A DNA stretch of 64,000 nt from Albidovulum sediminicola (GTDB taxonomy: Bacteria > Pseudomonadota > Alphaproteobacteria > Rhodobacterales > Rhodobacteraceae). Of the stretch, positions 1 through 64,000 are shown one piece after another. The DNA lies in assembly GCF_025751575.1 (NCBI RefSeq), contig NZ_JAOWLA010000019.1, forward strand, positions 1 through 64,000, read 5' to 3'. A model generated the notes under the pieces. The model was not told where the DNA came from, made no database searches, and was given only the letters and a program-made list of their open reading frames with translations. The number at the start of each line of letters is the position of its first letter. Position 1 is the stretch's first letter. The translations under genes and the position numbers were made by a program.

Positions 1-137
1 AGTTCACCGGGATCTCCGACCCCTACGAGGAACCCGCAAACCCCGAACTCCGCGTCGAAACCGAAAACGTCGAGGTCGACAACTGCGCACACCAGGTCCT
101 GCTCAAACTCGAAAGCATGGGGTTGATCAAGGCCTGA
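1..137 (+). CDS. cysC: Adenylylsulfate (APS) kinase, C-terminal end (partial)
   Basis: Only the last 44 codons are present, read from base 3 to a TGA at 135-137. The peptide begins FTGISDPYEEP and runs on through PELRVET, the lid and C-terminal region typical of APS kinases, which phosphorylate adenylylsulfate to PAPS in cytoplasmic sulfate assimilation. In related bacteria this domain is often fused behind a sulfate adenylyltransferase, so the full gene could be a bifunctional sat/cysC; the window cannot tell. A strong terminator follows 21 bases after the stop, so this is the last gene of its operon. Confidence 0.85.
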   Translation, partial: FTGISDPYEEPANPELRVETENVEVDNCAHQVLLKLESMGLIKA

Positions 138-158
138 TCGCGCGGGCAATCCACAAGG

Positions 159-184
159 GGCCGGGCGTCACTGCCCGGCCTTTT
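159..184 (+). terminator. Rho-independent terminator after cysC
   Basis: Perfect 8-bp stem GGCCGGGC/GCCCGGCC (159-166 and 173-180) with a six-base loop, followed directly by TTTT at 181-184. It lies 21 bases beyond the cysC stop. Confidence 0.85.
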
Positions 185-193
185 GCATTTGCG

Positions 194-213
194 GCCGGGC
201 CATCCGGCCCGGC
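194..213 (-). terminator. Hairpin at the end of the DUF1150 gene
   Basis: Perfect 8-bp stem GCCGGGCC/GGCCCGGC (194-201, 206-213) with loop ATCC, 9 bases beyond the DUF1150 stop when read on the minus strand. The minus-strand tail is only mildly T-rich, so it may work together with the neighbouring hairpin at 159-180. Confidence 0.5.
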
Positions 214-221
214 GGGCTGCG

Positions 222-449
222 TCAGTGCACGTTCACCGGCGCCATGTCGTTCTGGCGGGCCAGCAGGAAGGCCATCTTGCGGTCCTTGACCAGCGCCAGC
301 CGTTCCCCGTCCGCGTCGCAGACGGCGTAAAGCGTCTTGATGCCGGGGACCTGCTCGCGGACCTCGTCCGGTAGATCCTCCACCGCGACCGGCCGCACAT
401 AGACGATGCGCTCGCCCGGCTCCGGTCCGAAGTCGAATTTCGTATCCAT
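222..449 (-). CDS. DUF1150 family protein
   Basis: A 75-residue protein matching the DUF1150 family as I know it: an acidic N-terminus starting MDTKFDFGPE, a central RIVYVRPVAVEDLP stretch, and the family's conserved C-terminus LARQNDMAPVNVH. There is no signal peptide or membrane segment, so it should be cytoplasmic. It lies 15 bases downstream of the hsp20 gene on the same strand, the arrangement usual in Rhodobacterales, and is probably co-transcribed with it under heat-shock control. Its molecular function is unknown; a link to protein quality control is inferred only from the neighbour. Confidence 0.88.
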   Translation of the reverse strand: MDTKFDFGPEPGERIVYVRPVAVEDLPDEVREQVPGIKTLYAVCDADGERLALVKDRKMAFLLARQNDMAPVNVH

Positions 450-464
450 GCCTGCCTCCTTTAC

Positions 465-878
465 TTACTTGCGCGAGATGCGAATGGTCTGCACGACCGG
501 GTCGGGAAGCGACCGCTTGAGGTCCACGTGCAACAGCCCGTGTTCCATCTGGGCCCCGGCGACCTCCACCCCCTCGGCCAGCACGAAGCTGCGCTGGAAG
601 GCGCGCGCGGCGATGCCGCGGTGCAGGTAGATCCGGCCCTCGGGCTCCTCGGCCTGGCGGCCGCGGATCACCAGTTGCCGGTCCTCGACCGTAATGGCCA
701 GATCCTCATCCCGGAACCCCGCCACGGCGAGCGTGATCCGGAACGTGTTGTCCGACGACTGCTCGATATTGAAGGGCGGATAGCCCTCATTCCCCGATTT
801 TGCGGTGCGTTCCACCAGCCGTTCCAGCTGATCGAAGCCCAGAAGGAAGGGATGGGCGCCAAAGGTCAGTTTCGTCAT
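465..878 (-). CDS. Small heat shock protein, Hsp20/alpha-crystallin family
   Basis: A 137-residue ATP-independent holdase. The N-terminal arm (about residues 1-25, MTKLTFGAHPFLLGFDQLER) resembles IbpA-type proteins. The alpha-crystallin domain follows, with YPPFNIE, ITLAVAGF, LVIRGRQ and the A-x-x-x-F-x-L region (ARAFQRSFVLAEGVEV), then GLLHVDL. The frame is open further upstream, but ATG at 878 begins the sequence typical of the family, so I chose it. A GAGGA lies 10 to 14 bases upstream. A putative RpoH promoter is found at 945-976. DUF1150 follows in the same direction. Confidence 0.92.
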   Translation of the reverse strand: MTKLTFGAHPFLLGFDQLERLVERTAKSGNEGYPPFNIEQSSDNTFRITLAVAGFRDEDLAITVEDRQLVIRGRQAEEPEGRIYLHRGIAARAFQRSFVLAEGVEVAGAQMEHGLLHVDLKRSLPDPVVQTIRISRK

Positions 879-944
879 CTCGGGCAGGTCCTCGAAGTCA
901 AGCGACGTGCAGAAAGGGCCCCGATACCGGCAACCCATGGATTG

Positions 945-976
945 AATATGGGATGCCCCGGGCGCATGGGCAAGGG
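945..976 (-). promoter_or_regulatory. Putative RpoH (sigma-32) promoter of hsp20
   Basis: On the minus strand, CCCTTGC (970-976) is separated by 17 bases from CCCATAT (946-952). This resembles heat-shock promoters (CTTG-containing -35 element, CCCAT/CYTAT -10 element). It ends about 67 bases before the hsp20 start codon. The site agrees with the expected regulation of hsp20, but it was found by eye only. Confidence 0.5.
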
Positions 977-996
977 CCGATGCGACGGCGTGGCGC

Positions 997-1025
997 TTCC
1001 CGCGCGAGGCGCGTGTTGATATAGT
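997..1025 (+). promoter_or_regulatory. Putative sigma-70 promoter of the DUF465 gene
   Basis: An extended -10 element, TG-a-TATAGT (1017-1025), lies 38 bases before the ATG at 1064. The -35 candidate TTCCCG (997-1002) at 17-base spacing is weak, which fits an extended -10 promoter. Confidence 0.45.
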
Positions 1026-1063
1026 TTTTGCAACTGCAGGGAACCGAGTCGGGCCATAACAAC

Positions 1064-1282
1064 ATGAACGCCCCAACGACCATGGACAGCGATGACGTCT
1101 TGCGCGTCAATCTGGGGGTCCTGAAGACCGAGCACCGCGACCTGGACGAGGCCATCCACCTGATGGAGGAATCGGGCCGCGCCGATCAGTTGACCCTGCG
1201 CCGGCTCAAGAAGCAGAAGCTGAACCTCAAGGACCGCATCGCCCGGATCGAGGATCTTCTGACCCCCGACATCATCGCCTGA
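1064..1282 (+). CDS. YdcH/DUF465 family small helical protein
   Basis: A 72-residue, highly charged protein of the DUF465 (YdcH-like) family. It shows the conserved core [12 protein letters not shown] followed by [12 protein letters not shown] and the ending [11 protein letters not shown], which predict two long helices forming a hairpin or coiled coil. Function in the family is unknown. The frame is open from a TTG at 1028, but ATG at 1064 gives the normal family N-terminus (MNAPTT) and sits below an extended -10 promoter. It is cytoplasmic, monocistronic in appearance and divergent from hsp20. A hairpin separates it from purE. Confidence 0.85.
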
Positions 1283-1290
1283 GCGCGTCG

Positions 1291-1310
1291 GGGCCGTCTT
1301 TCGGCCCTTG
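1291..1310 (+). terminator. Weak terminator-like hairpin between DUF465 gene and purE
   Basis: Stem GGGCCG/CGGCCC (1291-1296, 1302-1307) with loop TCTTT, followed only by TTG. It lies just after the DUF465 stop and touches the -35 element of the purE promoter. Confidence 0.35.
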
Positions 1311-1335
1311 CCGCCTGCCCCCTCGCCGCTATATT
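1308..1335 (+). promoter_or_regulatory. Putative sigma-70 promoter of purEK
   Basis: TTGCCG (1308-1313), a 16-base spacer and TATATT (1330-1335). The -10 element is 29 bases before the purE ATG at 1365. Confidence 0.55.
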
Positions 1336-1364
1336 GCGCGCTCCATCCGCTGGGGGAGGTCCGC

Positions 1365-1850
1365 ATGGGCGTGAAAGTCGGTATCATCATGGGATCCCAG
1401 TCGGACTGGCCCACCATGAAGGAGGCGGCGCTGCTGCTCGACGAACTCGGTGTGCGCTACGAGACCAGGATCGTCTCGGCCCACCGCACGCCGGACAGGC
1501 TCTGGTCCTACGGCAAGACGGCGGTGGAACGCGGGCTTCAGGTCATCATCGCGGGCGCGGGCGGGGCGGCGCATCTGCCGGGCATGATGGCCTCCAAGAC
1601 CCGCGTGCCGGTGGTCGGGGTGCCGATCCAGACCCGCGCGCTTTCGGGCGTGGACAGCCTCTATTCAATCGTGCAGATGCCCAAGGGCTACCCTGTCGCC
1701 ACAATGGCGATCGGCGCGGCGGGCGCGGCCAATGCCGGACTGATGGCCGCCGGAATCCTTGCCATCAACGACCCCGAGCTTGCCGCCCGCCTCGACGCCT
1801 GGCGCGAGGCGCTGTCGGCCTCCATCCCCGAGGAGCCCAAGGATGACTGA
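1365..1850 (+). CDS. purE: N5-carboxyaminoimidazole ribonucleotide mutase
   Basis: A 161-residue class I PurE, which converts N5-CAIR to CAIR in de novo purine synthesis. Visible signatures are the N-terminal GSQSDWPTM loop that binds the nucleotide phosphate, the catalytic-region motif SAHRTPDR, and [11 protein letters not shown]. Length matches the family. ATG at 1365 is chosen over earlier in-frame codons because GGGGGAGG lies immediately upstream and the protein then begins [11 protein letters not shown], as is usual. It overlaps purK by 8 bases, so the pair is translationally coupled and makes CAIR from AIR and bicarbonate. Confidence 0.96.
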
Positions 1851-2916
1851 GATGCTGCCCCCCGGATCGGTGATCGGGATCCTCGGCGGCGGGCAGCTTG
1901 GCCGGATGCTGTCGGTCGCGGCGGCGCGCCTGGGCTACCGGACCCATGTGTTCGAACCCGCGGCCAATCCGCCCGCGGCCCATGTCGCCGAAAAGGTCGT
2001 GACCGCCCCCTATGACGATGCCGAGGCGCTGCGCGCCTTTGCCGGAGGCGTGGATGTCATTACCTATGAGTTCGAGAACGTGCCCACGGCGGCGCTCGAC
2101 CTGCTGGAAAGCCTGCGCCCAATCCGCCCGAACCGGCGCGCGCTGGCCGTAAGCCAGGACCGGATCCTGGAAAAGGACTTCCTGAGCGGGATCGGCCTTA
2201 CGACGGCGCCCTACGCGGCGGTCGATGACGATGAAAGCCTTGAGGCGGCGCTTGCCCATATCGGCACGCCCGCGATCCTGAAGACCACGCGGCTCGGCTA
2301 TGACGGCAAGGGCCAGGCGCGGATCATGGACCGCTCCGACGCCCCCGCGGCGCTTGCCGAAATGCGCGGGGCGCCGGCGGTGCTGGAAGGGTTCGTCACC
2401 TTCACGCGCGAGGTTTCGGTCATCGCCGCGCGCGGGTTGACGGGCGAGGTCGCGGCCTACGACCCCGGCGAGAACGTCCATGTCGGCGGCATCCTGTCCA
2501 CCACGACGGTGCCTGCGACCTTGACGCCCGGTGAGCGGACCGATGCGGTCCTGCTGGCCGCGCGCATCCTCAACGCGCTCGACTACGTCGGCGTGATGGG
2601 GGTGGAGCTTTTCGTGACCGCCGGCGGGTTGGTCGTGAACGAGATCGCGCCAAGGGTCCACAACTCCGGCCACTGGACGCAGAACGGTTGCGCGGTCGAT
2701 CAGTTCGAGCAGCACATCCGCGCGGTCGCCGGCTGGCCGCTGGGCGACGGAACGCGCCATTCCGACGTGGTGATGGAGAACCTGATCGGCAACGATATCC
2801 TGAAGGTGCCGGCCATCGCGCGCGAGGCGAATGCCGCGCTGCACCTGTATGGCAAGGCCGAGGCGCGCGCCGGCCGCAAGATGGGCCACGTGAACCGCAT
2901 TCGCACCTCTGGCTGA
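1843..2916 (+). CDS. purK: 5-(carboxyamino)imidazole ribonucleotide synthase
   Basis: A 357-residue ATP-grasp enzyme that carboxylates AIR to N5-CAIR, the substrate of PurE. It shows the N-terminal [12 protein letters not shown] nucleotide-binding loop, the [12 protein letters not shown] segment, [23 protein letters not shown] in the ATP-grasp core, EVSVIAARG, and the metal/phosphate region [15 protein letters not shown]. Start ATG 1843 overlaps the purE stop (ATGACTGA); a second ATG at 1852 is possible. The hairpin at 2930-2952 follows before the convergent lipase-like gene. Confidence 0.96.
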
Positions 2917-2929
2917 GGGGACCCGGCGG

Positions 2930-2952
2930 TCGCGCGCCGGTGCGGCGCGCGA
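2930..2952. repeat. Inverted repeat between convergent purK and lipase genes
   Basis: Perfect 9-bp arms TCGCGCGCC/GGCGCGCGA (2930-2938, 2944-2952) with a 5-base loop. There is no T-run on either side, so it could be a bidirectional transcript-end hairpin rather than a canonical intrinsic terminator. Confidence 0.45.
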
Positions 2953-3031
2953 TGCCATTCCCCGGCGCGGCCATCGCGCGGGCGCGACGGCCGCGCGGCC
3001 TCCGGCGGGGGTATTTCAGACAATGAAGAAG

Positions 3032-3757
3032 TCAGCCCCAGATGCGCTCCAGCGCCTGCGGAAGCGTCATCATGTGATCGAAGCGGCCCGTGCTCAGGAA
3101 CTCCAGGACCTGCGCCAACGCCCGGGGGTTGTTCATGATGAAGGTATGGCTGGTCGGAAGCACGATATGATCGGTCATGCCCCGGACTCGTGTGGAAGCG
3201 ACCGAGACCTTGCCGTCGTCCTTGCCCCCGATCACCCAGGAATAAAGCGGGTTGAAGCTGACATCGCCCGCGATCACGCCCAATTCGAAGCGGGCCGGTC
3301 CAAGGCTGTTGGGCTCGGAACCGGGGCCGGTGCCAAGTTCCAGCCCGGCGGGTCCGAGGATTCGGGAGAGAAATTCGTAATCCCGCGCGACATCGATAAG
3401 TTCCGAGCCGCGGTTCGGGGGGGCGAGCATGACCACCCGGCCAAGGTCCGCGGGCCGGTGACTGGCAAGCCAGGCCCGGACCAGGATACCCCCCATGGAA
3501 TGCGTCACGAAATGAACCTTGTCCCGGCCGCAGGCCCGGACGGCGGGGCCGACATAGTCGTCGACGATCTGTTCGATCGGCGCCTCGGTCGAGGGGTAAT
3601 CCGGGTTCACCGTCCGGTAGCCGTGACGCCCCAGCACCTTCTGCAAGACCAGGAGCGAGCCGTCGGACCGGTGCAGGCCGTGCAGCAGCACCACGCAATC
3701 CGCGCGCGCCGGGGCGGCGAGGGAAAGCAGGCCGAAAAGGATCAGGGCGAAGCGCAT
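3032..3757 (-). CDS. Secreted lipase-like alpha/beta-hydrolase
   Basis: A 241-residue protein with a Sec signal peptide ([19 protein letters not shown], cleavage about residue 19), so it should act in the periplasm or outside. The mature part begins [11 protein letters not shown], an oxyanion-loop HG motif. The nucleophile elbow THSMGG places the Ser near residue 87. [13 protein letters not shown] is typical of bacterial triacylglycerol-lipase or PGAP1-like folds, and [10 protein letters not shown] supplies a likely catalytic His. The substrate is unknown; an esterase or lipase of short acyl chains is the best guess. ATG 3757 is preferred over the longer open frame because it starts the signal peptide. 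Confidence 0.82.
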
Positions 3758-3820
3758 ATGCCGCAGATAAGCCACCGCGGCGCGCTTGCCAATGGCGGCG
3801 ACGCGGGCCACTCTGCCGCG

Positions 3821-4264
3821 ATGAGCCGCCGTTCCCCCCGCCTTGCCGCCCGTGCGCTGATCCTGTCCGGGGATCGGCTCCTGGTCGTCAACGCCTACCC
3901 GGCGGGCAAGTCGGACCTGTGGTGCGCGCCCGGCGGCGGCGTTCATGCCGGAAGCTCGCTGCCCGAGAACCTCGCCCGCGAGGTGGAGGAGGAGACGGGC
4001 CTGCGGATCGAGGTCGGCGCGCCCTGTCTGGTCAACGAATTCCACGATCCCGCGACGGGCTTCCACCAGGTGGACATCTACTTCCGCTGCCAGCCGCTGA
4101 ACGCCCTGCCCCCGACCTGGCGCGACCCCGAAGGCGTGGTGACCGAGCGCCGCTTCGTCGCCCGGGACGAACTGGCCTCACTTCGCCACAAGCCCGACAG
4201 CCTGGCTGCCGCCGCCTGGGGCGAAGGTATCCTCTACGATCCGCTGGAGGTCATCGTGCGATGA
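3821..4264 (+). CDS. NUDIX hydrolase
   Basis: A 147-residue cytoplasmic protein. The Nudix box is readable at residues 39-61: G39, then R53-E54-V55, E57-E58 and G60-L61 occupy the consensus positions. The first box glutamate is replaced by Ser45 ([22 protein letters not shown]). The metal-binding REVxEExG helix is intact, so hydrolysis of a nucleoside-diphosphate-linked compound is still likely. The substrate is not predictable. ATG 3821 lies 63 bases from the divergent lipase start. The stop overlaps the next start (ATGA), tying it to the Gre-like gene and a GNAT in one operon. Confidence 0.88.
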
Positions 4265-4758
4265 GCCGCGCCTTCGTGAAGGAGGACGGGCCGGACAACG
4301 AACCGCTGCCCGACCTCCCCATCAGCCCCCACCCCAATTACGTAACGCCCCGTGGGCTGGCCGCGCTGCGCGACCGGCTGGCCGCGCTTCAGGCGGAGCT
4401 TTCGCGCCTTCGCGCGCGGGCTGAGCGGCTGGACCGCCTTCCCGAACGCGCCGTCGAGCGCGACATCCGCTATGTGGAGGCACGCTTGCGCTCCGCGATC
4501 CCGGTCGATCCGAACGACGCCCCGCCGGGGGAGGCCGCTTTCGGCACCCGTATCACGGTCGCGGACGAGGACGGCACCGAGCAGGCGTTCGAGATCGTGG
4601 GGGAGGACGAGGCGGATGCCGCCCTTGGCCGCATCGCGCCGCAATCGCCGCTTGCGCGCGCGCTGATCGGCGCGCGGGTTGGCGATACCGTCGACTGGAA
4701 ACGACCAGCCGGAACGGTCACCCTCGAACTCCTCGCGATCGAGCCCCTGCGGTGCTGA
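4261..4758 (+). CDS. GreA/GreB family transcription elongation factor
   Basis: A 165-residue protein of the Gre family. An N-terminal extension ([14 protein letters not shown], then HPNYVTPRGLAAL) resembles alphaproteobacterial GreB-like proteins. A predicted coiled-coil hairpin spans about residues 35-80, with acidic residues near the tip (ERDIRYVEARL). The C-terminal FKBP-like Gre domain follows (FGTRITVADEDG, IVGEDEAD, SPLARALIGARVGDTVDWKRPAG). Gre factors stimulate transcript cleavage in backtracked RNA polymerase, but whether this paralogue keeps that activity is open. It overlaps the NUDIX stop and the GNAT start. Confidence 0.85.
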   Translation: MSRAFVKEDGPDNEPLPDLPISPHPNYVTPRGLAALRDRLAALQAELSRLRARAERLDRLPERAVERDIRYVEARLRSAIPVDPNDAPPGEAAFGTRITVADEDGTEQAFEIVGEDEADAALGRIAPQSPLARALIGARVGDTVDWKRPAGTVTLELLAIEPLRC

Positions 4759-5237
4759 TCCGGCCCCTGTCGCCCGGCCCCGACACCGACCTGGTCGAGG
4801 CCCTCTATGCCGAAGCCGCCGACTACTGGCTGCTGGCAGACCGTGCCGCGCCCGACCGCGCCAAGGCGGCGGCGTTCTTTACCGACGGCCCGCCCGGCGC
4901 CGATGCGGCCGCGTCCCATCGTCTGGGTCTTTTCATCGCGGATCGGCTTTCGGGTGTGGCGGAGCTTTCCTTCGGCTTCCCCGACGCCGGGGACGGCTAC
5001 CTTGGCCTGATGATCCTTGCCCCGCGCCTGCGCGGGATGGGCCATGGCCGCCGCTTCCTCGCCGAGATCGAGGCCCGCGCGCGCCGGGCCGGAACGCCGC
5101 GCCTCTACCTCGCCGTTCTGGAGGCCAATCCGCGCGGACGCGCCTTCTGGGAACGCGAGGGGTTCACGGATACCGGTGTCTTCCGCGACGACCCAGAATC
5201 GGGCCACCGCATCTGCCGCCTCGTGAAGGTGCTCTGA
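4752..5237 (+). CDS. GNAT family N-acetyltransferase
   Basis: A 161-residue single-domain acetyltransferase. The acetyl-CoA loop is seen as LAPRLRGMGHGRRFL (R-x-x-G-x-G/H pattern) at about residues 90-105, followed by AVLEANPRGRAFWEREGF, the usual beta5/alpha4 region. The GTG start at 4752 overlaps the stop of the Gre-like gene by 7 bases, so it is the third gene of a coupled operon with the NUDIX hydrolase. Nothing in the sequence names the acceptor substrate. It converges on the EamA gene with 8 bases between stops. Confidence 0.85.
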   Translation: MLIRPLSPGPDTDLVEALYAEAADYWLLADRAAPDRAKAAAFFTDGPPGADAAASHRLGLFIADRLSGVAELSFGFPDAGDGYLGLMILAPRLRGMGHGRRFLAEIEARARRAGTPRLYLAVLEANPRGRAFWEREGFTDTGVFRDDPESGHRICRLVKVL

Positions 5238-5245
5238 ACCCCCAG

Positions 5246-6103
5246 CTAACGCCGCTTAGGAAGGCTCGCGAAGGCGACCCCGCCAAGGACCATAAGCGCC
5301 GCCACCACAAGACGCGGGGTCACCGGCTCCCCGATCAGGACGAGACCGCCGAAGGCCGCGATCACCGGGGCCGAAAGCTGCGCCACCGCCGCCCGCGCGG
5401 CCCCCAGCGCGGGCAGGATCGCATACCAAAGCGCATAGCCCAATCCGGAGGTGACGGCCCCCGACAGTATCGCGAGCGAAAGGCCGGCAGCATCCGCCTC
5501 GATCCCCCGTGCAACCAAAGCGACCGCCAGCAACACGCCCGGCACCCCCGCGAAAAGGAAATTCCACGCAGTCGCGCCCAGCGGATCGGCGGCCCCCCGA
5601 GCCGAGAGCGAATAGATCCCCCAGCCGAGGCCCGCCGCCGCCATCATCGCGGCGTGGGAGGGGCTCAGCGCCGCCCCCTCGCCTGGTGCGAACAGCCACA
5701 GGAGTCCCGCAAAGGCCAGGCCCGCCCCCACCCAGCGCCGGGCCGGAACCTCCTCGCGCAACGCAAGCGCACCCGCGAACATGGTGATCTGGACCGTCCC
5801 GAACAGGATCAGCGCACCGACACCCGCGTCGAGCGCCCCGTAGGCCATCGAAAAACCGAAGAGGTAAAGCAGAAGCGACCCCGCCCCGACGAGACGCCGC
5901 CCGGGCGCACCGGTGGAAAGCCGCCCCCGCCCCCCGCGTGCGCGCGCCAGAAGCAGGAGCGCGAGCATGCCAGCCCCGGCCAGAAGTCGCACGACAGCGA
6001 ACTCGACGGCGCCGATATGCCCCGGCCCGACGCCCATCCGGTTCAGGACCGAGTTCGCCGCAAAGGCGGTCATCGTCAGCGCCGTCAGAAGAAAAAGCCG
6101 CAT
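5246..6103 (-). CDS. EamA-type (DMT superfamily) membrane transporter
   Basis: A 285-residue inner-membrane protein with about ten hydrophobic helices in two EamA repeats (for example LFLLTALTMTAFAANSVLN, ALILFGTVQITMFAGALAL, GLGYALWYAILPALGAARA). The second repeat contains the typical APVIAAFGGLVLIGEP segment. Members export or import small metabolites; the substrate cannot be told. ATG 6103 is chosen because AAAAGGGGG lies just upstream and the first helix then begins at once; the frame is open further 5'. The groEL terminator precedes it, so it probably has its own promoter in 6104-6250. Confidence 0.85.
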   Translation of the reverse strand: MRLFLLTALTMTAFAANSVLNRMGVGPGHIGAVEFAVVRLLAGAGMLALLLLARARGGRGRLSTGAPGRRLVGAGSLLLYLFGFSMAYGALDAGVGALILFGTVQITMFAGALALREEVPARRWVGAGLAFAGLLWLFAPGEGAALSPSHAAMMAAAGLGWGIYSLSARGAADPLGATAWNFLFAGVPGVLLAVALVARGIEADAAGLSLAILSGAVTSGLGYALWYAILPALGAARAAVAQLSAPVIAAFGGLVLIGEPVTPRLVVAALMVLGGVAFASLPKRR

Positions 6104-6251
6104 CCCCAGCCCCCTTTTCCGCACGACGTTACTCCGAATGACAGGGCGCACCAGGAGCTTTCCTTTCATTCTGGCGAAAATACTCATCCCCGGGCCCCCG
6201 GCGCGAAAGCGCCGGGGGCGAGAGATCGCCTGGCCCGCAAGGGCCGCCTTT

Positions 6252-6285
6252 GAAAAAGAAAGGGGCCCCGCGAACGGGGCCCCCG
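6252..6285 (-). terminator. Rho-independent terminator of groESL
   Basis: On the minus strand an 8-bp stem, GGGGCCCC twice (6263-6270, 6277-6284) with loop GTTCGC, is followed by a T-rich tail (TTTCTTTTTC, 6252-6262). It lies 24 bases past the groEL stop. Confidence 0.88.
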
Positions 6286-6308
6286 AAGCTTTGGCCATAT
6301 GGCCGGGA

Positions 6309-7988
<1,680 letters not shown>

Positions 7989-8000
7989 TCAGGGACAGTC

Positions 8001-8288
8001 TCAGGCGATGATGCCGAGGATGTCGCTTTCCTTCATGATGAGCAGTTCCTGGCCGTCGACGGTCACTTCCGTGCCCGACCACTTGCCGAAGAGAACCCGG
8101 TCGCCGGCCTTCACGGCCATCGCGATCAGCTCGCCCGAGTCCTTGCGCGCGCCTTCGCCGCAAGCGACGACTTCGCCTTCGGCCGGCTTTTCTTTCGCGC
8201 TATCGGGGATGATCAGACCGCCCTTGGTCTTCTCGTCGCTTTCCACACGCTTGACCAGAACACGGTCATGAAGCGGTTTGAATGCCAT
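8001..8288 (-). CDS. groES: Co-chaperonin GroES (10 kDa)
   Basis: A 95-residue GroES that caps GroEL. It shows [19 protein letters not shown] at the N-terminus, the mobile loop region [39 protein letters not shown] and the C-terminal ILGIIA. Length is normal. It is the first gene of groESL. The CIRCE operator and a good sigma-70 promoter lie 37-99 bases upstream, so HrcA repression relieved by heat is expected. Confidence 0.98.
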
Positions 8289-8324
8289 CTGGTAACACTC
8301 CCTAGGTTCCAGGTTTGAATGTGA

Positions 8325-8351
8325 TTAGCACTCACCGTTGACGAGTGCTAA
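8325..8351. promoter_or_regulatory. CIRCE operator (HrcA-binding site)
   Basis: Perfect CIRCE: arms TTAGCACTC (8325-8333) and GAGTGCTAA (8343-8351) with a 9-base spacer. It lies between the groES promoter and the groES start codon, where HrcA would block initiation or early elongation. Confidence 0.95.
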
Positions 8352-8358
8352 CGCGCCG

Positions 8359-8387
8359 TAGTTAGGGATGACAAAAGCGTGAGTCAA
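8359..8387 (-). promoter_or_regulatory. Sigma-70 promoter of groESL
   Basis: Minus-strand TTGACT (8382-8387), 17-base spacer, TAACTA (8359-8364). The expected start site falls at or next to the CIRCE arm at 8351. Confidence 0.72.
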
Positions 8388-8484
8388 CTGCCTTGTCGAT
8401 GAAAAATCTTGCCCCACCGCACTGGATTTGAGCGCCCGCCCGTGCCAGCCTGCCGGAAAGAGGTTTCGAGGACCTGCTGGCTTG

Positions 8485-9483
8485 ATGACCACGACGTTCC
8501 GATTGGCATTTGCTCTCGCGGCCTTCCTGTCGCCAGCCGCACTTTGGGCCCAATGCGCCGGGCAGGATCTGCTGGCCGCCATGCCCGCCGACGACTTCGC
8601 CGCGCTTGAGGCCGGATCGGAGGCGAACCCCTACGCGACGGGCAACCGGTACGTTGCGACGAAGGGCGACAGCATCATCCATTTCGTCGGCACCCTGCAT
8701 GTCCACGACCCGAGGATGGACGCCCCGCTGGAACGTCTCAGGACCGTGATCGCCCATTCCGACGCGATCTATGTCGAGGCGACGGAGGCCGAGCAGCAGC
8801 AGCTCAAGTCCGAAATCGCCAAGCGCCCCGACCTGATCTTCGTGACCGAGGGCGCGACCCTGCCCGAACGGCTGGGCAAAGAGGACTGGGCGGTTCTCTC
8901 GGGCGAACTCGCCGCGCGGGGGATGCCCGCCGTGCTCGCCTCCAAGCTGCGCCCCTGGTATGCGACGGCGATCCTGGGACTGCCGCCCTGTGCCGTGAAG
9001 GAGCTTGGCGGCCAGGCCAACGGGCTCGACAAGATGATCATGGACGCGGCGGCGGAAGCGCGCGTGCCGGTTCACGCGCTCGAACCCTACGACGCCGCGA
9101 TCCGCGTCTTCACCGAGATGGACGAGGCCGATCAGCTGGACATCCTGCGCTCTTCCCTGCCGCTCCTGTCCGAGGCCGAGAATGTCTATGAGACGCTGAT
9201 AGATTCCTATTTCGCCGAGAAAAACCGGCTCTTCTGGGAATACACGCGCGAGCGCTCCATCGCGGAATCGCCCGAGGACCCGGAGACTGCCGCCGCCGAC
9301 TTCGCCCGGATGGAGGACGCCCTTCTGATCCGGCGCAACTACAGCTGGATCGACCCGATCCTGAAGGCCGCGGAAGGCAACGAGATCATCGTCGCCGTGG
9401 GGGCCGCGCATCTGTCCGGCGTCAACGGCATCCTCGCCCTGGTCGAAGAGCACGGCTACCGCATCGACAGGGAGTCGTTCTGA
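8485..9483 (+). CDS. TraB/GumN family protein (secreted or periplasmic)
   Basis: A 332-residue protein with an N-terminal signal peptide (TFRLAFALAAFLSPAALWA). It has the TraB/GumN fold hallmarks: an early GTLHVHDPRM motif, a conserved acidic segment YVEATEAE, and near the C-terminus AVGAAHLSGVNGILALVEEHGY, the second G-x-x-H motif. The motifs suggest a metal-dependent peptidase-like activity related to the Tiki/TraB clan, but bacterial members are poorly characterised. ATG 8485 is used because it starts the signal peptide. It is divergent from groESL. A hairpin containing its stop codon follows. Confidence 0.82.
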   Translation: MTTTFRLAFALAAFLSPAALWAQCAGQDLLAAMPADDFAALEAGSEANPYATGNRYVATKGDSIIHFVGTLHVHDPRMDAPLERLRTVIAHSDAIYVEATEAEQQQLKSEIAKRPDLIFVTEGATLPERLGKEDWAVLSGELAARGMPAVLASKLRPWYATAILGLPPCAVKELGGQANGLDKMIMDAAAEARVPVHALEPYDAAIRVFTEMDEADQLDILRSSLPLLSEAENVYETLIDSYFAEKNRLFWEYTRERSIAESPEDPETAAADFARMEDALLIRRNYSWIDPILKAAEGNEIIVAVGAAHLSGVNGILALVEEHGYRIDRESF

Positions 9484-9516
9484 CGTCAGGGGCAAGGCAG
9501 CCTTGCGCGGACGTCA
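9481..9516 (+). terminator. Two-step hairpin at the end of the TraB/GumN gene
   Basis: Outer arms TGACGTC/GACGTCA (9481-9487, 9510-9516) enclose an inner perfect stem GCAAGG/CCTTGC (9492-9497, 9501-9506). The outer arm contains the gene's TGA stop. No T-run follows, so this may protect the 3' end or act as a Rho-type or transcript-processing signal. Confidence 0.45.
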
Positions 9517-9527
9517 ATCCCGCGGAC

Positions 9528-9556
9528 GTGACAAGGCCGCCGGACCTGCCTATAAG
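9528..9556 (+). promoter_or_regulatory. Putative sigma-70 promoter of the pyrophosphatase gene
   Basis: GTGACA (9528-9533), a 17-base spacer and TATAAG (9551-9556). The -10 element is 33 bases before the ATG at 9590. Confidence 0.62.
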
Positions 9557-9589
9557 GCGCCAAATTCCCTGAAAGAACGGACGCCCCCC

Positions 9590-10510
9590 ATGACGATCAA
9601 GGTCTTCGGCCACAAATCCCCCGACACCGACTCCACCGGCTCGCCCATCATCTGGGCCTGGTATCTGTCCGAGGTGAAGGGAACCCCCGCCAAGCCCGTG
9701 CTGCTCGGCGAACCCAATACCGAAGCCGCCTTCGTCCTGAAGCGCTGGGATCTGGCGAAGCCCGAGATCATCGCGGACGTGGCCGCGGGCGACACCTGCG
9801 TTGTCGTGGACACCAACAACCCGGCCGAGCTTCCCGCCTCGATCAACGACGCGAACGTCGTCCAGATCATCGACCACCACCTTCTGGCCGGTGGGCTCAA
9901 GACGAAGGGCCCGATCGACATCACCATCCGCCCGCTCGCCTGCACCGCGACCATCATGCATGACCTGATGGGCGACGATGCCGCCAAGATGCCGGACAGC
10001 ATCAAAAGCGCGATGCTGTCGTGCATCCTGTCCGACACGCTGGAATTCCGCTCGCCCACCACGACCCCGCATGACCGCGCCGTGGCCGAGGCCCTGGCAG
10101 GGCAGCTTGGCATCTCGATCCCCGACTACGCGGCGGAACTCTTCGCGGCAAAATCCGACGTCTCGGCCTTCTCCGACGCGGAACTTCTGCGCATGGATTC
10201 GAAGGAATACACGGTCGAGGGCGTGGACCTGCGGGTCTCGGTGCTGGAGACCACCTCTCCGAAGATGGTTCTGGACCGCAAGGACAGCCTGATGGCTTCG
10301 ATGACCGACGTCGCCAAGGAAGACGGCGCCGACCAGGTGCTGCTTTTCGTCGTGGACATCATCCGTGAGGAAGCGACGCTGCTGGTTCCGAACGAGACTG
10401 TAAAGAAGATCGCCGAAGCCTCCTTCGGATGCACCGTGTCGGGCGATACGGTCGTGCTGCCCGGCATCATGAGCCGGAAGAAGCAGATCATCCCCGCGCT
10501 CAAGATGTAA
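9590..10510 (+). CDS. ppaC: Manganese-dependent inorganic pyrophosphatase (family II)
   Basis: A 306-residue DHH-family enzyme that hydrolyses pyrophosphate in the cytoplasm. Metal ligands are visible at the N-terminus in VFGHKSPDTDST (H8, D12, D14), in VVVDTNN, and in the DHH motif IIDHHLLAG. The C-terminal DHHA2 domain ends with the substrate-binding GIMSRKKQIIPAL. Length matches family II. ATG 9590 is preferred to upstream in-frame codons because it begins at the first beta strand and lies below a good promoter. Pyrophosphate removal would help the biosynthetic reactions of neighbours such as ribF and prs, but no direct link is shown. Confidence 0.95.
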   Translation: MTIKVFGHKSPDTDSTGSPIIWAWYLSEVKGTPAKPVLLGEPNTEAAFVLKRWDLAKPEIIADVAAGDTCVVVDTNNPAELPASINDANVVQIIDHHLLAGGLKTKGPIDITIRPLACTATIMHDLMGDDAAKMPDSIKSAMLSCILSDTLEFRSPTTTPHDRAVAEALAGQLGISIPDYAAELFAAKSDVSAFSDAELLRMDSKEYTVEGVDLRVSVLETTSPKMVLDRKDSLMASMTDVAKEDGADQVLLFVVDIIREEATLLVPNETVKKIAEASFGCTVSGDTVVLPGIMSRKKQIIPALKM

Positions 10511-10603
10511 TACCCAACCGGGCGCCGGGTCGACCGGCGCCCGCCCCTTTCTGCGCGTCTGACCCCGCGCGGTCGCGCGACATATCCAAAAGGATTGCCC
10601 CCC

Positions 10604-11485
10604 GTGACCCGGATCATCGCCGCGCTTTCCGACATCGCCGCAAACTACGACGTGCTTTTCTGCGACCTCTGGGGCTGCGTGCATGACGGGCTAAGGCCCT
10701 TTCCGGCCGCCGTCGCGGCGCTGCGCGCCTTCCGCGCCCAGGGCGGCAAGGTCGTTCTGGTGACGAATTCCCCCCGCCCGCGCGCCAATGTGGCGACCCA
10801 GCTCGACGCGATCGGCGTCGACCGCGATGCCTGGGACACGATCGCAAGCTCCGGCGACTCCGCGCGTGCGGCGATGTTCCAGGGCGTCGTCGGAACGCGC
10901 GTGCATTTCATCGGCAACCCCGAGACCGACATGGGCTTCTTCGCGCCCCTGAAGATCCTCGATAACCCGGTGGAGATTACCATCGTCCCGCTAGATCAGG
11001 CCGAGGGCATCGTCTGCACCGGCCCGCGCGACCCGCTGGCCGACCCCGATGTCAATCGGCCGGAGTTCCTCTATGCCAAGGCCAAGGGGCTGAAGCTTCT
11101 GTGCGCGAACCCCGACATCGTGGTTGACCGGGGTGAGACCCGCGAATGGTGCGCGGGCGCGCTGGCCCGGCTTTACACCGAGATGGGGGGCGAAAGCCTC
11201 TATTTCGGCAAGCCGCACCCGCCGATCTACGACCTGGCGCGGCGCCGGACCGCCGCGCTGACAGGGACCGAGCCTGACACGAGCCGCATCCTTGCCGTAG
11301 GCGACGGGATCGCAACCGACATTCTGGGCGGGCTGGGCGAAAACATCGATACGCTCTTCATCACCGGCGGCCTTGCCGCGGCGGAGTTCGGCACCGACAT
11401 CGATAACCCTGATCCGGCGCGCCTTGCCCCCTGGATCGAGGCGCAGCAGATCGCGCCGACCTATGTGATCGGCCGCCTGCGCTGA
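10604..11485 (+). CDS. HAD superfamily class IIA hydrolase (TIGR01459-like)
   Basis: A 293-residue NagD-like phosphatase. Motif I is VLFCDLWGCVHDG, where the family consensus is D-x-W-G-x-x-H-D-G. Motif II is VVLVTNSPRPR, and the C-terminal acidic motif is ILAVGDGIATDILGG. Length and the CDLWG signature fit the proteobacterial TIGR01459 group, whose substrate is unknown. The frame also opens at TTG 10595, but AAAAGG at 10587-10593 is best spaced for GTG 10604, which I use. An inverted repeat followed by CTTTT lies 8 bases past the stop. Confidence 0.85.
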   Translation: MTRIIAALSDIAANYDVLFCDLWGCVHDGLRPFPAAVAALRAFRAQGGKVVLVTNSPRPRANVATQLDAIGVDRDAWDTIASSGDSARAAMFQGVVGTRVHFIGNPETDMGFFAPLKILDNPVEITIVPLDQAEGIVCTGPRDPLADPDVNRPEFLYAKAKGLKLLCANPDIVVDRGETREWCAGALARLYTEMGGESLYFGKPHPPIYDLARRRTAALTGTEPDTSRILAVGDGIATDILGGLGENIDTLFITGGLAAAEFGTDIDNPDPARLAPWIEAQQIAPTYVIGRLR

Positions 11486-11492
11486 GTTGATC

Positions 11493-11514
11493 TCGCAAGA
11501 TTGTTGCGACTTTT
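11493..11514 (+). terminator. Inverted repeat with short T-run after the HAD gene
   Basis: Perfect 6-bp arms TCGCAA/TTGCGA (11493-11498, 11504-11509) with loop GATTG, followed by CTTTT (11510-11514). It is plausible as a weak terminator; it could also be an operator for the MaoC gene 90 bases downstream. Confidence 0.4.
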
Positions 11515-11605
11515 CGGCAAGGGGTGAAAATAAATTACCGACAGGATTGCCCCAAGCGGGCAATCCGTGCTATGCCGCATCGCAGCAACCTTACCGGGAT
11601 TCGCG

Positions 11606-12052
11606 ATGATGCTTGATAATTTCCCCCGCGGCACAATCTGCATCGAGGATCTGGAGATCGGGATGATCCGTTATCTCCGCAAGGAAGTGACCGACCGCGA
11701 CATCGAGATGTTCGCGGAGGTCTCGACCGACCGCAATCCGGTGCACCTGGACGACGAATACGCCCGCGACACGATCTTCGAGGGCCGGATCGCGCATGGG
11801 ATGCTGACCGCCGGGCTGATCTCGGCCGTGATCGGCGAACAGCTTCCCGGCCACGGCACGGTCTACCTTGGCCAAAGCCTCAAGTTCATGGCCCCGGTGC
11901 GGCCGGGCGACGTGGTCTATGCCGAGGTGAAAGTGACGGCGATCGACCACGCGCGGCGCCGTGTGACCCTTGAAACCCACTGCGCGGTGGGCGATACGGT
12001 TGTGCTGAAGGGCGAGGCGCTGGTTCTGGCGCCAAGCCGCAAGTTCGACTGA
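11606..12052 (+). CDS. MaoC family (R)-specific enoyl-CoA hydratase-like protein
   Basis: A 148-residue hot-dog-fold protein. The hydratase-2 motif is clear: STDRNPVHLDDEYA (catalytic D-x-x-x-x-H) followed by FEGRIAHGMLTAGLISAVIG. Such enzymes hydrate trans-2-enoyl-CoA to (R)-3-hydroxyacyl-CoA, feeding polyhydroxyalkanoate or fatty-acid pathways. The exact chain-length preference is not visible. Two adjacent ATGs (11606 and 11609) are possible; the earlier is listed. The 120 bases upstream include an AT-rich stretch (GAAAATAAATTA) that could hold its promoter. ribF follows 32 bases after the stop. Confidence 0.88.
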   Translation: MMLDNFPRGTICIEDLEIGMIRYLRKEVTDRDIEMFAEVSTDRNPVHLDDEYARDTIFEGRIAHGMLTAGLISAVIGEQLPGHGTVYLGQSLKFMAPVRPGDVVYAEVKVTAIDHARRRVTLETHCAVGDTVVLKGEALVLAPSRKFD

Positions 12053-12084
12053 TATCCGGCGGGCCGCCCGCCAGACGGGGGCCG

Positions 12085-13011
12085 ATGCGGACGCATACTC
12101 ACTGGACGACGCTTTCCGCCAGCGACCGGGGCGCTTCGGTCGCTATGGGCAATTTCGACGGCGTGCACCTTGGCCATCAGTCGGTGATCGCCCAGGCGCA
12201 GCGCCCGGGCGCGGCCCTTGGCATCGTCACTTTCGAACCCCATCCGCGTCAGTTCTTCGCACCCAAAGCGCCGCCGTTCCGCCTGATGAACGCCGAGGCG
12301 CGCAGTCACCGGCTGGAAAAGCTGGGGGTCGAACAGCTTTACGTCCTGCCCTTCGATGCCACGCTGGCCGTGATGGAGGCCGAAGGCTTCGTCCGTGACG
12401 TTCTGGTCGCGGGACTGGGCGTTTCCCATGTCACCGTTGGGGCCGACTTCTGCTTCGGCCGCGGCCGCAAGGGGACGGCCGAAACGCTTCGGACGCTGGG
12501 CGCGGACCTCGGGTTTGGCGTGACCATTGCCGATCTTGTGGCCATCGAGGGGGTCGAAATCTCCTCGACCGCGATTCGCACCGCGCTGAGCGAGGGGCGC
12601 CCGCGCGACGCCGCCGGGATGCTGGGCCACTGGCACCGGATCGAGGGTGAGGTTCTGCACGGCGACAAGCGCGGCAAGGGTCTGGGCTTCCCGACGGCAA
12701 ACATGGGGGTCGATGGGCTCCACCTGCCCCGGCTCGGCGTCTATGCGGTCAAGGTCGACGTGCTGACGGGGCCCCATGCGGGCAGCTACATCGGCGCGTC
12801 GAGCCTTGGCGTCCGGCCGATGTTCGGGGAAAACCAGCCGAACCTCGAAACCTTCCTCTTCGACTTCGAAGGCGACCTTTACGGTCAGCACCTGTCGGTC
12901 GCGCTCATCGACTATCTCAGGCCGGAGATGAAGTTCGACGGGCTCGACGCCTTGATCGCGCAGATGAACGCGGACTGCGACCGCGCCCGCGCGATCCTGG
13001 CCGACGCCTGA
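12085..13011 (+). CDS. ribF: Bifunctional riboflavin kinase / FAD synthetase
   Basis: A 308-residue RibF that makes FMN and then FAD from riboflavin. The N-terminal adenylyltransferase half (about residues 1-180) shows MGNFDGVHLGHQSV, FEPHPRQFFAP and EISSTAIRTALSEGRP. The C-terminal kinase half shows GDKRGKGLGFPTANM, LGVYAVKV and FLFDFEGDLYGQ. Length is normal. ATG 12085 gives the usual short N-terminus (MRTHTHW). It is likely co-transcribed with the MaoC gene upstream. No FMN riboswitch is seen in the short upstream gap. Confidence 0.96.
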   Translation: MRTHTHWTTLSASDRGASVAMGNFDGVHLGHQSVIAQAQRPGAALGIVTFEPHPRQFFAPKAPPFRLMNAEARSHRLEKLGVEQLYVLPFDATLAVMEAEGFVRDVLVAGLGVSHVTVGADFCFGRGRKGTAETLRTLGADLGFGVTIADLVAIEGVEISSTAIRTALSEGRPRDAAGMLGHWHRIEGEVLHGDKRGKGLGFPTANMGVDGLHLPRLGVYAVKVDVLTGPHAGSYIGASSLGVRPMFGENQPNLETFLFDFEGDLYGQHLSVALIDYLRPEMKFDGLDALIAQMNADCDRARAILADA

Positions 13012-13080
13012 GCCCTTCCCGTCATCGCCCGCCGCTTCGGGCCTTCCCTTCCCTGCGGCCTTCTGCCTATCTTGCCGCCC

Positions 13081-13545
13081 ATGACCACGCACCGCCCCAC
13101 CCCACGCCTGCGACCCGAGTTCTGGCGGCTTCCGCTCAACAGCCTCACCGCCGAGGAGTGGGAGGCGCTTTGCGACGGATGCGGCAAGTGCTGCCTCAAC
13201 AAGCTTGAAGACGCCGAGACAGGCGAGATCCTGTTCACCCGGGTCGCCTGCCGGCTGCTGGACGGAGAAACCTGCCGCTGCGGCCAATATGAGAACCGCA
13301 AGACCTTCGTGCCCGAATGCGTCGTGCTGACGCCGAAGACCCTGAAGGACAGCGCCTACTGGATGCCCTCGACCTGCGCCTACCGCTTGCTGGCCGAGGG
13401 CAAGCCGCTGCCCGACTGGCACCCGCTTCTGACCGGCGACCCCGACAGCGTCCATGACGCCGGTATGTCGGTCCGGGGCTGGACCGTGCCCGAGTTCGAG
13501 GTGGACGAAGAGGATTGGGAAGACCACGTCATCGAGGACCTGTGA
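13081..13545 (+). CDS. YcgN family cysteine-cluster protein (UPF0260)
   Basis: A 154-residue cytoplasmic protein with the family's cysteine pattern: CDGCGKCCLNK near residues 36-46, a further CRLLDGETCRCGQY, then CVVLTP and STCAYR. The arrangement suggests a bound metal or iron-sulfur cluster, as proposed for the CxxCxxCC superfamily. The biological role is unknown. A TTG codon opens the frame at 13072, but ATG 13081 is the natural start. The stop shares one base with the threonine aldolase start (TGATG), implying coupling. Confidence 0.9.
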   Translation: MTTHRPTPRLRPEFWRLPLNSLTAEEWEALCDGCGKCCLNKLEDAETGEILFTRVACRLLDGETCRCGQYENRKTFVPECVVLTPKTLKDSAYWMPSTCAYRLLAEGKPLPDWHPLLTGDPDSVHDAGMSVRGWTVPEFEVDEEDWEDHVIEDL

Positions 13546-14597
13546 TGGAATTCAGATCGGACAACAACGCGGGCACGTCGCCCGTGATTCTGGACGCGGT
13601 CGTGGCCTGCAACGCCGGGCCCGCAGCATCCTATGGCAACGACCCGATCATGGACCGCGTGCGTGACCGCATCCGCACCCTGTTCGAGGCGCCGGACGCG
13701 GAGGTGGCCCTTGTGGCCACCGGCACCGCGGCCAATGCGCTGGCGCTGGCCACCTTCTGCCCGCCCTGGGGCGCCATCTACGCCTTCGAAGCGGCCCACG
13801 CCGAGATGGACGAATGCGGCGCGCCCGAATTCTTCACCGGCGGCGCCAAGATCAGGCTTGTTCCCGGCCAGGACGGCAAAATCACACCCGAGGCGCTTGC
13901 CGCGAAGATCGGGGAGACGGGCCAAGGCGACGTGCATTCAGTACAGCGGGGCATGGTCACGCTGACCAACATCACCGAGGCAGGCACCGTCTATTCGGCG
14001 GAGGAGGTCGCGGCGCTGGCCGGGGTCGCCAAGCGCTTCGGACTGCCGGTGCATCTTGATGGCGCGCGTTTCGCCAATGCAATCGTCGCCACCGGCGCGA
14101 CGCCCGCCGAGATGACCTGGAAAGCCGGGGTGGACGTGCTGTCCTTCGGCGGCACCAAGAACGGCTGCATGGGGGTGGAGGCGGTCGTGATCTTCGACCC
14201 GGCCAGGGCCTGGGAACTCGCGCTGCGCCGCAAGCGCGCGGGGCATCTGTTCTCCAAGCACCGCTATCTGTCCGCACAGATGGGCGCCTATCTGGACGGC
14301 GGGCTCTGGCTGACGCTGGCACGCCACGCCAACGACATGGCCGCACAGCTGGAGGCGGGCCTGCGGACCCTGCCGGAGGTCACCTTCGCCAGTCCGCGCG
14401 GCGCGAACATGCAGTTCGTCACCATGCCCCGCCGCCTGCACCAGCGTGCGATGGAGGCGGGGGCGAACTACTACCTCATGCCCCACGGCACCCCGTTGGA
14501 CGGCGACCCGGACGAACGGGTGCTCTGCCGGCTCGTCACCTCCTGGGCGACGACCGAGGCCGAGGTCGATGGGCTGATCGAGGCGCTGCGCGCCTAG
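13545..14597 (+). CDS. ltaE: Low-specificity L-threonine aldolase
   Basis: A 350-residue fold-type I PLP enzyme that cleaves L-threonine (and allo-threonine) to glycine and acetaldehyde. Signatures are the N-terminal FRSDNNAG, the phosphate-cup ATGTAANALAL, EAGTVYS, PVHLDGARFANA with the PLP-interacting Asp, and the Schiff-base lysine in LSFGGTKNGCMG. Length fits. It begins on the last base of the upstream YcgN stop. Its TAG stop lies inside a CTAG that is also the stop of the convergent hydrolase. Confidence 0.93.
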   Translation: MEFRSDNNAGTSPVILDAVVACNAGPAASYGNDPIMDRVRDRIRTLFEAPDAEVALVATGTAANALALATFCPPWGAIYAFEAAHAEMDECGAPEFFTGGAKIRLVPGQDGKITPEALAAKIGETGQGDVHSVQRGMVTLTNITEAGTVYSAEEVAALAGVAKRFGLPVHLDGARFANAIVATGATPAEMTWKAGVDVLSFGGTKNGCMGVEAVVIFDPARAWELALRRKRAGHLFSKHRYLSAQMGAYLDGGLWLTLARHANDMAAQLEAGLRTLPEVTFASPRGANMQFVTMPRRLHQRAMEAGANYYLMPHGTPLDGDPDERVLCRLVTSWATTEAEVDGLIEALRA

Positions 14598-15394
14598 GCC
14601 CGGTCCAGGTTCACGGCGATCAGACCGGCGACTTCCTTGGGGTGCGTGATCGGCAGCATATGCGATGCGCCGGGAACGGTGGCGATGCCCACGTCCTGCA
14701 TGCGCGCCGCCAGCGCCTCGGCAATGGCCGAGATGATGGCGGGGGAACGTTCGCCCTGGATCATCAGCACCGGCATGTCCAGGCTTTCCAACCCGTCGGG
14801 CCTGAGGACGCGACCGCTGTCGTCGGCAAGTGCGGGGTCACTTGCGGGGATCATGCCGATCCGGTCCACCAGCGCGCTGCGGCTTTCGGCGTTCAGCCGG
14901 GTCCAGTCGACGCCCGTTCCCCAGAGACTGGTGAAGGCGCGCGCGGCCTCTTCCGGCCGGCCTTCGGCCATCGCCGCCCGGAATGGGGCGATGTCCGCCT
15001 GATACTCGGCCCAGGCGGGCGTTCCCTGGGCAGCGGCGAACAGGACCGGTTCGATCAGCGTCAGGGTCCGGAATGCCTCCGGCGCCGCGATCGCCAGCCT
15101 CAGCGCCGTCACCGCCCCGAAGGAATGGCCGATCAGATCCACCGGCCGGTCGATGAAACTGGCCGCGATTTCAGCGCAGAGCCGAGGATAATCCCCCTGC
15201 CCGCTCCAGTCGTCCGACTTGCCATGGCCGGGCAGGTCGAAGGCGGTCAGGGTGATCCGCTCTGCCAGCGGCACCATGACCCCCGCCCAGGCACCGGAAT
15301 GGGCCAGCGCGCAGTGGATGCCAAGGGCGGGTCGCTCTCCCGCGCCCATCACACGCCAAAAGGTGCGATGGCCGGCACGTATCCCCTCCGGCAT
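14594..15394 (-). CDS. Alpha/beta-fold hydrolase
   Basis: A 266-residue cytoplasmic hydrolase. ALGIHCALAHSGAW forms the oxyanion region, FDLPGHGKSD is typical of the fold, DLIGHSFGAVTALRLA is the nucleophile elbow with catalytic Ser, MPVLMIQGERSP precedes the acid, and PGASHMLPITHP carries the catalytic His. The substrate is unknown. It starts on the stop of the DsbA-fold isomerase upstream (TGATG), so the two are co-translated, and it shares a CTAG stop with ltaE on the other strand. Confidence 0.87.
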   Translation of the reverse strand: MPEGIRAGHRTFWRVMGAGERPALGIHCALAHSGAWAGVMVPLAERITLTAFDLPGHGKSDDWSGQGDYPRLCAEIAASFIDRPVDLIGHSFGAVTALRLAIAAPEAFRTLTLIEPVLFAAAQGTPAWAEYQADIAPFRAAMAEGRPEEAARAFTSLWGTGVDWTRLNAESRSALVDRIGMIPASDPALADDSGRVLRPDGLESLDMPVLMIQGERSPAIISAIAEALAARMQDVGIATVPGASHMLPITHPKEVAGLIAVNLDRA

Positions 15395-16005
15395 CAGAGT
15401 TTTCCGGCCAGGTGCAGGTCCAGATCCTCCAGCCGGTCCTGCCCCCAGAACCGTTCCCCGTCATCGAGGACGTAGAAGGGGGAGCCGAAAACCCCTGCGG
15501 CGACCGCGTCCTCCAGATTGCGGGCGTAGGTTTCCGCGCCCATCAGCATGCCGGAAAACGCCAAACCCGGATCGAAGCCGTAGGCCTTCAGAAGGTCGGT
15601 GACGACCTCATCCTCGGCGATGTTGCGCTCTTCCGCCCAACAGGCGCGCAGGACCCCATGCACCAGCGCCCCCAGATCGCCCGCGCCCCCTTTCGCCACT
15701 GCCGCCTGCGCGGCGATGATCGCGTAGGCAGAGGGCGCGGCGTTCGCGGGGAAGAACATGGGCCGCAGGTTGATGGGCATCCCCGTTTTCGCCGCCTGGC
15801 GGCGGAGCTCTTGCAGGCGGTACGCCTTGCGGCTTTCGTGCCGGTCGGCCAAGCCCGTTCCCCCGGTGCGCGCGAAGAGCGCGACGATGTCGACCGGCTT
15901 GTAGGTGATCGTGGCGCCATGGCGCGCGGCGATGTCCTCAAGCCGGGTTCCAGCCAGGTAGGTGAACGGCGAAATCGTCGAGAAATAGTAGTCGATCTGC
16001 GCCAC
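15394..16005 (-). CDS. 2-hydroxychromene-2-carboxylate isomerase-like (DsbA/kappa-GST fold)
   Basis: A 203-residue thioredoxin-fold protein. The N-terminal YYFSTISPFTYLAG has the S-P-x-x-Y motif of kappa-class GST and HCCA isomerases, where the Ser activates glutathione. MFFPANAAPSAYA and the C-terminal GVFGSPFYVLDDGERFWGQDRLE are also characteristic. The family acts in naphthalene-type degradation, but no such pathway is nearby, so the substrate is open. The frame opens at ATG 16026, but AGAGGAG lies 9 bases before GTG 16005, which I take as the start. Confidence 0.85.
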   Translation of the reverse strand: MAQIDYYFSTISPFTYLAGTRLEDIAARHGATITYKPVDIVALFARTGGTGLADRHESRKAYRLQELRRQAAKTGMPINLRPMFFPANAAPSAYAIIAAQAAVAKGGAGDLGALVHGVLRACWAEERNIAEDEVVTDLLKAYGFDPGLAFSGMLMGAETYARNLEDAVAAGVFGSPFYVLDDGERFWGQDRLEDLDLHLAGKL

Positions 16006-16120
16006 GTCGCGCCGCTCCTCTCGCATGGGTTTGCGGGCAGGCTAGCCCGGTGGTAAGCGGTGTGCAACGTCACGAATCTGTCACCTGACCCTCCTCGCCC
16101 CTCTCGACAAGGAACCGATC

Positions 16121-17140
16121 ATGCCGTCCATGACCGAGCCGAAGCTGATTTCCGGCAACTCCAACCGCCCGCTCGCCAATTCCATCGCGCGGCGCATGTC
16201 GATGCACAGGGGCGTCAATGTCGGACTGGTCGATGCACGGGTCGAACGTTTCAACGACCAGGAAATCTTCGTCGAGGTGTTCGAGAACGTCCGTGGCGAG
16301 GATATGTTCATCATCCAGTCGACCTCCAACCCGGCGAACGACAACCTGATGGAACTGCTGATCATGTCGGACGCGCTGCGCCGGTCCTCTGCCGCGCGCA
16401 TCACCGCCGTGATCCCCTACTTCGGCTACGCCCGCCAGGATCGCCGCGCCAAGGCGCGCACGCCGATCTCCGCCAAGCTCGTCGCAAACCTGCTGACCGA
16501 GGCGGGCGTGGAGCGGGTTCTGACGCTGGACCTGCACGCAGCGCAGATCCAGGGCTTCTTCGACATCCCTGTCGACAACCTCTACGCCTCGCCGATCTTC
16601 GCGCTCGATATCGAACACCACTTCAAGGGCAAGATGGGCGACATCATGATCGTCTCGCCCGACGTGGGCGGCGTGGCGCGCGCGCGCGAACTGGCCAAGC
16701 GGATCAACGCGCCGCTGGCCATCGTCGACAAGCGCCGCGAAAAGCCGGGCGAGGTCGCCGAGATGACGGTGATCGGCAACGTCACCGGCAAGACCTGCAT
16801 CATCGTGGACGACATCTGCGACACCGCTGGCACGCTTTGCAAGGCGGCCGAGGTGCTGATGCAGAACGGCGCGGCAGAAGTGCATGCCTATATCACCCAT
16901 GGCGTGATGTCGGGCCCGGCTGTGGAACGGGTTCAGGCCTCGGTGATGAAAAGCCTTGTCCTGACCGACTCGATCGAACCGACCGACCCGGTGCGCAAGG
17001 CCAAGAACATCCGCATCGTTCCGACCGCGCCGATGTTCGCGCAGGCGATCCTGAACATCTGGTCCGGCACCTCGGTCTCCTCGCTGTTTGAGACGGAAAC
17101 GCTCGGCCCGATCTACGAAGGCATGTATTCGCGCGGCTGA
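16121..17140 (+). CDS. prs: Ribose-phosphate pyrophosphokinase (PRPP synthetase)
   Basis: A 339-residue class I enzyme that makes PRPP from ribose 5-phosphate and ATP for purine, pyrimidine, histidine and NAD synthesis. It shows [13 protein letters not shown], the ATP/catalytic loop [52 protein letters not shown], and the PRPP loop [22 protein letters not shown] 16121 has AAGGA about 11 bases upstream; a second ATG lies three codons on. It is divergent from the isomerase gene. Its stop is one base from the convergent lipoprotein stop. Confidence 0.96.
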
Positions 17141-17141
17141 C

Positions 17142-17582
17142 CTAGCCGCTCAGCGCCGCCAGTTCCGCGCTCAGCGCCTTCGTCTCCGACAGCAGCGCCT
17201 GGAGATCGGCCAGCCGCTTGGCGTCTGAGGTGGACGCGGGCTTGGCGGTCAGCACCCGGTTCACTCGCGCGCGCGTCGCGTCATCCAGATTGCGCGCCTG
17301 GTCGCGTTGCTGAAGCAGCCGGAAACGGGCCTTTGCCAGTTCGTTCTCGGTGGCCGAGATCTGCGCGGCAAGCGACGCCTGTTCGGCCTTGAGCGCAGCA
17401 TTGCGCTGTCCGGCCTCATCAACGGCCTGCTCGCGTTCGGCCACGCGCTGGTCATAAGCGCCCGAGCGGATGTTCTGCACGCCGGTGAAGAAGCCGCCGT
17501 CGCCAGGATCGGTCGTGGTTTCGACGCATCCCGCGAGGGCCAGTCCGGCAATCAGGCCCAGGTGGCGCACCGGGGGCCTCAC
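17142..17582 (-). CDS. Small coiled-coil lipoprotein
   Basis: A 146-residue protein with a lipoprotein signal peptide: the lipobox LALAGC places the lipidated Cys at residue 19. The mature part is helical and charged (about residues 40-145, repeated A/L/E/R-rich heptads, for example AVDEAGQRNAALKAEQASLAAQI), predicting a long coiled coil anchored to a membrane. No known family is recognised. The GTG start overlaps the stop of the upstream lipoprotein gene (GTGA). It is the last gene of the lectin-caspase cluster and probably a structural partner of the upstream products. Confidence 0.72.
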   Translation of the reverse strand: MRPPVRHLGLIAGLALAGCVETTTDPGDGGFFTGVQNIRSGAYDQRVAEREQAVDEAGQRNAALKAEQASLAAQISATENELAKARFRLLQQRDQARNLDDATRARVNRVLTAKPASTSDAKRLADLQALLSETKALSAELAALSG

Positions 17583-18262
17583 AGGCTGCCTGCCAGGTCG
17601 TCGGCGATGGCGCGCATCTCGGCAATCTGGCTCGACAGCGCCGAAAGCTCCGGATCGATCCGCGAACCGCCGCCATCGGCGGGGACGAGCCCGCGCGCCT
17701 CGGTGAATTCCGCCTGACGGTTGGTCGCGCCTTCGATCGCACGCTGCATCTCTGACAGGTTCGCCTGCGCCTGGGCGACCCCGGCATCCAGCGCCGCGGG
17801 GTCGCCGCCGGTGGAGGCCTGGGCGCGCAGGCTGTCAAGCTCGGCCTTCTGTGCGGCCAGAACGCCCTGCATCACCGAAATCGTGGCCGCGACCTCTTCC
17901 GAGTTCCGGTCGAGATCGGACTTCATCGCCTCAAGCCGCCGCTCCTTGAAGAAATACTTGCGCTGGATGAAGGCGACATAGCTCCCGGCGGAGGCGCCGA
18001 CCGCGGTTCCGATCTGGATGCCTTTCTTGCGGTTCGTGCCGAGCGTCATCGCGATGCCCCCGCCAGCCGCGGCCCCGGCCAACGCCCCTTCAAGGATGGT
18101 TTTCTGCATGGCCGTGGCAACGCGCGAGAGTTCCGCATCCGCGGCGACGGCGGGCTGCGCGACGGAGCTTTCGGGCGCGGGCGCACCGCCGCAGGCGCCA
18201 AGCGCCAACGCCGCCGAAAGGCAGACGGCCGTCAGCCCTGAGCGAGAAAATCCGTGAGCCAT
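17579..18262 (-). CDS. Lipoprotein with glycine-zipper segment and coiled coil
   Basis: A 227-residue lipoprotein: lipobox LALGAC, lipidated Cys at residue 24. About residues 59-98 form a small-residue-rich hydrophobic segment (LEGALAGAAAGGGIAMTLG, then IQIGTAVGASAGSYVAF) like glycine-zipper proteins that insert into membranes. A charged coiled coil follows (about 100-190). The start lies 31 bases inside the end of the caspase-like gene; no later Met would keep the signal peptide, so the overlap is real. The function is unknown; pairing with a caspase-like protein suggests an envelope-bound substrate, anchor or effector. Confidence 0.75.
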   Translation of the reverse strand: MAHGFSRSGLTAVCLSAALALGACGGAPAPESSVAQPAVAADAELSRVATAMQKTILEGALAGAAAGGGIAMTLGTNRKKGIQIGTAVGASAGSYVAFIQRKYFFKERRLEAMKSDLDRNSEEVAATISVMQGVLAAQKAELDSLRAQASTGGDPAALDAGVAQAQANLSEMQRAIEGATNRQAEFTEARGLVPADGGGSRIDPELSALSSQIAEMRAIADDLAGSL

Positions 18263-19770
18263 GAATAGGTTCCCTTCCTTGATGGGTCCGCCGACTGGCG
18301 AACATGTTTCAAGAAAAGCGCCGCATCCGCGCGCAACTTTCCATCAACGCCCGCCTCGGTCCCGGCGGCGAGGAGGTCCTCGGTCGCCCCATCAGGCACG
18401 AACAGGGCGGCGCGTGTCAATATTCGGTTGTAGTACTCGCGCGACTGGTCAAGCCGCACCAGAACCCTCTGCCGCGACCGTCGAATGTCCTCGAAATCGC
18501 GCTCGGCCTGCGCCAGCACCGGGGCGGCGGCATCCGGGTCCCGGGTCGCGATCTCGCGGATCTCGGTCAAGGCGTTCTCAGACAGCCGGGCCAGCCGGTC
18601 AATGCCGCGCAGCGCCACCAGATCGGTTCGCAGCCGCTGCGCCGTGGTAGCCGCCAAGGCCATCGAGGCGCGCGTCGCATCCTGGTAAAGCGCGGCGGGC
18701 CGCAGCTCGGCCTTTGCGTCTTGCTGAGCGGCATAGCGGGCGGCAGCGGCCTCTACCCCGCCCGGCAGACCGAGCGCCGCCAGCGCCGCCTCAAGGCGCG
18801 CCCGTGGCTCAGCCCGAAAGGCATCGGGCAGCGACGCGGGCACGGATCCGGCGCCGTCGAGGTCCGCAAGCCGCGCCTGCGCGGTTTCGGCGAATGTCCC
18901 GGCCGGATACTGGTTGACATAATCGCGCAGCGCACGCGCGTCGCCGCCCTCCGCCACGGCCCAAAGCGCCAGCTCGGCGGCATCGGCGTCCGTCGGGATC
19001 TCGTCCCCTTTCACATCGGCCAGGACATGTTCCCCGATCAGGGCCTCTTCAACCCAAGGCACCTGCTGGCCGAAGGTTTCCACCACCACATCTTGCCGCA
19101 CGCGCCCAAGCATCAGGCGCACGTCGAGCCCCGGTGTCGCGATGTTGTTCAAAAGCGCCTTTGTGAACACGCTGTTCCGCCCGGTCCCGTCGAAAGCCAC
19201 GTTGCCTGGATCGGTCGCATAGGCGATCAGCAATCCCGCCCCCCCGCCGGTGCGGACAAGGCCCTTGGCCGCGTTCTCGCCCGTCCCGAAAGGGGAATCC
19301 CGGCAGGCGTCGAGCAGGATCAGCCCCGCGCCCGGCCGGGCGCGTTCCAGGACGGTCCTCACCTCCCTCATCGGGAGTGAGGCGCGAACCATCCCGGCCG
19401 TGTCGAGCGCGCCAAAACCCGTCCCGATCAGCAGGTTATCGCCAGCGTATTGGACGCCGTGCCCGGCGTAGAAGAAAAGCGCGACCTCCGCCCCGCTTGC
19501 CGCAACCTCGAACCGCGCCAGGGCGTCGCGCATCCCCGCCAGGTCCTGGTCCGTCGCCTCGATCACCCGGAACCCCAGCCCCCCAAGCGCCGCGCCAAGC
19601 GCCAGCGCGTCGTTCACGGGGTTGGGAAGATCCAGATCGTCCAGCGCATAGTCGGAGTTGCCGATGAGGAGCGCGACACGTTCAGCGGCCGCCGCTGGCC
19701 ACGCGACAAGGGCCGCGGCCAAGGCCGCGCAACAGGTGCGATAGCTGAGGGATTTTCCGAGCCCGCTCAT
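18232..19770 (-). CDS. Secreted caspase-like (peptidase C14) protein
   Basis: A 512-residue protein with a signal peptide (residues about 10-29, ending AWPAAAA), so export is predicted. The caspase-like p20 domain follows (about 31-260): RVALLIGNSDY, catalytic His104 in FFYAGHGVQYAG and catalytic Cys156 in LILLDACRDSPF, both intact, then ATDPGNVAFDG and NSVFTKALL. The C-terminal 250 residues are helical and alanine-rich, ending in a region that tracks arginine-rich helices, with no family recognised. ATG 19770 is chosen for the signal peptide. It lies 45 bases downstream of the H-type lectin gene and overlaps the next lipoprotein gene. Confidence 0.88.
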   Translation of the reverse strand: MSGLGKSLSYRTCCAALAAALVAWPAAAAERVALLIGNSDYALDDLDLPNPVNDALALGAALGGLGFRVIEATDQDLAGMRDALARFEVAASGAEVALFFYAGHGVQYAGDNLLIGTGFGALDTAGMVRASLPMREVRTVLERARPGAGLILLDACRDSPFGTGENAAKGLVRTGGGAGLLIAYATDPGNVAFDGTGRNSVFTKALLNNIATPGLDVRLMLGRVRQDVVVETFGQQVPWVEEALIGEHVLADVKGDEIPTDADAAELALWAVAEGGDARALRDYVNQYPAGTFAETAQARLADLDGAGSVPASLPDAFRAEPRARLEAALAALGLPGGVEAAAARYAAQQDAKAELRPAALYQDATRASMALAATTAQRLRTDLVALRGIDRLARLSENALTEIREIATRDPDAAAPVLAQAERDFEDIRRSRQRVLVRLDQSREYYNRILTRAALFVPDGATEDLLAAGTEAGVDGKLRADAALFLKHVRQSADPSRKGTYSWLTDFLAQG

Positions 19771-19815
19771 CGCCCGCCAGCATAGACAGGCCGAGGCGAG
19801 ACGCAATGCCAAGCC

Positions 19816-20166
19816 CTAGCCGATGTCCCAGTTGTCCGCATGCGAGACCTCGCCCAAGGCCAGCCAGTCGGCGTGCATCCGCGCGATGCGGGTGTCGCCC
19901 CAGGTCCGGAAGACCATGTCGAACCCCTCCGGCGTGACGTTCTCGGATAGGATCTCGGCGCGCATGTTGGCGGCGTGATGCACATCCCACATGTTGAGCG
20001 TGACCTGCACGATGGGCACGTCCCGGAACGCCTCGGAAAACCCGACGTACCGGCGAACCTCCCTCGGACCTGTGCCGGTCCACATCGGGCCGCCGGCCTC
20101 GAAATCCGAAAACAGCGGGATGGAGCCGCGCTCCACCCCCAACATGTTACTGGTAAACCGTCGCAT
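19816..20166 (-). CDS. H-type lectin domain protein
   Basis: A 116-residue protein that is almost entirely an H-type lectin (H_lectin) domain, a sugar-binding fold first known from snail agglutinins. Family features are W near residue 29 (PMWTGTG), the strand VRRYVGFSEAF, VPIVQVTLNMWD, NVTPEGFDMVFRTWGDTRIA, and the terminal ADWLALG. There is no signal peptide, so it is cytoplasmic or released by another route. The start has GGGGGCGAG just upstream. It opens the minus-strand cluster with the caspase-like and lipoprotein genes and is separated from atpC by a terminator. Confidence 0.82.
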   Translation of the reverse strand: MRRFTSNMLGVERGSIPLFSDFEAGGPMWTGTGPREVRRYVGFSEAFRDVPIVQVTLNMWDVHHAANMRAEILSENVTPEGFDMVFRTWGDTRIARMHADWLALGEVSHADNWDIG

Positions 20167-20252
20167 CTCGCCCCCGCAGACTTGGGCCGATGTTATCCCA
20201 ATGCGGCGGGAGGGAAAGCCCTTACGGGCCTCCCCTCGCTGCCCCGGAAAGC

Positions 20253-20281
20253 AAAAAGGCGGGGCACGATGGCCCCGCCTT
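20253..20281 (-). terminator. Rho-independent terminator of atpHAGDC
   Basis: Minus-strand stem AAGGCGGGGC/GCCCCGCCTT (arms 20272-20281 and 20256-20265) with a six-base loop, running into TTTTT (20253-20257). It lies 18 bases past the atpC stop. Confidence 0.9.
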
Positions 20282-20299
20282 CCCGCAATTTCGATCGGC

Positions 20300-20698
20300 T
20301 CAGAGCCCCAGCGCCGCTTTCAGCGTCTGAAGATCGGCGACCAGCTTCATCGCCGCGTCCTTGCCTTCGGCGGGGGCTTCCCCCGCCTCGGCGGTCGCGT
20401 CCGAGATCAGCGCGTCCATTTCGGCCGCGGTGACCTCGGCCTTCGGCATCGCGCGCTCGGCCAGGACCGAGGCTCCGGCCGCCGAGATCTCGGCGAAACC
20501 GCCGGTCACCGCATAATCGACGCTGCCTTCGGCGGAGACGACGGTGAGGATGCCGGGACGCAGCGTGGTGATCAGCGGCGAATGGTCCGGCATCGCCGTC
20601 AGGTCGCCATCGGCGCCCGGAATGCGGACCTCGCGCGCCTGAACGGAGGCAAGCCGCCGTTCAGGGCTGACGAGGTCGAACTGCATCGTATCGGCCAT
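20300..20698 (-). CDS. atpC: ATP synthase F1 epsilon subunit
   Basis: A 132-residue epsilon subunit, the rotor-stalk protein that couples gamma to the c-ring and can inhibit ATP hydrolysis. The N-terminal beta-sandwich shows [35 protein letters not shown] and VTGGFAEI. The C-terminal helical part is short and alanine-rich ([30 protein letters not shown]). It is the last gene of atpHAGDC, 9 bases after atpD, and a strong terminator follows. Confidence 0.95.
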
Positions 20699-20707
20699 CT
20701 CGCCCCC

Positions 20708-22168
<1,461 letters not shown>

Positions 22169-23044
22169 TTAGAGCGCCTCGGCGCCCGAAATGATTTCGA
22201 TGAGTTCGTTCGTGATCGCGGCCTGGCGCGAGCGGTTGAACTGGATCGTCAGCTTGTCGATCATGTCGCCCGCGTTGCGCGTCGCGTTGTCCATGGCGGA
22301 CATCCGCGCACCCTGTTCGGACGCACCGTTTTCCAGCAGCGCGGTGAAGACCTGGGTCGCCACGCCACGCGGCAGCAGATCGGCCAGGATCTCTTCTTCC
22401 GACGGCTCGTAGTCGTAGAGCGCGGCGGACCCCGTGCCCTCGGCTTGCTCGAACTTCGCCGGGATGACCTGCTGCGCGGTCGGGATCTGGCTGATCACCG
22501 ACTGGAAGCGGTTGAAGAAGATCGTGGCGACATCGAACTCACCATGGTCGAAGCGGTGGATCAAGTCACGCGCGATGGACTGCGCGTTGTCGTAGCCGAT
22601 CTTCTTGACCTCGGAGAGGTCGACATGGGCCACGAAATGATCCGCGTAGTCGCGCTTGAGCTGCTCACGCCCCTTCTTGCCGACGGTGATGATCTTGACG
22701 GTCTTGCCCGCCGCGATCAGTTCCGCCGCCTTCGCGCGGGCAAGCCGCACGATGGAGGAGTTGAAGCCGCCGCACAGGCCGCGCTCCGCCGTCATGACCA
22801 CCAGCATATGGGTCTTGTCGGCACCCGTCCCGGCCAGAAGCCGGGGCGCGCTGTCCGATCCGCCCACCGAGGCGGCAAGTCCGGCCATGACCGCGTTCAT
22901 CCGCTCGGCATAGGGGCGAGCGGCCTCGGCGGCCTCCTGGGCGCGGCGGAGCTTGGCCGCCGCGACCATCTGCATGGCCTTGGTGATCTTCCGCGTCGAC
23001 TTGACGCTTCCGATCCTGTTTTTCAGGTCCTTAAGGCTGGGCAT
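22169..23044 (-). CDS. atpG: ATP synthase F1 gamma subunit
   Basis: A 291-residue central-shaft subunit. The N-terminal helix [20 protein letters not shown] and following [17 protein letters not shown], the Rossmann-like segment [12 protein letters not shown], and the C-terminal helix [19 protein letters not shown], then [16 protein letters not shown], are all typical. Its long antiparallel coiled coil rotates inside the alpha3beta3 hexamer. It lies between atpA (24 bases upstream) and atpD (18 bases downstream). Confidence 0.97.
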
Positions 23045-23067
23045 ATCCCTGTCCCCTCCTCAGCGCG

Positions 23068-24606
23068 TCAAGCGAAGGTCTTGGCGAATTCTTCGATCGC
23101 AGCGCGGAGTTTGTCCTCGGCTTCACCCTTGATCTTGGGGTCGTCCTTGGTGATCCAGTCGAGGATGTCCTTGCGGTTGCTGCGCAGGTGCTTGACCAGA
23201 TCGCGCTCGAACCGGCCGACGTCACGCACGGGCAGCTTGTCGAGGAAGCCCTTGATGCCCGCGAAGATGACGCAGACGATTTCCGCGTTGGTCAGCGGCG
23301 AGTACTGCGGCTGCTTCATCAGCTCGGTCAGACGCGCGCCACGGTTCAGCAGGCGCTGGGTCGCGGCGTCGAGGTCGGAACCGAACTGCGCGAAGGCCGC
23401 CATCTCGCGGTACTGCGCCAGTTCCAGCTTCACCGAGCCCGCGACCGACTTCATCGAGTTGGTCTGGGCCGAGGAGCCCACGCGGGAAACCGACAGACCG
23501 GTGTTCACGGCCGGACGAATGCCCTGGTAGAAGAGTTCCGTTTCAAGGAAGATCTGACCGTCGGTGATCGAGATCACGTTGGTCGGAATGAAGGCCGACA
23601 CGTCGCCACCCTGGGTTTCGATGATCGGCAGAGCGGTCAGCGAGCCAGCGCCGTTGTCCTCGTTCAGCTTCGCCGAACGCTCCAGCAGGCGCGAGTGCAG
23701 GTAGAAAACGTCGCCCGGGTAGGCTTCGCGTCCGGGCGGACGGCGCAGCAGCAGCGACATCTGGCGGTAGGCGACGGCCTGCTTGGAGAGGTCATCGTAG
23801 ATGATCAGCGCGTGACGGCCGTTGTCGCGGAAGTATTCGGCGATCGCGGTCGCCGAGTAGGGCGCGAGGAACTGCATCGGCGCCGGGTCCGAGGCGGTGG
23901 CGGCCACGATGATCGAGTAGTTGATCGCGCCGGTTTCTTCCAGCTTCTTGACCAGCTGGGCAACGGTCGAGCGCTTCTGGCCGATGGCCACGTAGACGCA
24001 GTAGAGCTTCTTGCTCTCGTCGTCGCCCGCCGCTTCGTTGTAGACCTTCTGGTTCAGGATCGTGTCGAGCGCGATCGCGGTCTTGCCGGTCTGGCGGTCG
24101 CCGATGATCAGTTCGCGCTGGCCGCGGCCGACGGGGATCATGGCGTCCACGGACTTCAGGCCGGTCGCCATCGGCTCGTGCACCGATTTGCGCGGGATGA
24201 TGCCGGGGGCCTTCACGTCGGCAACCGAGCGCTTCGCGGTCTTGAGCGGGCCCTTGCCGTCGATCGGGTTGCCCAGCGCGTCGACGACGCGGCCGAGCAG
24301 CTCGTCGCCGACCGGAACGTCCACGATGGACTTGGTGCGCTTGACGGTGTCGCCTTCCTTGATGTCCCGGTCGGAACCGAAGATCACGACGCCGACGTTG
24401 TCGACTTCAAGGTTCAGCGCCATCCCGCGGATGCCGCCGGGGAATTCCACCATTTCGCCGGCCTGGACGTTGTCCAGCCCGTGAACGCGGGCGATACCGT
24501 CACCGACGGAGAGCACGCGGCCGACCTCGGCCACCTCCGCTTCTTGACCGAAGTTCTTGATCTGCTCCTTAAGGATCGCAGAGATCTCGGCTGCCTGGAT
24601 TCCCAT
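23068..24606 (-). CDS. atpA: ATP synthase F1 alpha subunit
   Basis: A 512-residue regulatory nucleotide-binding subunit. It has [18 protein letters not shown] at the N-terminus, Walker [14 protein letters not shown], the [30 protein letters not shown] core split over conserved Walker B and catalytic-interface segments, and the terminal [12 protein letters not shown] 24606 coincides with the end of atpH (stop 24606-24608), so the two are coupled. Confidence 0.98.
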
Positions 24607-25166
24607 TATCCGACCTCTTTCATAGCATTCTGGAGGGAAGCGAGCTTCGAGCGGATCGAGGTGTCGATCATCTTAGAGCCCACTTTGACGACGAGACCGC
24701 CGATGAGGCTTTCATCGACGGTCGTATTGAGTTTCACGGTCTTGCCGACGCTGGCCTTCAGCGTCTTGGCAAGCTGGTCCGCCTGCGCCTTGGTCAGGGC
24801 GGCGGCCGAGGTCACATCGGCGGTGATCTCGCCCTTTTCCTCTGCGATCATGGCGCGCAGCGCGACCAGAAGCTGGGGCAGGACGAACAGCCGGCGGTTC
24901 GCGGCCATCAGGCCGAGCGTGTTGGCCACCGTCGCGGAGAGCGACATCGCCTTGGCGAGGGCCGAAACGGCCGCGGCCTGCTCTTCCCGGCTGTAGACCG
25001 GCGAGGCGATCAGCCCCCGCAGATCGGCGCTGGCATCGAGCGCGCCCTGAAGCGCATCGACATCGGCCCCGAGGGCCTTCAGGTCCTTGGCCTCCTTGGC
25101 CAGTTCAAAAACGGCCGTGGCATAGCGCCCGGCAATCCCTGCGGAGATCGAAGCTGGTTCCGACAC
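24606..25166 (-). CDS. atpH: ATP synthase F1 delta subunit
   Basis: A 186-residue stator subunit that joins F1 to the peripheral stalk. It shows [38 protein letters not shown] and the C-terminal [22 protein letters not shown]. The frame is open from GTG 25172, but GGAAGG is only two bases from that codon and eight from GTG 25166. The latter gives MSEPASIS, the N-terminus usual in this lineage, so I use 25166. It is the first gene of atpHAGDC; Fo genes are not in the window, as expected for alphaproteobacteria. Confidence 0.93.
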
Positions 25167-25321
25167 GTCCACCCTTCCGATGACTTTGCCTCATCGCCCG
25201 AAGTCACGGGAACCGAGGCCACCCCTTCGCGCGCGCAAACGCACGTCTTAGTTCGGCGCGGGTGTAGCAGAGCGGATTTGCTGCCGCAACCGCCTAGGCC
25301 AACATATTTCACAACCCCAAT

Positions 25322-25338
25322 TTGTTGATTTTCAACAA
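25322..25338. promoter_or_regulatory. Palindrome in the atpH upstream region
   Basis: Perfect 7-bp arms TTGTTGA/TCAACAA (25322-25328, 25332-25338) around TTT, in the most AT-rich part of the 282 bases between atpH and the methyltransferase gene. On the minus strand it is followed by TTGTGAAATATG, so it may overlap or flank the atp promoter as an operator. No regulator can be named. Confidence 0.4.
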
Positions 25339-25448
25339 CTTGGACCAACCCCGTTGCCGGGGCACCTTTCCGGGCCGCGAGGTTGGGGCGTTAACATCGG
25401 TTTCAGGCGGGGGAATCCGGCGGGGCGGGCTTGCCGCGAGGGCGCGAT

Positions 25449-26195
25449 TCACGTCGCGCCGGCAACCGGCTTCGGCATTCCCTCCAGCACCCGCAGCGGC
25501 CGCTCCACCGCTGCGCGCAGGCCCGGGCGCATCGGCGCGTGAAGTTGCTTGGACACTTCAAGCATCAGGACCCCCCCCGACATGACGGAGGAAACGCGAT
25601 GGCCGACACGTTCCCACATCGGCGCGGTACGCAGCCAGAAGCGCCGGGACGAGGGCGGAACGTAAAGCGCGGTCTGGTGACGCTCCGCGACGAAATTGTG
25701 CTTGCGCAGTTGCGCATCGAGCTGGCCCATCGAATAGGGCCGCCCGAAGCCGAACGGCGTCTTGTCGCTGCGCGACCACAGGCCCGAGCGGTTCGGCACG
25801 ATGAAAAGCGCCCGCCCGCCGGGACCAAGCACGCGCCAGCATTCGTCAAGCACGGCCGAGGGATTTTCCGAAGTGTCGAGCCCGTGCAGCACAACCAGGC
25901 GATCGGCCATGCCGGTTTCCAGCGGCCAGCGGGTTTCCTCGCACAGGACCGAGACATTCTCCATCCCCGCGGGCCAGGGCATGACGCCCTGCGGCCCCGG
26001 CATCAGCCCGATCACGCGCCGCGCATCGCCAAGATAGGGGCGCAAGAGCGGCACCGCGAAACCGAAGCCCACGACCGTGCGCCCCTTCGCCTCGGGCCAA
26101 AGCGCGACAAGCTGGTCGCGGATCGCCTTCTGCGCCGCACGCCCAAGCTGCGTGCGATAGTAGAAATTCCTGAGGTCCAGAACATCAAGATGCAT
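25449..26195 (-). CDS. SAM-dependent methyltransferase-like protein
   Basis: A 248-residue cytoplasmic protein with a class I methyltransferase layout. [16 protein letters not shown] stands at the SAM-binding loop, although the usual GxGxG is eroded to [42 protein letters not shown], read in two parts, holds the post-I acidic strand and the LGPGGR motif. The substrate is unknown. ATG 26195 starts the typical [13 protein letters not shown]-terminus. It is divergent from gloB, an arrangement common in this family of bacteria. A hairpin (25441-25460) overlaps its stop codon. Confidence 0.83.
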
Positions 26196-26262
26196 TGCAT
26201 GCAAGCCCGCGATCGGGTCAAACTCCGTTTCGATGAGCATAAGCAAAGTCGCGCGAAACGCC

Positions 26263-27030
26263 ATGCCCCTTGAAATCGTTACCATTCCCTGCCTGACGGA
26301 CAACTATGCCTATCTGGCCCACGACCCGGCCACGGGCGCAACAGCCGTCGTCGACGTGCCGGAGGCCGCGCCGATCCTGAACGCCTTGCGCGAACGTGAC
26401 TGGCGGGCCAGCCACATCCTGATCACGCACCACCACGGCGATCACATCGACGGGGTCGAGACGCTTGCCGCCGCGACCGGGGCGCGGGTGATCGGCGCGG
26501 CGGCCGACGCGCACCGGCTGCCACCACTGACGGAGGCCGTGTCCGAAGGCGACATCGTGCGCATCGGGATGTCGGCGGGCGAGGTGATCGAGGTGCCCGG
26601 CCATACGGTCGGCCATATCGCCTTTTATTTCCCGGACTCCGCCGTCGTCTTCACCGCGGACAGCCTGATGGGGCTGGGATGCGGGCGCCTTTTCGAAGGT
26701 AGCGCCGCGCAGATGTGGGAAAGCCTGTCGAAGCTTGCGGCCCTGCCCCGTGAAACGCTCGTCTGTTCCGGACATGAATACACGCAGTCTAACGGCCGCT
26801 TTGCACTGACCATTGAACCGGACAATCCCGCGCTTATATCCCGCGTCAAGGCCGTGGCCGAGGCGCGCGAGATGGGCCGTGCGACCGTGCCGTCACGACT
26901 GGGCGAGGAGTTGGAGACGAATCCGTTCCTGCGCGCGAACCTGCCCGCCGTGAAACACCTGATCGGCATGGATGGCGCCTCTGACGTGGAGTGCTTCGCC
27001 GAGATCCGGGCACGCAAGGACCGGTTCTGA
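26263..27030 (+). CDS. gloB: Hydroxyacylglutathione hydrolase (glyoxalase II)
   Basis: A 255-residue metallo-beta-lactamase-fold thioesterase that hydrolyses S-D-lactoylglutathione in methylglyoxal detoxification. The metal motif [10 protein letters not shown] is intact, with later ligands in [28 protein letters not shown] and [10 protein letters not shown]. The C-terminal glutathione-binding region ends [10 protein letters not shown]. An earlier ATG (26233) is in frame, but [17 protein letters not shown] from ATG 26263 is the family N-terminus. Confidence 0.95.
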
Positions 27031-27078
27031 GGCAATTGCCACCGCATCGGTACCGTAAAGTCGCAATCCGATCACAAT

Positions 27079-27107
27079 TTGTGCAGCTTTTGCTGCGATG
27101 CTAGGAT
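27079..27107 (+). promoter_or_regulatory. Putative sigma-70 promoter of clpA
   Basis: TTGTGC (27079-27084), 17-base spacer, TAGGAT (27102-27107). The spacer holds a perfect inverted repeat, GCAGC-TTTT-GCTGC (27083-27096), which could be an operator. The predicted leader to the GTG at 27221 is about 107 bases. Confidence 0.5.
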
Positions 27108-27220
27108 TAGGCGTGAAAACCGCTTGAAGATCGGTCGTTTCCACCAAACCTTATGAGTATGAGGCTAGGGTCGAAGCGGGCGCCCGCCCCTTTCGGCCCC
27201 CGAGGAGAAGGAGCACGCAG

Positions 27221-29542
27221 GTGCCGTCATTTTCGACCACGCTTGAACAGGCAATCCACGCGGCCCTGGCGCTGGCAAACGCGCGACGGCACGAACTTGC
27301 GACGCTTGAACACCTTCTGCTTGCCCTGATCGACGAGCCCGAGGCTGCGAAGGTCATGCAGGCCTGCTCCGTCGATCTCGATGTGCTCAGAAAGACGCTT
27401 TCGGAGTTCATCGACGATGACCTCTCCACCCTCGTCACCGATGTCGAGGGGTCGGAGGCCGTGCCCACCGCCGCCTTCCAGCGGGTGATCCAGCGGGCCG
27501 CCATCCATGTCCAGTCCTCGGGCCGGACCGAGGTGACGGGGGCCAATGTCCTGGTCGCGATCTTCGCGGAACGGGAATCGAACGCGGCCTATTTCCTCCA
27601 GGAACAGGACATGACCCGCTACGACGCGGTCAACTTCATCGCCCATGGCGTGGCCAAGGACCCGTCCTTCGGCGAAACCCGCCCGGTCAGCGGCGCGCAT
27701 GAACAGGACGCCAAGACCGAGGAGAAGACCGACGGCGAGGCCAAGGAATCCGCGCTGGCGAAATACTGCGTGGATTTGAACCAGAAGTCCAAGAAGGGCG
27801 ACGTCGACCCGCTGATCGGGCGCGAATCCGAGATCGAGCGCTGCATCCAGGTGCTTTGCCGCCGCCGCAAGAACAACCCGCTTCTGGTGGGCGATCCCGG
27901 CGTAGGCAAGACCGCGATCGCGGAAGGCCTGGCGCTGAAGATCACGCGCGGCGAAACGCCCGAGGTGCTGAAGGGATCGACGATCTTTTCGCTCGACATG
28001 GGCGCGCTTCTGGCCGGCACCCGCTATCGCGGCGATTTCGAGGAGCGGCTGAAGGCCGTCGTGAAGGAGCTTGAGGACCATCCCGACGCGATCCTCTTCA
28101 TCGACGAGATCCACACCGTGATCGGCGCGGGGGCGACCTCGGGCGGGGCGATGGATGCCTCCAACCTGCTCAAGCCCGCGCTTCAGGGCGGCAAGCTGCG
28201 CTGCATGGGCTCCACGACCTACAAGGAGTTCCGCCAGCACTTCGAAAAGGACCGGGCGCTCTCGCGGCGATTCCAGAAGATCGACGTGAACGAACCCTCG
28301 GTCGATGACACGGTGAAGATCCTGATGGGGCTCAAGCCCTATTTCGAAAAGCACCACGACCTGCACTACACCAAGGACGCGATCAAGGCGGCGGTGGACC
28401 TGTCGGCCCGCTACATTCACGACCGCAAGCTGCCCGACAAGGCCATCGACGTGATCGACGAGGCCGGCGCGGCGCAGCACCTGGTTTCCGAATCCAAGCG
28501 CCGCAAGACCATCGGCCCGAAAGAGATCGAGGCCGTGGTGGCCAAGATCGCCCGCATCCCGCCCAAGAACGTCTCAAAGGACGATGCGGAGGTGCTGCGC
28601 GACCTGGAACGGACGCTCAAGCGCGTGGTCTTCGGCCAAGACAAGGCGATCGAAGCGCTCAGCTCGGCGATCAAGCTTGCCCGGGCGGGGCTGCGCGAGC
28701 CCGAAAAGCCCATCGGCAACTACCTGTTCGCCGGCCCGACCGGCGTCGGCAAGACCGAGGTCGCCAAGCAACTGGCCGACAGCCTGGGGGTGGAGCTTCT
28801 GCGCTTCGACATGTCGGAATACATGGAGAAGCACGCGGTTTCCCGCCTGATCGGCGCGCCTCCGGGTTACGTGGGCTTCGACCAGGGTGGCATGCTGACC
28901 GATGGCGTGGATCAGCACCCGCATTGCGTGCTGCTGCTGGACGAGATCGAGAAGGCGCACCCGGATGTCTACAACATCCTGTTGCAGGTGATGGACCACG
29001 GCAAGCTGACCGATCACAACGGTCGCCAGGTCGATTTCCGCAACGTGATCCTGATCATGACCTCGAACGCGGGCGCCTCCGAACAGGCCAAGGCGGCCTT
29101 CGGCTTCGGCCGCGAACGGCGCGAGGGCGAGGATACGGCGGCGATCGAGCGGACCTTCACGCCGGAGTTCCGCAACCGCCTGGACGCGGTGATCTCCTTC
29201 GCGCCGCTGTCGCGGGACATCGTCATGCAGGTCGTCGACAAGTTCGTCCTGCAGCTTGAAGCGCAGCTGATGGACCGCAATGTCCATATCGAACTGTCGC
29301 CCGAGGCCGCCAACTGGATCGCTGAGAAGGGCTATGACGACAAGATGGGCGCGCGCCCGCTCTCCCGCGTCATCCAGGAGCATATCAAGAAGCCGCTGGC
29401 GGAGGAATTGCTCTTCGGCAAGCTCACCAAGGGCGGGGTCGTGCGGGTCCTGGTCAAGGACGGCAAGATCGAGTTGAAGGTCGAAGAGCCGCAGCAACGC
29501 CGGATCACCGGATCGAAGCCGCCGCTTCTGACCGCCGACTAG
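27221..29542 (+). CDS. clpA: ATP-dependent Clp protease ATP-binding subunit ClpA
   Basis: A 773-residue AAA+ unfoldase that feeds substrates to ClpP. The N-domain (about 1-145) starts VPSFSTTLEQAIHAAL with HELATLEHLLLAL. AAA-1 has Walker A GDPGVGKTAIAEG and Walker B AILFIDEIHTVIGAG; AAA-2 has GPTGVGKTEVAKQL and VLLLDEIEKAHPDV. The D1-D2 linker is short, without the ClpB middle domain, confirming ClpA. The start is GTG, with a strong GGAGAAGGAG 7 bases upstream. clpS is not directly upstream. A terminator follows. Confidence 0.97.
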   Translation: MPSFSTTLEQAIHAALALANARRHELATLEHLLLALIDEPEAAKVMQACSVDLDVLRKTLSEFIDDDLSTLVTDVEGSEAVPTAAFQRVIQRAAIHVQSSGRTEVTGANVLVAIFAERESNAAYFLQEQDMTRYDAVNFIAHGVAKDPSFGETRPVSGAHEQDAKTEEKTDGEAKESALAKYCVDLNQKSKKGDVDPLIGRESEIERCIQVLCRRRKNNPLLVGDPGVGKTAIAEGLALKITRGETPEVLKGSTIFSLDMGALLAGTRYRGDFEERLKAVVKELEDHPDAILFIDEIHTVIGAGATSGGAMDASNLLKPALQGGKLRCMGSTTYKEFRQHFEKDRALSRRFQKIDVNEPSVDDTVKILMGLKPYFEKHHDLHYTKDAIKAAVDLSARYIHDRKLPDKAIDVIDEAGAAQHLVSESKRRKTIGPKEIEAVVAKIARIPPKNVSKDDAEVLRDLERTLKRVVFGQDKAIEALSSAIKLARAGLREPEKPIGNYLFAGPTGVGKTEVAKQLADSLGVELLRFDMSEYMEKHAVSRLIGAPPGYVGFDQGGMLTDGVDQHPHCVLLLDEIEKAHPDVYNILLQVMDHGKLTDHNGRQVDFRNVILIMTSNAGASEQAKAAFGFGRERREGEDTAAIERTFTPEFRNRLDAVISFAPLSRDIVMQVVDKFVLQLEAQLMDRNVHIELSPEAANWIAEKGYDDKMGARPLSRVIQEHIKKPLAEELLFGKLTKGGVVRVLVKDGKIELKVEEPQQRRITGSKPPLLTAD

Positions 29543-29566
29543 GCGCAGCAGAGCCTGTGTTGAACG

Positions 29567-29590
29567 GGGGCGGCCAAGGCCGCCCCTTTC
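29567..29590 (+). terminator. Rho-independent terminator after clpA
   Basis: Stem GGGGCGGCC/GGCCGCCCC (29567-29575, 29578-29586) closing on a tiny loop, followed by TTTC. It lies 24 bases after the clpA stop, between convergent clpA and the Rid gene. Confidence 0.75.
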
Positions 29591-29597
29591 TCATGCC

Positions 29598-29984
29598 TCA
29601 TACCCGCGCCGCGACGGCCTGGACCTTGATCCGGCCGCCAAAGGGCAAGGCCACCGCCTGATAGATGGTGCGCGCCGGCCGCCGGCCTTCGGGGAAGAGC
29701 GCGCCGTAAAGCGCGTTTACCTCGGCCACATCCGCCAGGTCGATGAAGGCCAGATCGACATAGACGATCTCGGACCGCGCGAACCCGGCCGCCTCGGCGA
29801 TGCGAAACACATGGGCGAAGGCCCGCTCCGCCTCTTCGCCCGCAGTGCCGGGCTGGTACTTTCCATCGGGGCCGACCGAAAGCTGGCCGCTGATCCAGCA
29901 TTGGTTGCCGACCACGACGGCATTGCTGATTGGCGAGGGCGATGGCGGCACGCCGTCCACCGCAACGATGTATCTTGTGGTCAT
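29598..29984 (-). CDS. Rid family protein (RidA/YjgF-like)
   Basis: A 128-residue YjgF/YER057c-fold protein. It shows SNAVVVGNQCWISGQLSVGPDGKY, read across two strands, QTEEAERAFAH-like GEEAERAFAHVF, IVYVDLAFIDLADVAEVN, and the C-terminal ARTIYQAVALPFGGRIKVQAVAA. The Arg in PARTIYQ corresponds to the substrate-contacting Arg of imine deaminases. RidA hydrolyses reactive enamines from PLP enzymes; whether this member is RidA itself or another Rid subgroup is unclear. Confidence 0.85.
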   Translation of the reverse strand: MTTRYIVAVDGVPPSPSPISNAVVVGNQCWISGQLSVGPDGKYQPGTAGEEAERAFAHVFRIAEAAGFARSEIVYVDLAFIDLADVAEVNALYGALFPEGRRPARTIYQAVALPFGGRIKVQAVAARV

Positions 29985-30086
29985 GGGGCGCTCCCTGTTC
30001 GACCCCGTACCCCGGCACGGCCCGATTGCCGGCAGAGGTGGATCGCGCGCCCCGAGCCTACCACGGGCGGCTGCGGGTCCCGCGCC

Positions 30087-31709
30087 CTATCGCTCGGTCA
30101 GCTTCAATTCGATCCGGCGGTTCTGCGCGCGCGCCTCCGCCGTATCGCCCTCGGCCACCGGGCGATATTCGCCAAAGCCGGTCGCCGCCATGCGCTGCGG
30201 CGGGAAGCCCAGGTCGTCCTGCATGAAACGCACGACCGAAAGCGCCCGCGCCTGGCTGAGTTCCCAGTTATCCCGGAACTGGCCGCTGGAGATCGGCACA
30301 TTGTCGGTATGGCCGTCCACCCGGATGATCCAGTCGATGGCGGGCGGGATCTGGTCGGAGATGTCGCGAAGGATGGACACCACACCCGCGATCTGGGACT
30401 GACCTTCGCCCGAAAGCTGGGCCGAGCCGGTTTCGAACAGCACCTCCGAGGAAAAGACGAAGCGGTCGCCGACGACGCGCACGCCCTCGCGGCCCGCCAG
30501 AACCTCCGACAGCTTGCCGAAGAACTCGGAGCGATACCTGGCGAGTTGCTTGGTCTCGTCACGCAGCGATTTCGCCTCTTCCTCCAGCCGTTTGCGCTCG
30601 GCCTCTTCCAGTTCCGCCCGCAGGCGTTGCTCGGACGCAACCTGCGCCAGGGCGGAGTTCAACTGGCTGCCCAGGCTTTCAATCTGCACCTTGGCCTCGG
30701 CGTCACGCGCGGCCGAGGCGTCAAGCAGGCTCTGAAGCGATCCCAGCTGCGTGCGCAGAGCGGCCAGTTGCTGGTTCAGAAGCGCCACGTTGCGCTGTGC
30801 GGCAAGGGAGACCTCCTTCTGCTTCGCGAGCTCCTCTTCGGCGAACGCCAGAAGGGCCGCCTTGCGCTCAGCCTCGGTCCTGCCCTCGGCGTCCCTGCCT
30901 TGGGCCGCGGCCAGAAGGGTCAGCGTCTCCTCCGCCTCCTTGCGCTTTTCCTCCAGCGCCAGCGTCATCGCCGTCAGTTCGCCTTCCGAGGACTTGAGCC
31001 TTTCGCGCAGCAGTGCGGCGGCGGCAGCCTCGGCCAGGCGGTCCTTCTCGGCCTCGCTCAACTGCTCCTGTGCCTCGGCCAGCGCGGCGTCCCGCGCTTC
31101 GGCGCGCGCGCGCAGATCGGCGATCAGCGCGTTCATCGCGTCACGGCGCGCGGCGGCAAGGCGGGCGGCCTCGGCCTGGGCGTCGACCTCGTCCCGTGCC
31201 TTGGCAAGCGCAAGGTTCAGTGCCTCCTGATCCGAGAGCAGCCGGTCGCGCGTTTCCGTCAGGTCCTGAACTTCCGCCCGCGCGCTGTCCCGCTCGGACA
31301 GGAGGGAGGCGACCTGAGCCTCGAAGGTCGTGATGCGCGCGCTGGCTTGCGCCAGTTCGGCGGCCTGCCCCTCGACCTGCCGCGTCAGGGTCGCGATCAA
31401 GACCGATTGGCGGTCAGCCTCGCTGCGCGCGGCGCTCAGGTCGGCGTTCAAGCCCTGCACCTCGACCTCGAAGGCGGCGGAGCGGTCGCGCTCCAGCCCA
31501 AGCGCGTCGGCAAGCCCCGCGACCTGGTCGGCCAGCGCGGCCAATTCGTCGTCCTGATTGTCGATGGTTTCGCGCAATGTGAACTGCACGATCATGAAGA
31601 TCGTCAGCACGAACATCAGCACCATGAGAAGCGCCGTCATCGCATCGACGAAACCGGGCCAGATATTGGTGGAGAATCTTTGGCCGCCGCGTCCGTTCGA
31701 CTGCGCCAT
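30087..31709 (-). CDS. MotB-like stator protein: TM helix, long coiled coil, OmpA domain
   Basis: A 540-residue inner-membrane protein. A single N-terminal helix (about residues 18-45) contains FVDAMTALLMVLMF with Asp22 in the position of the ion-conducting Asp of MotB. A very long coiled coil, rich in A/E/R/L, spans about 50-390. The C-terminal OmpA/MotB peptidoglycan-binding domain (about 405-538) shows FETGSAQLSGEGQSQI, RVDGHTDNVPI, LSQARALSVVRFM and AQNRRIEL. It lies 3 bases after its MotA/ExbB-like partner, so the pair likely forms an ion-driven complex tied to the cell wall. The role is unknown; it is probably not flagellar. Confidence 0.87.
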   Translation of the reverse strand: MAQSNGRGGQRFSTNIWPGFVDAMTALLMVLMFVLTIFMIVQFTLRETIDNQDDELAALADQVAGLADALGLERDRSAAFEVEVQGLNADLSAARSEADRQSVLIATLTRQVEGQAAELAQASARITTFEAQVASLLSERDSARAEVQDLTETRDRLLSDQEALNLALAKARDEVDAQAEAARLAAARRDAMNALIADLRARAEARDAALAEAQEQLSEAEKDRLAEAAAAALLRERLKSSEGELTAMTLALEEKRKEAEETLTLLAAAQGRDAEGRTEAERKAALLAFAEEELAKQKEVSLAAQRNVALLNQQLAALRTQLGSLQSLLDASAARDAEAKVQIESLGSQLNSALAQVASEQRLRAELEEAERKRLEEEAKSLRDETKQLARYRSEFFGKLSEVLAGREGVRVVGDRFVFSSEVLFETGSAQLSGEGQSQIAGVVSILRDISDQIPPAIDWIIRVDGHTDNVPISSGQFRDNWELSQARALSVVRFMQDDLGFPPQRMAATGFGEYRPVAEGDTAEARAQNRRIELKLTER

Positions 31710-31712
31710 GGC

Positions 31713-32930
31713 CTAGTCCTTCCGCGGCGGGGCCGAGGGCTCGATCCGGACGAGCGAGCGCACCGCGCGCGTCAGTTGCGCGATGTCTGAACGCAACTCC
31801 GCCACCGCTTCCTGCCGGCCCGCCGCGACCTCTTCGAGGATCTTCAGAAGCTGGATGTCGATCGAGCGCAGGCGCATCCGCGCCTCGGCGTCGCCACCGT
31901 CCAGACCGGGCCCAGCCGCGTTCCGTTCGATCAGCGCGACCAGCCTGTCCTGCCCGTCGGCGATCCGCGCCAGAACCGGGCTGGTGTCCGGGAGGGGCGC
32001 GGGTGGCGCGGCGGCGGGGGCGCTGTCCGCCATCATCTGGATCGCCTGCGCGAGCTTCGAGAGCGTATCGTCGGTCCGGATGCGGCCGGCCTCCGCCTGG
32101 GCGATCAGGTCGGTCAGCGCCTCCACCTGGTTGGCCATCTGGTCGATGACATCGGCAAGGCCCGCGCCATCGACCCCGCCCTCGCCGTCCGAGCCGGCAA
32201 GGCTGAGACGGGTGAAGGAGGACAGCCAGTCCTCAAGCTCCGAATAGAAGCGGTTCTGCCCGTGGCCCGCGAAGAGTTCCAGAAGCCCGACGACAAGCGA
32301 GCCCGCAAGGCCGAGCAGCGAGGACGAAAAGGCCGTGCCCATGCCGCCCAGCTGCGCCTCAAGCCCGGTCATCAGCTTGTCAAAGACCTGAAGCCCGCTT
32401 TCGCCCTCCTGCGGGGCGAGCGCGCGGATCGTGTCGACCACCGCCGGGACCGTCGTCGCCAGGCCGTAGAAGGTGCCGAGCAGGCCAAGGAAGATCAGCA
32501 GGTTGATCAGGTAGCGCGTGATGTCACGCTCTTCATCGATGCGGACCGAGACGGACTCGAGGATCGAGCGGGCGGAAGAGTTCGAGATATGGCTGCTGCG
32601 CGCGCTGCGGCTGCGCAGGAGCGCTGCAAGCGGCGCCAGCATCCGCGGGGCGATCGTGATCTCATGCCCCGGTCGCTGGCCCGCGAAGCCCTCGATCCAG
32701 CTGACCGACTGCACCAGCTGCACGACCTGCCAGAAACAGGTCAAGACGCCAAGGACGAAGACCCCCAGGATCAGCCCGTTGAGATAGGGGTTGGCCAGGA
32801 AGATGGGGGAGATCCGCGCAAAGGCGAAATAGGCCCCGGCGCTGACCAGGCCGATGACGATCAACATCATCAGGACCTGGCGGACGGGTTGCGAAAACAG
32901 CGGCTCGGCCTCGCGCGCGGGTTTGATCAT
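31713..32930 (-). CDS. MotA/TolQ/ExbB-like membrane protein
   Basis: A 405-residue protein with about four membrane helices: VLMMLIVIGLVSAGAYFAFA, LILGVFVLGVLTCFW, then the conserved pair NLLIFLGLLGTFYGLATTVP and GMGTAFSSSLLGLAGSLVVGLLEL, which is the MotA_ExbB proton-channel signature. The C-terminal 160 residues are cytoplasmic and helical (ADVIDQMANQVEALTDLIAQ and following). ATG 32930 has GGAAG 9 bases upstream and is preferred to an in-frame ATG at 32954. It would form the ion channel with the MotB-like protein encoded 3 bases downstream. Confidence 0.85.
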   Translation of the reverse strand: MIKPAREAEPLFSQPVRQVLMMLIVIGLVSAGAYFAFARISPIFLANPYLNGLILGVFVLGVLTCFWQVVQLVQSVSWIEGFAGQRPGHEITIAPRMLAPLAALLRSRSARSSHISNSSARSILESVSVRIDEERDITRYLINLLIFLGLLGTFYGLATTVPAVVDTIRALAPQEGESGLQVFDKLMTGLEAQLGGMGTAFSSSLLGLAGSLVVGLLELFAGHGQNRFYSELEDWLSSFTRLSLAGSDGEGGVDGAGLADVIDQMANQVEALTDLIAQAEAGRIRTDDTLSKLAQAIQMMADSAPAAAPPAPLPDTSPVLARIADGQDRLVALIERNAAGPGLDGGDAEARMRLRSIDIQLLKILEEVAAGRQEAVAELRSDIAQLTRAVRSLVRIEPSAPPRKD

Positions 32931-33002
32931 CTGGTGGCTTCCCGTTCTTTCCACCCGACAATAGGCGGGGGCGGGGGGCCTGCCAAGCCCGTGTTGCGCG
33001 CC

Positions 33003-33557
33003 TCAGCGCCCTGGCTTGCCTGACCGGTGCGCCTGCACCCGCGCGACCAGCCAATCGAGGTCGGGATCGGACAATCCCAGCTCCGCCAGATGCGCGGCGG
33101 TGTTGCACAGGTAGTCGACGTTCGGCCCGCGCCCGCCCACCGCGCGGGCGATGATCTGCGCCTGGTCCTCAAGCGCCAGGCCCCCGCAATACTGGACGTG
33201 ATCGGGGTCGATCACATAGGCGAGCGCCTCGACCTCGCGCCCGTCGGAAAGCGCCAGCGGCAGCGTCCTTTCGAGATAGGCGGCGGAGACCAGTTCCCGT
33301 TCGCGCAGATAGGCAAGCGTCGCCTCCGCGTCGTCCGGCGCGACGGCGAAGGCCACGCCATCGCAATGCGCGCCTTCCGCCGCGTCGAGCGCCAGCACAA
33401 GCCCCGGTTCCTCCGGCGTGCCGCGGTGATGGATCGAGCGCATGCAGAACGACCGATGCCAGCCCGAAAGCCGCGCGATGGCGCGTTCGGTATAGGCGAA
33501 ACCCGGCTCCCAGATCAGCGATCCATAGCCGAAGACCCACAGGCTGTTGAAGTTCAT
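33003..33557 (-). CDS. ChaC-like gamma-glutamylcyclotransferase
   Basis: A 184-residue cytoplasmic enzyme. The substrate loop VFGYGSLIW sits at residues 8-16. GWHRSFCMRSIHHRGTPEEPG and ALDAAEGAHCDGVAF are ChaC features, and the catalytic Glu is one of the two in LRERELVSAAY (E86/E88). The C-terminus has QYCGGLALEDQAQIIARAVG and GPNVDYLCNTAAHL. ChaC proteins degrade glutathione to 5-oxoproline and Cys-Gly. ATG 33557 gives the normal N-terminus; the frame is open upstream. It is divergent from the DUF2125 gene. Confidence 0.9.
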   Translation of the reverse strand: MNFNSLWVFGYGSLIWEPGFAYTERAIARLSGWHRSFCMRSIHHRGTPEEPGLVLALDAAEGAHCDGVAFAVAPDDAEATLAYLRERELVSAAYLERTLPLALSDGREVEALAYVIDPDHVQYCGGLALEDQAQIIARAVGGRGPNVDYLCNTAAHLAELGLSDPDLDWLVARVQAHRSGKPGR

Positions 33558-33628
33558 GCACTGGCCCCCTCCACGCCGGGCCTGTAAACACCATCTGCAA
33601 GGATCAGGAAAGACCCCAGGGGGCGTCA

Positions 33629-34594
33629 ATGCGCAAGCTCATGTCACTCGCCATTCTGCTCACGGCCCTTTACGGCGGCTATTGGTTCGTTGGCTCGCGC
33701 GCCGTGCTTTCGGGGGTGGAAACGGCGCTGAGCCGGCTCCGGGATCAGGGTCAGGTCAACTACGCCTCGATCGGGCTCGTGGGCTTTCCCTCGCGCTTCG
33801 ACCTGACGGTCGAGGCGCCGGAGGTGCGCGGGCAGGACATCAGCTGGGCCGCGCCGTTCCTCCAGGTCTTCGCGCTGTCCTACAAGCCCAACCAGATCAT
33901 CGCGGTCTGGCCGCACGAACAGACGGTGACGCTGGCCGGGCAGCGCTTCGACCTGGGGGCGGAGGACATGCGCGCAAGCGCGCTTTTCGGCGCAGACACC
34001 TCACTGCCGCTCGACCATGCGCAGATGGTGGTCAAGGCGCCGACGCTGGCCGCCGCCCTGGGCTGGCGCGCCTCCGCGACCGAGGCGCGCCTGGCCACCC
34101 AGTCGATCTCGGACGACGGCCGGGCGCACCGCGTCGGGGTCGAGATCACAGGGATCGAAATGACAGGCGCCGCCCCGACCGGGTTGGGCGCAACGCCCGT
34201 CGAACGCGCCTATCTGGATGCGACGCTGAGCTTCGACCGCCCCATCGACCGGTTCGCAGGCGAAACCGTGCCGCGCCTTGCCCGCGCCGAGATCGACGAG
34301 GCGCGGCTGGTCTGGGGCGACATGCGCGCCGAGGCCGACGGCACGGTCGAGGTGACACCCTCGGGCACGCCGGAAGGCAAGCTGACGGTCAAGCTGGTCC
34401 AGTGGCGCCAGATGCTGGACGCCGCGCGCGAAATGGCGCTCCTTTCCCCCGTCGATGCGGCGAACCTGGAGCGGATGCTGGACGGAATCTCGCGCGGGAC
34501 GGCAGACCCCGACAGCGTCAGCCTGCCCTTCACGCTGCGGCAGGGGATGGTCTATCTGGGCCCCTTCGCGCTGGGTCCAGCGCCACGGCTCTAG
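33629..34594 (+). CDS. DUF2125 domain protein, membrane-anchored/periplasmic
   Basis: A 321-residue protein of the DUF2125 family. An uncleaved signal or anchor helix (MRKLMSLAILLTALYGGYWF) is followed by a periplasmic domain with VNYASIGLVGFPSRFDLTVE and the typical SWAAPFLQVFALSYKPNQII, ending LRQGMVYLGPFALGPAP. The beta-rich composition resembles AsmA/YdgA-type intermembrane proteins, but the function is unknown. GGGGGC lies just upstream of the ATG. The TAG stop shares a CTAG with the convergent tyrC stop. Confidence 0.87.
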   Translation: MRKLMSLAILLTALYGGYWFVGSRAVLSGVETALSRLRDQGQVNYASIGLVGFPSRFDLTVEAPEVRGQDISWAAPFLQVFALSYKPNQIIAVWPHEQTVTLAGQRFDLGAEDMRASALFGADTSLPLDHAQMVVKAPTLAAALGWRASATEARLATQSISDDGRAHRVGVEITGIEMTGAAPTGLGATPVERAYLDATLSFDRPIDRFAGETVPRLARAEIDEARLVWGDMRAEADGTVEVTPSGTPEGKLTVKLVQWRQMLDAAREMALLSPVDAANLERMLDGISRGTADPDSVSLPFTLRQGMVYLGPFALGPAPRL

Positions 34595-35514
34595 CCCTCG
34601 GACGGTTTCGTGCGGCCGAAATCCGGGGCGGCGGTGTCCTGCCCCGCCTCGATGATGCTGCGGCGGATGGCGCGGGTGCGCGTGAAATAATCGTGCAGAA
34701 GCTGGCCGTCGCCCATCCGGATCGCGCGTTGAAGCACGAAAAGCTCCTCGGTGAAGCGGCCGAGGATATCCAGCGTCGCCTCCCTGTTGGTCAGGAACAC
34801 GTCGCGCCACATCGTCGGGTCCGAGGCCGCGATACGGGTGAAATCCCTGAACCCCGCGGCGGAATACTTGATGACCTCGCTTTCGGTCACGCGGCGCAGG
34901 TGGTCGGCCACGCCCACCATCGTATAGGCGATCAGGTGCGGCGTATGGCTGGTCACGGCCAGCACGAGGTCGTGATGGGCCGCGTCCATCTCATCGACAT
35001 TCGCCCCCATCGCCTCCCACAGCGACCGCAGCCGGGCCACGGCCTCGGGCGCGGCGGTCCCGGGGATCAGGATATGCCAGCGGTTCTGGAAGAGCGTTGC
35101 AAAGCCGGAATGCGGCCCCGAATGCTCGGTCCCGGCCAGCGGGTGGCCAGGTACGAAATGGACGCCCTCGGGCAGATGCGGGGAAACGGCGTCAACGACG
35201 GCCTGCTTGACCGATCCCACGTCGGTGACGGTAGCGCCGGGTTTCAGGTGCGGGCCGATCTCCTCAGCGACGGCGCCCATGGCGCCCACGGGCACCGCCA
35301 GGACGATCAGATCCGCGCCCTTCGCGGCCTCTGCGGCGGTTTCGAAGACCTCGTCGCAAAAGCCGATCTCCAGCGCGGCGGCACGGGTTTCGGCGGAACG
35401 CGCATGCCCCGCGATCGTGCCCGCGAGGCCCCATTTCTTCATCGCATGGCCCATCGAGGACGCGATCAGCCCGAGCCCGATCAAGGCCACGCGGTCATAG
35501 ATGGGCCGGCTCAT
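34591..35514 (-). CDS. tyrC: Prephenate/arogenate dehydrogenase family protein
   Basis: A 307-residue NAD(P)-dependent enzyme of tyrosine biosynthesis. The Rossmann motif [31 protein letters not shown], the substrate-loop [11 protein letters not shown], and SHTPHLIAY (catalytic His region) are present. It oxidatively decarboxylates prephenate or arogenate, and specificity is not readable. The ATG overlaps the hisC stop (ATGA): a coupled hisC-tyrC pair is common in alphaproteobacteria, where the HisC-like aminotransferase also acts on aromatic precursors. Confidence 0.92.
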
Positions 35515-36596
35515 TTCTGTCCCTTGAACTGGCCGATGGCATGGGCCACCCGGCGGCAGGACGCCTCGTCCCCGATCGTGATACGCAGGCAGTGGGGCAG
35601 ACCGTAGCCCGCCACGCGCCGTACGATCAGCCCCTGGGTCTGAAGATAGGCATCGCAGGCGGCGGCTTCCGCCTCATCCGCGAAGCGGGCCAGGATGAAG
35701 TTCGCGGTCGAGGTGTCCGAGGGCACGCCGCGTTCGGCCAGCGCCTCGGCCAGCCAGGCGCGCAGGCGGGTGTTTTCCGCCCGGCAGCGGTCCACATGGT
35801 CCTGGTCGCGCACGGCGGCCTCGGCGGTGTCAAGCTGCGCGCTGGACAAGTTGAAGGGGCCACGGATGCGGTTGAGGACATCGATGATCGACTTGGGCCC
35901 GTAGCCCCAGCCGATCCGAAGCCCACCCAGCCCGTAGATCTTGGAGAAGGTCCGCGTCATGAAGACGTTCGAGCGGCGGGCGATCAGCTCCGCCCCGCCA
36001 TCGAACCCCTCGACATATTCCGCATAGGCCCCGTCGAGCACAAGGATCGCCTGCTTCGGAAGGCCGGCCGCCAGGCGCTCGACCTCGGCCGGGCCGATCA
36101 TCGTGCCGGTCGGGTTGTTCGGGTTGGCGATGAACACCAGCTTCGTGCGCCGCGTGCAGGCCGCCAGAAGGGCATCGACATCGGTCGTCCGTTCCCGCTC
36201 GCGCACCGATACGGGCGTGGCGCCCGCCGCCATCGCCGAGATGCGGTACATCAGGAACCCGTGTTCGGTGAACACAACCTCGTCGCGCGGACCGGCATAG
36301 GCCTGGCACAGGAAGTGGATGATCTCGTCCGAGCCCACGCCGCAGATGATGCGGGCCGGGTCGAGCCCGTGCGCCTCTCCGATGGCCTGGCGCAACGCGA
36401 GGTGATCGGTGTTCGGGTAGCGGTGCAGCTTGTGGACGGCGCGCTGGAACGCTTCCTTGGCCTTGTCCGAGGGACCGAAGGGATTTTCGTTCGAGCTGAG
36501 CTTGATCGCGTCGCTGATGCCTGCGACATGCGCCGCACCGCCCTCGTAAAGGGCGATGTCCATAATGCCCGGCTGCGGGCGGATGGGATCGGTCAT
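35511..36596 (-). CDS. hisC: Histidinol-phosphate / aromatic aminotransferase
   Basis: A 361-residue fold-type I PLP aminotransferase. Signatures: [52 protein letters not shown], the Schiff-base lysine in [17 protein letters not shown], and [17 protein letters not shown]. Family knowledge allows transamination of both imidazole acetol phosphate and aromatic keto acids. Its coupling to tyrC suggests it serves tyrosine and phenylalanine synthesis too. GGAG lies 10 bases before the ATG. rpsD and its terminator lie upstream. Confidence 0.94.
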
Positions 36597-36750
36597 GGCA
36601 GCGACTCCGCAGTTTCGCGCGCTTTCTAGCGGGCGTCAGGGCGCTAGACCAGACCTGAACGCGCGTCGCCGCCGCCGCGAGGGGGCGAGTGTTGCAGCCA
36701 TCGCACCTGTTCCCGCTACCACGGGCGGCCCGGGCCGGGGCGACCCAACG

Positions 36751-36780
36751 AAAAAGGGCCGCCCCCAAGGGCGGCCCTTT
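36751..36780 (-). terminator. Rho-independent terminator of rpsD
   Basis: Minus-strand perfect 12-bp stem (arms 36769-36780 and 36753-36764, AAAGGGCCGCCC/GGGCGGCCCTTT) with loop TTGG, continuing into TTTTT. It starts 18 bases past the rpsD stop. Confidence 0.92.
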
Positions 36781-36798
36781 CCAAACCAGTAGCGAAGA

Positions 36799-37419
36799 TC
36801 AGTTCTTCGCGTAGAATTCGACGACGAGGTGCGGTTCCATCTGCACGGCGTAGGGAACGTCGCCCAGCGCCGGCGTGCGCACGAAGGTCGCGGACATCTT
36901 GTTGTGGTCGGCTTCGATGTAGTCCGGCACGTCACGCTCGGCGAGACCGACGGCCTCCAGCACGATGGCCAGCTGACGCGACTTGTCGCGGACGGCGACG
37001 ACATCGCCTTCCTTGACGCGGTAGGAACCGATGTTCACGCGCTTGCCGTTGACGGTCACATGGCCGTGGTTCACGAACTGGCGCGCGGCGAAGATGGTCG
37101 GAACGAACTTGGCGCGGTAGACAACCGCGTCCAGGCGGCGCTCCAAGAGGCCGATCAGGTTTTCACCGGTGTCGCCCTTGACGCGCTCGGCCTCGGCGTA
37201 GATGCGGCGGAACTGCTTTTCGGTCAGGTCGCCGTAGTAGCCCTTGAGCTTCTGCTTGGCGCGCAGCTGCGTGCCGAAGTCCGACAGCTTGCCCTTGCGG
37301 CGCTGGCCGTGCTGGCCGGGGCCGTAGTCACGCTTGTTGACCGGGGATTTCGCACGACCCCAGATGTTCTCGCCCATCCGGCGGTCGATTTTGTACTTGG
37401 CAGAGGTGCGTTTGGTCAC
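36799..37419 (-). CDS. rpsD: 30S ribosomal protein S4
   Basis: A 206-residue S4, a primary 16S rRNA-binding protein. It shows [58 protein letters not shown], and the S4 RNA-binding domain [39 protein letters not shown] 37419 is the start: GGAG lies 8 bases upstream and the protein then begins MTKRTSAKY as in relatives; the open frame further upstream has no such signals. It has a strong promoter and its own terminator, so it is monocistronic. Confidence 0.97.
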
Positions 37420-37572
37420 CGCTGATCTCCTTCGTTGCAGGCGCCGCCCCCGATTGATCAGCCGGGCGGCTATGAAGGGCGTTGTCCTTTCCCTTGCGGG
37501 CGACAGGCTTCCCCTTGCGGGGGCCACCAACACCAAATGAATGACCCGGGCACTTCGTCCCGGGACGGGCGG

Positions 37573-37600
37573 CTTATACAGGCCGGCGCGGGGGAGTCAA
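37573..37600 (-). promoter_or_regulatory. Strong sigma-70 promoter of rpsD
   Basis: Minus-strand TTGACT (37595-37600), 16-base spacer, TATAAG (37573-37578). The predicted leader to the GTG at 37419 is about 145 bases, long enough for S4 autoregulation, though no specific fold was recognised. Confidence 0.75.
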
Positions 37601-37624
37601 GGGCACCACCTGCGATCTGGCCCG

Positions 37625-38026
37625 CTACTCTTGCAGGCTTTCCAGGTAGTCGGCCAGAGCGACAAGATTGACGGGCGTCGGCGTCATCACGCCCTCCCCG
37701 GTATCGACCAGCACCAGCGGTCCGTCCTGAAGCGCGACGCCAAGCTCCGGCATGACGGAGGACCGATCGCCGCGCCGCGTATACCCGTCGATGGTGGACA
37801 TGACCTTCACGCGCTCGAATGTGCCGCCGTTGCGGGCCGCGATCCGCGTCAGGTCCGCGGGCGCCTTGCCAAGTCCTTCGGCCGCAGGACCGTCGCCGTT
37901 ACCCCGCTCCCCATGGCACGAGGCGCAGTAGTCGAGGTAGAGCGACCGGCCCGAAACCTGCTGTTCGGGCGCGCAGGCCGCCACAAGGACCAGCGCGGCG
38001 ACCGACAGGGCAAGGATGGGTTTCAT
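37625..38026 (-). CDS. c-type cytochrome, probable lipoprotein
   Basis: A 133-residue class I cytochrome c. The signal peptide MKPILALSVAALVLVAAC ends in a lipobox-like VAAC with Cys18, so membrane anchoring facing the periplasm is likely. Haem attachment is CASCH (C34, C37, H38), and the distal Met is probably in SSVMPELG. ADLTRIAARNGGTF and the C-terminal LVALADYLESLQE match the second cytochrome at 38600-39004, so the two are paralogues. The redox partner is unknown. Confidence 0.87.
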   Translation of the reverse strand: MKPILALSVAALVLVAACAPEQQVSGRSLYLDYCASCHGERGNGDGPAAEGLGKAPADLTRIAARNGGTFERVKVMSTIDGYTRRGDRSSVMPELGVALQDGPLVLVDTGEGVMTPTPVNLVALADYLESLQE

Positions 38027-38156
38027 GGGCTTCCTCCGCTTGGCTCCGCGCCCGAGGATAAGGGTGCGCTAGCAAAGGCAATATGATCTGAATCAGCCCG
38101 TGACAAGGGCGCGCCGCCCCCCTAGGCTCGCCCCCGTTCCGGGAGGAGACGACGAC

Positions 38157-38603
38157 ATGACCGAGACCCTGCGCTATGCGCTCATCATGCTTGCCGCGGG
38201 TATCGGCATCCCCATCCTGGCGGCGCTGAACGCGCAGCTCGGGGGGCGCATCGGCTCCCCTGCGGCGGCCGCGACGGTTCTGTTCGTGGTGGCCTGCGGG
38301 GCCGCCCTCATCGTCACGGTGGCGACCGGGGGGATGGGCAAGCTGGCTTTGATCCCGGCGCAGCCGCGCCACCTCTTGCTGGCGGGGTTGCTGGTCGCGT
38401 TCTACGTCCTCTCGATCACCTGGGTCGCGCCGCGATTCGGCATCGGCAACGCGATCTTCTTCGTGCTTCTGGGGCAGTTGATCTCGGCCACGCTGATCGA
38501 CCAGTTCGGGTTGTTCGGGGCCGCCGTGCGAAGCGTCGGCCCGGCGCGGATCGCGGGACTGTGCCTGATGGCGCTCGGGGTCTATCTCTGCCAGAAGGCC
38601 TAG
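38157..38603 (+). CDS. DMT family transporter (YdcZ/DUF606 type)
   Basis: A 148-residue inner-membrane protein with about five helices: LRYALIMLAAGIGIPILAAL, then NAQLGGRIGSPAAAATVLF, which is the DUF606 signature, HLLLAGLLVAFYVLSITWVA, IFFVLLGQLISATLIDQFG and IAGLCLMALGVYLCQ. Such half-size transporters often work as dimers; the substrate is unknown. GGGAGGAG lies 9 bases before the ATG. It stands between two cytochrome genes on the other strand and shares a CTAG stop with the second. Confidence 0.86.
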   Translation: MTETLRYALIMLAAGIGIPILAALNAQLGGRIGSPAAAATVLFVVACGAALIVTVATGGMGKLALIPAQPRHLLLAGLLVAFYVLSITWVAPRFGIGNAIFFVLLGQLISATLIDQFGLFGAAVRSVGPARIAGLCLMALGVYLCQKA

Positions 38604-39004
38604 CGCTGGATCGACATCAGGTAGTCGACGACCTCCAGCACACGCCGGGAGGTGATGACCGGCGTGCCCTCGGGGCCATCCGCCGCGACCGGATCGCCCG
38701 CGAAGACGGCGCCGAAAATCGGCATCGGCCCGCCATGCCCGCGCAACCCGCTGCGCCCATCTACCAGGTGAACGACCTTGAGCCAGGGGAAGCTGCCGCC
38801 CTCTCGCTCCGAGATCCGGGTCAAGTCTGGCACCGGGATCGTCAGCAGTTCGGACATCGGGCCGGTGCCGGTGGCCTCCTCTCCGTGGCAGCCGGCGCAG
38901 GCGCCCACATAGATCTCCCGCCCGGTGGCGTTTTCCTGAGCCAGGGCAGGATGACCCGCGACGAGGCCGAGGAACAGGGCAAGGAGGCAGACGGCGGGGC
39001 GCAT
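38600..39004 (-). CDS. c-type cytochrome, periplasmic
   Basis: A 134-residue class I cytochrome c with a cleavable signal peptide (to about residue 22, HPALA). The haem site CAGCH is C36, C39, H40, and the distal Met is likely in GGPMPIFG. VPDLTRISEREGGSF and VVDYLMSIQR align with the cytochrome at 37625-38026. The stop codon is the reverse reading of the CTAG that ends the YdcZ-type gene. The start chosen, ATG 39004, begins the signal peptide; the frame is open upstream. Confidence 0.87.
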   Translation of the reverse strand: MRPAVCLLALFLGLVAGHPALAQENATGREIYVGACAGCHGEEATGTGPMSELLTIPVPDLTRISEREGGSFPWLKVVHLVDGRSGLRGHGGPMPIFGAVFAGDPVAADGPEGTPVITSRRVLEVVDYLMSIQR

Positions 39005-39070
39005 GGCAGATCTCCGGGCTGGTTCGGCGCCAGTGTCGCAGGGTCGCACCCCGGCGCGCCTTGATCCGGA

Positions 39071-39748
39071 TCAGATGATGCGCCCGGCCTCAAGGCGCAC
39101 GACGCGGTCCATGCGGGCGGCAAGCTCCAGGTTGTGGGTGGCGATCAGCGCCGCAAGCCCCGTTTCCCGAACCAGCGACAGCAACGTCGCGAAGACCCGG
39201 TCGGAGGTTTCGGGGTCGAGGTTCCCCGTCGGTTCATCCGCCAGCAACAGCCTCGGACGGTTGGCCAGCGCCCGGCAGAAGGCCACGCGCTGCTGTTCGC
39301 CCCCCGAGAGCGCCGCCGGGCGGTGACCGGCCCGGGGCAGGATGCCCACAAGATCCAGAAGCCGCATCGCGTGGTCCTGCGCCTCGGCGCGGGAAACACC
39401 GTTGGCCAGTTGCGGCAGGACGATGTTCTCTGCGGCCGAGAATTCCGGCAGCAGATGGTGGAATTGATAGACGAAGCCCACCTCGCGCCGCCGCGCCTCG
39501 GTCCGGGCCCGGTCGGACAGGCCCGCCATCGCCCGCCCGGAAATCGAGACGCCGCCCGCATCGGCGGTGTCGAGAAGCCCCGCGATATGCAGCAGCGTCG
39601 ACTTGCCCGCGCCCGAGGGCGCGACCAGCGCCACGATCTCGCCCGCCGCGACCCGCAGATCAAGGCCGCGCAGCACCTCGACCTGGCCCGGCAGGCCACG
39701 GTTGTAGGTCTTTTCGATCCCCGAAAGATCCAGCACCACATCACTCAT
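39071..39748 (-). CDS. lolD: Lipoprotein-releasing ABC transporter ATP-binding protein
   Basis: A 225-residue ABC ATPase of the MacB/LolD group. Walker [15 protein letters not shown]-loop [17 protein letters not shown], signature [12 protein letters not shown], Walker [18 protein letters not shown] and the H-loop in [12 protein letters not shown] are intact. QFHHLLPEF is typical of LolD. It powers extraction of outer-membrane lipoproteins from the inner membrane. The ATG overlaps the permease stop by 8 bases, which confirms a two-gene lolC-lolD unit. Confidence 0.95.
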
Positions 39749-41027
39749 AGCGCAGCGCCTCCACCGGGTTCATGCGCGCCGCGCGGCGGGCGGGAAAGAT
39801 CGTCACGATGAACGAGAGGCTGAGCGACAGCGCCACCGCCCGGAACACGTCCCAGCCCCTGAGCTCGGCCGGAAGCCGGTAGATGCCCCGGATCGAGGGG
39901 TCCCAGGCCCCACCCCCGGTCGCCCAGTTCACCGCCGACATGATGCCATCGACATTCCAGGCGATGAGGCAGCCCAGGATGACGCCCGCGATGGTGCCGA
40001 TCACCCCCACGAAGGCGCCGCAAAGGAAGAAGACCCGCAGGACCGAGCCCTCGGTGAGCCCCATGGTGCGCAGGATGCCGATGTCGCGCCCCTTGTTCTT
40101 CACCAGCATGACAAGGCCCGAGGTGATGTTCATCGTCGCGATCAGCACGATCAGCGCCAAGATCACGAACATCACGTCATCCTCGATCGAGAGCGCCGCC
40201 AGGAAGGCCGAGGACCGGTCCTTCCAGGTCCAGACGTAGCGCCCCTGCCCCGACGCCTGCAAAAGGTCGGGGACCAGCGCATCGATGCCCTCCGGGTCGT
40301 CGACGAAGATCTCGATCTGATCGGCGACGCCCTCGCGGTTGAAGAAGCTCTGCGCCTCGGCGAACGGCATGTAGATGCGGGCGCTGTCCACGTCCGCGCG
40401 CCCGACGGAGAAGATGTAGGTCACCTCATACACGTTGACGCGGGGCGAGGTGCCGAAGGCGGTCTTGACCCCGTTCGGCTGGAGAAGCTTCACCTTGTCG
40501 CCGGGAATGACCCCAAGCGCCCGCGCGATGCCCGATCCGATGGCGATGCCCGCCTCGAACCGGCCGATGTCGCCCGTCGCCTCCGGCGCGCCACGGAAGG
40601 TGGGAAGCTCCGCCAGGACGTTGGGCGCCACGCCCAGAACTTCGCCCACGGTGGCGCGGTCACCGTAGCTGATCATTGAAAAGCCCGCGATGCGCGGATT
40701 GGCGCGGGTGACGCCGGGAATGGCCTCGATCCGCGCGGTCACCTCGGCGTAATCGGGGATCGAGATGTTGACGATGCCATTGTCCATCGCCTGCGGGTAG
40801 GCGCCGATCTCGGCGTGCGAATTGGCGCCGAGGATGGTCTGGACATATTCGGTGCGAAAGCCCGAGCGCACCGCCAGCGTGGCGACCAGCGCCATCACGC
40901 CCAGCGCGATGCCGACAAGGCTGATCCAGGTCATGACGCTGACGCCGCCTTCGGCGCGGCGGGCGCGCAGGTAGCGCCAGGCGATCATGAACTCGAAAGG
41001 GGCGAAGGGACGGGTGGCCTGTGCCAT
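39741..41027 (-). CDS. lolC: Lipoprotein-releasing ABC transporter permease (LolC/LolE family)
   Basis: A 428-residue permease with four membrane helices: one after [14 protein letters not shown] (residues about 28-48, [20 protein letters not shown]), a large periplasmic domain (about 50-290), then [40 protein letters not shown], and [20 protein letters not shown] ending [10 protein letters not shown]. These are LolC/E hallmarks. Alphaproteobacteria normally carry one such subunit (LolF-like), which would work as a homodimer with LolD. Confidence 0.93.
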
Positions 41028-41144
41028 GCGGGCTCCGGTGCGAAAGCCGGCGCAAGGTGGCGGGGCGGGCGCGAAAGGTCAAGCAGGCCGGTAGCGCGGC
41101 AGGATCAATTCGCGGTAACCTGCCATCAGATCGGAGGGCCATCC

Positions 41145-41726
41145 ATGAGCTTTGTGCACACGACACCCCCGGAGGCCGCCACCGGCGCCGTTGCGGATCT
41201 GTATGAGCGGCTCTCCGCGGCGGGGCCGCTGCCGAACTGGGCGCGGCTCTTCAGCCTCAATCCCGCCCTGCTGGCCGGGTGGTCGGCCCTTCTTGAGGCC
41301 GTGAAGGCCCGTCAGGACCCGCGCCGCTACGACGCCACCCTCGGCGCGGCGCGGGCGATCCGGTCGTCCTATTGCCTGCTTGCACATGGCAGCGTGTTGC
41401 TGAAGGACGGATTGCCTGCCGAGGCGCTGCGCGAGATCGGCGCGGAGGGTGATTCAGAGGCGCTGTCCCCCGCCGAGCGCGCGATCCTGGCCTATGCCGC
41501 CAAGATCGCCACGGACGCGACCTCCGTCACGCAAGGCGATATAGACGGGCTTCGCCAACTCGGCCTGATGGAGGAGGAAATCTTCGACATCGCAGCAACG
41601 GCTGCGGCACGCTGCTTCTTTTCGAAGCTGCTCGATGCGCTCGGCACCCTTCCCGACGCGACCTATGCCGGGATGGAGGAGAGCCTGCGCAGGGCGCTGA
41701 CCGTGGGACGCCCGATCGCCGGGTAG
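41145..41726 (+). CDS. AhpD-like carboxymuconolactone decarboxylase family protein
   Basis: A 193-residue helical protein of the peroxidase-related CMD/AhpD superfamily. It shows LFSLNPALLAGWSALLEAVK, the motif SSYCLLAHGSVLL (Ser-x-x-Cys-x-x-x-His, with one Cys rather than the CxxC of AhpD), and ERAILAYAAKIATDATSVTQ followed by EEIFDIAATAAARCFFSK. A role in hydroperoxide defence is plausible but not shown. GGAGGG lies about 10 bases before the ATG. It is divergent from lolC. Confidence 0.82.
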   Translation: MSFVHTTPPEAATGAVADLYERLSAAGPLPNWARLFSLNPALLAGWSALLEAVKARQDPRRYDATLGAARAIRSSYCLLAHGSVLLKDGLPAEALREIGAEGDSEALSPAERAILAYAAKIATDATSVTQGDIDGLRQLGLMEEEIFDIAATAAARCFFSKLLDALGTLPDATYAGMEESLRRALTVGRPIAG

Positions 41727-41727
41727 G

Positions 41728-42228
41728 TCAGACCCGCGCCCGCCGCCGGAAAGGCGTTGTCAGGATCGACATCAGGATGCTGACCAAGGCCCAGCCGCCG
41801 ACATAGCCCATGGCGCCGGTTGCCACGCCCGCCGTGGTCGCGGGAACCGCGGGCTGAAAGTCGCCCCAGGTCGCGGCAAAGGTTTCCACGTCAAGAAAGC
41901 GGTGCGGCAGCAGCGTGCGCTCAACCGGACCGGCGGCGCGCAACAGCGCCAGATCGGAGCGCAGCCGGTCCAGTTCCGTGAAGGTGGATCGCATGTCGCT
42001 TTGATGGAGCCCGGCGAAGGCATTACCCGACAGCGAGACCAACGCCTGTTCCCGGTCCATCCCTGCGGCCTGGGCAGAGGCGTCGAATTCGGCCGCCACG
42101 CGGTCCAGGGCATCGACCTTGCCCGCCAAGCGCTGGAGATACTGCTGCGAAAACTCGGGGAACTGCGACAACGCCAGCGCGCCCGCCATTCCCCCCGCAA
42201 GGCTCAACATTCTCAGCATCGCGCGCAT
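41728..42228 (-). CDS. DUF2937 family membrane protein
   Basis: A 166-residue protein of the DUF2937 family. The first helix (LSLAGGMAGALALSQFPEFSQQYL, read in two parts) contains the conserved QFPEFSQQY. A charged region with VDALDRVAAEFDASA follows, then a C-terminal helix GAMGYVGGWALVSILMSIL and a basic tail RRRARV. Two inner-membrane helices with a periplasmic loop are predicted. The function is unknown. It stops one base from the convergent AhpD-like gene. Confidence 0.86.
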   Translation of the reverse strand: MRAMLRMLSLAGGMAGALALSQFPEFSQQYLQRLAGKVDALDRVAAEFDASAQAAGMDREQALVSLSGNAFAGLHQSDMRSTFTELDRLRSDLALLRAAGPVERTLLPHRFLDVETFAATWGDFQPAVPATTAGVATGAMGYVGGWALVSILMSILTTPFRRRARV

Positions 42229-42316
42229 CCCGATCCGCCCAAGCCGAGATTAGCGCAAATCGGACCGGAGGCGAGCCGTTTCTGACGCGCCCCCGGCCAT
42301 GCCAGCCGTCTCGGCC

Positions 42317-43654
42317 TTAGCGCCCCGCGTAGATCTGGGCGATGCGGGCCACCGCCGCCTCGGGGCTCATCTCCTCGCTGTCGCCGGTGCGGCGCGAGGT
42401 GACTTCGACCACGCCATTGGCCAGACCGCGCGGGCCGACGGTGATGCGCCAGGGAAGGCCGATCAGGTCCATCGTCGCGAACTTCGCGCCCGCGCGCTCG
42501 TCGCGGTCGTCGTAAAGCGCCTCCAGCCCCTGGGCGCGCAGCGCCTTGTAAAGCCCCTCGCAGGCCGCGTCCGCGGCCCCGTCGCCCTGCTTGAGGTTGA
42601 CGATCCCGACCGGGAAGGGCGTGACGCCCTCGGGCCAGATGATGCCCTTGTCGTCGTGGCTCGCCTCGATGATCGCGCCCAAAAGGCGGCTGACGCCGAT
42701 CCCGTGGCTGCCCATCTCGACCGGCACGCGGCTGCCGTCCTTGGTCACGACGGTCGCGCCCATGGCCTCTGAATACTTGGTGCCGAAGTAGAAGATCTGC
42801 CCGACCTCGATGCCGCGCCCGACCTTGCGATGCGCCTCCGGGACCTGGTCGAACACCGCTTCGTCATGGGTTTCGTCAGTGCGCGCGTAAAGGGTCGTGA
42901 ACTCCTCGCAGACCTTCGCGACCTGATCGCGGTCGTCGTAGTCGATATCGCGGGCGCCAAGCTTCAACCCGGTCACGCGGTCGTCGTAGAAGACCTCCGA
43001 CTCGCCCGTCTGCGCCAGCACCAGGAATTCATGCGTGTTGTCGCCGCCGATGGGGCCTGAGGCCGCGCGCATCGGGATCGCGGTCAGGCCCATGCGTTCG
43101 TAGGTGCGCAGGTAGCTGACCATGTGGCGGTTGTAGGCGTGCAGCGCCGCATCCCGGTCCACATCGAAGTTGTAGCCGTCCTTCATCAGGAACTCGCGCC
43201 CGCGCATCACGCCGAAGCGCGGGCGAACCTCGTCGCGGAACTTCCACTGGATGTGGTAAAGCGTCAGCGGCAGGTCCTTGTAGGAGGACACGTGGCTGCG
43301 GAAGATGTCGGTGATCATCTCCTCGTTCGTCGGACCGTAGAGCATGTCGCGCCCGTGGCGATCCCTGATGCGCAGCATCTCTTCGCCGTAATCGTCGTAC
43401 CGGCCGCTTTCGCGCCAGAGGTCGGCGGGCTGCAGCGTCGGCATCAAGAGCGGGATATGGCCCGCGCGCACCTGTTCCTGGTGCACGATCTCCTCGATCC
43501 GGCGCAGGACGCGGAAGCCCAGTGGCAGCCAGGAATAGATGCCCGCCGCCTGCTGCTTGATCATGCCCGCGCGCAGCATGTAGCGGTGGCTGACGATCTG
43601 CGCCTCGGCGGGGTTTTCCTTGAGGACGGGGAGGAAATAGCGGGAAAGGCGCAT
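42317..43654 (-). CDS. proS: Prolyl-tRNA synthetase, short alphaproteobacterial type
   Basis: A 445-residue class II synthetase that charges tRNA-Pro. It shows [37 protein letters not shown], class II motif 2 ([22 protein letters not shown], read across the loop), [16 protein letters not shown], and the anticodon-binding region [15 protein letters not shown]. At 445 residues it lacks the about 180-residue editing (INS) domain of E. coli ProS, as usual in this group. ATG 43654 is preferred; the frame is open upstream. Confidence 0.96.
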
Positions 43655-43691
43655 GAACGGCTCGCATCCTGTGGCTTCGGTTAGCCAAGGG

Positions 43692-43719
43692 ATTATGCGA
43701 AAGCGCTCACGCAGGCAAG
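43692..43719 (-). promoter_or_regulatory. Putative sigma-70 promoter of proS
   Basis: Minus-strand CTTGCC (43714-43719), 16-base spacer, CATAAT (43692-43697), 37 bases before the proS ATG. Confidence 0.5.
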
Positions 43720-43760
43720 GCGGCCACCTTCCGCCGGATCGCGAAGACTTCGGCGACGCG

Positions 43761-45011
43761 CTAGGCGGCGGTATCGCCAAGGGCCCGCGTCACGTCCCGC
43801 GCCTGTCCGCCCTCCAGCAGAATCTCGCGCGGCGGTTCGTGGCTGATGAAGTGGAGCGGGCTGGCGGTCAGCCCGTAGGCGCCGCTGTTGTGAACCGCGA
43901 TCACGTCGCCGACGGCGAGTTCCGGAAGGTGCACCCCGACGCCGATCCGATCCAGCGGCGTACAGAGCGGCCCGACAAGGTTGACCTTGCGGGCGGGCTC
44001 GCCGCCGCCGACCCGGTGCATCCGGTAGTTCCGGTGGATCACCATGCCGAAGTTTCCCGACGCTGGCAGATGGTTGTTCATCCCCCCGTCACAGATCGCG
44101 AAACGCGTCCCGCGCGAGTCCTTGATGGTGGTCACGCCGGTCAGGAAGTATCCCGCCTCGCCGACCAGATAACGGCCGAGTTCCAGTACCAGCCGGGCCT
44201 TACGGAACCTCGGCTGCGCGCGGAATGCGTCGAGCTCCGCCGCGATGCCACCCGCCGTGGCCGCCAGATCAAGCGGCGTGTCGTTCTCGAAATAGGGCAC
44301 GCCAAGGCCCGACCCGAAGACCAGCTTTTCGGGATGGATGTCGTGGCGCGCGCAGATTTCAGAGAAGAGCTGCATGAAGATCCGGTAGTTTTCGCAGATC
44401 GCGCCCGGGACCAGGCATTGCGTCCCCGAATAGATGTGCAGCCCGATCAGACGCAGGTTCCTGAGCGCGAGAATGCGCGGAAGCTCCTCGTGGATCGTCT
44501 CGCAGTCGATCCCGAAGGCGCTTGGCCGGCCCGCCATCTGGTCGCCGAACCCCTTCGGCACCCGGTCGGGCGCGATCCGTACCAGGATGTGCTGCACACG
44601 GCCGGCCTCGGCCGCGATCCGGTCCGCGCGGATCGCCTCGTCCAGGGATTCGACGATCAGCTCGCCCAAGCCGCCCTCGACGGCCTCGCGCAGTTCGGCG
44701 TCGCGCTTGCCGGGGCCGGTAAAGCTCATCCGATCGGCGGTCCACCCCCCCCTCAGCCCCAGCCGCATTTCACCGATGGAGGAGATGTCGAGCGTGTCGA
44801 TCCGGGTCGAAAGCCAGCGCAGAAGCTCGGGATTGGGGTTGCTCTTGGCCGCGTAGCTCAACGCAAAGCGATCGCCGAAGCCGGCCTTCAACTCGGCGAT
44901 GCGCTGCTCGATCCTGTCCGTGACATACACGTAGGACGGGGTCCCGAACTCGGCAGCCACCCGGGCAAGGGCGGCATCATCTGCGCAGGCTTCCAACATT
45001 CTACCGTTCAC
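43761..45011 (-). CDS. PLP-dependent decarboxylase, exosortase-A-associated type
   Basis: A 416-residue alanine-racemase-fold decarboxylase (DapDC/ODC family). The PLP lysine is K56 in [21 protein letters not shown], the phosphate loop [23 protein letters not shown], and a C-terminal block with [28 protein letters not shown] (catalytic Cys) and [12 protein letters not shown] are visible. This block resembles the exosortase-A-system decarboxylases (TIGR03099) rather than lysA. It follows the carrier protein gene by 3 bases. I infer a carrier-bound amino acid as substrate, by analogy with BtrK. GTG 45011 is used; ATG 44999 is possible. Confidence 0.82.
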
Positions 45012-45014
45012 GAC

Positions 45015-45251
45015 CTATCCGACGCTTTCGACATATCTTTCGATCCGCGCGGGCGTGTCGAAATTGTCGAGCGTCACGTCTTCCGCGCGCACCTGGATAC
45101 CGCACTTCTGTTCGATGAACATGATGAGGCCGACCATCAGCACGGAATCCAGCAGCCCAGAGGAAAAAAGCTCCGTCTCCGGCTCGATCGGCTCGTCGGG
45201 TTCGAGCATGCGGGTCAGGTAATCGACGAGTTCATCCATTCGCAGGGTCAT
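45015..45251 (-). CDS. Acyl/aminoacyl carrier protein
   Basis: A 78-residue free-standing carrier protein. Ser36 in SSGLLDSVLMVGLI is the expected 4'-phosphopantetheine site. ELVDYLTRML and the C-terminal VTLDNFDTPARIERYV complete a four-helix fold. It differs from fatty-acid AcpP, whose site is DSLD/E, and fits specialised carriers encoded with AMP-ligases. It lies between the ligase (63 bases upstream) and the decarboxylase (3 bases downstream), implying that the ligase loads it and the decarboxylase acts on the loaded form. Confidence 0.88.
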   Translation of the reverse strand: MTLRMDELVDYLTRMLEPDEPIEPETELFSSGLLDSVLMVGLIMFIEQKCGIQVRAEDVTLDNFDTPARIERYVESVG

Positions 45252-45314
45252 TGGCGGGCACCCGCAGTCTCATTCATATGCACGTCCTGTCCTTCCACCT
45301 GACAATTCATCGGC

Positions 45315-46874
45315 CTAGTCCTGTTGGCTCCGGCTGATCCTGACGATCTCGGGGCGCGCGAGCTTGCCGCTCGCCGTGCGCGGCATGGCGGCCGTCCATA
45401 GCCGGATCTGCTTGGGCACCATGTAGCTGGGCATGGTGCGGAAACAATGCTCGATCAGTCGATCCTTGTCGTAGCCCTCAAGCGGCGTGACCGCAACGTG
45501 GACCGCGTGACCAAGATCCCCGTCCTCGACACCGTAGGCGACGGCCTCGGCGACGATGCCGCTGCTGTAGATGTGATCCTCGATCTCATCGGGGCTGGTG
45601 CGGAAGCCGCTCGTCTTGATCATTGCGTCGTTGCGCCCAATGAACCAGAGATCGCCATCCTCATCGACCCTGACGATGTCACCGCTGTAGACCACCTTCT
45701 CGTCTCCGATCAGGTGGCGCAGCTCCGGGCAGGTCCGGATCTTTTCGTTGGTCAGGTCCGGGCGGCCCCAGTAGCCCATGCTGACCAAGGGGCCACGATG
45801 GACAAGCTCGCCCTGCTCCCCCGGTCCGGCGATTCCGACGCCTTCCTTGATGACAAAGACCTCGGCACCGGGGATCGCCTTGCCGATGGAGCCTTTCTTG
45901 GCCTGAAAAAGCTCCGGCGCGAGGAAGGTCGAGCGGAACGACTCCGTCAGGCCGTACATGAGGTAGATGTCGGCGCCCGGGAACACGCCGGGCATCAGAT
46001 CCAGGATGTCGGGCGGAATCCGGCCGCCGGTGTTCGTGACCCGCCGCAGCGAAGGCAATGCGACGGGATTGTCGCGCAGGAACCGGACGATCGGATTTAT
46101 CAGCGGCGGCACCCCGGCAAGGCCCGTCACCTCGTGCCGGACCATCGTCCGCACGATCTCCGCCGGCATCATCACCGGCTGGTGCACCACCGTCCCGCCA
46201 AGCAGGAGCATCGTCGTCAACTGGTTCAGCCCCGCGTCGAAACTGTAGACGAGAATGCTGATCAGGCGGTCGTCCTCCGACAGCCGCAGATAGCGGGCGA
46301 CCGAGCGCGCGCCCGCGATGATGTTGCGGTGGGACAGCATGACACCCTTCGGCCGCCCCGTGGAGCCGGAGGTGTAAATGATCATCGCAAGGTCGGTGTC
46401 GAGCACGGGAACCTCGCGCGCGGTCGCCTCCGGCAGGTCCCGCCAGTCGTCGAACCCCTCCGCGTCTTTCTTGAGCTCAAGCGCAAGGGCGCGGCGAACC
46501 CTGGCGGGAAATCCCGCCTTGGCCATTGCGGCGGCCGCGCGGCCGTCCGTCAGGACCATTACCGCGCCGCAGTCCTCGGCGACGTAGCCAAGCTGGTCAA
46601 GCGTCCATTGAGCGTTCACATTCACGATGACACCGCCCACCTTCGCCACGGCCAGCATGGCCACCACTTCCTCGATGCTCTTGCGAAGATGCACGATGAC
46701 GCGGTCGCCGCGCGCGATGCCTTGGCCCGCCAGATACGCGGCAACGCGGTCGACTTCGGCATGAAGCGTGGCGTAGTCGACGGAGCGCTTGGGATCGACA
46801 AGCGCCGTCTTGCCGGGACGAACCGCGAGGTTGTCCGACAGAAGTTGGTAAAAGGTCGTCGTCAGAGCGTTCAC
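45315..46874 (-). CDS. AMP-forming acyl/aminoacyl ligase, exosortase-A-associated type
   Basis: A 519-residue ANL-superfamily enzyme. Adenylation motifs: MIIYTSGSTGRPKGVMLSH (A3), YLMYGLTESFRST (A5), ELVHRGPLVSMGYW, YSGDIVRVDEDG (A7), FIGRNDAMIKTSGFRTSP (A8) and PRTASGKLARPEI (A10 lysine). TNTGGRIPP and SIGKAIPGAEV resemble the exosortase-A-associated ligases (TIGR03098). It should activate a carboxylic or amino acid and load the ACP. GTG 46874 is chosen since GGGAGG lies 6 bases upstream; GTG 46901 would also be in frame and overlap the upstream stop. Confidence 0.85.
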   Translation of the reverse strand: MNALTTTFYQLLSDNLAVRPGKTALVDPKRSVDYATLHAEVDRVAAYLAGQGIARGDRVIVHLRKSIEEVVAMLAVAKVGGVIVNVNAQWTLDQLGYVAEDCGAVMVLTDGRAAAAMAKAGFPARVRRALALELKKDAEGFDDWRDLPEATAREVPVLDTDLAMIIYTSGSTGRPKGVMLSHRNIIAGARSVARYLRLSEDDRLISILVYSFDAGLNQLTTMLLLGGTVVHQPVMMPAEIVRTMVRHEVTGLAGVPPLINPIVRFLRDNPVALPSLRRVTNTGGRIPPDILDLMPGVFPGADIYLMYGLTESFRSTFLAPELFQAKKGSIGKAIPGAEVFVIKEGVGIAGPGEQGELVHRGPLVSMGYWGRPDLTNEKIRTCPELRHLIGDEKVVYSGDIVRVDEDGDLWFIGRNDAMIKTSGFRTSPDEIEDHIYSSGIVAEAVAYGVEDGDLGHAVHVAVTPLEGYDKDRLIEHCFRTMPSYMVPKQIRLWTAAMPRTASGKLARPEIVRISRSQQD

Positions 46875-46897
46875 GAAATGCCTCCCGGCGGGCCGGT

Positions 46898-47425
46898 TCA
46901 CGGCGAAGGGCGCGATGCCTTCATGGCTTTCATGGAAAGACTTGGATAGATCCGCGGCGGCGGGGCCTGGACGATGGAATCCGGCGGCACATCGGTAACG
47001 ACCACGGCGTTGGCGCCGATCCTCGACCGATCACCGATCGTGATAGGTCCGAGTATGGTCGCGTTGACGCCGATGAATACATCATCACCGATCCGTGGAA
47101 CGCCCCCGACCATGTTCGTGCCGATGGTCACATTATGCATGATTCCGCATCGATCCCCGATGACCACATCCGGATGAAGGGCCAGAAACCCTGACCCATG
47201 GATGATATGGAAATCCTCGCCGATGATCATCTCCGGGGGCAGCCAGATCTTGGTGATGTTGGCGACGAACATATGCGTGAGGCCGTAGACCTTCAGCAAA
47301 GCCCAACGCAATGCGGGATTGCCGAGGCTCAGCGCCCAGTGGCCGAAGCGGTAAGTGGTCAACGCGACGAATGCCGCCCCTTCGCCCCTGTGCCGTCGAT
47401 AATCCGCACGAAGAGTATCAAACAT
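46898..47425 (-). CDS. Left-handed beta-helix acyltransferase (CysE/serine acetyltransferase-like)
   Basis: A 175-residue hexapeptide-repeat protein. An N-terminal helical part (FDTLRADYRRHRGEGAAF, with YRFGHWALSLGNPALRW) precedes beta-helix turns: GEDFHIIHGSGFLALHPDVVIG, then CGIMHNVTIGTN, VGGVPRIGDDVFIGVNATI, LGPITIGDRSRIGANAVV and VTDVPPDSIVQAPPPRI. The His in FHIIHGSGF and HNVTIG match CysE catalytic positions, but the protein is shorter than CysE. It probably transfers an acetyl group to a sugar or amino acid of an extracellular product. It is the first gene of the ligase-carrier-decarboxylase operon. Confidence 0.84.
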   Translation of the reverse strand: MFDTLRADYRRHRGEGAAFVALTTYRFGHWALSLGNPALRWALLKVYGLTHMFVANITKIWLPPEMIIGEDFHIIHGSGFLALHPDVVIGDRCGIMHNVTIGTNMVGGVPRIGDDVFIGVNATILGPITIGDRSRIGANAVVVTDVPPDSIVQAPPPRIYPSLSMKAMKASRPSP

Positions 47426-48043
47426 CCGCTACTTCCACCCAAAAATGCCCGCTCTCCTTCAGCAAGGCGACGGTACGCAATCGTGACCAACTATGTTTCA
47501 GATTTCTGTTTTCCGGTGTCAACGCAGATCGGGGGGCGCCCAGACGGGACAAGACCCGCAGGGGGACGCACCCTTGCGCCGCCCCCAGTGCAGCGGATAC
47601 CTTAGACTTTGGGTCGGACCCCTACAAGATTATGAAAAATATATAAAAAATACCCAACACCACAGCGAGCCAGCTAATTTTGCCATGCCCGGAAGAGACC
47701 GTTCCGGCGCCACTGAGAGACAAGAAGCAACCTTGGCGACGCGAAACACCGCGACATCAGCCCCGATAGACGATGGCGGGACAGCCGCCGTATTTGTGCG
47801 CATACCGAAACAATGCGATGCGCCATTCCCGGATTTTCCAGCAACGTCTTGCCCCGGCGCTGTGATTGCCGGAAAACGGCCTTGTGCCACCTGCACCGAA
47901 GAGGGTGAAGCGATCATGGCGGGACGACCCGCATCCCGAACTGCCATCACGGCCTTGCGCGCCGTGGCGCGTCCCGCCGCCATCGGGCGGCATCGGGGCC
48001 TTTGCCGCCACGCCGCGCCCGAACCGCGACCGGGGGCCGCGCG
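47426..48043. other. 618-base gene-free region, locally AT-rich
   Basis: No convincing gene is present: open frames here lack family features and plausible starts. The region separates the minus-strand acyltransferase operon from the plus-strand sulfotransferase-like gene, so it should hold both promoters. Bases 47630-47665 are strikingly AT-rich for this genome (ATGAAAAATATATAAAAAAT), and 47477-47515 is moderately so. This contrast suggests a regulatory hub or the edge of acquired DNA. Confidence 0.6.
47494..47522 (-). promoter_or_regulatory. Putative promoter of the acyltransferase-ligase-ACP-decarboxylase operon
   Basis: A perfect -35 hexamer TTGACA (minus strand, 47517-47522) lies 17 bases from a weak -10 GAAACA (47494-47499); CATAGT is four bases further on. 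It is about 70 bases before the first gene of the operon. Confidence 0.35.
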
Positions 48044-48823
48044 ATGATCTGGAGCCCCTATGTCCAGCGCCGCCTCAGGCAGACGCTCGGCGAGTTCCGA
48101 CGTCTCGGGAAGCCCAAGGTGCAGGTGATCGGGGAACGTTGCTCCGGCACCAACTTCACCGAGGCGTTGATCCTGCAGAGCCTGCCGGTCCGCGATTGCC
48201 AGGCCTTCGGCTGGAAACACGGGTTTCCCAGCTTCATCGCGGCGCCGGACGATGTCGTCTTCGTGGCCGTCTACCGCGAGGTCTTCGGCTGGCTGCTCAG
48301 CATGTACGAAAAGCCCTGGCACGCGGAACCCGACCTCTACGATCTGTCCTTTTCGAACTTCATCCGGGCCGAGTGGCGCACTTTCCTCGACAAGAAGTTC
48401 ATGTTGGCGACCGATGATCCGTTGAACGGGCAGATCCTCCAGCAGGACAGGCACCCCTTGACCGGCAAGCCGCCAAAGAACCTGCTCGAACTGCGCCGCT
48501 GGAAGATGGAGGGGCTGCTGGGTCTCTCCGAACGCGGTGTGAAGGTGGTTCACTGGGCGCATGACCGGATCGTCGCCAACCCCGGCGGCGTCGTGCAGGA
48601 CGTCGCGCGCCTGCACGGACTGCCCGAACCGGCGGAGGTCTCGGTGCCGAAAGGGCGTTTTGGCTGGCCGTGGAACCGATTTGCGGACACCCCGGAGCGC
48701 AGGGTGAAGGAAATCTCCGCCGAGGATCGCGCCTTCATCCTCGCCAATCTCGACCTCGACCTCGAACGGCGGGCAGGGTTTAGCTACCCCTCCGTGGCGT
48801 CCGGGCGAGACGGGACCGCGTAA
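48044..48823 (+). CDS. Sulfotransferase-like P-loop protein
   Basis: A 259-residue protein. The N-terminal KVQVIGERCSGTNFTEALIL (residues about 25-44) has the shape of the PAPS 5'-phosphosulfate loop of sulfotransferases (R-x-G-T/S after a hydrophobic strand), with ERCSGTN in place of the commoner RSGTT. FVAVYREVFGWLLSMYEKPWHAE corresponds to the 3'-phosphate-binding region, where an Arg and Ser follow a strand. No signal peptide or membrane helix is seen. It may decorate a cell-surface polysaccharide, but that is inference from family and neighbourhood. ATG 48044 is one of two nearby starts. Confidence 0.65.
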   Translation: MIWSPYVQRRLRQTLGEFRRLGKPKVQVIGERCSGTNFTEALILQSLPVRDCQAFGWKHGFPSFIAAPDDVVFVAVYREVFGWLLSMYEKPWHAEPDLYDLSFSNFIRAEWRTFLDKKFMLATDDPLNGQILQQDRHPLTGKPPKNLLELRRWKMEGLLGLSERGVKVVHWAHDRIVANPGGVVQDVARLHGLPEPAEVSVPKGRFGWPWNRFADTPERRVKEISAEDRAFILANLDLDLERRAGFSYPSVASGRDGTA

Positions 48824-49003
48824 CCGCGGGCTGATCCGCCGGCGACGGGCGTCGGCCGCGACGCGGAGCGCCCTTCTTCGCGCCTCAAGCGCCGCATGGG
48901 CCACCCAACCGCGCTGCCCGGCGGCGCGGGCATCCTTGTCTGGGCCGAGTTGCGACTTGCGGCGCGCACGAGCTTCGGCCATGAGAGGGGAAAGGAGTGA
49001 CAG

Positions 49004-50071
49004 ATGGCCCTGCCCGTCCGGCAACAGGCGAAATACTGGGGGATCGCGCTGGCGGTCTTCTTTGCCGCGCTCTGGTTTCTGGGCGATGTGATCCTGCCCT
49101 TCCTGGTCGGCGGGGCCGTGGCCTATTTCCTTGACCCGGTCGCGGACCGGCTCGAACGGCTGGGGTTGTCGCGGACCGCGGCGACGGCGACGATTTCCGT
49201 CGTGGCGCTGCTGGTCTTTGTTCTGCTGGCGCTGCTGATCCTGCCGACGCTGGCGCGCCAGTTGGCCCAGCTGGTGAATGCGGCGCCGACGATCTTCGGG
49301 CAGCTTCAGGCCTTCCTGACCGAACACTTCCCGCAACTCTTCGACACCCAGAGCGTCGTTCACGAGACGCTGCAATCGATCGGCCAGACGATCAAGTCGC
49401 AAGGCGGCAAGCTTGCCTCCGGCGTCCTGTCCTCCGCGCTGTCGCTGATCAACGCGCTGCTGTTCCTTGTCGTCGTGCCGGTCGTCGCCTTCTACCTCCT
49501 GCTGGACTGGGACAAGATGGTGGCGACGGTCGACAGCTGGATCCCGCGCGACCATGCCGAGGTGGTGCGCTCCATCGCCCGCGACATCGACCGCGTGCTT
49601 GCGGGTTTCGTGCGCGGACAGGTATCGGTCTGCGTCACGCTCGGGACCTTCTATTCGGCCGCTCTGATGCTCGTGGGACTGGACTTCGGCCTGATCGTCG
49701 GTGCGATCGCGGGGCTCATCACCTTCATCCCCTATGTGGGCGCGCTCGTGGGCGGGGCCCTGGCGGTCGGTCTCGCGTTCTTCCAGTTCTGGGGCGAATG
49801 GGGCCACATTGGCGCGGTCGCCGGGGTCTTTGCCGCCGGCCAGTTCCTGGAGGGCAACGTTCTGACCCCGCGCTTCGTCGGCAACTCGGTCGGGCTGCAC
49901 CCGGTCTGGCTGCTCTTTGCGCTTTCGGCCTTCGGCACGGTCTTTGGCTTCGTGGGCATGCTCGTGGCGGTGCCCGTGGCCGCCTCGATGGGAGTGCTGG
50001 CGCGCTTCGCCGTCGCCCAGTACCGCGACAGCCGCCTTTACCAGGGCCTGAGCGGCGGGGACGAGAACTGA
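49004..50071 (+). CDS. AI-2E family transporter (PerM-like)
   Basis: A 355-residue inner-membrane protein with about eight helices. LAVFFAALWFLGDVILPFLVG and AVAYFLDPVADRLERLGLSR at the N-terminus, then FLVVVPVVAFYLLLDWDKM, GLIVGAIAGLITFIPYVGAL, and FLEGNVLTPRFVGNSVGLHPV are the family signature. Members include TqsA-like autoinducer exporters and Na+/H+ antiporters, so the substrate is open. AAAGGAG lies 7 bases before the ATG. It ends one base before the Hda-like gene, as in many alphaproteobacteria. Confidence 0.92.
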   Translation: MALPVRQQAKYWGIALAVFFAALWFLGDVILPFLVGGAVAYFLDPVADRLERLGLSRTAATATISVVALLVFVLLALLILPTLARQLAQLVNAAPTIFGQLQAFLTEHFPQLFDTQSVVHETLQSIGQTIKSQGGKLASGVLSSALSLINALLFLVVVPVVAFYLLLDWDKMVATVDSWIPRDHAEVVRSIARDIDRVLAGFVRGQVSVCVTLGTFYSAALMLVGLDFGLIVGAIAGLITFIPYVGALVGGALAVGLAFFQFWGEWGHIGAVAGVFAAGQFLEGNVLTPRFVGNSVGLHPVWLLFALSAFGTVFGFVGMLVAVPVAASMGVLARFAVAQYRDSRLYQGLSGGDEN

Positions 50072-50072
50072 G

Positions 50073-50759
50073 ATGTCACGGCAGCTGACTTTCGATCTGC
50101 CGGTGCGCCCCGCACTGGGACGCGAGGATTTCTTCGTCTCGCCCGCCAATGCGCTGGCCCTGTCCGTGCTGGACGCCCCCGACGCCTGGCCACAGGGAAA
50201 AATGCTGCTGGTCGGGCCGGAGGGCGCAGGCAAGACCCATCTGGCCCAAGTCTTCGCCGCCGCGACCGGGGCGCTGATCGTCCAGTCCGGGGACCTGACC
50301 GGGGCCCAAGTCGCGCGCCTTGCGCAGGCCCCGGCCGTCGTGGTGGAGGATGCCGACCGCATCGCCGGCACGATCGCCGCGGAAACCGCGCTCTTTCACC
50401 TGCATAACCTCGCGCTGGCCGAGGGCCGGCCGTTGTTGCTGACCGCACACAGCGCCCCGGCCCATTGGCGCTTCGCGCTGCCGGACCTGGCAAGCCGCCT
50501 GCATGCCACACAGATCGCGGTGCTTGAGGCCCCCGATGACGCGCTGCTGGCGGCGGTTCTGGTCAAGCATTTCACCGACCGCCAGTTGCGCGTGCCCGCA
50601 ACGCTGATCCCTTGGCTGGTCGCCCGGATGGACCGGTCCTTTGCAGCGGCCCGCGATATCGCGGCGCGGCTTGACGTGCAGGCGCTTTCGCAGGGGCGGC
50701 CGATAGGACAAAAGCTCGCGGCAGAGGTGCTGGACAGTCTCGGTGCGGGCGGTCAATGA
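50073..50759 (+). CDS. hdaA: DnaA-related regulatory protein, Hda/HdaA-like
   Basis: A 228-residue protein homologous to the DnaA AAA+ core without the DNA-binding domain. The N-terminus SRQLTFDLPVRP carries a QLxxF/L-type sliding-clamp motif, as in Hda. Walker A is LLVGPEGAGKTHLAQV, followed by VVVEDADRIAG as a Walker B-like strand, and FALPDLASRLHATQIAVLE is the sensor region. By analogy with Caulobacter HdaA it would promote hydrolysis of DnaA-ATP at the replication clamp. It is one base from the AI-2E gene and followed by ppk. Confidence 0.88.
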   Translation: MSRQLTFDLPVRPALGREDFFVSPANALALSVLDAPDAWPQGKMLLVGPEGAGKTHLAQVFAAATGALIVQSGDLTGAQVARLAQAPAVVVEDADRIAGTIAAETALFHLHNLALAEGRPLLLTAHSAPAHWRFALPDLASRLHATQIAVLEAPDDALLAAVLVKHFTDRQLRVPATLIPWLVARMDRSFAAARDIAARLDVQALSQGRPIGQKLAAEVLDSLGAGGQ

Positions 50760-50801
50760 TACGGTCATGCAACCGTTACAAAGGCCGCGCATAAGCCCGT
50801 C

Positions 50802-52967
50802 ATGACGCAAGCCGATTTCCTCAAGGCCCCTCCGCCGAAGCCCGTCGCCCTGCCCGAGGCGGCGACTGCCGGGCCAAAACGCTTCTTCAACCGCGAACTC
50901 AGCTGGCTGGCCTTCAACTGGCGCGTGCTGGACGAAGCGCGCAATCCGCGCGTCCCGCTGCTGGAGCGGCTCCGCTTCCTGTCGATCTCGGCCACCAACC
51001 TCGACGAGTTCTACACCGTCCGCGTCGCGGGCCTGCGCGAGCTGCGCCGGGCGGGCAATGCGACGCCCGCGGCCGACGGGCTGTCGCCAAGCGAACAGCT
51101 GGTCCTGATCAACGACGACGCGCGACGCCTGATGAACGCCCAGCAATCCGTCTGGAACAAGCTGAAACGCGAGATGGAGGCGGCCGGCATCGCGCTGATG
51201 ACCCGCTCGAAGCTCGGGCGCAAGGACGAGAAATTCCTTGAGGACTACTTCCTCAATCAGGTCTTCCCGGTGCTCTCGCCCTTGGCGATCGACCCGGCGC
51301 ACCCCTTCCCCTTCATCCCCAACACCGGCTTCTGTCTCGCGCTGCAACTCGAACGCGCCAGCGACAAGCGGACCTTGCAGGCACTGCTGCCGATCCCGCA
51401 GCAGATCGTCCGCTTCGTGGCCCTGCCCGGCGGCACACGCTTCCTGCCGATGGAAGAGCTCCTGCTCTTGCACCTCGGCTCGCTCTTCCCAGGCTACCGC
51501 GACACCGGACACTGCACCTTCCGCGTGCTGCGCGACAGCGACCTTGAGGTCGAGGACGAGGCCGAGGACCTCGTGCGGGAATTCGAGACCGCGCTGAAAC
51601 GCCGCCGCCGCGGCCAGGTCATCCGGATGAAGATCACCGCCGGCGCGCCGGATGCGCTCAGGGCGCTGATCAGGGACGAACTGGGTGTCGCCCCTGATGA
51701 GGTGGTGGAGGTCAAGGGCATGGTCGGCATGGCCGACCTCAAGGAACTCGTGCTGGACAGCCGCCGCGATCTTCAGTGGCCGGCCTTCACCCCGCGCGTG
51801 CCCGAGCGCGTGCAGGACCACGAAGGCGACATGTTCGCGGCGATCCGGCAGAAGGACATGCTGCTTCACCACCCCTACGAGACCTTCGACATGGTGATCC
51901 GCTTCATGGAGCAGGCGGCGCGCGATCCGCATGTCCTGGCGATCAAGCAGACGCTTTACCGCACCTCGCACGACAGCCCGATCGTCGGCGCGCTTTGCGA
52001 GGCGGCGGAGGCCGGGAAATCGGTGACCGCACTTGTCGAACTGAAGGCCCGCTTCGACGAGGCCGCGAACATCCGCCAGTCCCGCAGGCTGGAACGCGCG
52101 GGCGCGCATGTCGTCTACGGATTCGTCAACTACAAGACCCACGCCAAGATCTCGACCGTGGTCCGGCGCGAGGGCGACCATCTGGTCACCTACACCCACT
52201 ACGGCACGGGCAACTACCACCCGATCACCGCGCGTATCTACACCGACCTCAGCCTGTTCACCTGCGATCCGGCGCTGGGTCGGGACGCGACCAAGGTCTT
52301 CAACTACCTGTCGGGCTACGTCCAGCCGGAGGGCCTGGAGAACCTCGCCATCTCTCCGATCAGCCTGAAGCCCCGGCTGCTGGAGCTGATCGCCGCGGAG
52401 GCCGAGCATGCCCGCGCAGGACGGCCCGCGCAGATCTGGGTCAAGATCAACTCGCTGATCGAACCCAACGTGATCGACGCGCTTTACGCCGCGAGCGCCG
52501 CCGGGGTGAAGATCGACCTGGTTGTGCGCGGCATCTGCGGACTGCGCCCCGGCATCAAGGGGCTGAGCGAGAACATCCGCGTGAAGTCGATCGTCGGCCG
52601 GTTCCTGGAACATAGCCGCATCGTCTGCTTCGGCAATGGCCACGGGCTGGCCTCGAAAAAGGCCAGGGTCTTCATCTCTTCCGCCGACTGGATGGGGCGC
52701 AACCTGTCGCGCCGGGTCGAAACGCTGATCGAGATCAAGAACGACACCGTCAAGGCGCAGATCGTGGGCCAGATCATGGCCGCGAACCTCGCCGACGAGG
52801 TGCAAAGCTGGGTCCTGCGCCCCGACGGGCGCTATGAACGCGACCTGCCGGAGGGGCGCGACGACCTGTTCAACTGCCACCGCTTCTTCATGGAAAACCC
52901 TTCCCTGTCGGGGCGCGGCTCGGCCGGGGCGAAGGACGTTCCGAAGCTGGCCCATTCCATGGACTGA
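50802..52967 (+). CDS. ppk: Polyphosphate kinase 1
   Basis: A 721-residue PPK1 that polymerises the gamma-phosphate of ATP. The N-domain begins [19 protein letters not shown] and has [15 protein letters not shown]. The catalytic domains show the phospho-accepting His in [15 protein letters not shown], then [40 protein letters not shown] and [19 protein letters not shown]. Length fits. The ribosome-binding site is weak. ppx follows 9 bases downstream, so synthesis and breakdown are encoded together. Confidence 0.97.
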
Positions 52968-52976
52968 GGGGAGCGG

Positions 52977-54554
52977 ATGCCCAAGACCGACAACACAAAG
53001 CGCCGCAAGTCGAAGAAGCCGCAGATGCCCGAGGACGACATCGCGCTTTTCGGCCGCCCGCTGTTCGAGGACCCCTCCACCCGCGCGCTGGAACGCGTGG
53101 GCGTGGTCGATGTGGGCTCGAACTCGGTCCGGCTTGTGGTTTTCGACGGCGCGGCGCGAAGCCCGGCCTATTTCTACAACGAAAAGGTGCTTGCCGGCCT
53201 CGGACAGGGGCTTGCCAAGACCGGGCGGCTGCACCCCGAAGGGCGCGTTCGCGCGCTCGCCGCGCTTAAACGCTTCGCGGCGCTTGCCAAGGGGATGCGG
53301 CTGCCCTCCCTGACCTGCGTGGCCACCGCCGCGGTCCGCGAGGCCGAGGACGGGCCGGAGTTCCAGGCCGAGGTCGAGGCCGCCACCGGCCTCAAGCTCT
53401 GGGTCATCGACGGGCAGGAAGAGGCGCGGCTGTCGGCGCAGGGCGTCCTGCTGGGCTGGCCCGAGGCGGAGGGTCTGGTCTGCGACATCGGCGGCAACTC
53501 GATGGAACTGGCCGAGGTTTCCAAGGGCAAGGTCGGGCGGCGCGTCACCTCGCCGCTGGGGCCCTTCCGCCTTCAACAGGTCAAGGGCGGCAAGAAAGGC
53601 GTGGCGGAGTTCATCCGCGCCGAGGTCGAAAAGCTCGCGGCCACGATGGGCATGGGCCATGAGCGGATCTATCTGGTCGGCGGTTCCTGGCGCGCCTTCG
53701 CGCGCGTCGACATGGAGCGGCGGAACTATCCGATGACGGTTCTGCACGAATACCGGATGGGCCCGCAGTCGGTCCTTCAGACCGTCCACTGGATCGCGGA
53801 GAACGACCTGAGCGCGCTGCGCACGCGCACCGGCACCTCGGCCGCGCGGATGGAGCTTCTACCGCTCGCCAGTCAGGTGCTAAGGCAGCTGGTGCTGACC
53901 TTCCACCCGAAGGAAATCGACGTCTCCTCCTACGGCATCCGCGAGGGGCTGCTTTACGAACAGATGCCGGAGCGTCTGCGCGTGCGCGACCCGCTGATCG
54001 AGGCCTGCCGTCACGCCGAACGCACCTCCGCCCGGATGCCGGGGTTCGGCAAGAAACTGTTCAATTTCCTGCTGCCGCTTTACCCGAACGCCTCTTACGA
54101 GAAGCTGCGGCTGGCGCGGGCGGCCTGCCTCTTGCACGACACGACCTGGCGCGCGCATCCGGACTACCGGGCGGAGGTCTGCTTCGACAACGCCACGCGC
54201 GCGAACCTGGGCGGGCTCAGCCATGCCGAACGCGTCTTCCTCGGGCTCGCGCTGCTGCACCGCTACAAGAATTCGCGCGCCGGATCGCGGCTGGAGCCGC
54301 TTTTCACGCTGCTGAGCGACCGCCAGATCAAGGAGGCGGAGGTTCTGGGCAAGGCAATGCGCTTTGGCGCGATGTTCGCGATCCGCTCGCCCGAAGAGGC
54401 GGGTACGCTCACCTGGCGGCCGAAGAAGAAGGTGCTGGAGCTTGTCCTGAACCCCGACGCCGAGGCGCTGTTCGGAGAGGTCGTGCAGGCGCGCTTCAAG
54501 TCGCTGGCAGACGCGCTGGAGGCGCAACCGCAGGTTTCCGTCGCAACCCACTGA
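52977..54554 (+). CDS. ppx: Exopolyphosphatase, Ppx/GppA family
   Basis: A 525-residue enzyme that removes terminal phosphates from polyphosphate, and in some members from pppGpp. A lysine-rich leader (about residues 1-20) precedes the two actin-like domains: GVVDVGSNSVRLVVFDG, CVATAAVREAEDG, LVCDIGGNSMELAEVSKG and IYLVGGSWRAFARV. The C-terminal HD-like helical domain has ARAACLLHDTTWRAHPDYR and SHAERVFLGLALLHRYK. GGGGAG lies just upstream of the ATG. It is coupled to ppk. Confidence 0.95.
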   Translation: MPKTDNTKRRKSKKPQMPEDDIALFGRPLFEDPSTRALERVGVVDVGSNSVRLVVFDGAARSPAYFYNEKVLAGLGQGLAKTGRLHPEGRVRALAALKRFAALAKGMRLPSLTCVATAAVREAEDGPEFQAEVEAATGLKLWVIDGQEEARLSAQGVLLGWPEAEGLVCDIGGNSMELAEVSKGKVGRRVTSPLGPFRLQQVKGGKKGVAEFIRAEVEKLAATMGMGHERIYLVGGSWRAFARVDMERRNYPMTVLHEYRMGPQSVLQTVHWIAENDLSALRTRTGTSAARMELLPLASQVLRQLVLTFHPKEIDVSSYGIREGLLYEQMPERLRVRDPLIEACRHAERTSARMPGFGKKLFNFLLPLYPNASYEKLRLARAACLLHDTTWRAHPDYRAEVCFDNATRANLGGLSHAERVFLGLALLHRYKNSRAGSRLEPLFTLLSDRQIKEAEVLGKAMRFGAMFAIRSPEEAGTLTWRPKKKVLELVLNPDAEALFGEVVQARFKSLADALEAQPQVSVATH

Positions 54555-54578
54555 TCAAATGCAGGCGCTTGGGCCGGT

Positions 54579-54938
54579 TCAGATCTCGATCTCGCCGTTC
54601 GGGCCGGTTTCGATGGGCATTTCGGGCACCTTTCGGCGCAGGATGATGTCGCCGTTCGGCAGCTTCTCCGGCGCGTGGTAATTCTGCAGGTCGCCGATCA
54701 TGTCCATCAGTTCGGCCAGATGCGGTTCGATCTCTGCCATCGCGCCTTCCAAGCCATCGCGCATCTCGTCAAGCTTCGGGCCGATGTCGTCAAGCATCGA
54801 TCGCATGATGATACGCGCGCCCTCTTCCAGCAGGCTGAATCCCTGGTCCGCGCCCTGCTGCTCGGCGCCCTCCTCCTCGGTCCCGGCAACGGCGGGAAAG
54901 GCGAGCGCGATGGCAAGGGCTGTGGTCAGGGCTTTCAT
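54579..54938 (-). CDS. Small acidic secreted protein of unknown function
   Basis: A 119-residue protein with a Sec signal peptide (MKALTTALAIALAFPAVA), then a strongly acidic mature part. A predicted helix (LLEEGARIIMRSMLDDIGPK, LDEMRDGLEGAMAEIEPHLA) is followed by DLQNYHAPEKLPNGDIILRRKVPEM, read in parts, and a Gly/Glu tail. Similar short proteins are found in Rhodobacteraceae, but no function is established. It is convergent with ppx and lies 45 bases downstream of the EEP-family gene. Confidence 0.72.
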   Translation of the reverse strand: MKALTTALAIALAFPAVAGTEEEGAEQQGADQGFSLLEEGARIIMRSMLDDIGPKLDEMRDGLEGAMAEIEPHLAELMDMIGDLQNYHAPEKLPNGDIILRRKVPEMPIETGPNGEIEI

Positions 54939-54983
54939 GCCCGCAATATAGCGCCAAACCGTCCGGATTTACAGGGGCGCGGA

Positions 54984-56015
54984 TCAGATCGGCAAATCGA
55001 CCGTGACCGGGTAATGGTCCGACGCCGCCAGAAGCGCGTCGCGCAACTCTGGCACCCGGTAGCAGCCAGGGTCGTCGAACGGGTGCCAGATCCGCCATTT
55101 CGGCCCCAGCGCGCGCAGGTCCGGTGAAACCATCATGTAGTCCAGCAACGCCGAAAAAAACGCGCCCTTGTCATCAAGATAGAAGCGCGCGGTCGCGGGC
55201 ATGGCCGCCATCTTCTTGCCAAAGGCCACCCGCGCGTGCGGATCGAAAAGGCGAAGTTCGCGGGGCTCGTCCCAGCCCAGGACGATCTCCACCCCCGAGC
55301 GGCCAAAGAGCTTTTCGTATTCGTCGAGCCCCGGGCCGTCGTTGAAATCGCCCATCACGATCAGGCTTTCATTGGCCCTGAGATGCTCCAGCACCCTTTC
55401 GCGCAGCCAGATGCACTGGGCCAGCTGCTTGCGACGGTTCTCGATCGCCAGACGGTGCAGCTGCGCCTCGGTCGAGGCGCCGTGCGGGGCCTTCGATTTC
55501 ACATGGACGCCGATCATGCGAAACGCCCTGCCCGCGGCGCTGCGCGCGGAGATTTCCAGCGGCGGCTTCGAAAAGCGCACGATGTCCATCGTCGCGTCGA
55601 TGTCGAGGTCGATCTTGTAACTCGAATCGAAGCGCGGGCTGGCGGTTCCATCGATGGGCTGGTCAGGCATCCCGATCGGATCATGCTCGACGCTGAGCTT
55701 GTCGGGGTCGTAGAGCAGGGCAATTTCCTGCTGGGTCTCGTTCTCGTAGCCCAGAAGCGCCTTGCGGGTCCGCAGTTCATAGCGGGCGGCGAAGGCTTCC
55801 AGCATCTCCACGGTCTTGCGGTGGCGATTGTTGTCGGGCGCCTCGATGATCATGATCGCATCGGCGTCCATCGCGGTGAAGACGATGCCAAGCGAGCCAA
55901 GTTGATCCGCCCGCGTCACGTTGTAGCGCGAGGACCACTCGCCATCCTCCAGCAGCGCCCCATGCTTGTCGAAGAGATTGGTGAACCATTCGACGTTGTA
56001 GGTGGCGATGCGCAT
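54984..56015 (-). CDS. Endonuclease/exonuclease/phosphatase family protein
   Basis: A 343-residue EEP-fold hydrolase. MRIATYNVEWFTNLFD (metal-binding Asn), FTAMDADAIMIIEAPDN (Glu ligand), MIGVHVKSKAPHG, LIVMGDFNDGPGLDEYEKLF (Asp/Asn pair) and the C-terminal AASDHYPVTVDLPI (catalytic Asp-His) are all intact. It could cleave nucleic acids, phosphoinositide-like lipids or other phosphodiesters. No signal peptide is present. It lies 3 bases after the TerB/J-domain gene. Confidence 0.87.
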   Translation of the reverse strand: MRIATYNVEWFTNLFDKHGALLEDGEWSSRYNVTRADQLGSLGIVFTAMDADAIMIIEAPDNNRHRKTVEMLEAFAARYELRTRKALLGYENETQQEIALLYDPDKLSVEHDPIGMPDQPIDGTASPRFDSSYKIDLDIDATMDIVRFSKPPLEISARSAAGRAFRMIGVHVKSKAPHGASTEAQLHRLAIENRRKQLAQCIWLRERVLEHLRANESLIVMGDFNDGPGLDEYEKLFGRSGVEIVLGWDEPRELRLFDPHARVAFGKKMAAMPATARFYLDDKGAFFSALLDYMMVSPDLRALGPKWRIWHPFDDPGCYRVPELRDALLAASDHYPVTVDLPI

Positions 56016-56018
56016 GGG

Positions 56019-56702
56019 TCAGGCCGCCTGTTTGCGACTGATCTCTTCCCAGGCGCGGTTGACCGCCACCAGCCGCGCCTCCGCGAGGCGCACGGCCTCT
56101 TCGGGCAGGCCGCGGGCAATCAGCCGGTCGGGATGGTTTTCCTGCACCGCGCGGCGCCAGGCGGCCCGTACCTGGGCGAAGGGCGTTTCGTGCGAGACGC
56201 CCAGAACATCGTAGGGGTCGGGCTCCGCGTCGGGAACGAACCGCCCCTGAAGCGCGCGGAAGCAGCGATCGCCGACGCCGAAGATCCGGGCGACCTCACG
56301 CAGGAAGGCGTCCTCATGCGGGTGGTATTCGCCGTCCGCGACCGCGATGTGGAACAGCCCCTCCATCAGATCGACCAGCACGGCGTCGCCGGGACCGAAC
56401 ATCGCCGCGATCTTGCCCGCGTAAAGCTCGAACCCCGCGACATCCGTGCGGGCGAGGTTGAAGACCCGCGCGGCGTCCGGCTCGTCGGCAGGGGCGATGG
56501 TAAAGACCTCGCGGAAGGCCGCGACCTCGTCCCGCGTGACCTGCCCGTCGGCCTTGGCCATCTTGGCCCCCAGCGCAATCACCGCGATGGTGAAGGCCAC
56601 GGAGCGTTCGGGCGGGGTCTTCAGTCGTTCGAAGACAGCCGCGAGCCCCTCGCCCTTGGTCAGGGCGGCCAGCGCGTCGGTGATGCGGGTCCAGATCGAC
56701 AT
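56019..56702 (-). CDS. TerB and J-domain (DjlA-like) co-chaperone
   Basis: A 227-residue protein. The N-terminal TerB-like helical domain (about 25-145) shows FTIAVIALGAKMAKADGQVTRDE and LFHIAVADGEYHPHEDAFLREVA, two metal-binding-like acidic motifs. The C-terminal J domain (about 160-225) has PYDVLGVSHETPFAQVRAAW and the essential HPD in QENHPDRLIA. This is the DjlA layout but without DjlA's N-terminal membrane helix, so it should be a soluble DnaK partner. It is co-directional with the EEP gene. Confidence 0.9.
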   Translation of the reverse strand: MSIWTRITDALAALTKGEGLAAVFERLKTPPERSVAFTIAVIALGAKMAKADGQVTRDEVAAFREVFTIAPADEPDAARVFNLARTDVAGFELYAGKIAAMFGPGDAVLVDLMEGLFHIAVADGEYHPHEDAFLREVARIFGVGDRCFRALQGRFVPDAEPDPYDVLGVSHETPFAQVRAAWRRAVQENHPDRLIARGLPEEAVRLAEARLVAVNRAWEEISRKQAA

Positions 56703-56741
56703 GGGATCACTCTAGCCGCACCGCAGCGAAATGTCAGCGCG

Positions 56742-57230
56742 TCAAAGCAGCTTCATCATCAAAACGAGGTCGAGCCAGCGGTCGAACTTGCGCCCGACCT
56801 CCGGGATGCGGGCGACCGTCCGGAACCCGAGGCGGGCGTGGAACGCCTGCCCTTCCGGGTTCTCGCCCGAGACACCGGCGAAAAGCGTATGCGCGCCGCC
56901 CGCGCGGGCGTGGTCCTCGACCGCCGCCATCAGCTGCCGCCCGAAGCCCTGCCCCCGTACCGCCGGCGAAAGCATGATCGAATGTTCCATCGCATGGGCA
57001 TAGCCGTTGCCGCCCCGGAACTGGGCATAGGTCGCAAATCCCGCGAAGGTCCCGCCGGCCTCGGCCACCAGAAACTCCCGCCCCGCAGCGCGGCGTTCGT
57101 CGATCAGGGCGGCCAGACCGGCCTCGGTCTTCTCCTCCGAGGTGAAGGTGACGGTCGTATCGCGGATGAAGCTGTTCCACAGCCCAAGGATGGCCGAATG
57201 ATCCTCGGGCCCGGCGGGACGGATGGTCAT
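56742..57230 (-). CDS. GNAT acetyltransferase, phosphinothricin acetyltransferase-like
   Basis: A 162-residue acetyltransferase. It shows IRPAGPEDHSAILGLWN, the PAT-like DTTVTFTSEEKT region, FAGFATYAQFR, EHSIMLSPAVRGQGFGRQL (acetyl-CoA loop R-G-Q-G-F-G) and HARLGFRTVARIPEVGRKFDRWLD, where the Gly-x-K-F-x-x-W-x-D end is characteristic of PAT/YncA proteins. These acetylate small amines or amino-acid analogues. The ATG overlaps the stop of the VOC gene (ATGA). Confidence 0.88.
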   Translation of the reverse strand: MTIRPAGPEDHSAILGLWNSFIRDTTVTFTSEEKTEAGLAALIDERRAAGREFLVAEAGGTFAGFATYAQFRGGNGYAHAMEHSIMLSPAVRGQGFGRQLMAAVEDHARAGGAHTLFAGVSGENPEGQAFHARLGFRTVARIPEVGRKFDRWLDLVLMMKLL

Positions 57231-57835
57231 TCGAGGCTCCTTTGCCCGTGCGGGGTCGAAAAGCTCGCCCGCAGCGCCCTTGTCCCCGAGACCAGGACGA
57301 CGCGCGGGTCACGGAAGGGAAGCGCCGCGTCAAGCGCCTCCGCCTCCGGGTGGGCGACCTCCAGCCGGACAAGGCGGCAGCCCGTTTCGGCCAGGCGGTC
57401 CTGCGGCTTGAGCCCGCCCCGCCATTCGATCAGCGCCGGGTGCGCGTCATCGAAGGGCAGGCGCCCATCCGCGGGGATGCCCATGCGCCAGCGGAAGTCC
57501 CCGCGCGCGAGCGCTGTCGCCACCCCGGCCCCGGCGGGCGCCGCGGCAAGGGCGGCATCGAGGTCGTCCGTCCGCAGGATCCAGTTCGTCAGGCGCGGCG
57601 GGCCGCTGAACTCATCGAGCCGAAACCAGCGCGGCCAGGCAGGCGCCGGGGCGGCCGGGTCGATCGCAATCGCCTCAAGGTACACATCGCGGCCAAGGCC
57701 CAGAAGCCGGTTGTGCGTGCCCATATGGGCATGATGACCGACCGGCCCCAATGCGCAGCCCAGCGCCGCCTCGACATGGGCGACCGCCTCCTCAAGCGTC
57801 GCGCCTGCGATGGCGATATGATCGAGTTCCAGCAT
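57227..57835 (-). CDS. VOC superfamily protein (glyoxalase-like domain)
   Basis: A 202-residue protein with a glyoxalase-like (Glyoxalase_3 type) fold. LDHIAIAGATLEEAVAHVE at the N-terminus, MGTHNRLLGLGRDVYLEAIAID, WILRTDDLDAALAA, and RMGIPADGRLPFDDAHPALIEW are typical. His5 (LDH) and Glu in YLEAI would be metal ligands. The substrate is unknown. ATG 57835 has GGGGAGAGG 5 bases upstream; a much longer frame upstream is not used. It is coupled to the GNAT gene. Confidence 0.85.
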   Translation of the reverse strand: MLELDHIAIAGATLEEAVAHVEAALGCALGPVGHHAHMGTHNRLLGLGRDVYLEAIAIDPAAPAPAWPRWFRLDEFSGPPRLTNWILRTDDLDAALAAAPAGAGVATALARGDFRWRMGIPADGRLPFDDAHPALIEWRGGLKPQDRLAETGCRLVRLEVAHPEAEALDAALPFRDPRVVLVSGTRALRASFSTPHGQRSLE

Positions 57836-58039
57836 CGCGCCTCTCCCCTTTCGGGGGCGAGCATCCACGGGATCGCACACACTCGCAAGGGGCCATGCGT
57901 GACCCCGGTTGCCGGCGCGCCACACCCGCGGCCCATTGCACCGCGGATCGCTCCGCTCATGGCCTTCTATGTGTATTTTCTGTTGAATTCGCTCGCGGCG
58001 CCCCCATTTCCAAACCGACGCCAACCAACAGGAAAAAGC

Positions 58040-59236
58040 ATGCCCATCATAAAAGCCCTGCACCGCTTCTACCGCCATGACGCCACCCCGGGCGTGCTCT
58101 TGATGGTCGCCGCCGTCTTTGCGCTTTACGCAGCGAACTCGGTTCTAAGTGCGGGCTATTATGCCGGGTTGGAGAAGACGTTTTCGATCCTGCTGGACGG
58201 TGAGGGGCTGTCCAAACCGCTGATCCTGTGGATCAACGACGGTCTGATGGCGGTGTTCTTCTTCCTCATCGGCCTTGAACTGAAGCGCGAGATGGTCGAG
58301 GGCAAGCTCAAGAACCCGCGCGACGTGCTGCTTCCGGGCGCCGCGGCCTTCGGCGGCATGGCTGTGCCGGCCCTGATCTATCTGATGTTCAACCTGTCGA
58401 ACCCGCTGACGGTCGGCGGTTGGGCGATCCCGGCGGCGACCGACATCGCCTTCGCGGTGGGTGTGCTGGCCCTTGTGGGCAAGCGCGCGCCTTCAAGCCT
58501 CAAGATCTTCCTGCTGACCCTCGCGATCCTCGACGACCTCGGCGCCATCGTGATCATCGCGCTTTTCTACACCAAGGAACTTCACGTCGAATACCTGGTT
58601 ATGGCGCTGGCGCCGCTGGCCGCGCTTTTCGCGCTGAACCGAGCGGGCCTTCACCGCATCGCCCCCTTCATCCTGCTTGCGGCGGTGCTCTGGGTCCTGG
58701 TGCTGAAATCCGGCGTTCACGCGACGCTGGCGGGCGTGGTCGCGGCCTTCTTCATCCCGCTGAAGGACCGCTACGCCAAATCGCCCCTGCATTCGCTGGA
58801 ACACGCGCTGACGCCCTACGTCAACTTCCTGATCGTGCCGATCTTTGCCTTCGCCAACGCGGGCGTGCTGCTGACGGGCCTCAGCGTGGCGGACCTGTTC
58901 GAGCCGCTGCCCCTTGGCATCGCGGCGGGCCTCGTGATCGGCAAGCAGCTTGGCGTCTTCGGCACCACCTGGCTGATGGTCCGCGCGGGCTGGGCGCGCC
59001 TGCCGCACGGGGTCGGCTGGATCCATGTCTATGGCTTGGCCTGCCTTGCAGGCATCGGCTTCACCATGTCGCTCTTCATCGGCGGGCTGAGCTTTGACGA
59101 CATCGCCCACATGAACGCCGTGCGCATCGGCGTGCTGAGCGCTTCGGCCATCTCGGCCGTGATGGGGTTCGTGGTGCTGCGCCTGGCCTCGGCCCCGCGC
59201 GCCGCAGCGGAAGACGTGGCCGCCCCGCAGCACTGA
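58040..59236 (+). CDS. nhaA: Na+/H+ antiporter NhaA
   Basis: A 398-residue inner-membrane antiporter with about twelve helices. It shows HDATPGVLLMVAAVFALYAAN, LWINDGLMAVFFFLIGLELKRE, GGWAIPAATDIAFAVGVLAL, the essential Asp pair in LAILDDLGAIVIIALFYT, and NFLIVPIFAFANAGV. It exports Na+ (or Li+) in exchange for two protons, helping pH and salt tolerance. AGGAAAA lies just before the ATG. The 204-base region upstream contains no gene and no clear promoter or riboswitch that I could recognise. Confidence 0.96.
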   Translation: MPIIKALHRFYRHDATPGVLLMVAAVFALYAANSVLSAGYYAGLEKTFSILLDGEGLSKPLILWINDGLMAVFFFLIGLELKREMVEGKLKNPRDVLLPGAAAFGGMAVPALIYLMFNLSNPLTVGGWAIPAATDIAFAVGVLALVGKRAPSSLKIFLLTLAILDDLGAIVIIALFYTKELHVEYLVMALAPLAALFALNRAGLHRIAPFILLAAVLWVLVLKSGVHATLAGVVAAFFIPLKDRYAKSPLHSLEHALTPYVNFLIVPIFAFANAGVLLTGLSVADLFEPLPLGIAAGLVIGKQLGVFGTTWLMVRAGWARLPHGVGWIHVYGLACLAGIGFTMSLFIGGLSFDDIAHMNAVRIGVLSASAISAVMGFVVLRLASAPRAAAEDVAAPQH

Positions 59237-59243
59237 CGCGACC

Positions 59244-59269
59244 GGCGCGCGCGGGATCCCTCGCGCGCC
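59244..59269. repeat. Inverted repeat between convergent nhaA and peroxidase genes
   Basis: Perfect 8-bp arms GGCGCGCG/CGCGCGCC (59244-59251, 59262-59269) around a 10-base loop containing GGGATCCC. There is no T-run, but its place between two convergent stops suggests a bidirectional 3'-end hairpin. Confidence 0.45.
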
Positions 59270-59287
59270 CGGCAACTCATCAGGCCC

Positions 59288-60331
59288 CTATTCGGCCGGC
59301 CTTACCGTAGCCGGGCGGGGCGTCGATGAGGTTTCGCTCGGCAGAACGGGGATGATGACCGGCGGCATCGCCCCCGTCAGGCTTTGCAGGAAAGCGACGA
59401 TCCGATCCGCCTCGTCCCCGGTCAGTTCCTCGCCCAGTTGCGCGCCCGCCATGACCTCGACCGCGACCTTCAAGTCCCAGACCTTGCCGGAATGAAAATA
59501 GGGCGCGGTCACCGCGACGTTGCGCAAGGGTGCTGCGCGGAAGAAATATTCGTCGATCTCGGTCGATGTGACCGCGAAGCGGCCCTTGTCGTCGGCAGGC
59601 AAGAGCTCCGTCCCCGGGTTTTCCACGAGGCCGAAGGGATAGTACCCATGGCCGCCCACGTTGACACCCCGATGGCAAGAGGCGCAGCCGCGCTCGATGA
59701 AAAGCGTCAGGCCCGCCTTCGCCTCATCGCTCAGCGCCTCGTCATCGCCGTTCAGCCAGGCGTCGAAGGGGGCGGGCGTGATCAGCGTCGCCTCGAAGGC
59801 CTCCAGCGCCTTGGCCATGTTGTTGAAACTGACAGGCTCCGCGTCATCGGGGAAAGCCACCCCGAACCATTCCACATAGCGGGGCATGGAGTTCAGCGTG
59901 TTCACCACATTCTCGGGCGTGTTGGACATCTGGGCGCCGGGCGTCATCGGCACCTTGACCTGTGCCTTCAGGTCCTCCGCCCGGCCGTCCCAGAACTGCG
60001 CCTCGTTCAGGACCGCGTTCAGGACCGTGGGCGTGTTGCGCGGGCCCTTCTGCCAGCCATGCCCGATCGAGGTCTCAAGGTTGTCGTCGCCCCCCGTCGC
60101 GAGGTTGTGGCAGGAACTGCACGAAAACACGCCCGAGGCCGAAAGCCTCGGGTCGAAGAACAGCGCCTTGCCAAGCTCGATCTTGGCCGGGGTGATGCGG
60201 TTGTCACGCACCGCCGGGATGGTGGAGGGCAAGGGCGCGAACAGATAGCCGGCGGCCTCGCGCAGTTCATCCGCGCCAGCCGTCGTGCCGGCGGTCAGGG
60301 CCAGGGCCAGGCCGAGCATCCTTCCACGCAT
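59288..60331 (-). CDS. Di-haem cytochrome c peroxidase / MauG family protein
   Basis: A 347-residue periplasmic protein with a signal peptide (GLALALTAGTTAGA). Two haem sites: CSSCH (C71, C74, H75) in the N-terminal domain and CASCH (C216, C219, H220) in the C-terminal one. LGKALFFDPRLSASGVFSC, SIGHGWQKGPRNTPTVLNAV, AQFWDGRAEDLKAQ and the later AAPLRNVAVTAPYFHSGKV are classic bacterial CCP sequence. It reduces H2O2 with electrons from a small cytochrome or acts like MauG. A proline/serine-rich tail ends the protein. GGGAGGAAC precedes the ATG. Confidence 0.93.
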   Translation of the reverse strand: MRGRMLGLALALTAGTTAGADELREAAGYLFAPLPSTIPAVRDNRITPAKIELGKALFFDPRLSASGVFSCSSCHNLATGGDDNLETSIGHGWQKGPRNTPTVLNAVLNEAQFWDGRAEDLKAQVKVPMTPGAQMSNTPENVVNTLNSMPRYVEWFGVAFPDDAEPVSFNNMAKALEAFEATLITPAPFDAWLNGDDEALSDEAKAGLTLFIERGCASCHRGVNVGGHGYYPFGLVENPGTELLPADDKGRFAVTSTEIDEYFFRAAPLRNVAVTAPYFHSGKVWDLKVAVEVMAGAQLGEELTGDEADRIVAFLQSLTGAMPPVIIPVLPSETSSTPRPATVRPAE

Positions 60332-60434
60332 GCGTTCCTCCCAAGATCAACCGAGGGACCCGCGCAGCTTTGCAGCCGGGGCCGGGCACGACCATGATAC
60401 AGGTCAACCCCGACCCCGAGGCAAGCCCGTTCGC

Positions 60435-62564
60435 CTAGGCCCGCGTGGCGCGGATCAGGTCCAGGATATCCTTCGCCGCCGCCGGGATGTTCGTGCCCGG
60501 GCCAAAGATCGCCTTGACCCCGGCCGACTTCAGGAACTCATAGTCCTGCTGCGGAATGACGCCGCCGCAGATCACGATGATGTCCTCGGCGCCCTTGTCC
60601 TTCAGCGCCTGCACCAATTGCGGCGCCAGCGTCTTGTGGCCCGCCGCCTGGCTGGAGATGCCGACGACATGCACGTCGTTGTCCACCGCGTCCTGCGCGG
60701 CCTCGTCCGGGGTCTGGAACAGCGGCCCCACGTCCACGTCGAAGCCGATATCGGCAAAGGCCGTGGCGATGACCTTGGCGCCCCGGTCATGGCCATCCTG
60801 GCCCATCTTGACGACCAGCATGCGCGGACGGCGGCCTTCTTCCTCGGCGAAGGTTTCAACGTCCTTCTGGATCTGGGCGAAGCCCTCATCCCCCTCGTAG
60901 GCGGAGCCATAGACCCCAGCGAGCGTCTTCACCTCGGCCCGGTGACGGCCAAAGACCTTTTCCATCGCCATGCTGATCTCTCCCACTGATGCCCGGGCGC
61001 GCGCGGCCGCGACCGCCGCCTCCAGGAGGTTGCCGCCCTCGCGTGCGCGGCGTTCCAGTTCGGTCAGGGCCGCGTCACATACCGCGGCGTCGCGCGCGGC
61101 GCGGATGGCGGCAAGCCGGGTCACCTGCGCCTCGCGGACCTTCATGTTGTCGACGTCGAGGATCTCGATCGGGTCCTCCTTGGTCGGACGGTACTTGTTC
61201 ACGCCGACCACGACCTCGTCGCCGCGGTCGATCATCGCCTGACGCCGCGCGGCCGATTCCTCGATGCGCAGCTTCGGCATGCCGGAGGCCACGGCCTTGG
61301 TCATGCCGCCCATCGCCTCGACCTCCTCGATCAGCGCCCAGGCCTTTTCGGCCAGTTCGGCCGTCAGGCTTTCGACGTAGTAGGACCCGGCCAGTGGATC
61401 GACGACATGGGTGATCCCGGTCTCTTCCTGCAGGATCAGCTGGGTGTTGCGCGCGATCCGGGCCGAAAACTCCGTCGGAAGCGCCATCGCCTCGTCGAGC
61501 GCGTTGGTGTGCAGCGACTGGGTCCCGCCCAGAACCGCCGCCATCGCCTCGTAGGCGGTGCGGATGACGTTGTTGTAGGGGTCCTGTTCCTGCAAGCTCA
61601 CGCCCGAGGTCTGGCAGTGCGTGCGCAGCATCAGGCTGGAGGCCTTCTTCGGCGCGAACTCGGACATGATGCGATGCCACAGAAGTCGGGCAGCACGCAG
61701 CTTCGCGGCCTCCATGAAGAAGTTCATGCCGATCGCGAAGAAGAACGACAGTCGCCCCGCGAAGTCATCGACATTCATGCCGCGCGCGATGGCGGTGCGG
61801 ACATATTCGCGCCCGTCGGCCAGCGTGTAGGCCAGTTCCTGCACGAGGTTCGCGCCCGCCTCCTGCATGTGGTAGCCGGAGATGGAGATGGAGTTGAACT
61901 TCGGCATCTCCTTCGAGGTGTATTCGATGATGTCGGCAACGATCCGCATCGAGGGTTCGGGCGGGTAGACATAGGTGTTGCGGACCATGAACTCCTTCAG
62001 GATGTCGTTCTGGATCGTGCCTGACAGGGCCGCCCGGTCCACGCCCTGTTCCTCGCCCGCAACGATGAAGCTTGCCAGCACCGGGATCACCGCGCCGTTC
62101 ATGGTCATCGAGACGGAGACCTTGTCGAGCGGGATGCCGTCGAACAGGATCTTCATGTCCTCGACGCTGTCGATGGCCACGCCGGCCTTGCCCACGTCCC
62201 CCACGACGCGCGGGTGGTCGCTGTCATAGCCCCGGTGGGTCGCAAGGTCGAAGGCCACGGACACGCCCTGCTGACCGGCAGCCAGGTTCTTGCGGTAGAA
62301 GGCGTTCGATTCCTCGGCGGTCGAGAAGCCCGCGTATTGCCGGATCGTCCAGGGCCGCCCGGCGTACATCGAGGCGCGGGGGCCGCGGGTGAAGGGCGCG
62401 AGGCCCGGGAGCGTCCCCATGTGGCCAAGGCCCGCCGTGTCCGCCTCGGTGTAAAGCGGTTTGACGTCAATCCCTTCGAGCGTGTTCCAGGTCAGGTCCT
62501 CGGGCGTCCGGCCTTTCAGTTCCTTGCCTACCAGCGCGCGCCAGTCCTGCATGCTGTCCGTCAT
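60435..62564 (-). CDS. scpA: Methylmalonyl-CoA mutase (single-chain)
   Basis: A 709-residue adenosylcobalamin enzyme that interconverts (R)-methylmalonyl-CoA and succinyl-CoA, needed for propionyl-CoA assimilation and the ethylmalonyl-CoA pathway. The substrate-binding barrel shows [67 protein letters not shown], read in parts, and [14 protein letters not shown]. The C-terminal cobalamin domain has [14 protein letters not shown] with the axial His, [16 protein letters not shown] and [10 protein letters not shown]. Full length for the homodimeric or alpha-type enzyme. ATG 62564 gives the normal N-terminus. Confidence 0.96.
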
Positions 62565-62635
62565 AAGCTTTGCCTTTCCTATCCTGCGGCGGCCCGGTGA
62601 CCGCCTGCTGCGTTCCATCCCGCGCGGGCGGGGGG

Positions 62636-64000
62636 CTATTCGATCGCGCCGACCTCGGTCAGTTCCGCGTCTTTCGGAAGATCGGGCGCCAGCTTGCGCA
62701 CCGCATCCCTGAGCGCCGGCTCGAATCCGGGGTCGGTCGCGTAGATCGAGACCTGATAACCGCCGAGTTGGCCCTGCGGATTGATCATCCGCAGCTTGGC
62801 GACCAGGCGCCATTGCGACCCGATGCCGTCGCCGATCCAATCGTCGTAGATCATGGCGTAGCGCGCGCCATGGCGCGCGACGATCTCGGCCGCCCATTCG
62901 GGCGCGGGAAGCCCGCCGGGGCCTTGCGTGCGCGCCCGGCGCGTCTCGGCCGAGGCCAGGCCCCAGAGATCGAGGACGGGACCGCTGCGCTGCCAGGCCA
63001 TCCAGCCGATGTCGTTGACCGCGGCCTCCTCGCCCGGCATCAACTCCGCCAGCCGCGCCATCTGGCGCTGCTGAAGATGGACGCTGCGGGCAGTCCAGAT
63101 GTAGTCATTCCAAGCACTGACCGCATGATAACCCGCCCCGACGAGAAGGGCGGCAACCGTCATCCAGCGAAGCACGGCACCAAAGCGCGGCAGAGCCATG
63201 ACCAGCACCGCGCCGATCATCACCAGATAGTAGTGTTCGTAACGCCCCAGCCAGCCAACCTGGCCAACGAGCATATGGGCCGTCGCGGCAAGCCAGACCG
63301 CCATCGCGAACATGCTCAGGCGGTTGTCCTTTCGGACCGCCGGATGCAGGAGCGCGATCAGGGCCAGGACATAGGCCGACGCGGCCACATAGCCGCCATT
63401 CCCCAGGACATTCGCATAGAGCCGCAGGAACGGATCGAACCCGCCGTATTTGCCGCCGATCTTCGCCAGGACCGAGCTTGGCAGCGGATCGAGGCCCTGC
63501 GACATCAGGAACAGCGCGAAGAGCGCCACGGGCACGATCACGGCCAGCCCAAGGGCGATGGCGGCGCGTATCCTTCCCCGGAGCGCCAGAACACCCGCCA
63601 CGGCGAGCGACAGTGCCAGCCCCTCGAACCGGAAAAGCGGTGACAGAACCGCGCCCGCAACCAGCGCCAGCCCGATCTTGTCGGTCGAAAGGTAGCGCCA
63701 GAAGCCGGTCAGCAGGATCATCACCGCCAGCGCGTGCAGCGTATGTTCCATGCCCAGCGCGGCAACGCCCGGCATGTTCAGCGCGAACGGCGCGACGAGC
63801 GCGAGAAATATCCCCAGCCCGCGCGAAGCCCCGCTGCGCGCGATCAGCGCCCCGAAAAGCCAGGCCAGGGCGATGAGCCCCGCAAAGTTCCAGAAAAGCG
63901 GCAGCAGGCGCTGCAACGCGGTTCCCGGAAAGGGCAGCAGAAGCAGCGGGTAAAGCACCGAGGAGGCGGCCGAGGCGGGCTCCCCCGGGTTGATGCCATA
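62636..64000 (-). CDS. Multi-pass membrane protein, probable GT-C-type glycosyltransferase (5' end missing)
   Basis: The frame stays open to the window edge. Its first visible residues are [14 protein letters not shown] followed by [10 protein letters not shown], so the gene begins outside the window and about 455 codons are seen. At least eight hydrophobic helices follow (for example [64 protein letters not shown]), then a soluble C-terminal domain of about 150 residues ([35 protein letters not shown]). This layout fits polyprenyl-phosphate-dependent glycosyltransferases (ArnT/PMT-like), but the catalytic first loop is missing from view. Confidence 0.68.

Follow-up and report, generated by a model that had tools for sequence, protein, structure and literature searches.

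Organization of the locus

The genes described here lie on the minus strand of a contig of Albidovulum sediminicola, in a stretch of 64,000 nucleotides that was analysed as a whole and is called the window below. As the initial annotation had reported, four tightly packed genes are found, which encode an acyltransferase, a ligase, a carrier with Ser36 in a GLLDSV motif, and a decarboxylase:

43655..43760, minus strand: gap of 106 bp between the decarboxylase gene and proS, with a conserved proS leader; the nearest relative (locus L031) has a GT61 gene here
43761..45011, minus strand: PLP-dependent decarboxylase (Orn/DAP/Arg family), BtrK/TIGR03099-like, below the TIGR03099 cut-off
44844..44846, minus strand: decarboxylase Lys56, which we take to be the PLP lysine; Lys in 74/74 relatives covering the position (3 further calls are truncated)
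45015..45251, minus strand: free-standing carrier of 78 aa, resembling DltC but scoring under its cut-off
45144..45146, minus strand: carrier Ser36, predicted phosphopantetheine site; Asp35-Ser36 in 76/76 called carriers
45315..46901, minus strand: AMP-forming amino acid:carrier ligase, 528 aa from the first GTG, TIGR03098-like, below cut-off
45933..45935, minus strand: ligase Arg312, at the place of VinN Arg331, presumably the carboxylate contact
46236..46238, minus strand: ligase Asp211, which aligns with the amine-contacting Asp230 of VinN
46898..47425, minus strand: left-handed beta-helix (hexapeptide) acyltransferase, 175 aa, serine-acetyltransferase fold
48044..48823, plus strand: divergent gene, sulfotransferase-like by eye but not assignable to a known family; L031 has it at the same site

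With the longest frames, the genes are spaced by -4, 63 and 3 bases. The ligase likely starts at the GTG at 46874, which gives the same N-terminus as the gene call in the nearest relative, and the decarboxylase has 416 residues from its GTG or 412 from the ATG at 44999. The Pfam domains are hexapeptide repeats in the acyltransferase, AMP-binding and AMP-binding_C in the ligase, PP-binding in the carrier, and Orn_Arg_deC_N and Orn_DAP_Arg_deC in the decarboxylase. No RNA families were found at 43000-49000 and no sigma-70-like promoters were detected, and terminator-like sites are near chance (4 observed vs 2.7 expected). Comparison with PHROGs returned no named function, and none of the 14 pattern-matching stretches from viral contigs encodes a relative of the decarboxylase. 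By eye, neither a polysaccharide cluster nor a PKS or NRPS gene was recognised in the window. The sulfotransferase-like gene, whose structure model (2 sequences) has a mean pLDDT of 39.8, is a possible satellite of the module.

Ligase, carrier and decarboxylase

The initial annotation placed the ligase and the decarboxylase close to the exosortase-A-associated groups TIGR03098 and TIGR03099 and drew a parallel with BtrK of butirosin biosynthesis, and the best NCBIfam and PDB matches bear this out. It had further asked whether acyl-CoA ligase or lysA models would score better, which they do not, but both proteins stay below the curated cut-offs: the ligase reaches 518.5 bits with TIGR03098 (cut-off 592.35), vs 274.7 with the best acyl-CoA ligase model, and the decarboxylase reaches 377.4 bits with TIGR03099 (cut-off 478.45), vs 235.5 with lysA (cut-off 297.9).

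The equivalents of VinN Asp230 and Arg331, as expected of a VinN-type ligase, are both present in the ligase of the operon. A conserved Asp contacts the amine of the substrate in this type of ligase, according to PMC11284099. It is found in 71/72 relatives, with a gap in the remaining one, and the Arg in 72/72, whereas none of the seven other ligases of the genome that were read, out of 24 other matches, has Arg at this place; one of the seven (L005) has it one position later. Pocket places 236 and 239 are unlike those of VinN. The Asp and Arg would fit an acidic amino acid that is activated on its side-chain carboxyl group, and aspartate and glutamate appear indistinguishable as substrates from these residues. 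The carrier scores 38.6 bits with the DltC model (cut-off 68).

Among PDB entries, the decarboxylase matches BtrK best (230 bits, vs 148 for the best diaminopimelate decarboxylase), and the homology covers essentially the whole chain, residues 11-405 of 416. An assignment as LysA was rejected, as the score lies below the lysA cut-off, the Cys-Glu motif is absent and a separate lysA elsewhere in the genome scores above cut-off (465.9 bits). That motif, which has a role in the recognition of diaminopimelate, is part of GPVCE (GPVCETGD) in the strain's own LysA, vs GPLCT in the decarboxylase and in 77/77 called relatives. In a quick tree with SH-aLRT support only and a midpoint root as drawn, 75 module-type rows (99) stand opposite 29 XrtA rows plus one (99), the two clades being joined at 96; the long branches of LysA, BtrK, Shinella and L158 are placed unreliably. 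By this tree, the decarboxylase belongs to a putative sister clade of the exosortase-A lineage.

The acyltransferase

The folds closest to that of the acyltransferase are serine acetyltransferases (Z up to 20.5), so that it may use acetyl-CoA; Pcryo_0619 (Z 13.9) and PerB (12.8) are among the sugar acetyltransferases that come next. It is not regarded as a CysE, as it scores 80.2 bits with the cysE model (cut-off 210.65), lacks the DRH of the GDRHP loop of CysE, and coexists with a separate CysE, encoded elsewhere in the genome, that exceeds the cut-off. With the EpsC model it reaches 94 bits (cut-off 150). The place of the CysE histidine holds His in 33/40 family members and Asn in 7/40. Three other histidines, His73, His84 and His97, are invariant (40/40 each) and particular to this family.

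Distribution and the GT61 partner

The gene set recurs in many alphaproteobacteria. It was called in 61 of 80 relatives' loci, the majority of them alphaproteobacterial, and the order acyltransferase-ligase-carrier-decarboxylase on one strand is kept in 59/80, a recurrence that speaks against a chance arrangement; the median gaps across these 59 are -4, 12 and -4 bases. In the nearest relative, Defluviimonas sp. WL0002 (L031), all four genes are 80-89% identical and occupy the same chromosomal site in the same order. Paracoccus pantotrophus DSM 11072 and P. versutus are further carriers of the operon. A genome of the same genus as our strain (G010) has only a 33% match to the decarboxylase, and the distribution is therefore patchy. 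Our home-made gene caller overlooks some genes, and counts are uncorrected calls unless stated; tblastn recovered an additional acyltransferase in L032, L040, L053, L055 and L092, and an additional GT61 in L035 and L083.

A family-61 glycosyltransferase is the usual partner of the module and adjoins it in 52 of the 59 complete loci. It is uncalled in 6/59, in two of which tblastn locates one; no GT61 was found by tblastn in L067, L069 and L087 (about 21 kb each) or in L043 (6.9 kb). A GT61 of the module subfamily is present in 15/15 module genomes tested, vs 0/3 genomes without the acyltransferase, although the former figure partly restates the linkage, since in most of the 15 the copy is the linked one. 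The operon of A. sediminicola lacks the linked GT61 that L031 carries between decarboxylase and proS. Its genome does encode an unlinked GT61 of 346 aa (C1:3246-4283), which is 43-51% identical to six module copies (51% to that of L031), so that the strain still has a GT61 of the module subfamily. This orphan has a 77% orthologue in the L031 genome, which also retains the linked copy.

Other neighbour clusters among the 80 loci are GDSL/CE2 (31), GT4 (17) and sugar-phosphate transferase (14), each named from Pfam on one member. These surroundings in relatives strengthen the link to a surface polysaccharide that had been suggested at the outset. A large ligase-domain gene that resembles an NRPS, judged by size and ligase match, occurs in 13/80 loci (cluster 22). 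A colitose- or perosamine-type sugar as acceptor was considered and rejected, as the GDP-mannose-dehydratase cluster is found in 10/59 complete loci and absent from 49/59; in L054, the sole locus of this type run against NCBIfam, only gmd exceeds its cut-off.

The exosortase

The initial annotation described the module as being without its exosortase and recommended a genome-wide search. In the assembly, which is 99.98% complete, exosortase TIGR02602 has no match at E <= 0.001, and the five matches that PEP-CTERM TIGR02595 gives at E <= 10 all stay under its cut-off (best E 1.01). Together with the missed TIGR03098 and TIGR03099 cut-offs, this led us to reject membership in the exosortase-A system. 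An above-cut-off exosortase occurs in 27/29 genomes with an above-cut-off TIGR03099, and in 8/50 module genomes, with a weaker match in 6 more and none above cut-off in 42/50. Given this rarity and the sister clade, the operon most probably did not lose an exosortase of its own, and the notion of a loss is given up. The suggestion of a stand-alone pathway holds with respect to the exosortase, but not with respect to GT61, which adjoins the operon in most relatives and is kept elsewhere in this genome.

A ligase piece was found in 27 of the 29 XrtA-side loci, and the ligases beside above-cut-off TIGR03099 genes have the pocket Asp and Arg in 27/27 each. The earlier idea of loading followed by decarboxylation thereby gains support from pocket residues on both sides, and the shared residues imply that the exosortase-A pair may make a like amine.

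Proposed pathway and alternatives

With about even confidence, we think that the operon encodes a pathway in which an omega-aminoacyl group is built on a carrier protein for use in a cell-surface polysaccharide. Phosphopantetheine would be added to the conserved Ser36 of the carrier. Judging from its pocket, the ligase would then adenylate the side-chain carboxyl group of L-Asp or L-Glu and load the carrier, on which the PLP decarboxylase, by its homology to BtrK, would strip the alpha-carboxyl group to give beta-alanyl- or gamma-aminobutyryl-carrier. In what is the weakest step, the beta-helix acyltransferase may transfer this group, or a capped form of it, to a sugar, which the GT61 encoded elsewhere in the genome would incorporate into the polymer, as its co-occurrence suggests. 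The analysis itself shows which genes are present, their order and conservation, the sister relation to the exosortase-A lineage and the association with GT61; substrate, acceptor and the role of the acyltransferase are all inferred.

The beta-helix protein could instead N-acetylate the decarboxylated aminoacyl group, or a sugar, with acetyl-CoA, and another enzyme would transfer the group to the polymer. The nearest folds, serine and then sugar acetyltransferases, and the retained His at the CysE place in most of the family agree with this, but that place is Asn in the other members, the invariant histidines are the family's own, and no transferase other than GT61 is equally constant in the loci; we consider it somewhat unlikely. 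As no polysaccharide cluster was recognised by eye in the window and the adjacent GT61 is missing, the pathway could also be decaying here, and in A. sediminicola the operon would have ceased to contribute to a polymer. The 106-bp gap where L031 has its GT61, and the lack of polysaccharide genes recognised by eye beside the operon, would be explained in this way; four intact, well-conserved frames and the retained orphan GT61 with its orthologue would not, and we regard such a leftover as unlikely.

That the nearest characterised enzymes belong to antibiotic pathways, and that some loci contain the NRPS-like gene, could mean that the product of the module is a small diffusible metabolite, as with butirosin and vicenistatin, and that the polysaccharide-locus setting of the module is incidental. 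The GT61 that adjoins the operon in most complete loci, and the window in which no PKS or NRPS was recognised by eye, make this quite improbable. Hardly any credence is left for the reading that this is a genuine accessory module of exosortase A, with an exosortase that lies outside the assembly or was recently lost: the NCBIfam search does put TIGR03098 and TIGR03099 first and a minority of module genomes does have an exosortase, strong or weak, but the nearly complete assembly has no TIGR02602 match, the quick tree gives a sister clade, and most module genomes have no exosortase above cut-off.

Beyond this strain, the carrier-protein pathway for a surface polysaccharide tentatively suggests, with clearly less than even confidence, a widespread undescribed alphaproteobacterial system that decorates surface polysaccharide with carrier-delivered, GT61-assisted beta-alanyl or GABA groups. 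Such a system would bring in positive charge and be the Gram-negative equivalent of D-alanylation, and the exosortase-A ligase-decarboxylase pair would make the same kind of amine. A recurrent gene set would thereby receive a testable chemical assignment (Asp/Glu to beta-alanine/GABA on a carrier), which extends via the common pocket residues to the TIGR03098 and TIGR03099 models of the exosortase-A pair, and the predicted cationic substituent on surface sugars, if real, would affect charge, adhesion, and phage or peptide sensitivity. Among the matches listed from the open-access literature there was no description of the module, most subscription journals being outside the scope of that search.

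Comparison with known systems

The module appears to be a variant of already known chemistry. It shares with exosortase-A loci the paired ligase and decarboxylase and the same pocket Asp and Arg, but its partners are the beta-helix acyltransferase and GT61, in a genome without exosortase; TIGR03098 and TIGR03099 are themselves typed by NCBI merely as 'hypoth_equivalog' models. From CysE/EpsC serine acetyltransferases, whose fold it shares, the acyltransferase differs by its below-cut-off scores and the missing DRH.

Dlt D-alanylation of teichoic acids likewise uses a free-standing ligase and a DltC-like carrier, but the module has a decarboxylase and its genome has no MBOAT (DltB), with no PF03062 match at E <= 0.001; this and the carrier score below the DltC cut-off led us to reject Dlt membership. 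Three distant relatives (L096, L105, L106) have an MBOAT-cluster gene nearby, as judged from Pfam on L106 only.

In butirosin biosynthesis, BtrJ is the ligase that loads the carrier BtrI. The decarboxylase BtrK acts with BtrI, as described in PMC7857480. The ligase-carrier-decarboxylase logic of BtrJ-BtrI-BtrK (Glu to GABA on the carrier) is that of the module, but in the tree BtrK forms a long branch that falls outside the module clade, and no aminoglycoside genes were recognised here. VinN-VinL-VinO of vicenistatin biosynthesis convert 3-methyl-Asp to 3-aminoisobutyrate on a carrier, according to PMC11284099. Here too the three-part logic is shared, and the module ligase retains the VinN pocket Asp and Arg, but it differs at places 236 and 239, Streptomyces decarboxylases branch outside the module clade, and no polyketide synthase was recognised in the window.

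The module and its relatives

Four closely spaced minus-strand genes had been proposed in the initial annotation, and their presence and coordinates are borne out by the ORFs found there, which are given here with the divergent gene on their flank:

46898-47425, minus strand, acyltransferase gene
45315-46901, minus strand, ligase gene (longest frame)
45015-45251, minus strand, carrier gene
43761-45011, minus strand, decarboxylase gene (longest frame)
48044-48823, plus strand, sulfotransferase-like gene (ERCSGTN motif, label by eye)

From acyltransferase to decarboxylase, the longest frames are spaced by -4, 63 and 3 bases. The ligase more likely starts at GTG 46874 than at the first GTG, because the resulting N-terminus matches that called in the nearest relative, Defluviimonas sp. 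WL0002 (locus L031). Among flanking genes, all named by eye, proS lies 106 bp downstream of the decarboxylase, and the other side carries the sulfotransferase-like gene, an AI-2E-type permease, a DnaA-like gene and a polyphosphate kinase. At 0.625, the 46-48 kb bin has the lowest G+C content among all 32 2-kb bins in the window (0.638-0.712 in the others, 0.638 at 44-46 kb), a weak hint at a possible island.

A single search of the genome collection, with an alignment of six decarboxylases as the query, yielded 114 relatives, and gene clusters were called in the best 80 of their loci with a home-made gene caller. These 80 contain the decarboxylase in 77 cases, the carrier in 76, the ligase in 72, the acyltransferase in 61 and a family-61 glycosyltransferase (GT61) in 58, and 59 of them show the exact one-strand order acyltransferase-ligase-carrier-decarboxylase. 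The remaining 21 comprise seven with ligase-carrier-decarboxylase, four with carrier-decarboxylase-ligase, seven other arrangements and three without a called decarboxylase; a number of these 21 sit on contigs of at most 4 kb (L033, L037, L039, L090), and in five of the 21 tblastn recovered an acyltransferase that the gene caller had overlooked. Large Paracoccus and Neorhizobium replicons also carry the module. Within the window's family, 8/198 genomes have a decarboxylase match at E <= 1e-40, and among these eight the window's genome, G034 and G023 were found to show the four-gene order; a genome of the same genus (G010) has only a 33% decarboxylase match.

A proS cluster, named by eye, occurs in 16/80 loci. 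The window (42317-49000) and L031 have the module on the upstream side of proS and Paracoccus pantotrophus (L017) has it on the downstream side, a pattern that would suit a repeatedly used insertion site. L037, L039 and L043 have near-alike decarboxylases (tree branches 0.05-0.06) on short contigs that bear Ramlibacter and Fimbriimonadaceae labels and are likely mis-binned metagenome contigs; the L109 contig, labelled Klebsiella pneumoniae, is likewise suspect. On a Streptomyces plasmid (L122, 9920-19188), a decarboxylase clusters with a VinN-like ligase, a carrier and a holo-ACP synthase, and ectoine genes, a ferredoxin and a P450 are their neighbours. Tritonibacter (L022, 9938-12373) has the decarboxylase domain within an 811-aa protein that bears an acyl-CoA dehydrogenase annotation; KAS III and carrier genes belong to the same cluster, and genome G075 (L026) has a similar 828-aa call.

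Decarboxylase identity and the exosortase question

The decarboxylase is best matched by TIGR03099, the exosortase-A-associated model, with 377.4 bits (cut-off 478.45), followed by the LysA model with 235.5 bits (cut-off 297.9), both below cut-off. Its top PDB match is BtrK (230 bits, residues 11-405); the best diaminopimelate decarboxylase there reaches 148 bits. As the source genome encodes a LysA (465.9 bits) and a CysE (232.6 bits) elsewhere, both over cut-off, the decarboxylase and acyltransferase of the module are probably not housekeeping copies. Lys56 is conserved in 74/74 relatives covering that position (77 calls, three truncated), and all 77 possess a GPLCT motif where the genome's own LysA has GPVCE.

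The module had been described as being without its exosortase. TIGR03099 matches 107 of 398 genomes of the phylum at E <= 1e-80, 29 of them over cut-off, and the exosortase model TIGR02602 was run on 40 of the 107. It scored over cut-off in 27 of the 29 genomes above the TIGR03099 cut-off (exceptions G303 and G585) and in none of the 11 below it, with a weak match in G075. Of 50 module genomes tested, eight (six sphingomonads) have an exosortase over cut-off and six more a weaker match; the source genome has none by TIGR02602. A quick, midpoint-rooted maximum-likelihood tree built from 112 decarboxylases unites all 29 exosortase-type rows and one other, S. meliloti by its place in another decarboxylase tree, in one clade (SH-aLRT 99). 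The 75 module-type rows form a separate clade (99), joined to the former at 96, and BtrK, Streptomyces rows and LysA fall outside both. Because the clades are separate and an exosortase is mostly absent from module genomes, the module looks like a sister lineage of the exosortase type rather than one from which an exosortase was lost.

The GT61 partner and the polysaccharide context

GT61 lies directly upstream in 51 of the 59 complete loci, directly downstream in one and elsewhere in one; it was not called in six, two of which yielded it by tblastn. The order in L031 is divergent sulfotransferase-like gene, acyltransferase, ligase, carrier, decarboxylase, GT61, proS, while in the window no GT61 lies between decarboxylase and proS, whose leader is conserved. 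A gain in L031 is the alternative, but relatives as a rule have a linked GT61, which makes loss in the window's lineage the simpler reading. Three GT61 matches occur in the source genome. One of them, an orphan on its contig C1 (3246-4283) whose neighbour looks by eye like lepA, shares 43-51% identity with six module GT61s; WL0002 has its orthologue (77%) plus the linked copy (51%). Among 18 chosen genomes, the orphan as query found a match of at least 43% identity in 15/15 with the four-gene module, the window's own included, and none at E <= 1e-20 in three without acyltransferase (G144, G010 and that of L034). For most of these 15 genomes the search recovered the linked copy, so this co-occurrence partly restates linkage.

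Other frequent neighbour clusters in the 80 loci, labelled by Pfam on one member each, are GDSL/CE2 esterase (31), GT4 (17), GMC oxidoreductase (16) and sugar-phosphate transferase (14), and a further cluster of 16 looks by eye like a Wzc-type exporter protein. The sulfotransferase-like protein has no Pfam, NCBIfam or PHROG match; it is 83-84% identical to its same-site counterpart in L031 and up to about 45% identical to proteins in 58 Phaeobacter plasmid records, the listed ones being annotated as hypothetical. A 44% relative lies in the exopolysaccharide cluster of one such plasmid. Together, the neighbour clusters and this Phaeobacter link point to a role of the module in surface polysaccharide. 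No description of it was recognised among the papers listed by searches of an open-access library.

Acyltransferase and the putative transfer step

The acyltransferase scores 94 bits against EpsC (cut-off 150) and 80.2 bits against CysE (cut-off 210.65). Its predicted structure (mean pLDDT 92.9, 40 sequences) best matches serine acetyltransferases (Z up to 20.5), followed by the sugar acetyltransferases Pcryo_0619 (Z 13.9) and GDP-perosamine N-acetyltransferase PerB (Z 12.8). Within the CysE GDRHP loop the DRH is missing, and three histidines particular to the family, His73, His84 and His97, are invariant (40/40 each). Position 76, which aligns with a CysE histidine, holds His in 33/40 sequences and Asn in 7/40. 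Serine is therefore an improbable acceptor. The acyl group may come from the carrier or from CoA, and the case for the transfer step is weak.

In distant relatives, ligase, carrier and decarboxylase occur with clusters labelled by Pfam on one member as MBOAT (L096, L105, L106), acyl-CoA-dehydrogenase-like (L103, L105, L107) or sulfotransferase (L096, L106, L109), pairings that possibly represent a Dlt-like version.

Ligase, carrier and comparison with VinN

The ligase scores 518.5 bits against TIGR03098 (cut-off 592.35; next model 274.7), and the carrier 38.6 bits against DltC (cut-off 68), with Ser36 conserved in 76/76 called relatives. In VinN, Arg331 is presumably the carboxylate contact, and the Asp and Arg pocket residues stand in the printed chain with a constant shift of 16 relative to their VinN residue numbers. 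At these places the window ligase carries Asp211 and Arg312. All 72 related ligases have the Arg and 71 of them the Asp, with a gap in the remaining one, and the ligases beside above-cut-off TIGR03099 genes have both in 27/27 (a ligase piece is present in 27/29 loci). Seven of the 24 other ligase matches in the source genome were inspected, and in none of the seven does Arg occupy the pocket place, though in one (L005) it follows a single place later.

VinN puts 3-methylaspartate onto a carrier, VinO decarboxylates it afterwards, and a conserved Asp in the VinN enzyme group contacts the amine (PMC11284099). As substrate, Asp or Glu would fit, because the pocket Asp would hold the alpha-amino and the Arg the alpha-carboxyl group, leaving the side-chain carboxyl for activation. 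The ligase would thus load the carrier through this carboxyl, and the BtrK-type decarboxylase would then yield beta-alanyl- or GABA-carrier. Differences from VinN at pocket places 236 and 239 count against this assignment. Homology and pocket residues motivate these loading and decarboxylation steps, the part of the initial reading that finds support, whereas a sister lineage is a likelier reading than exosortase loss.
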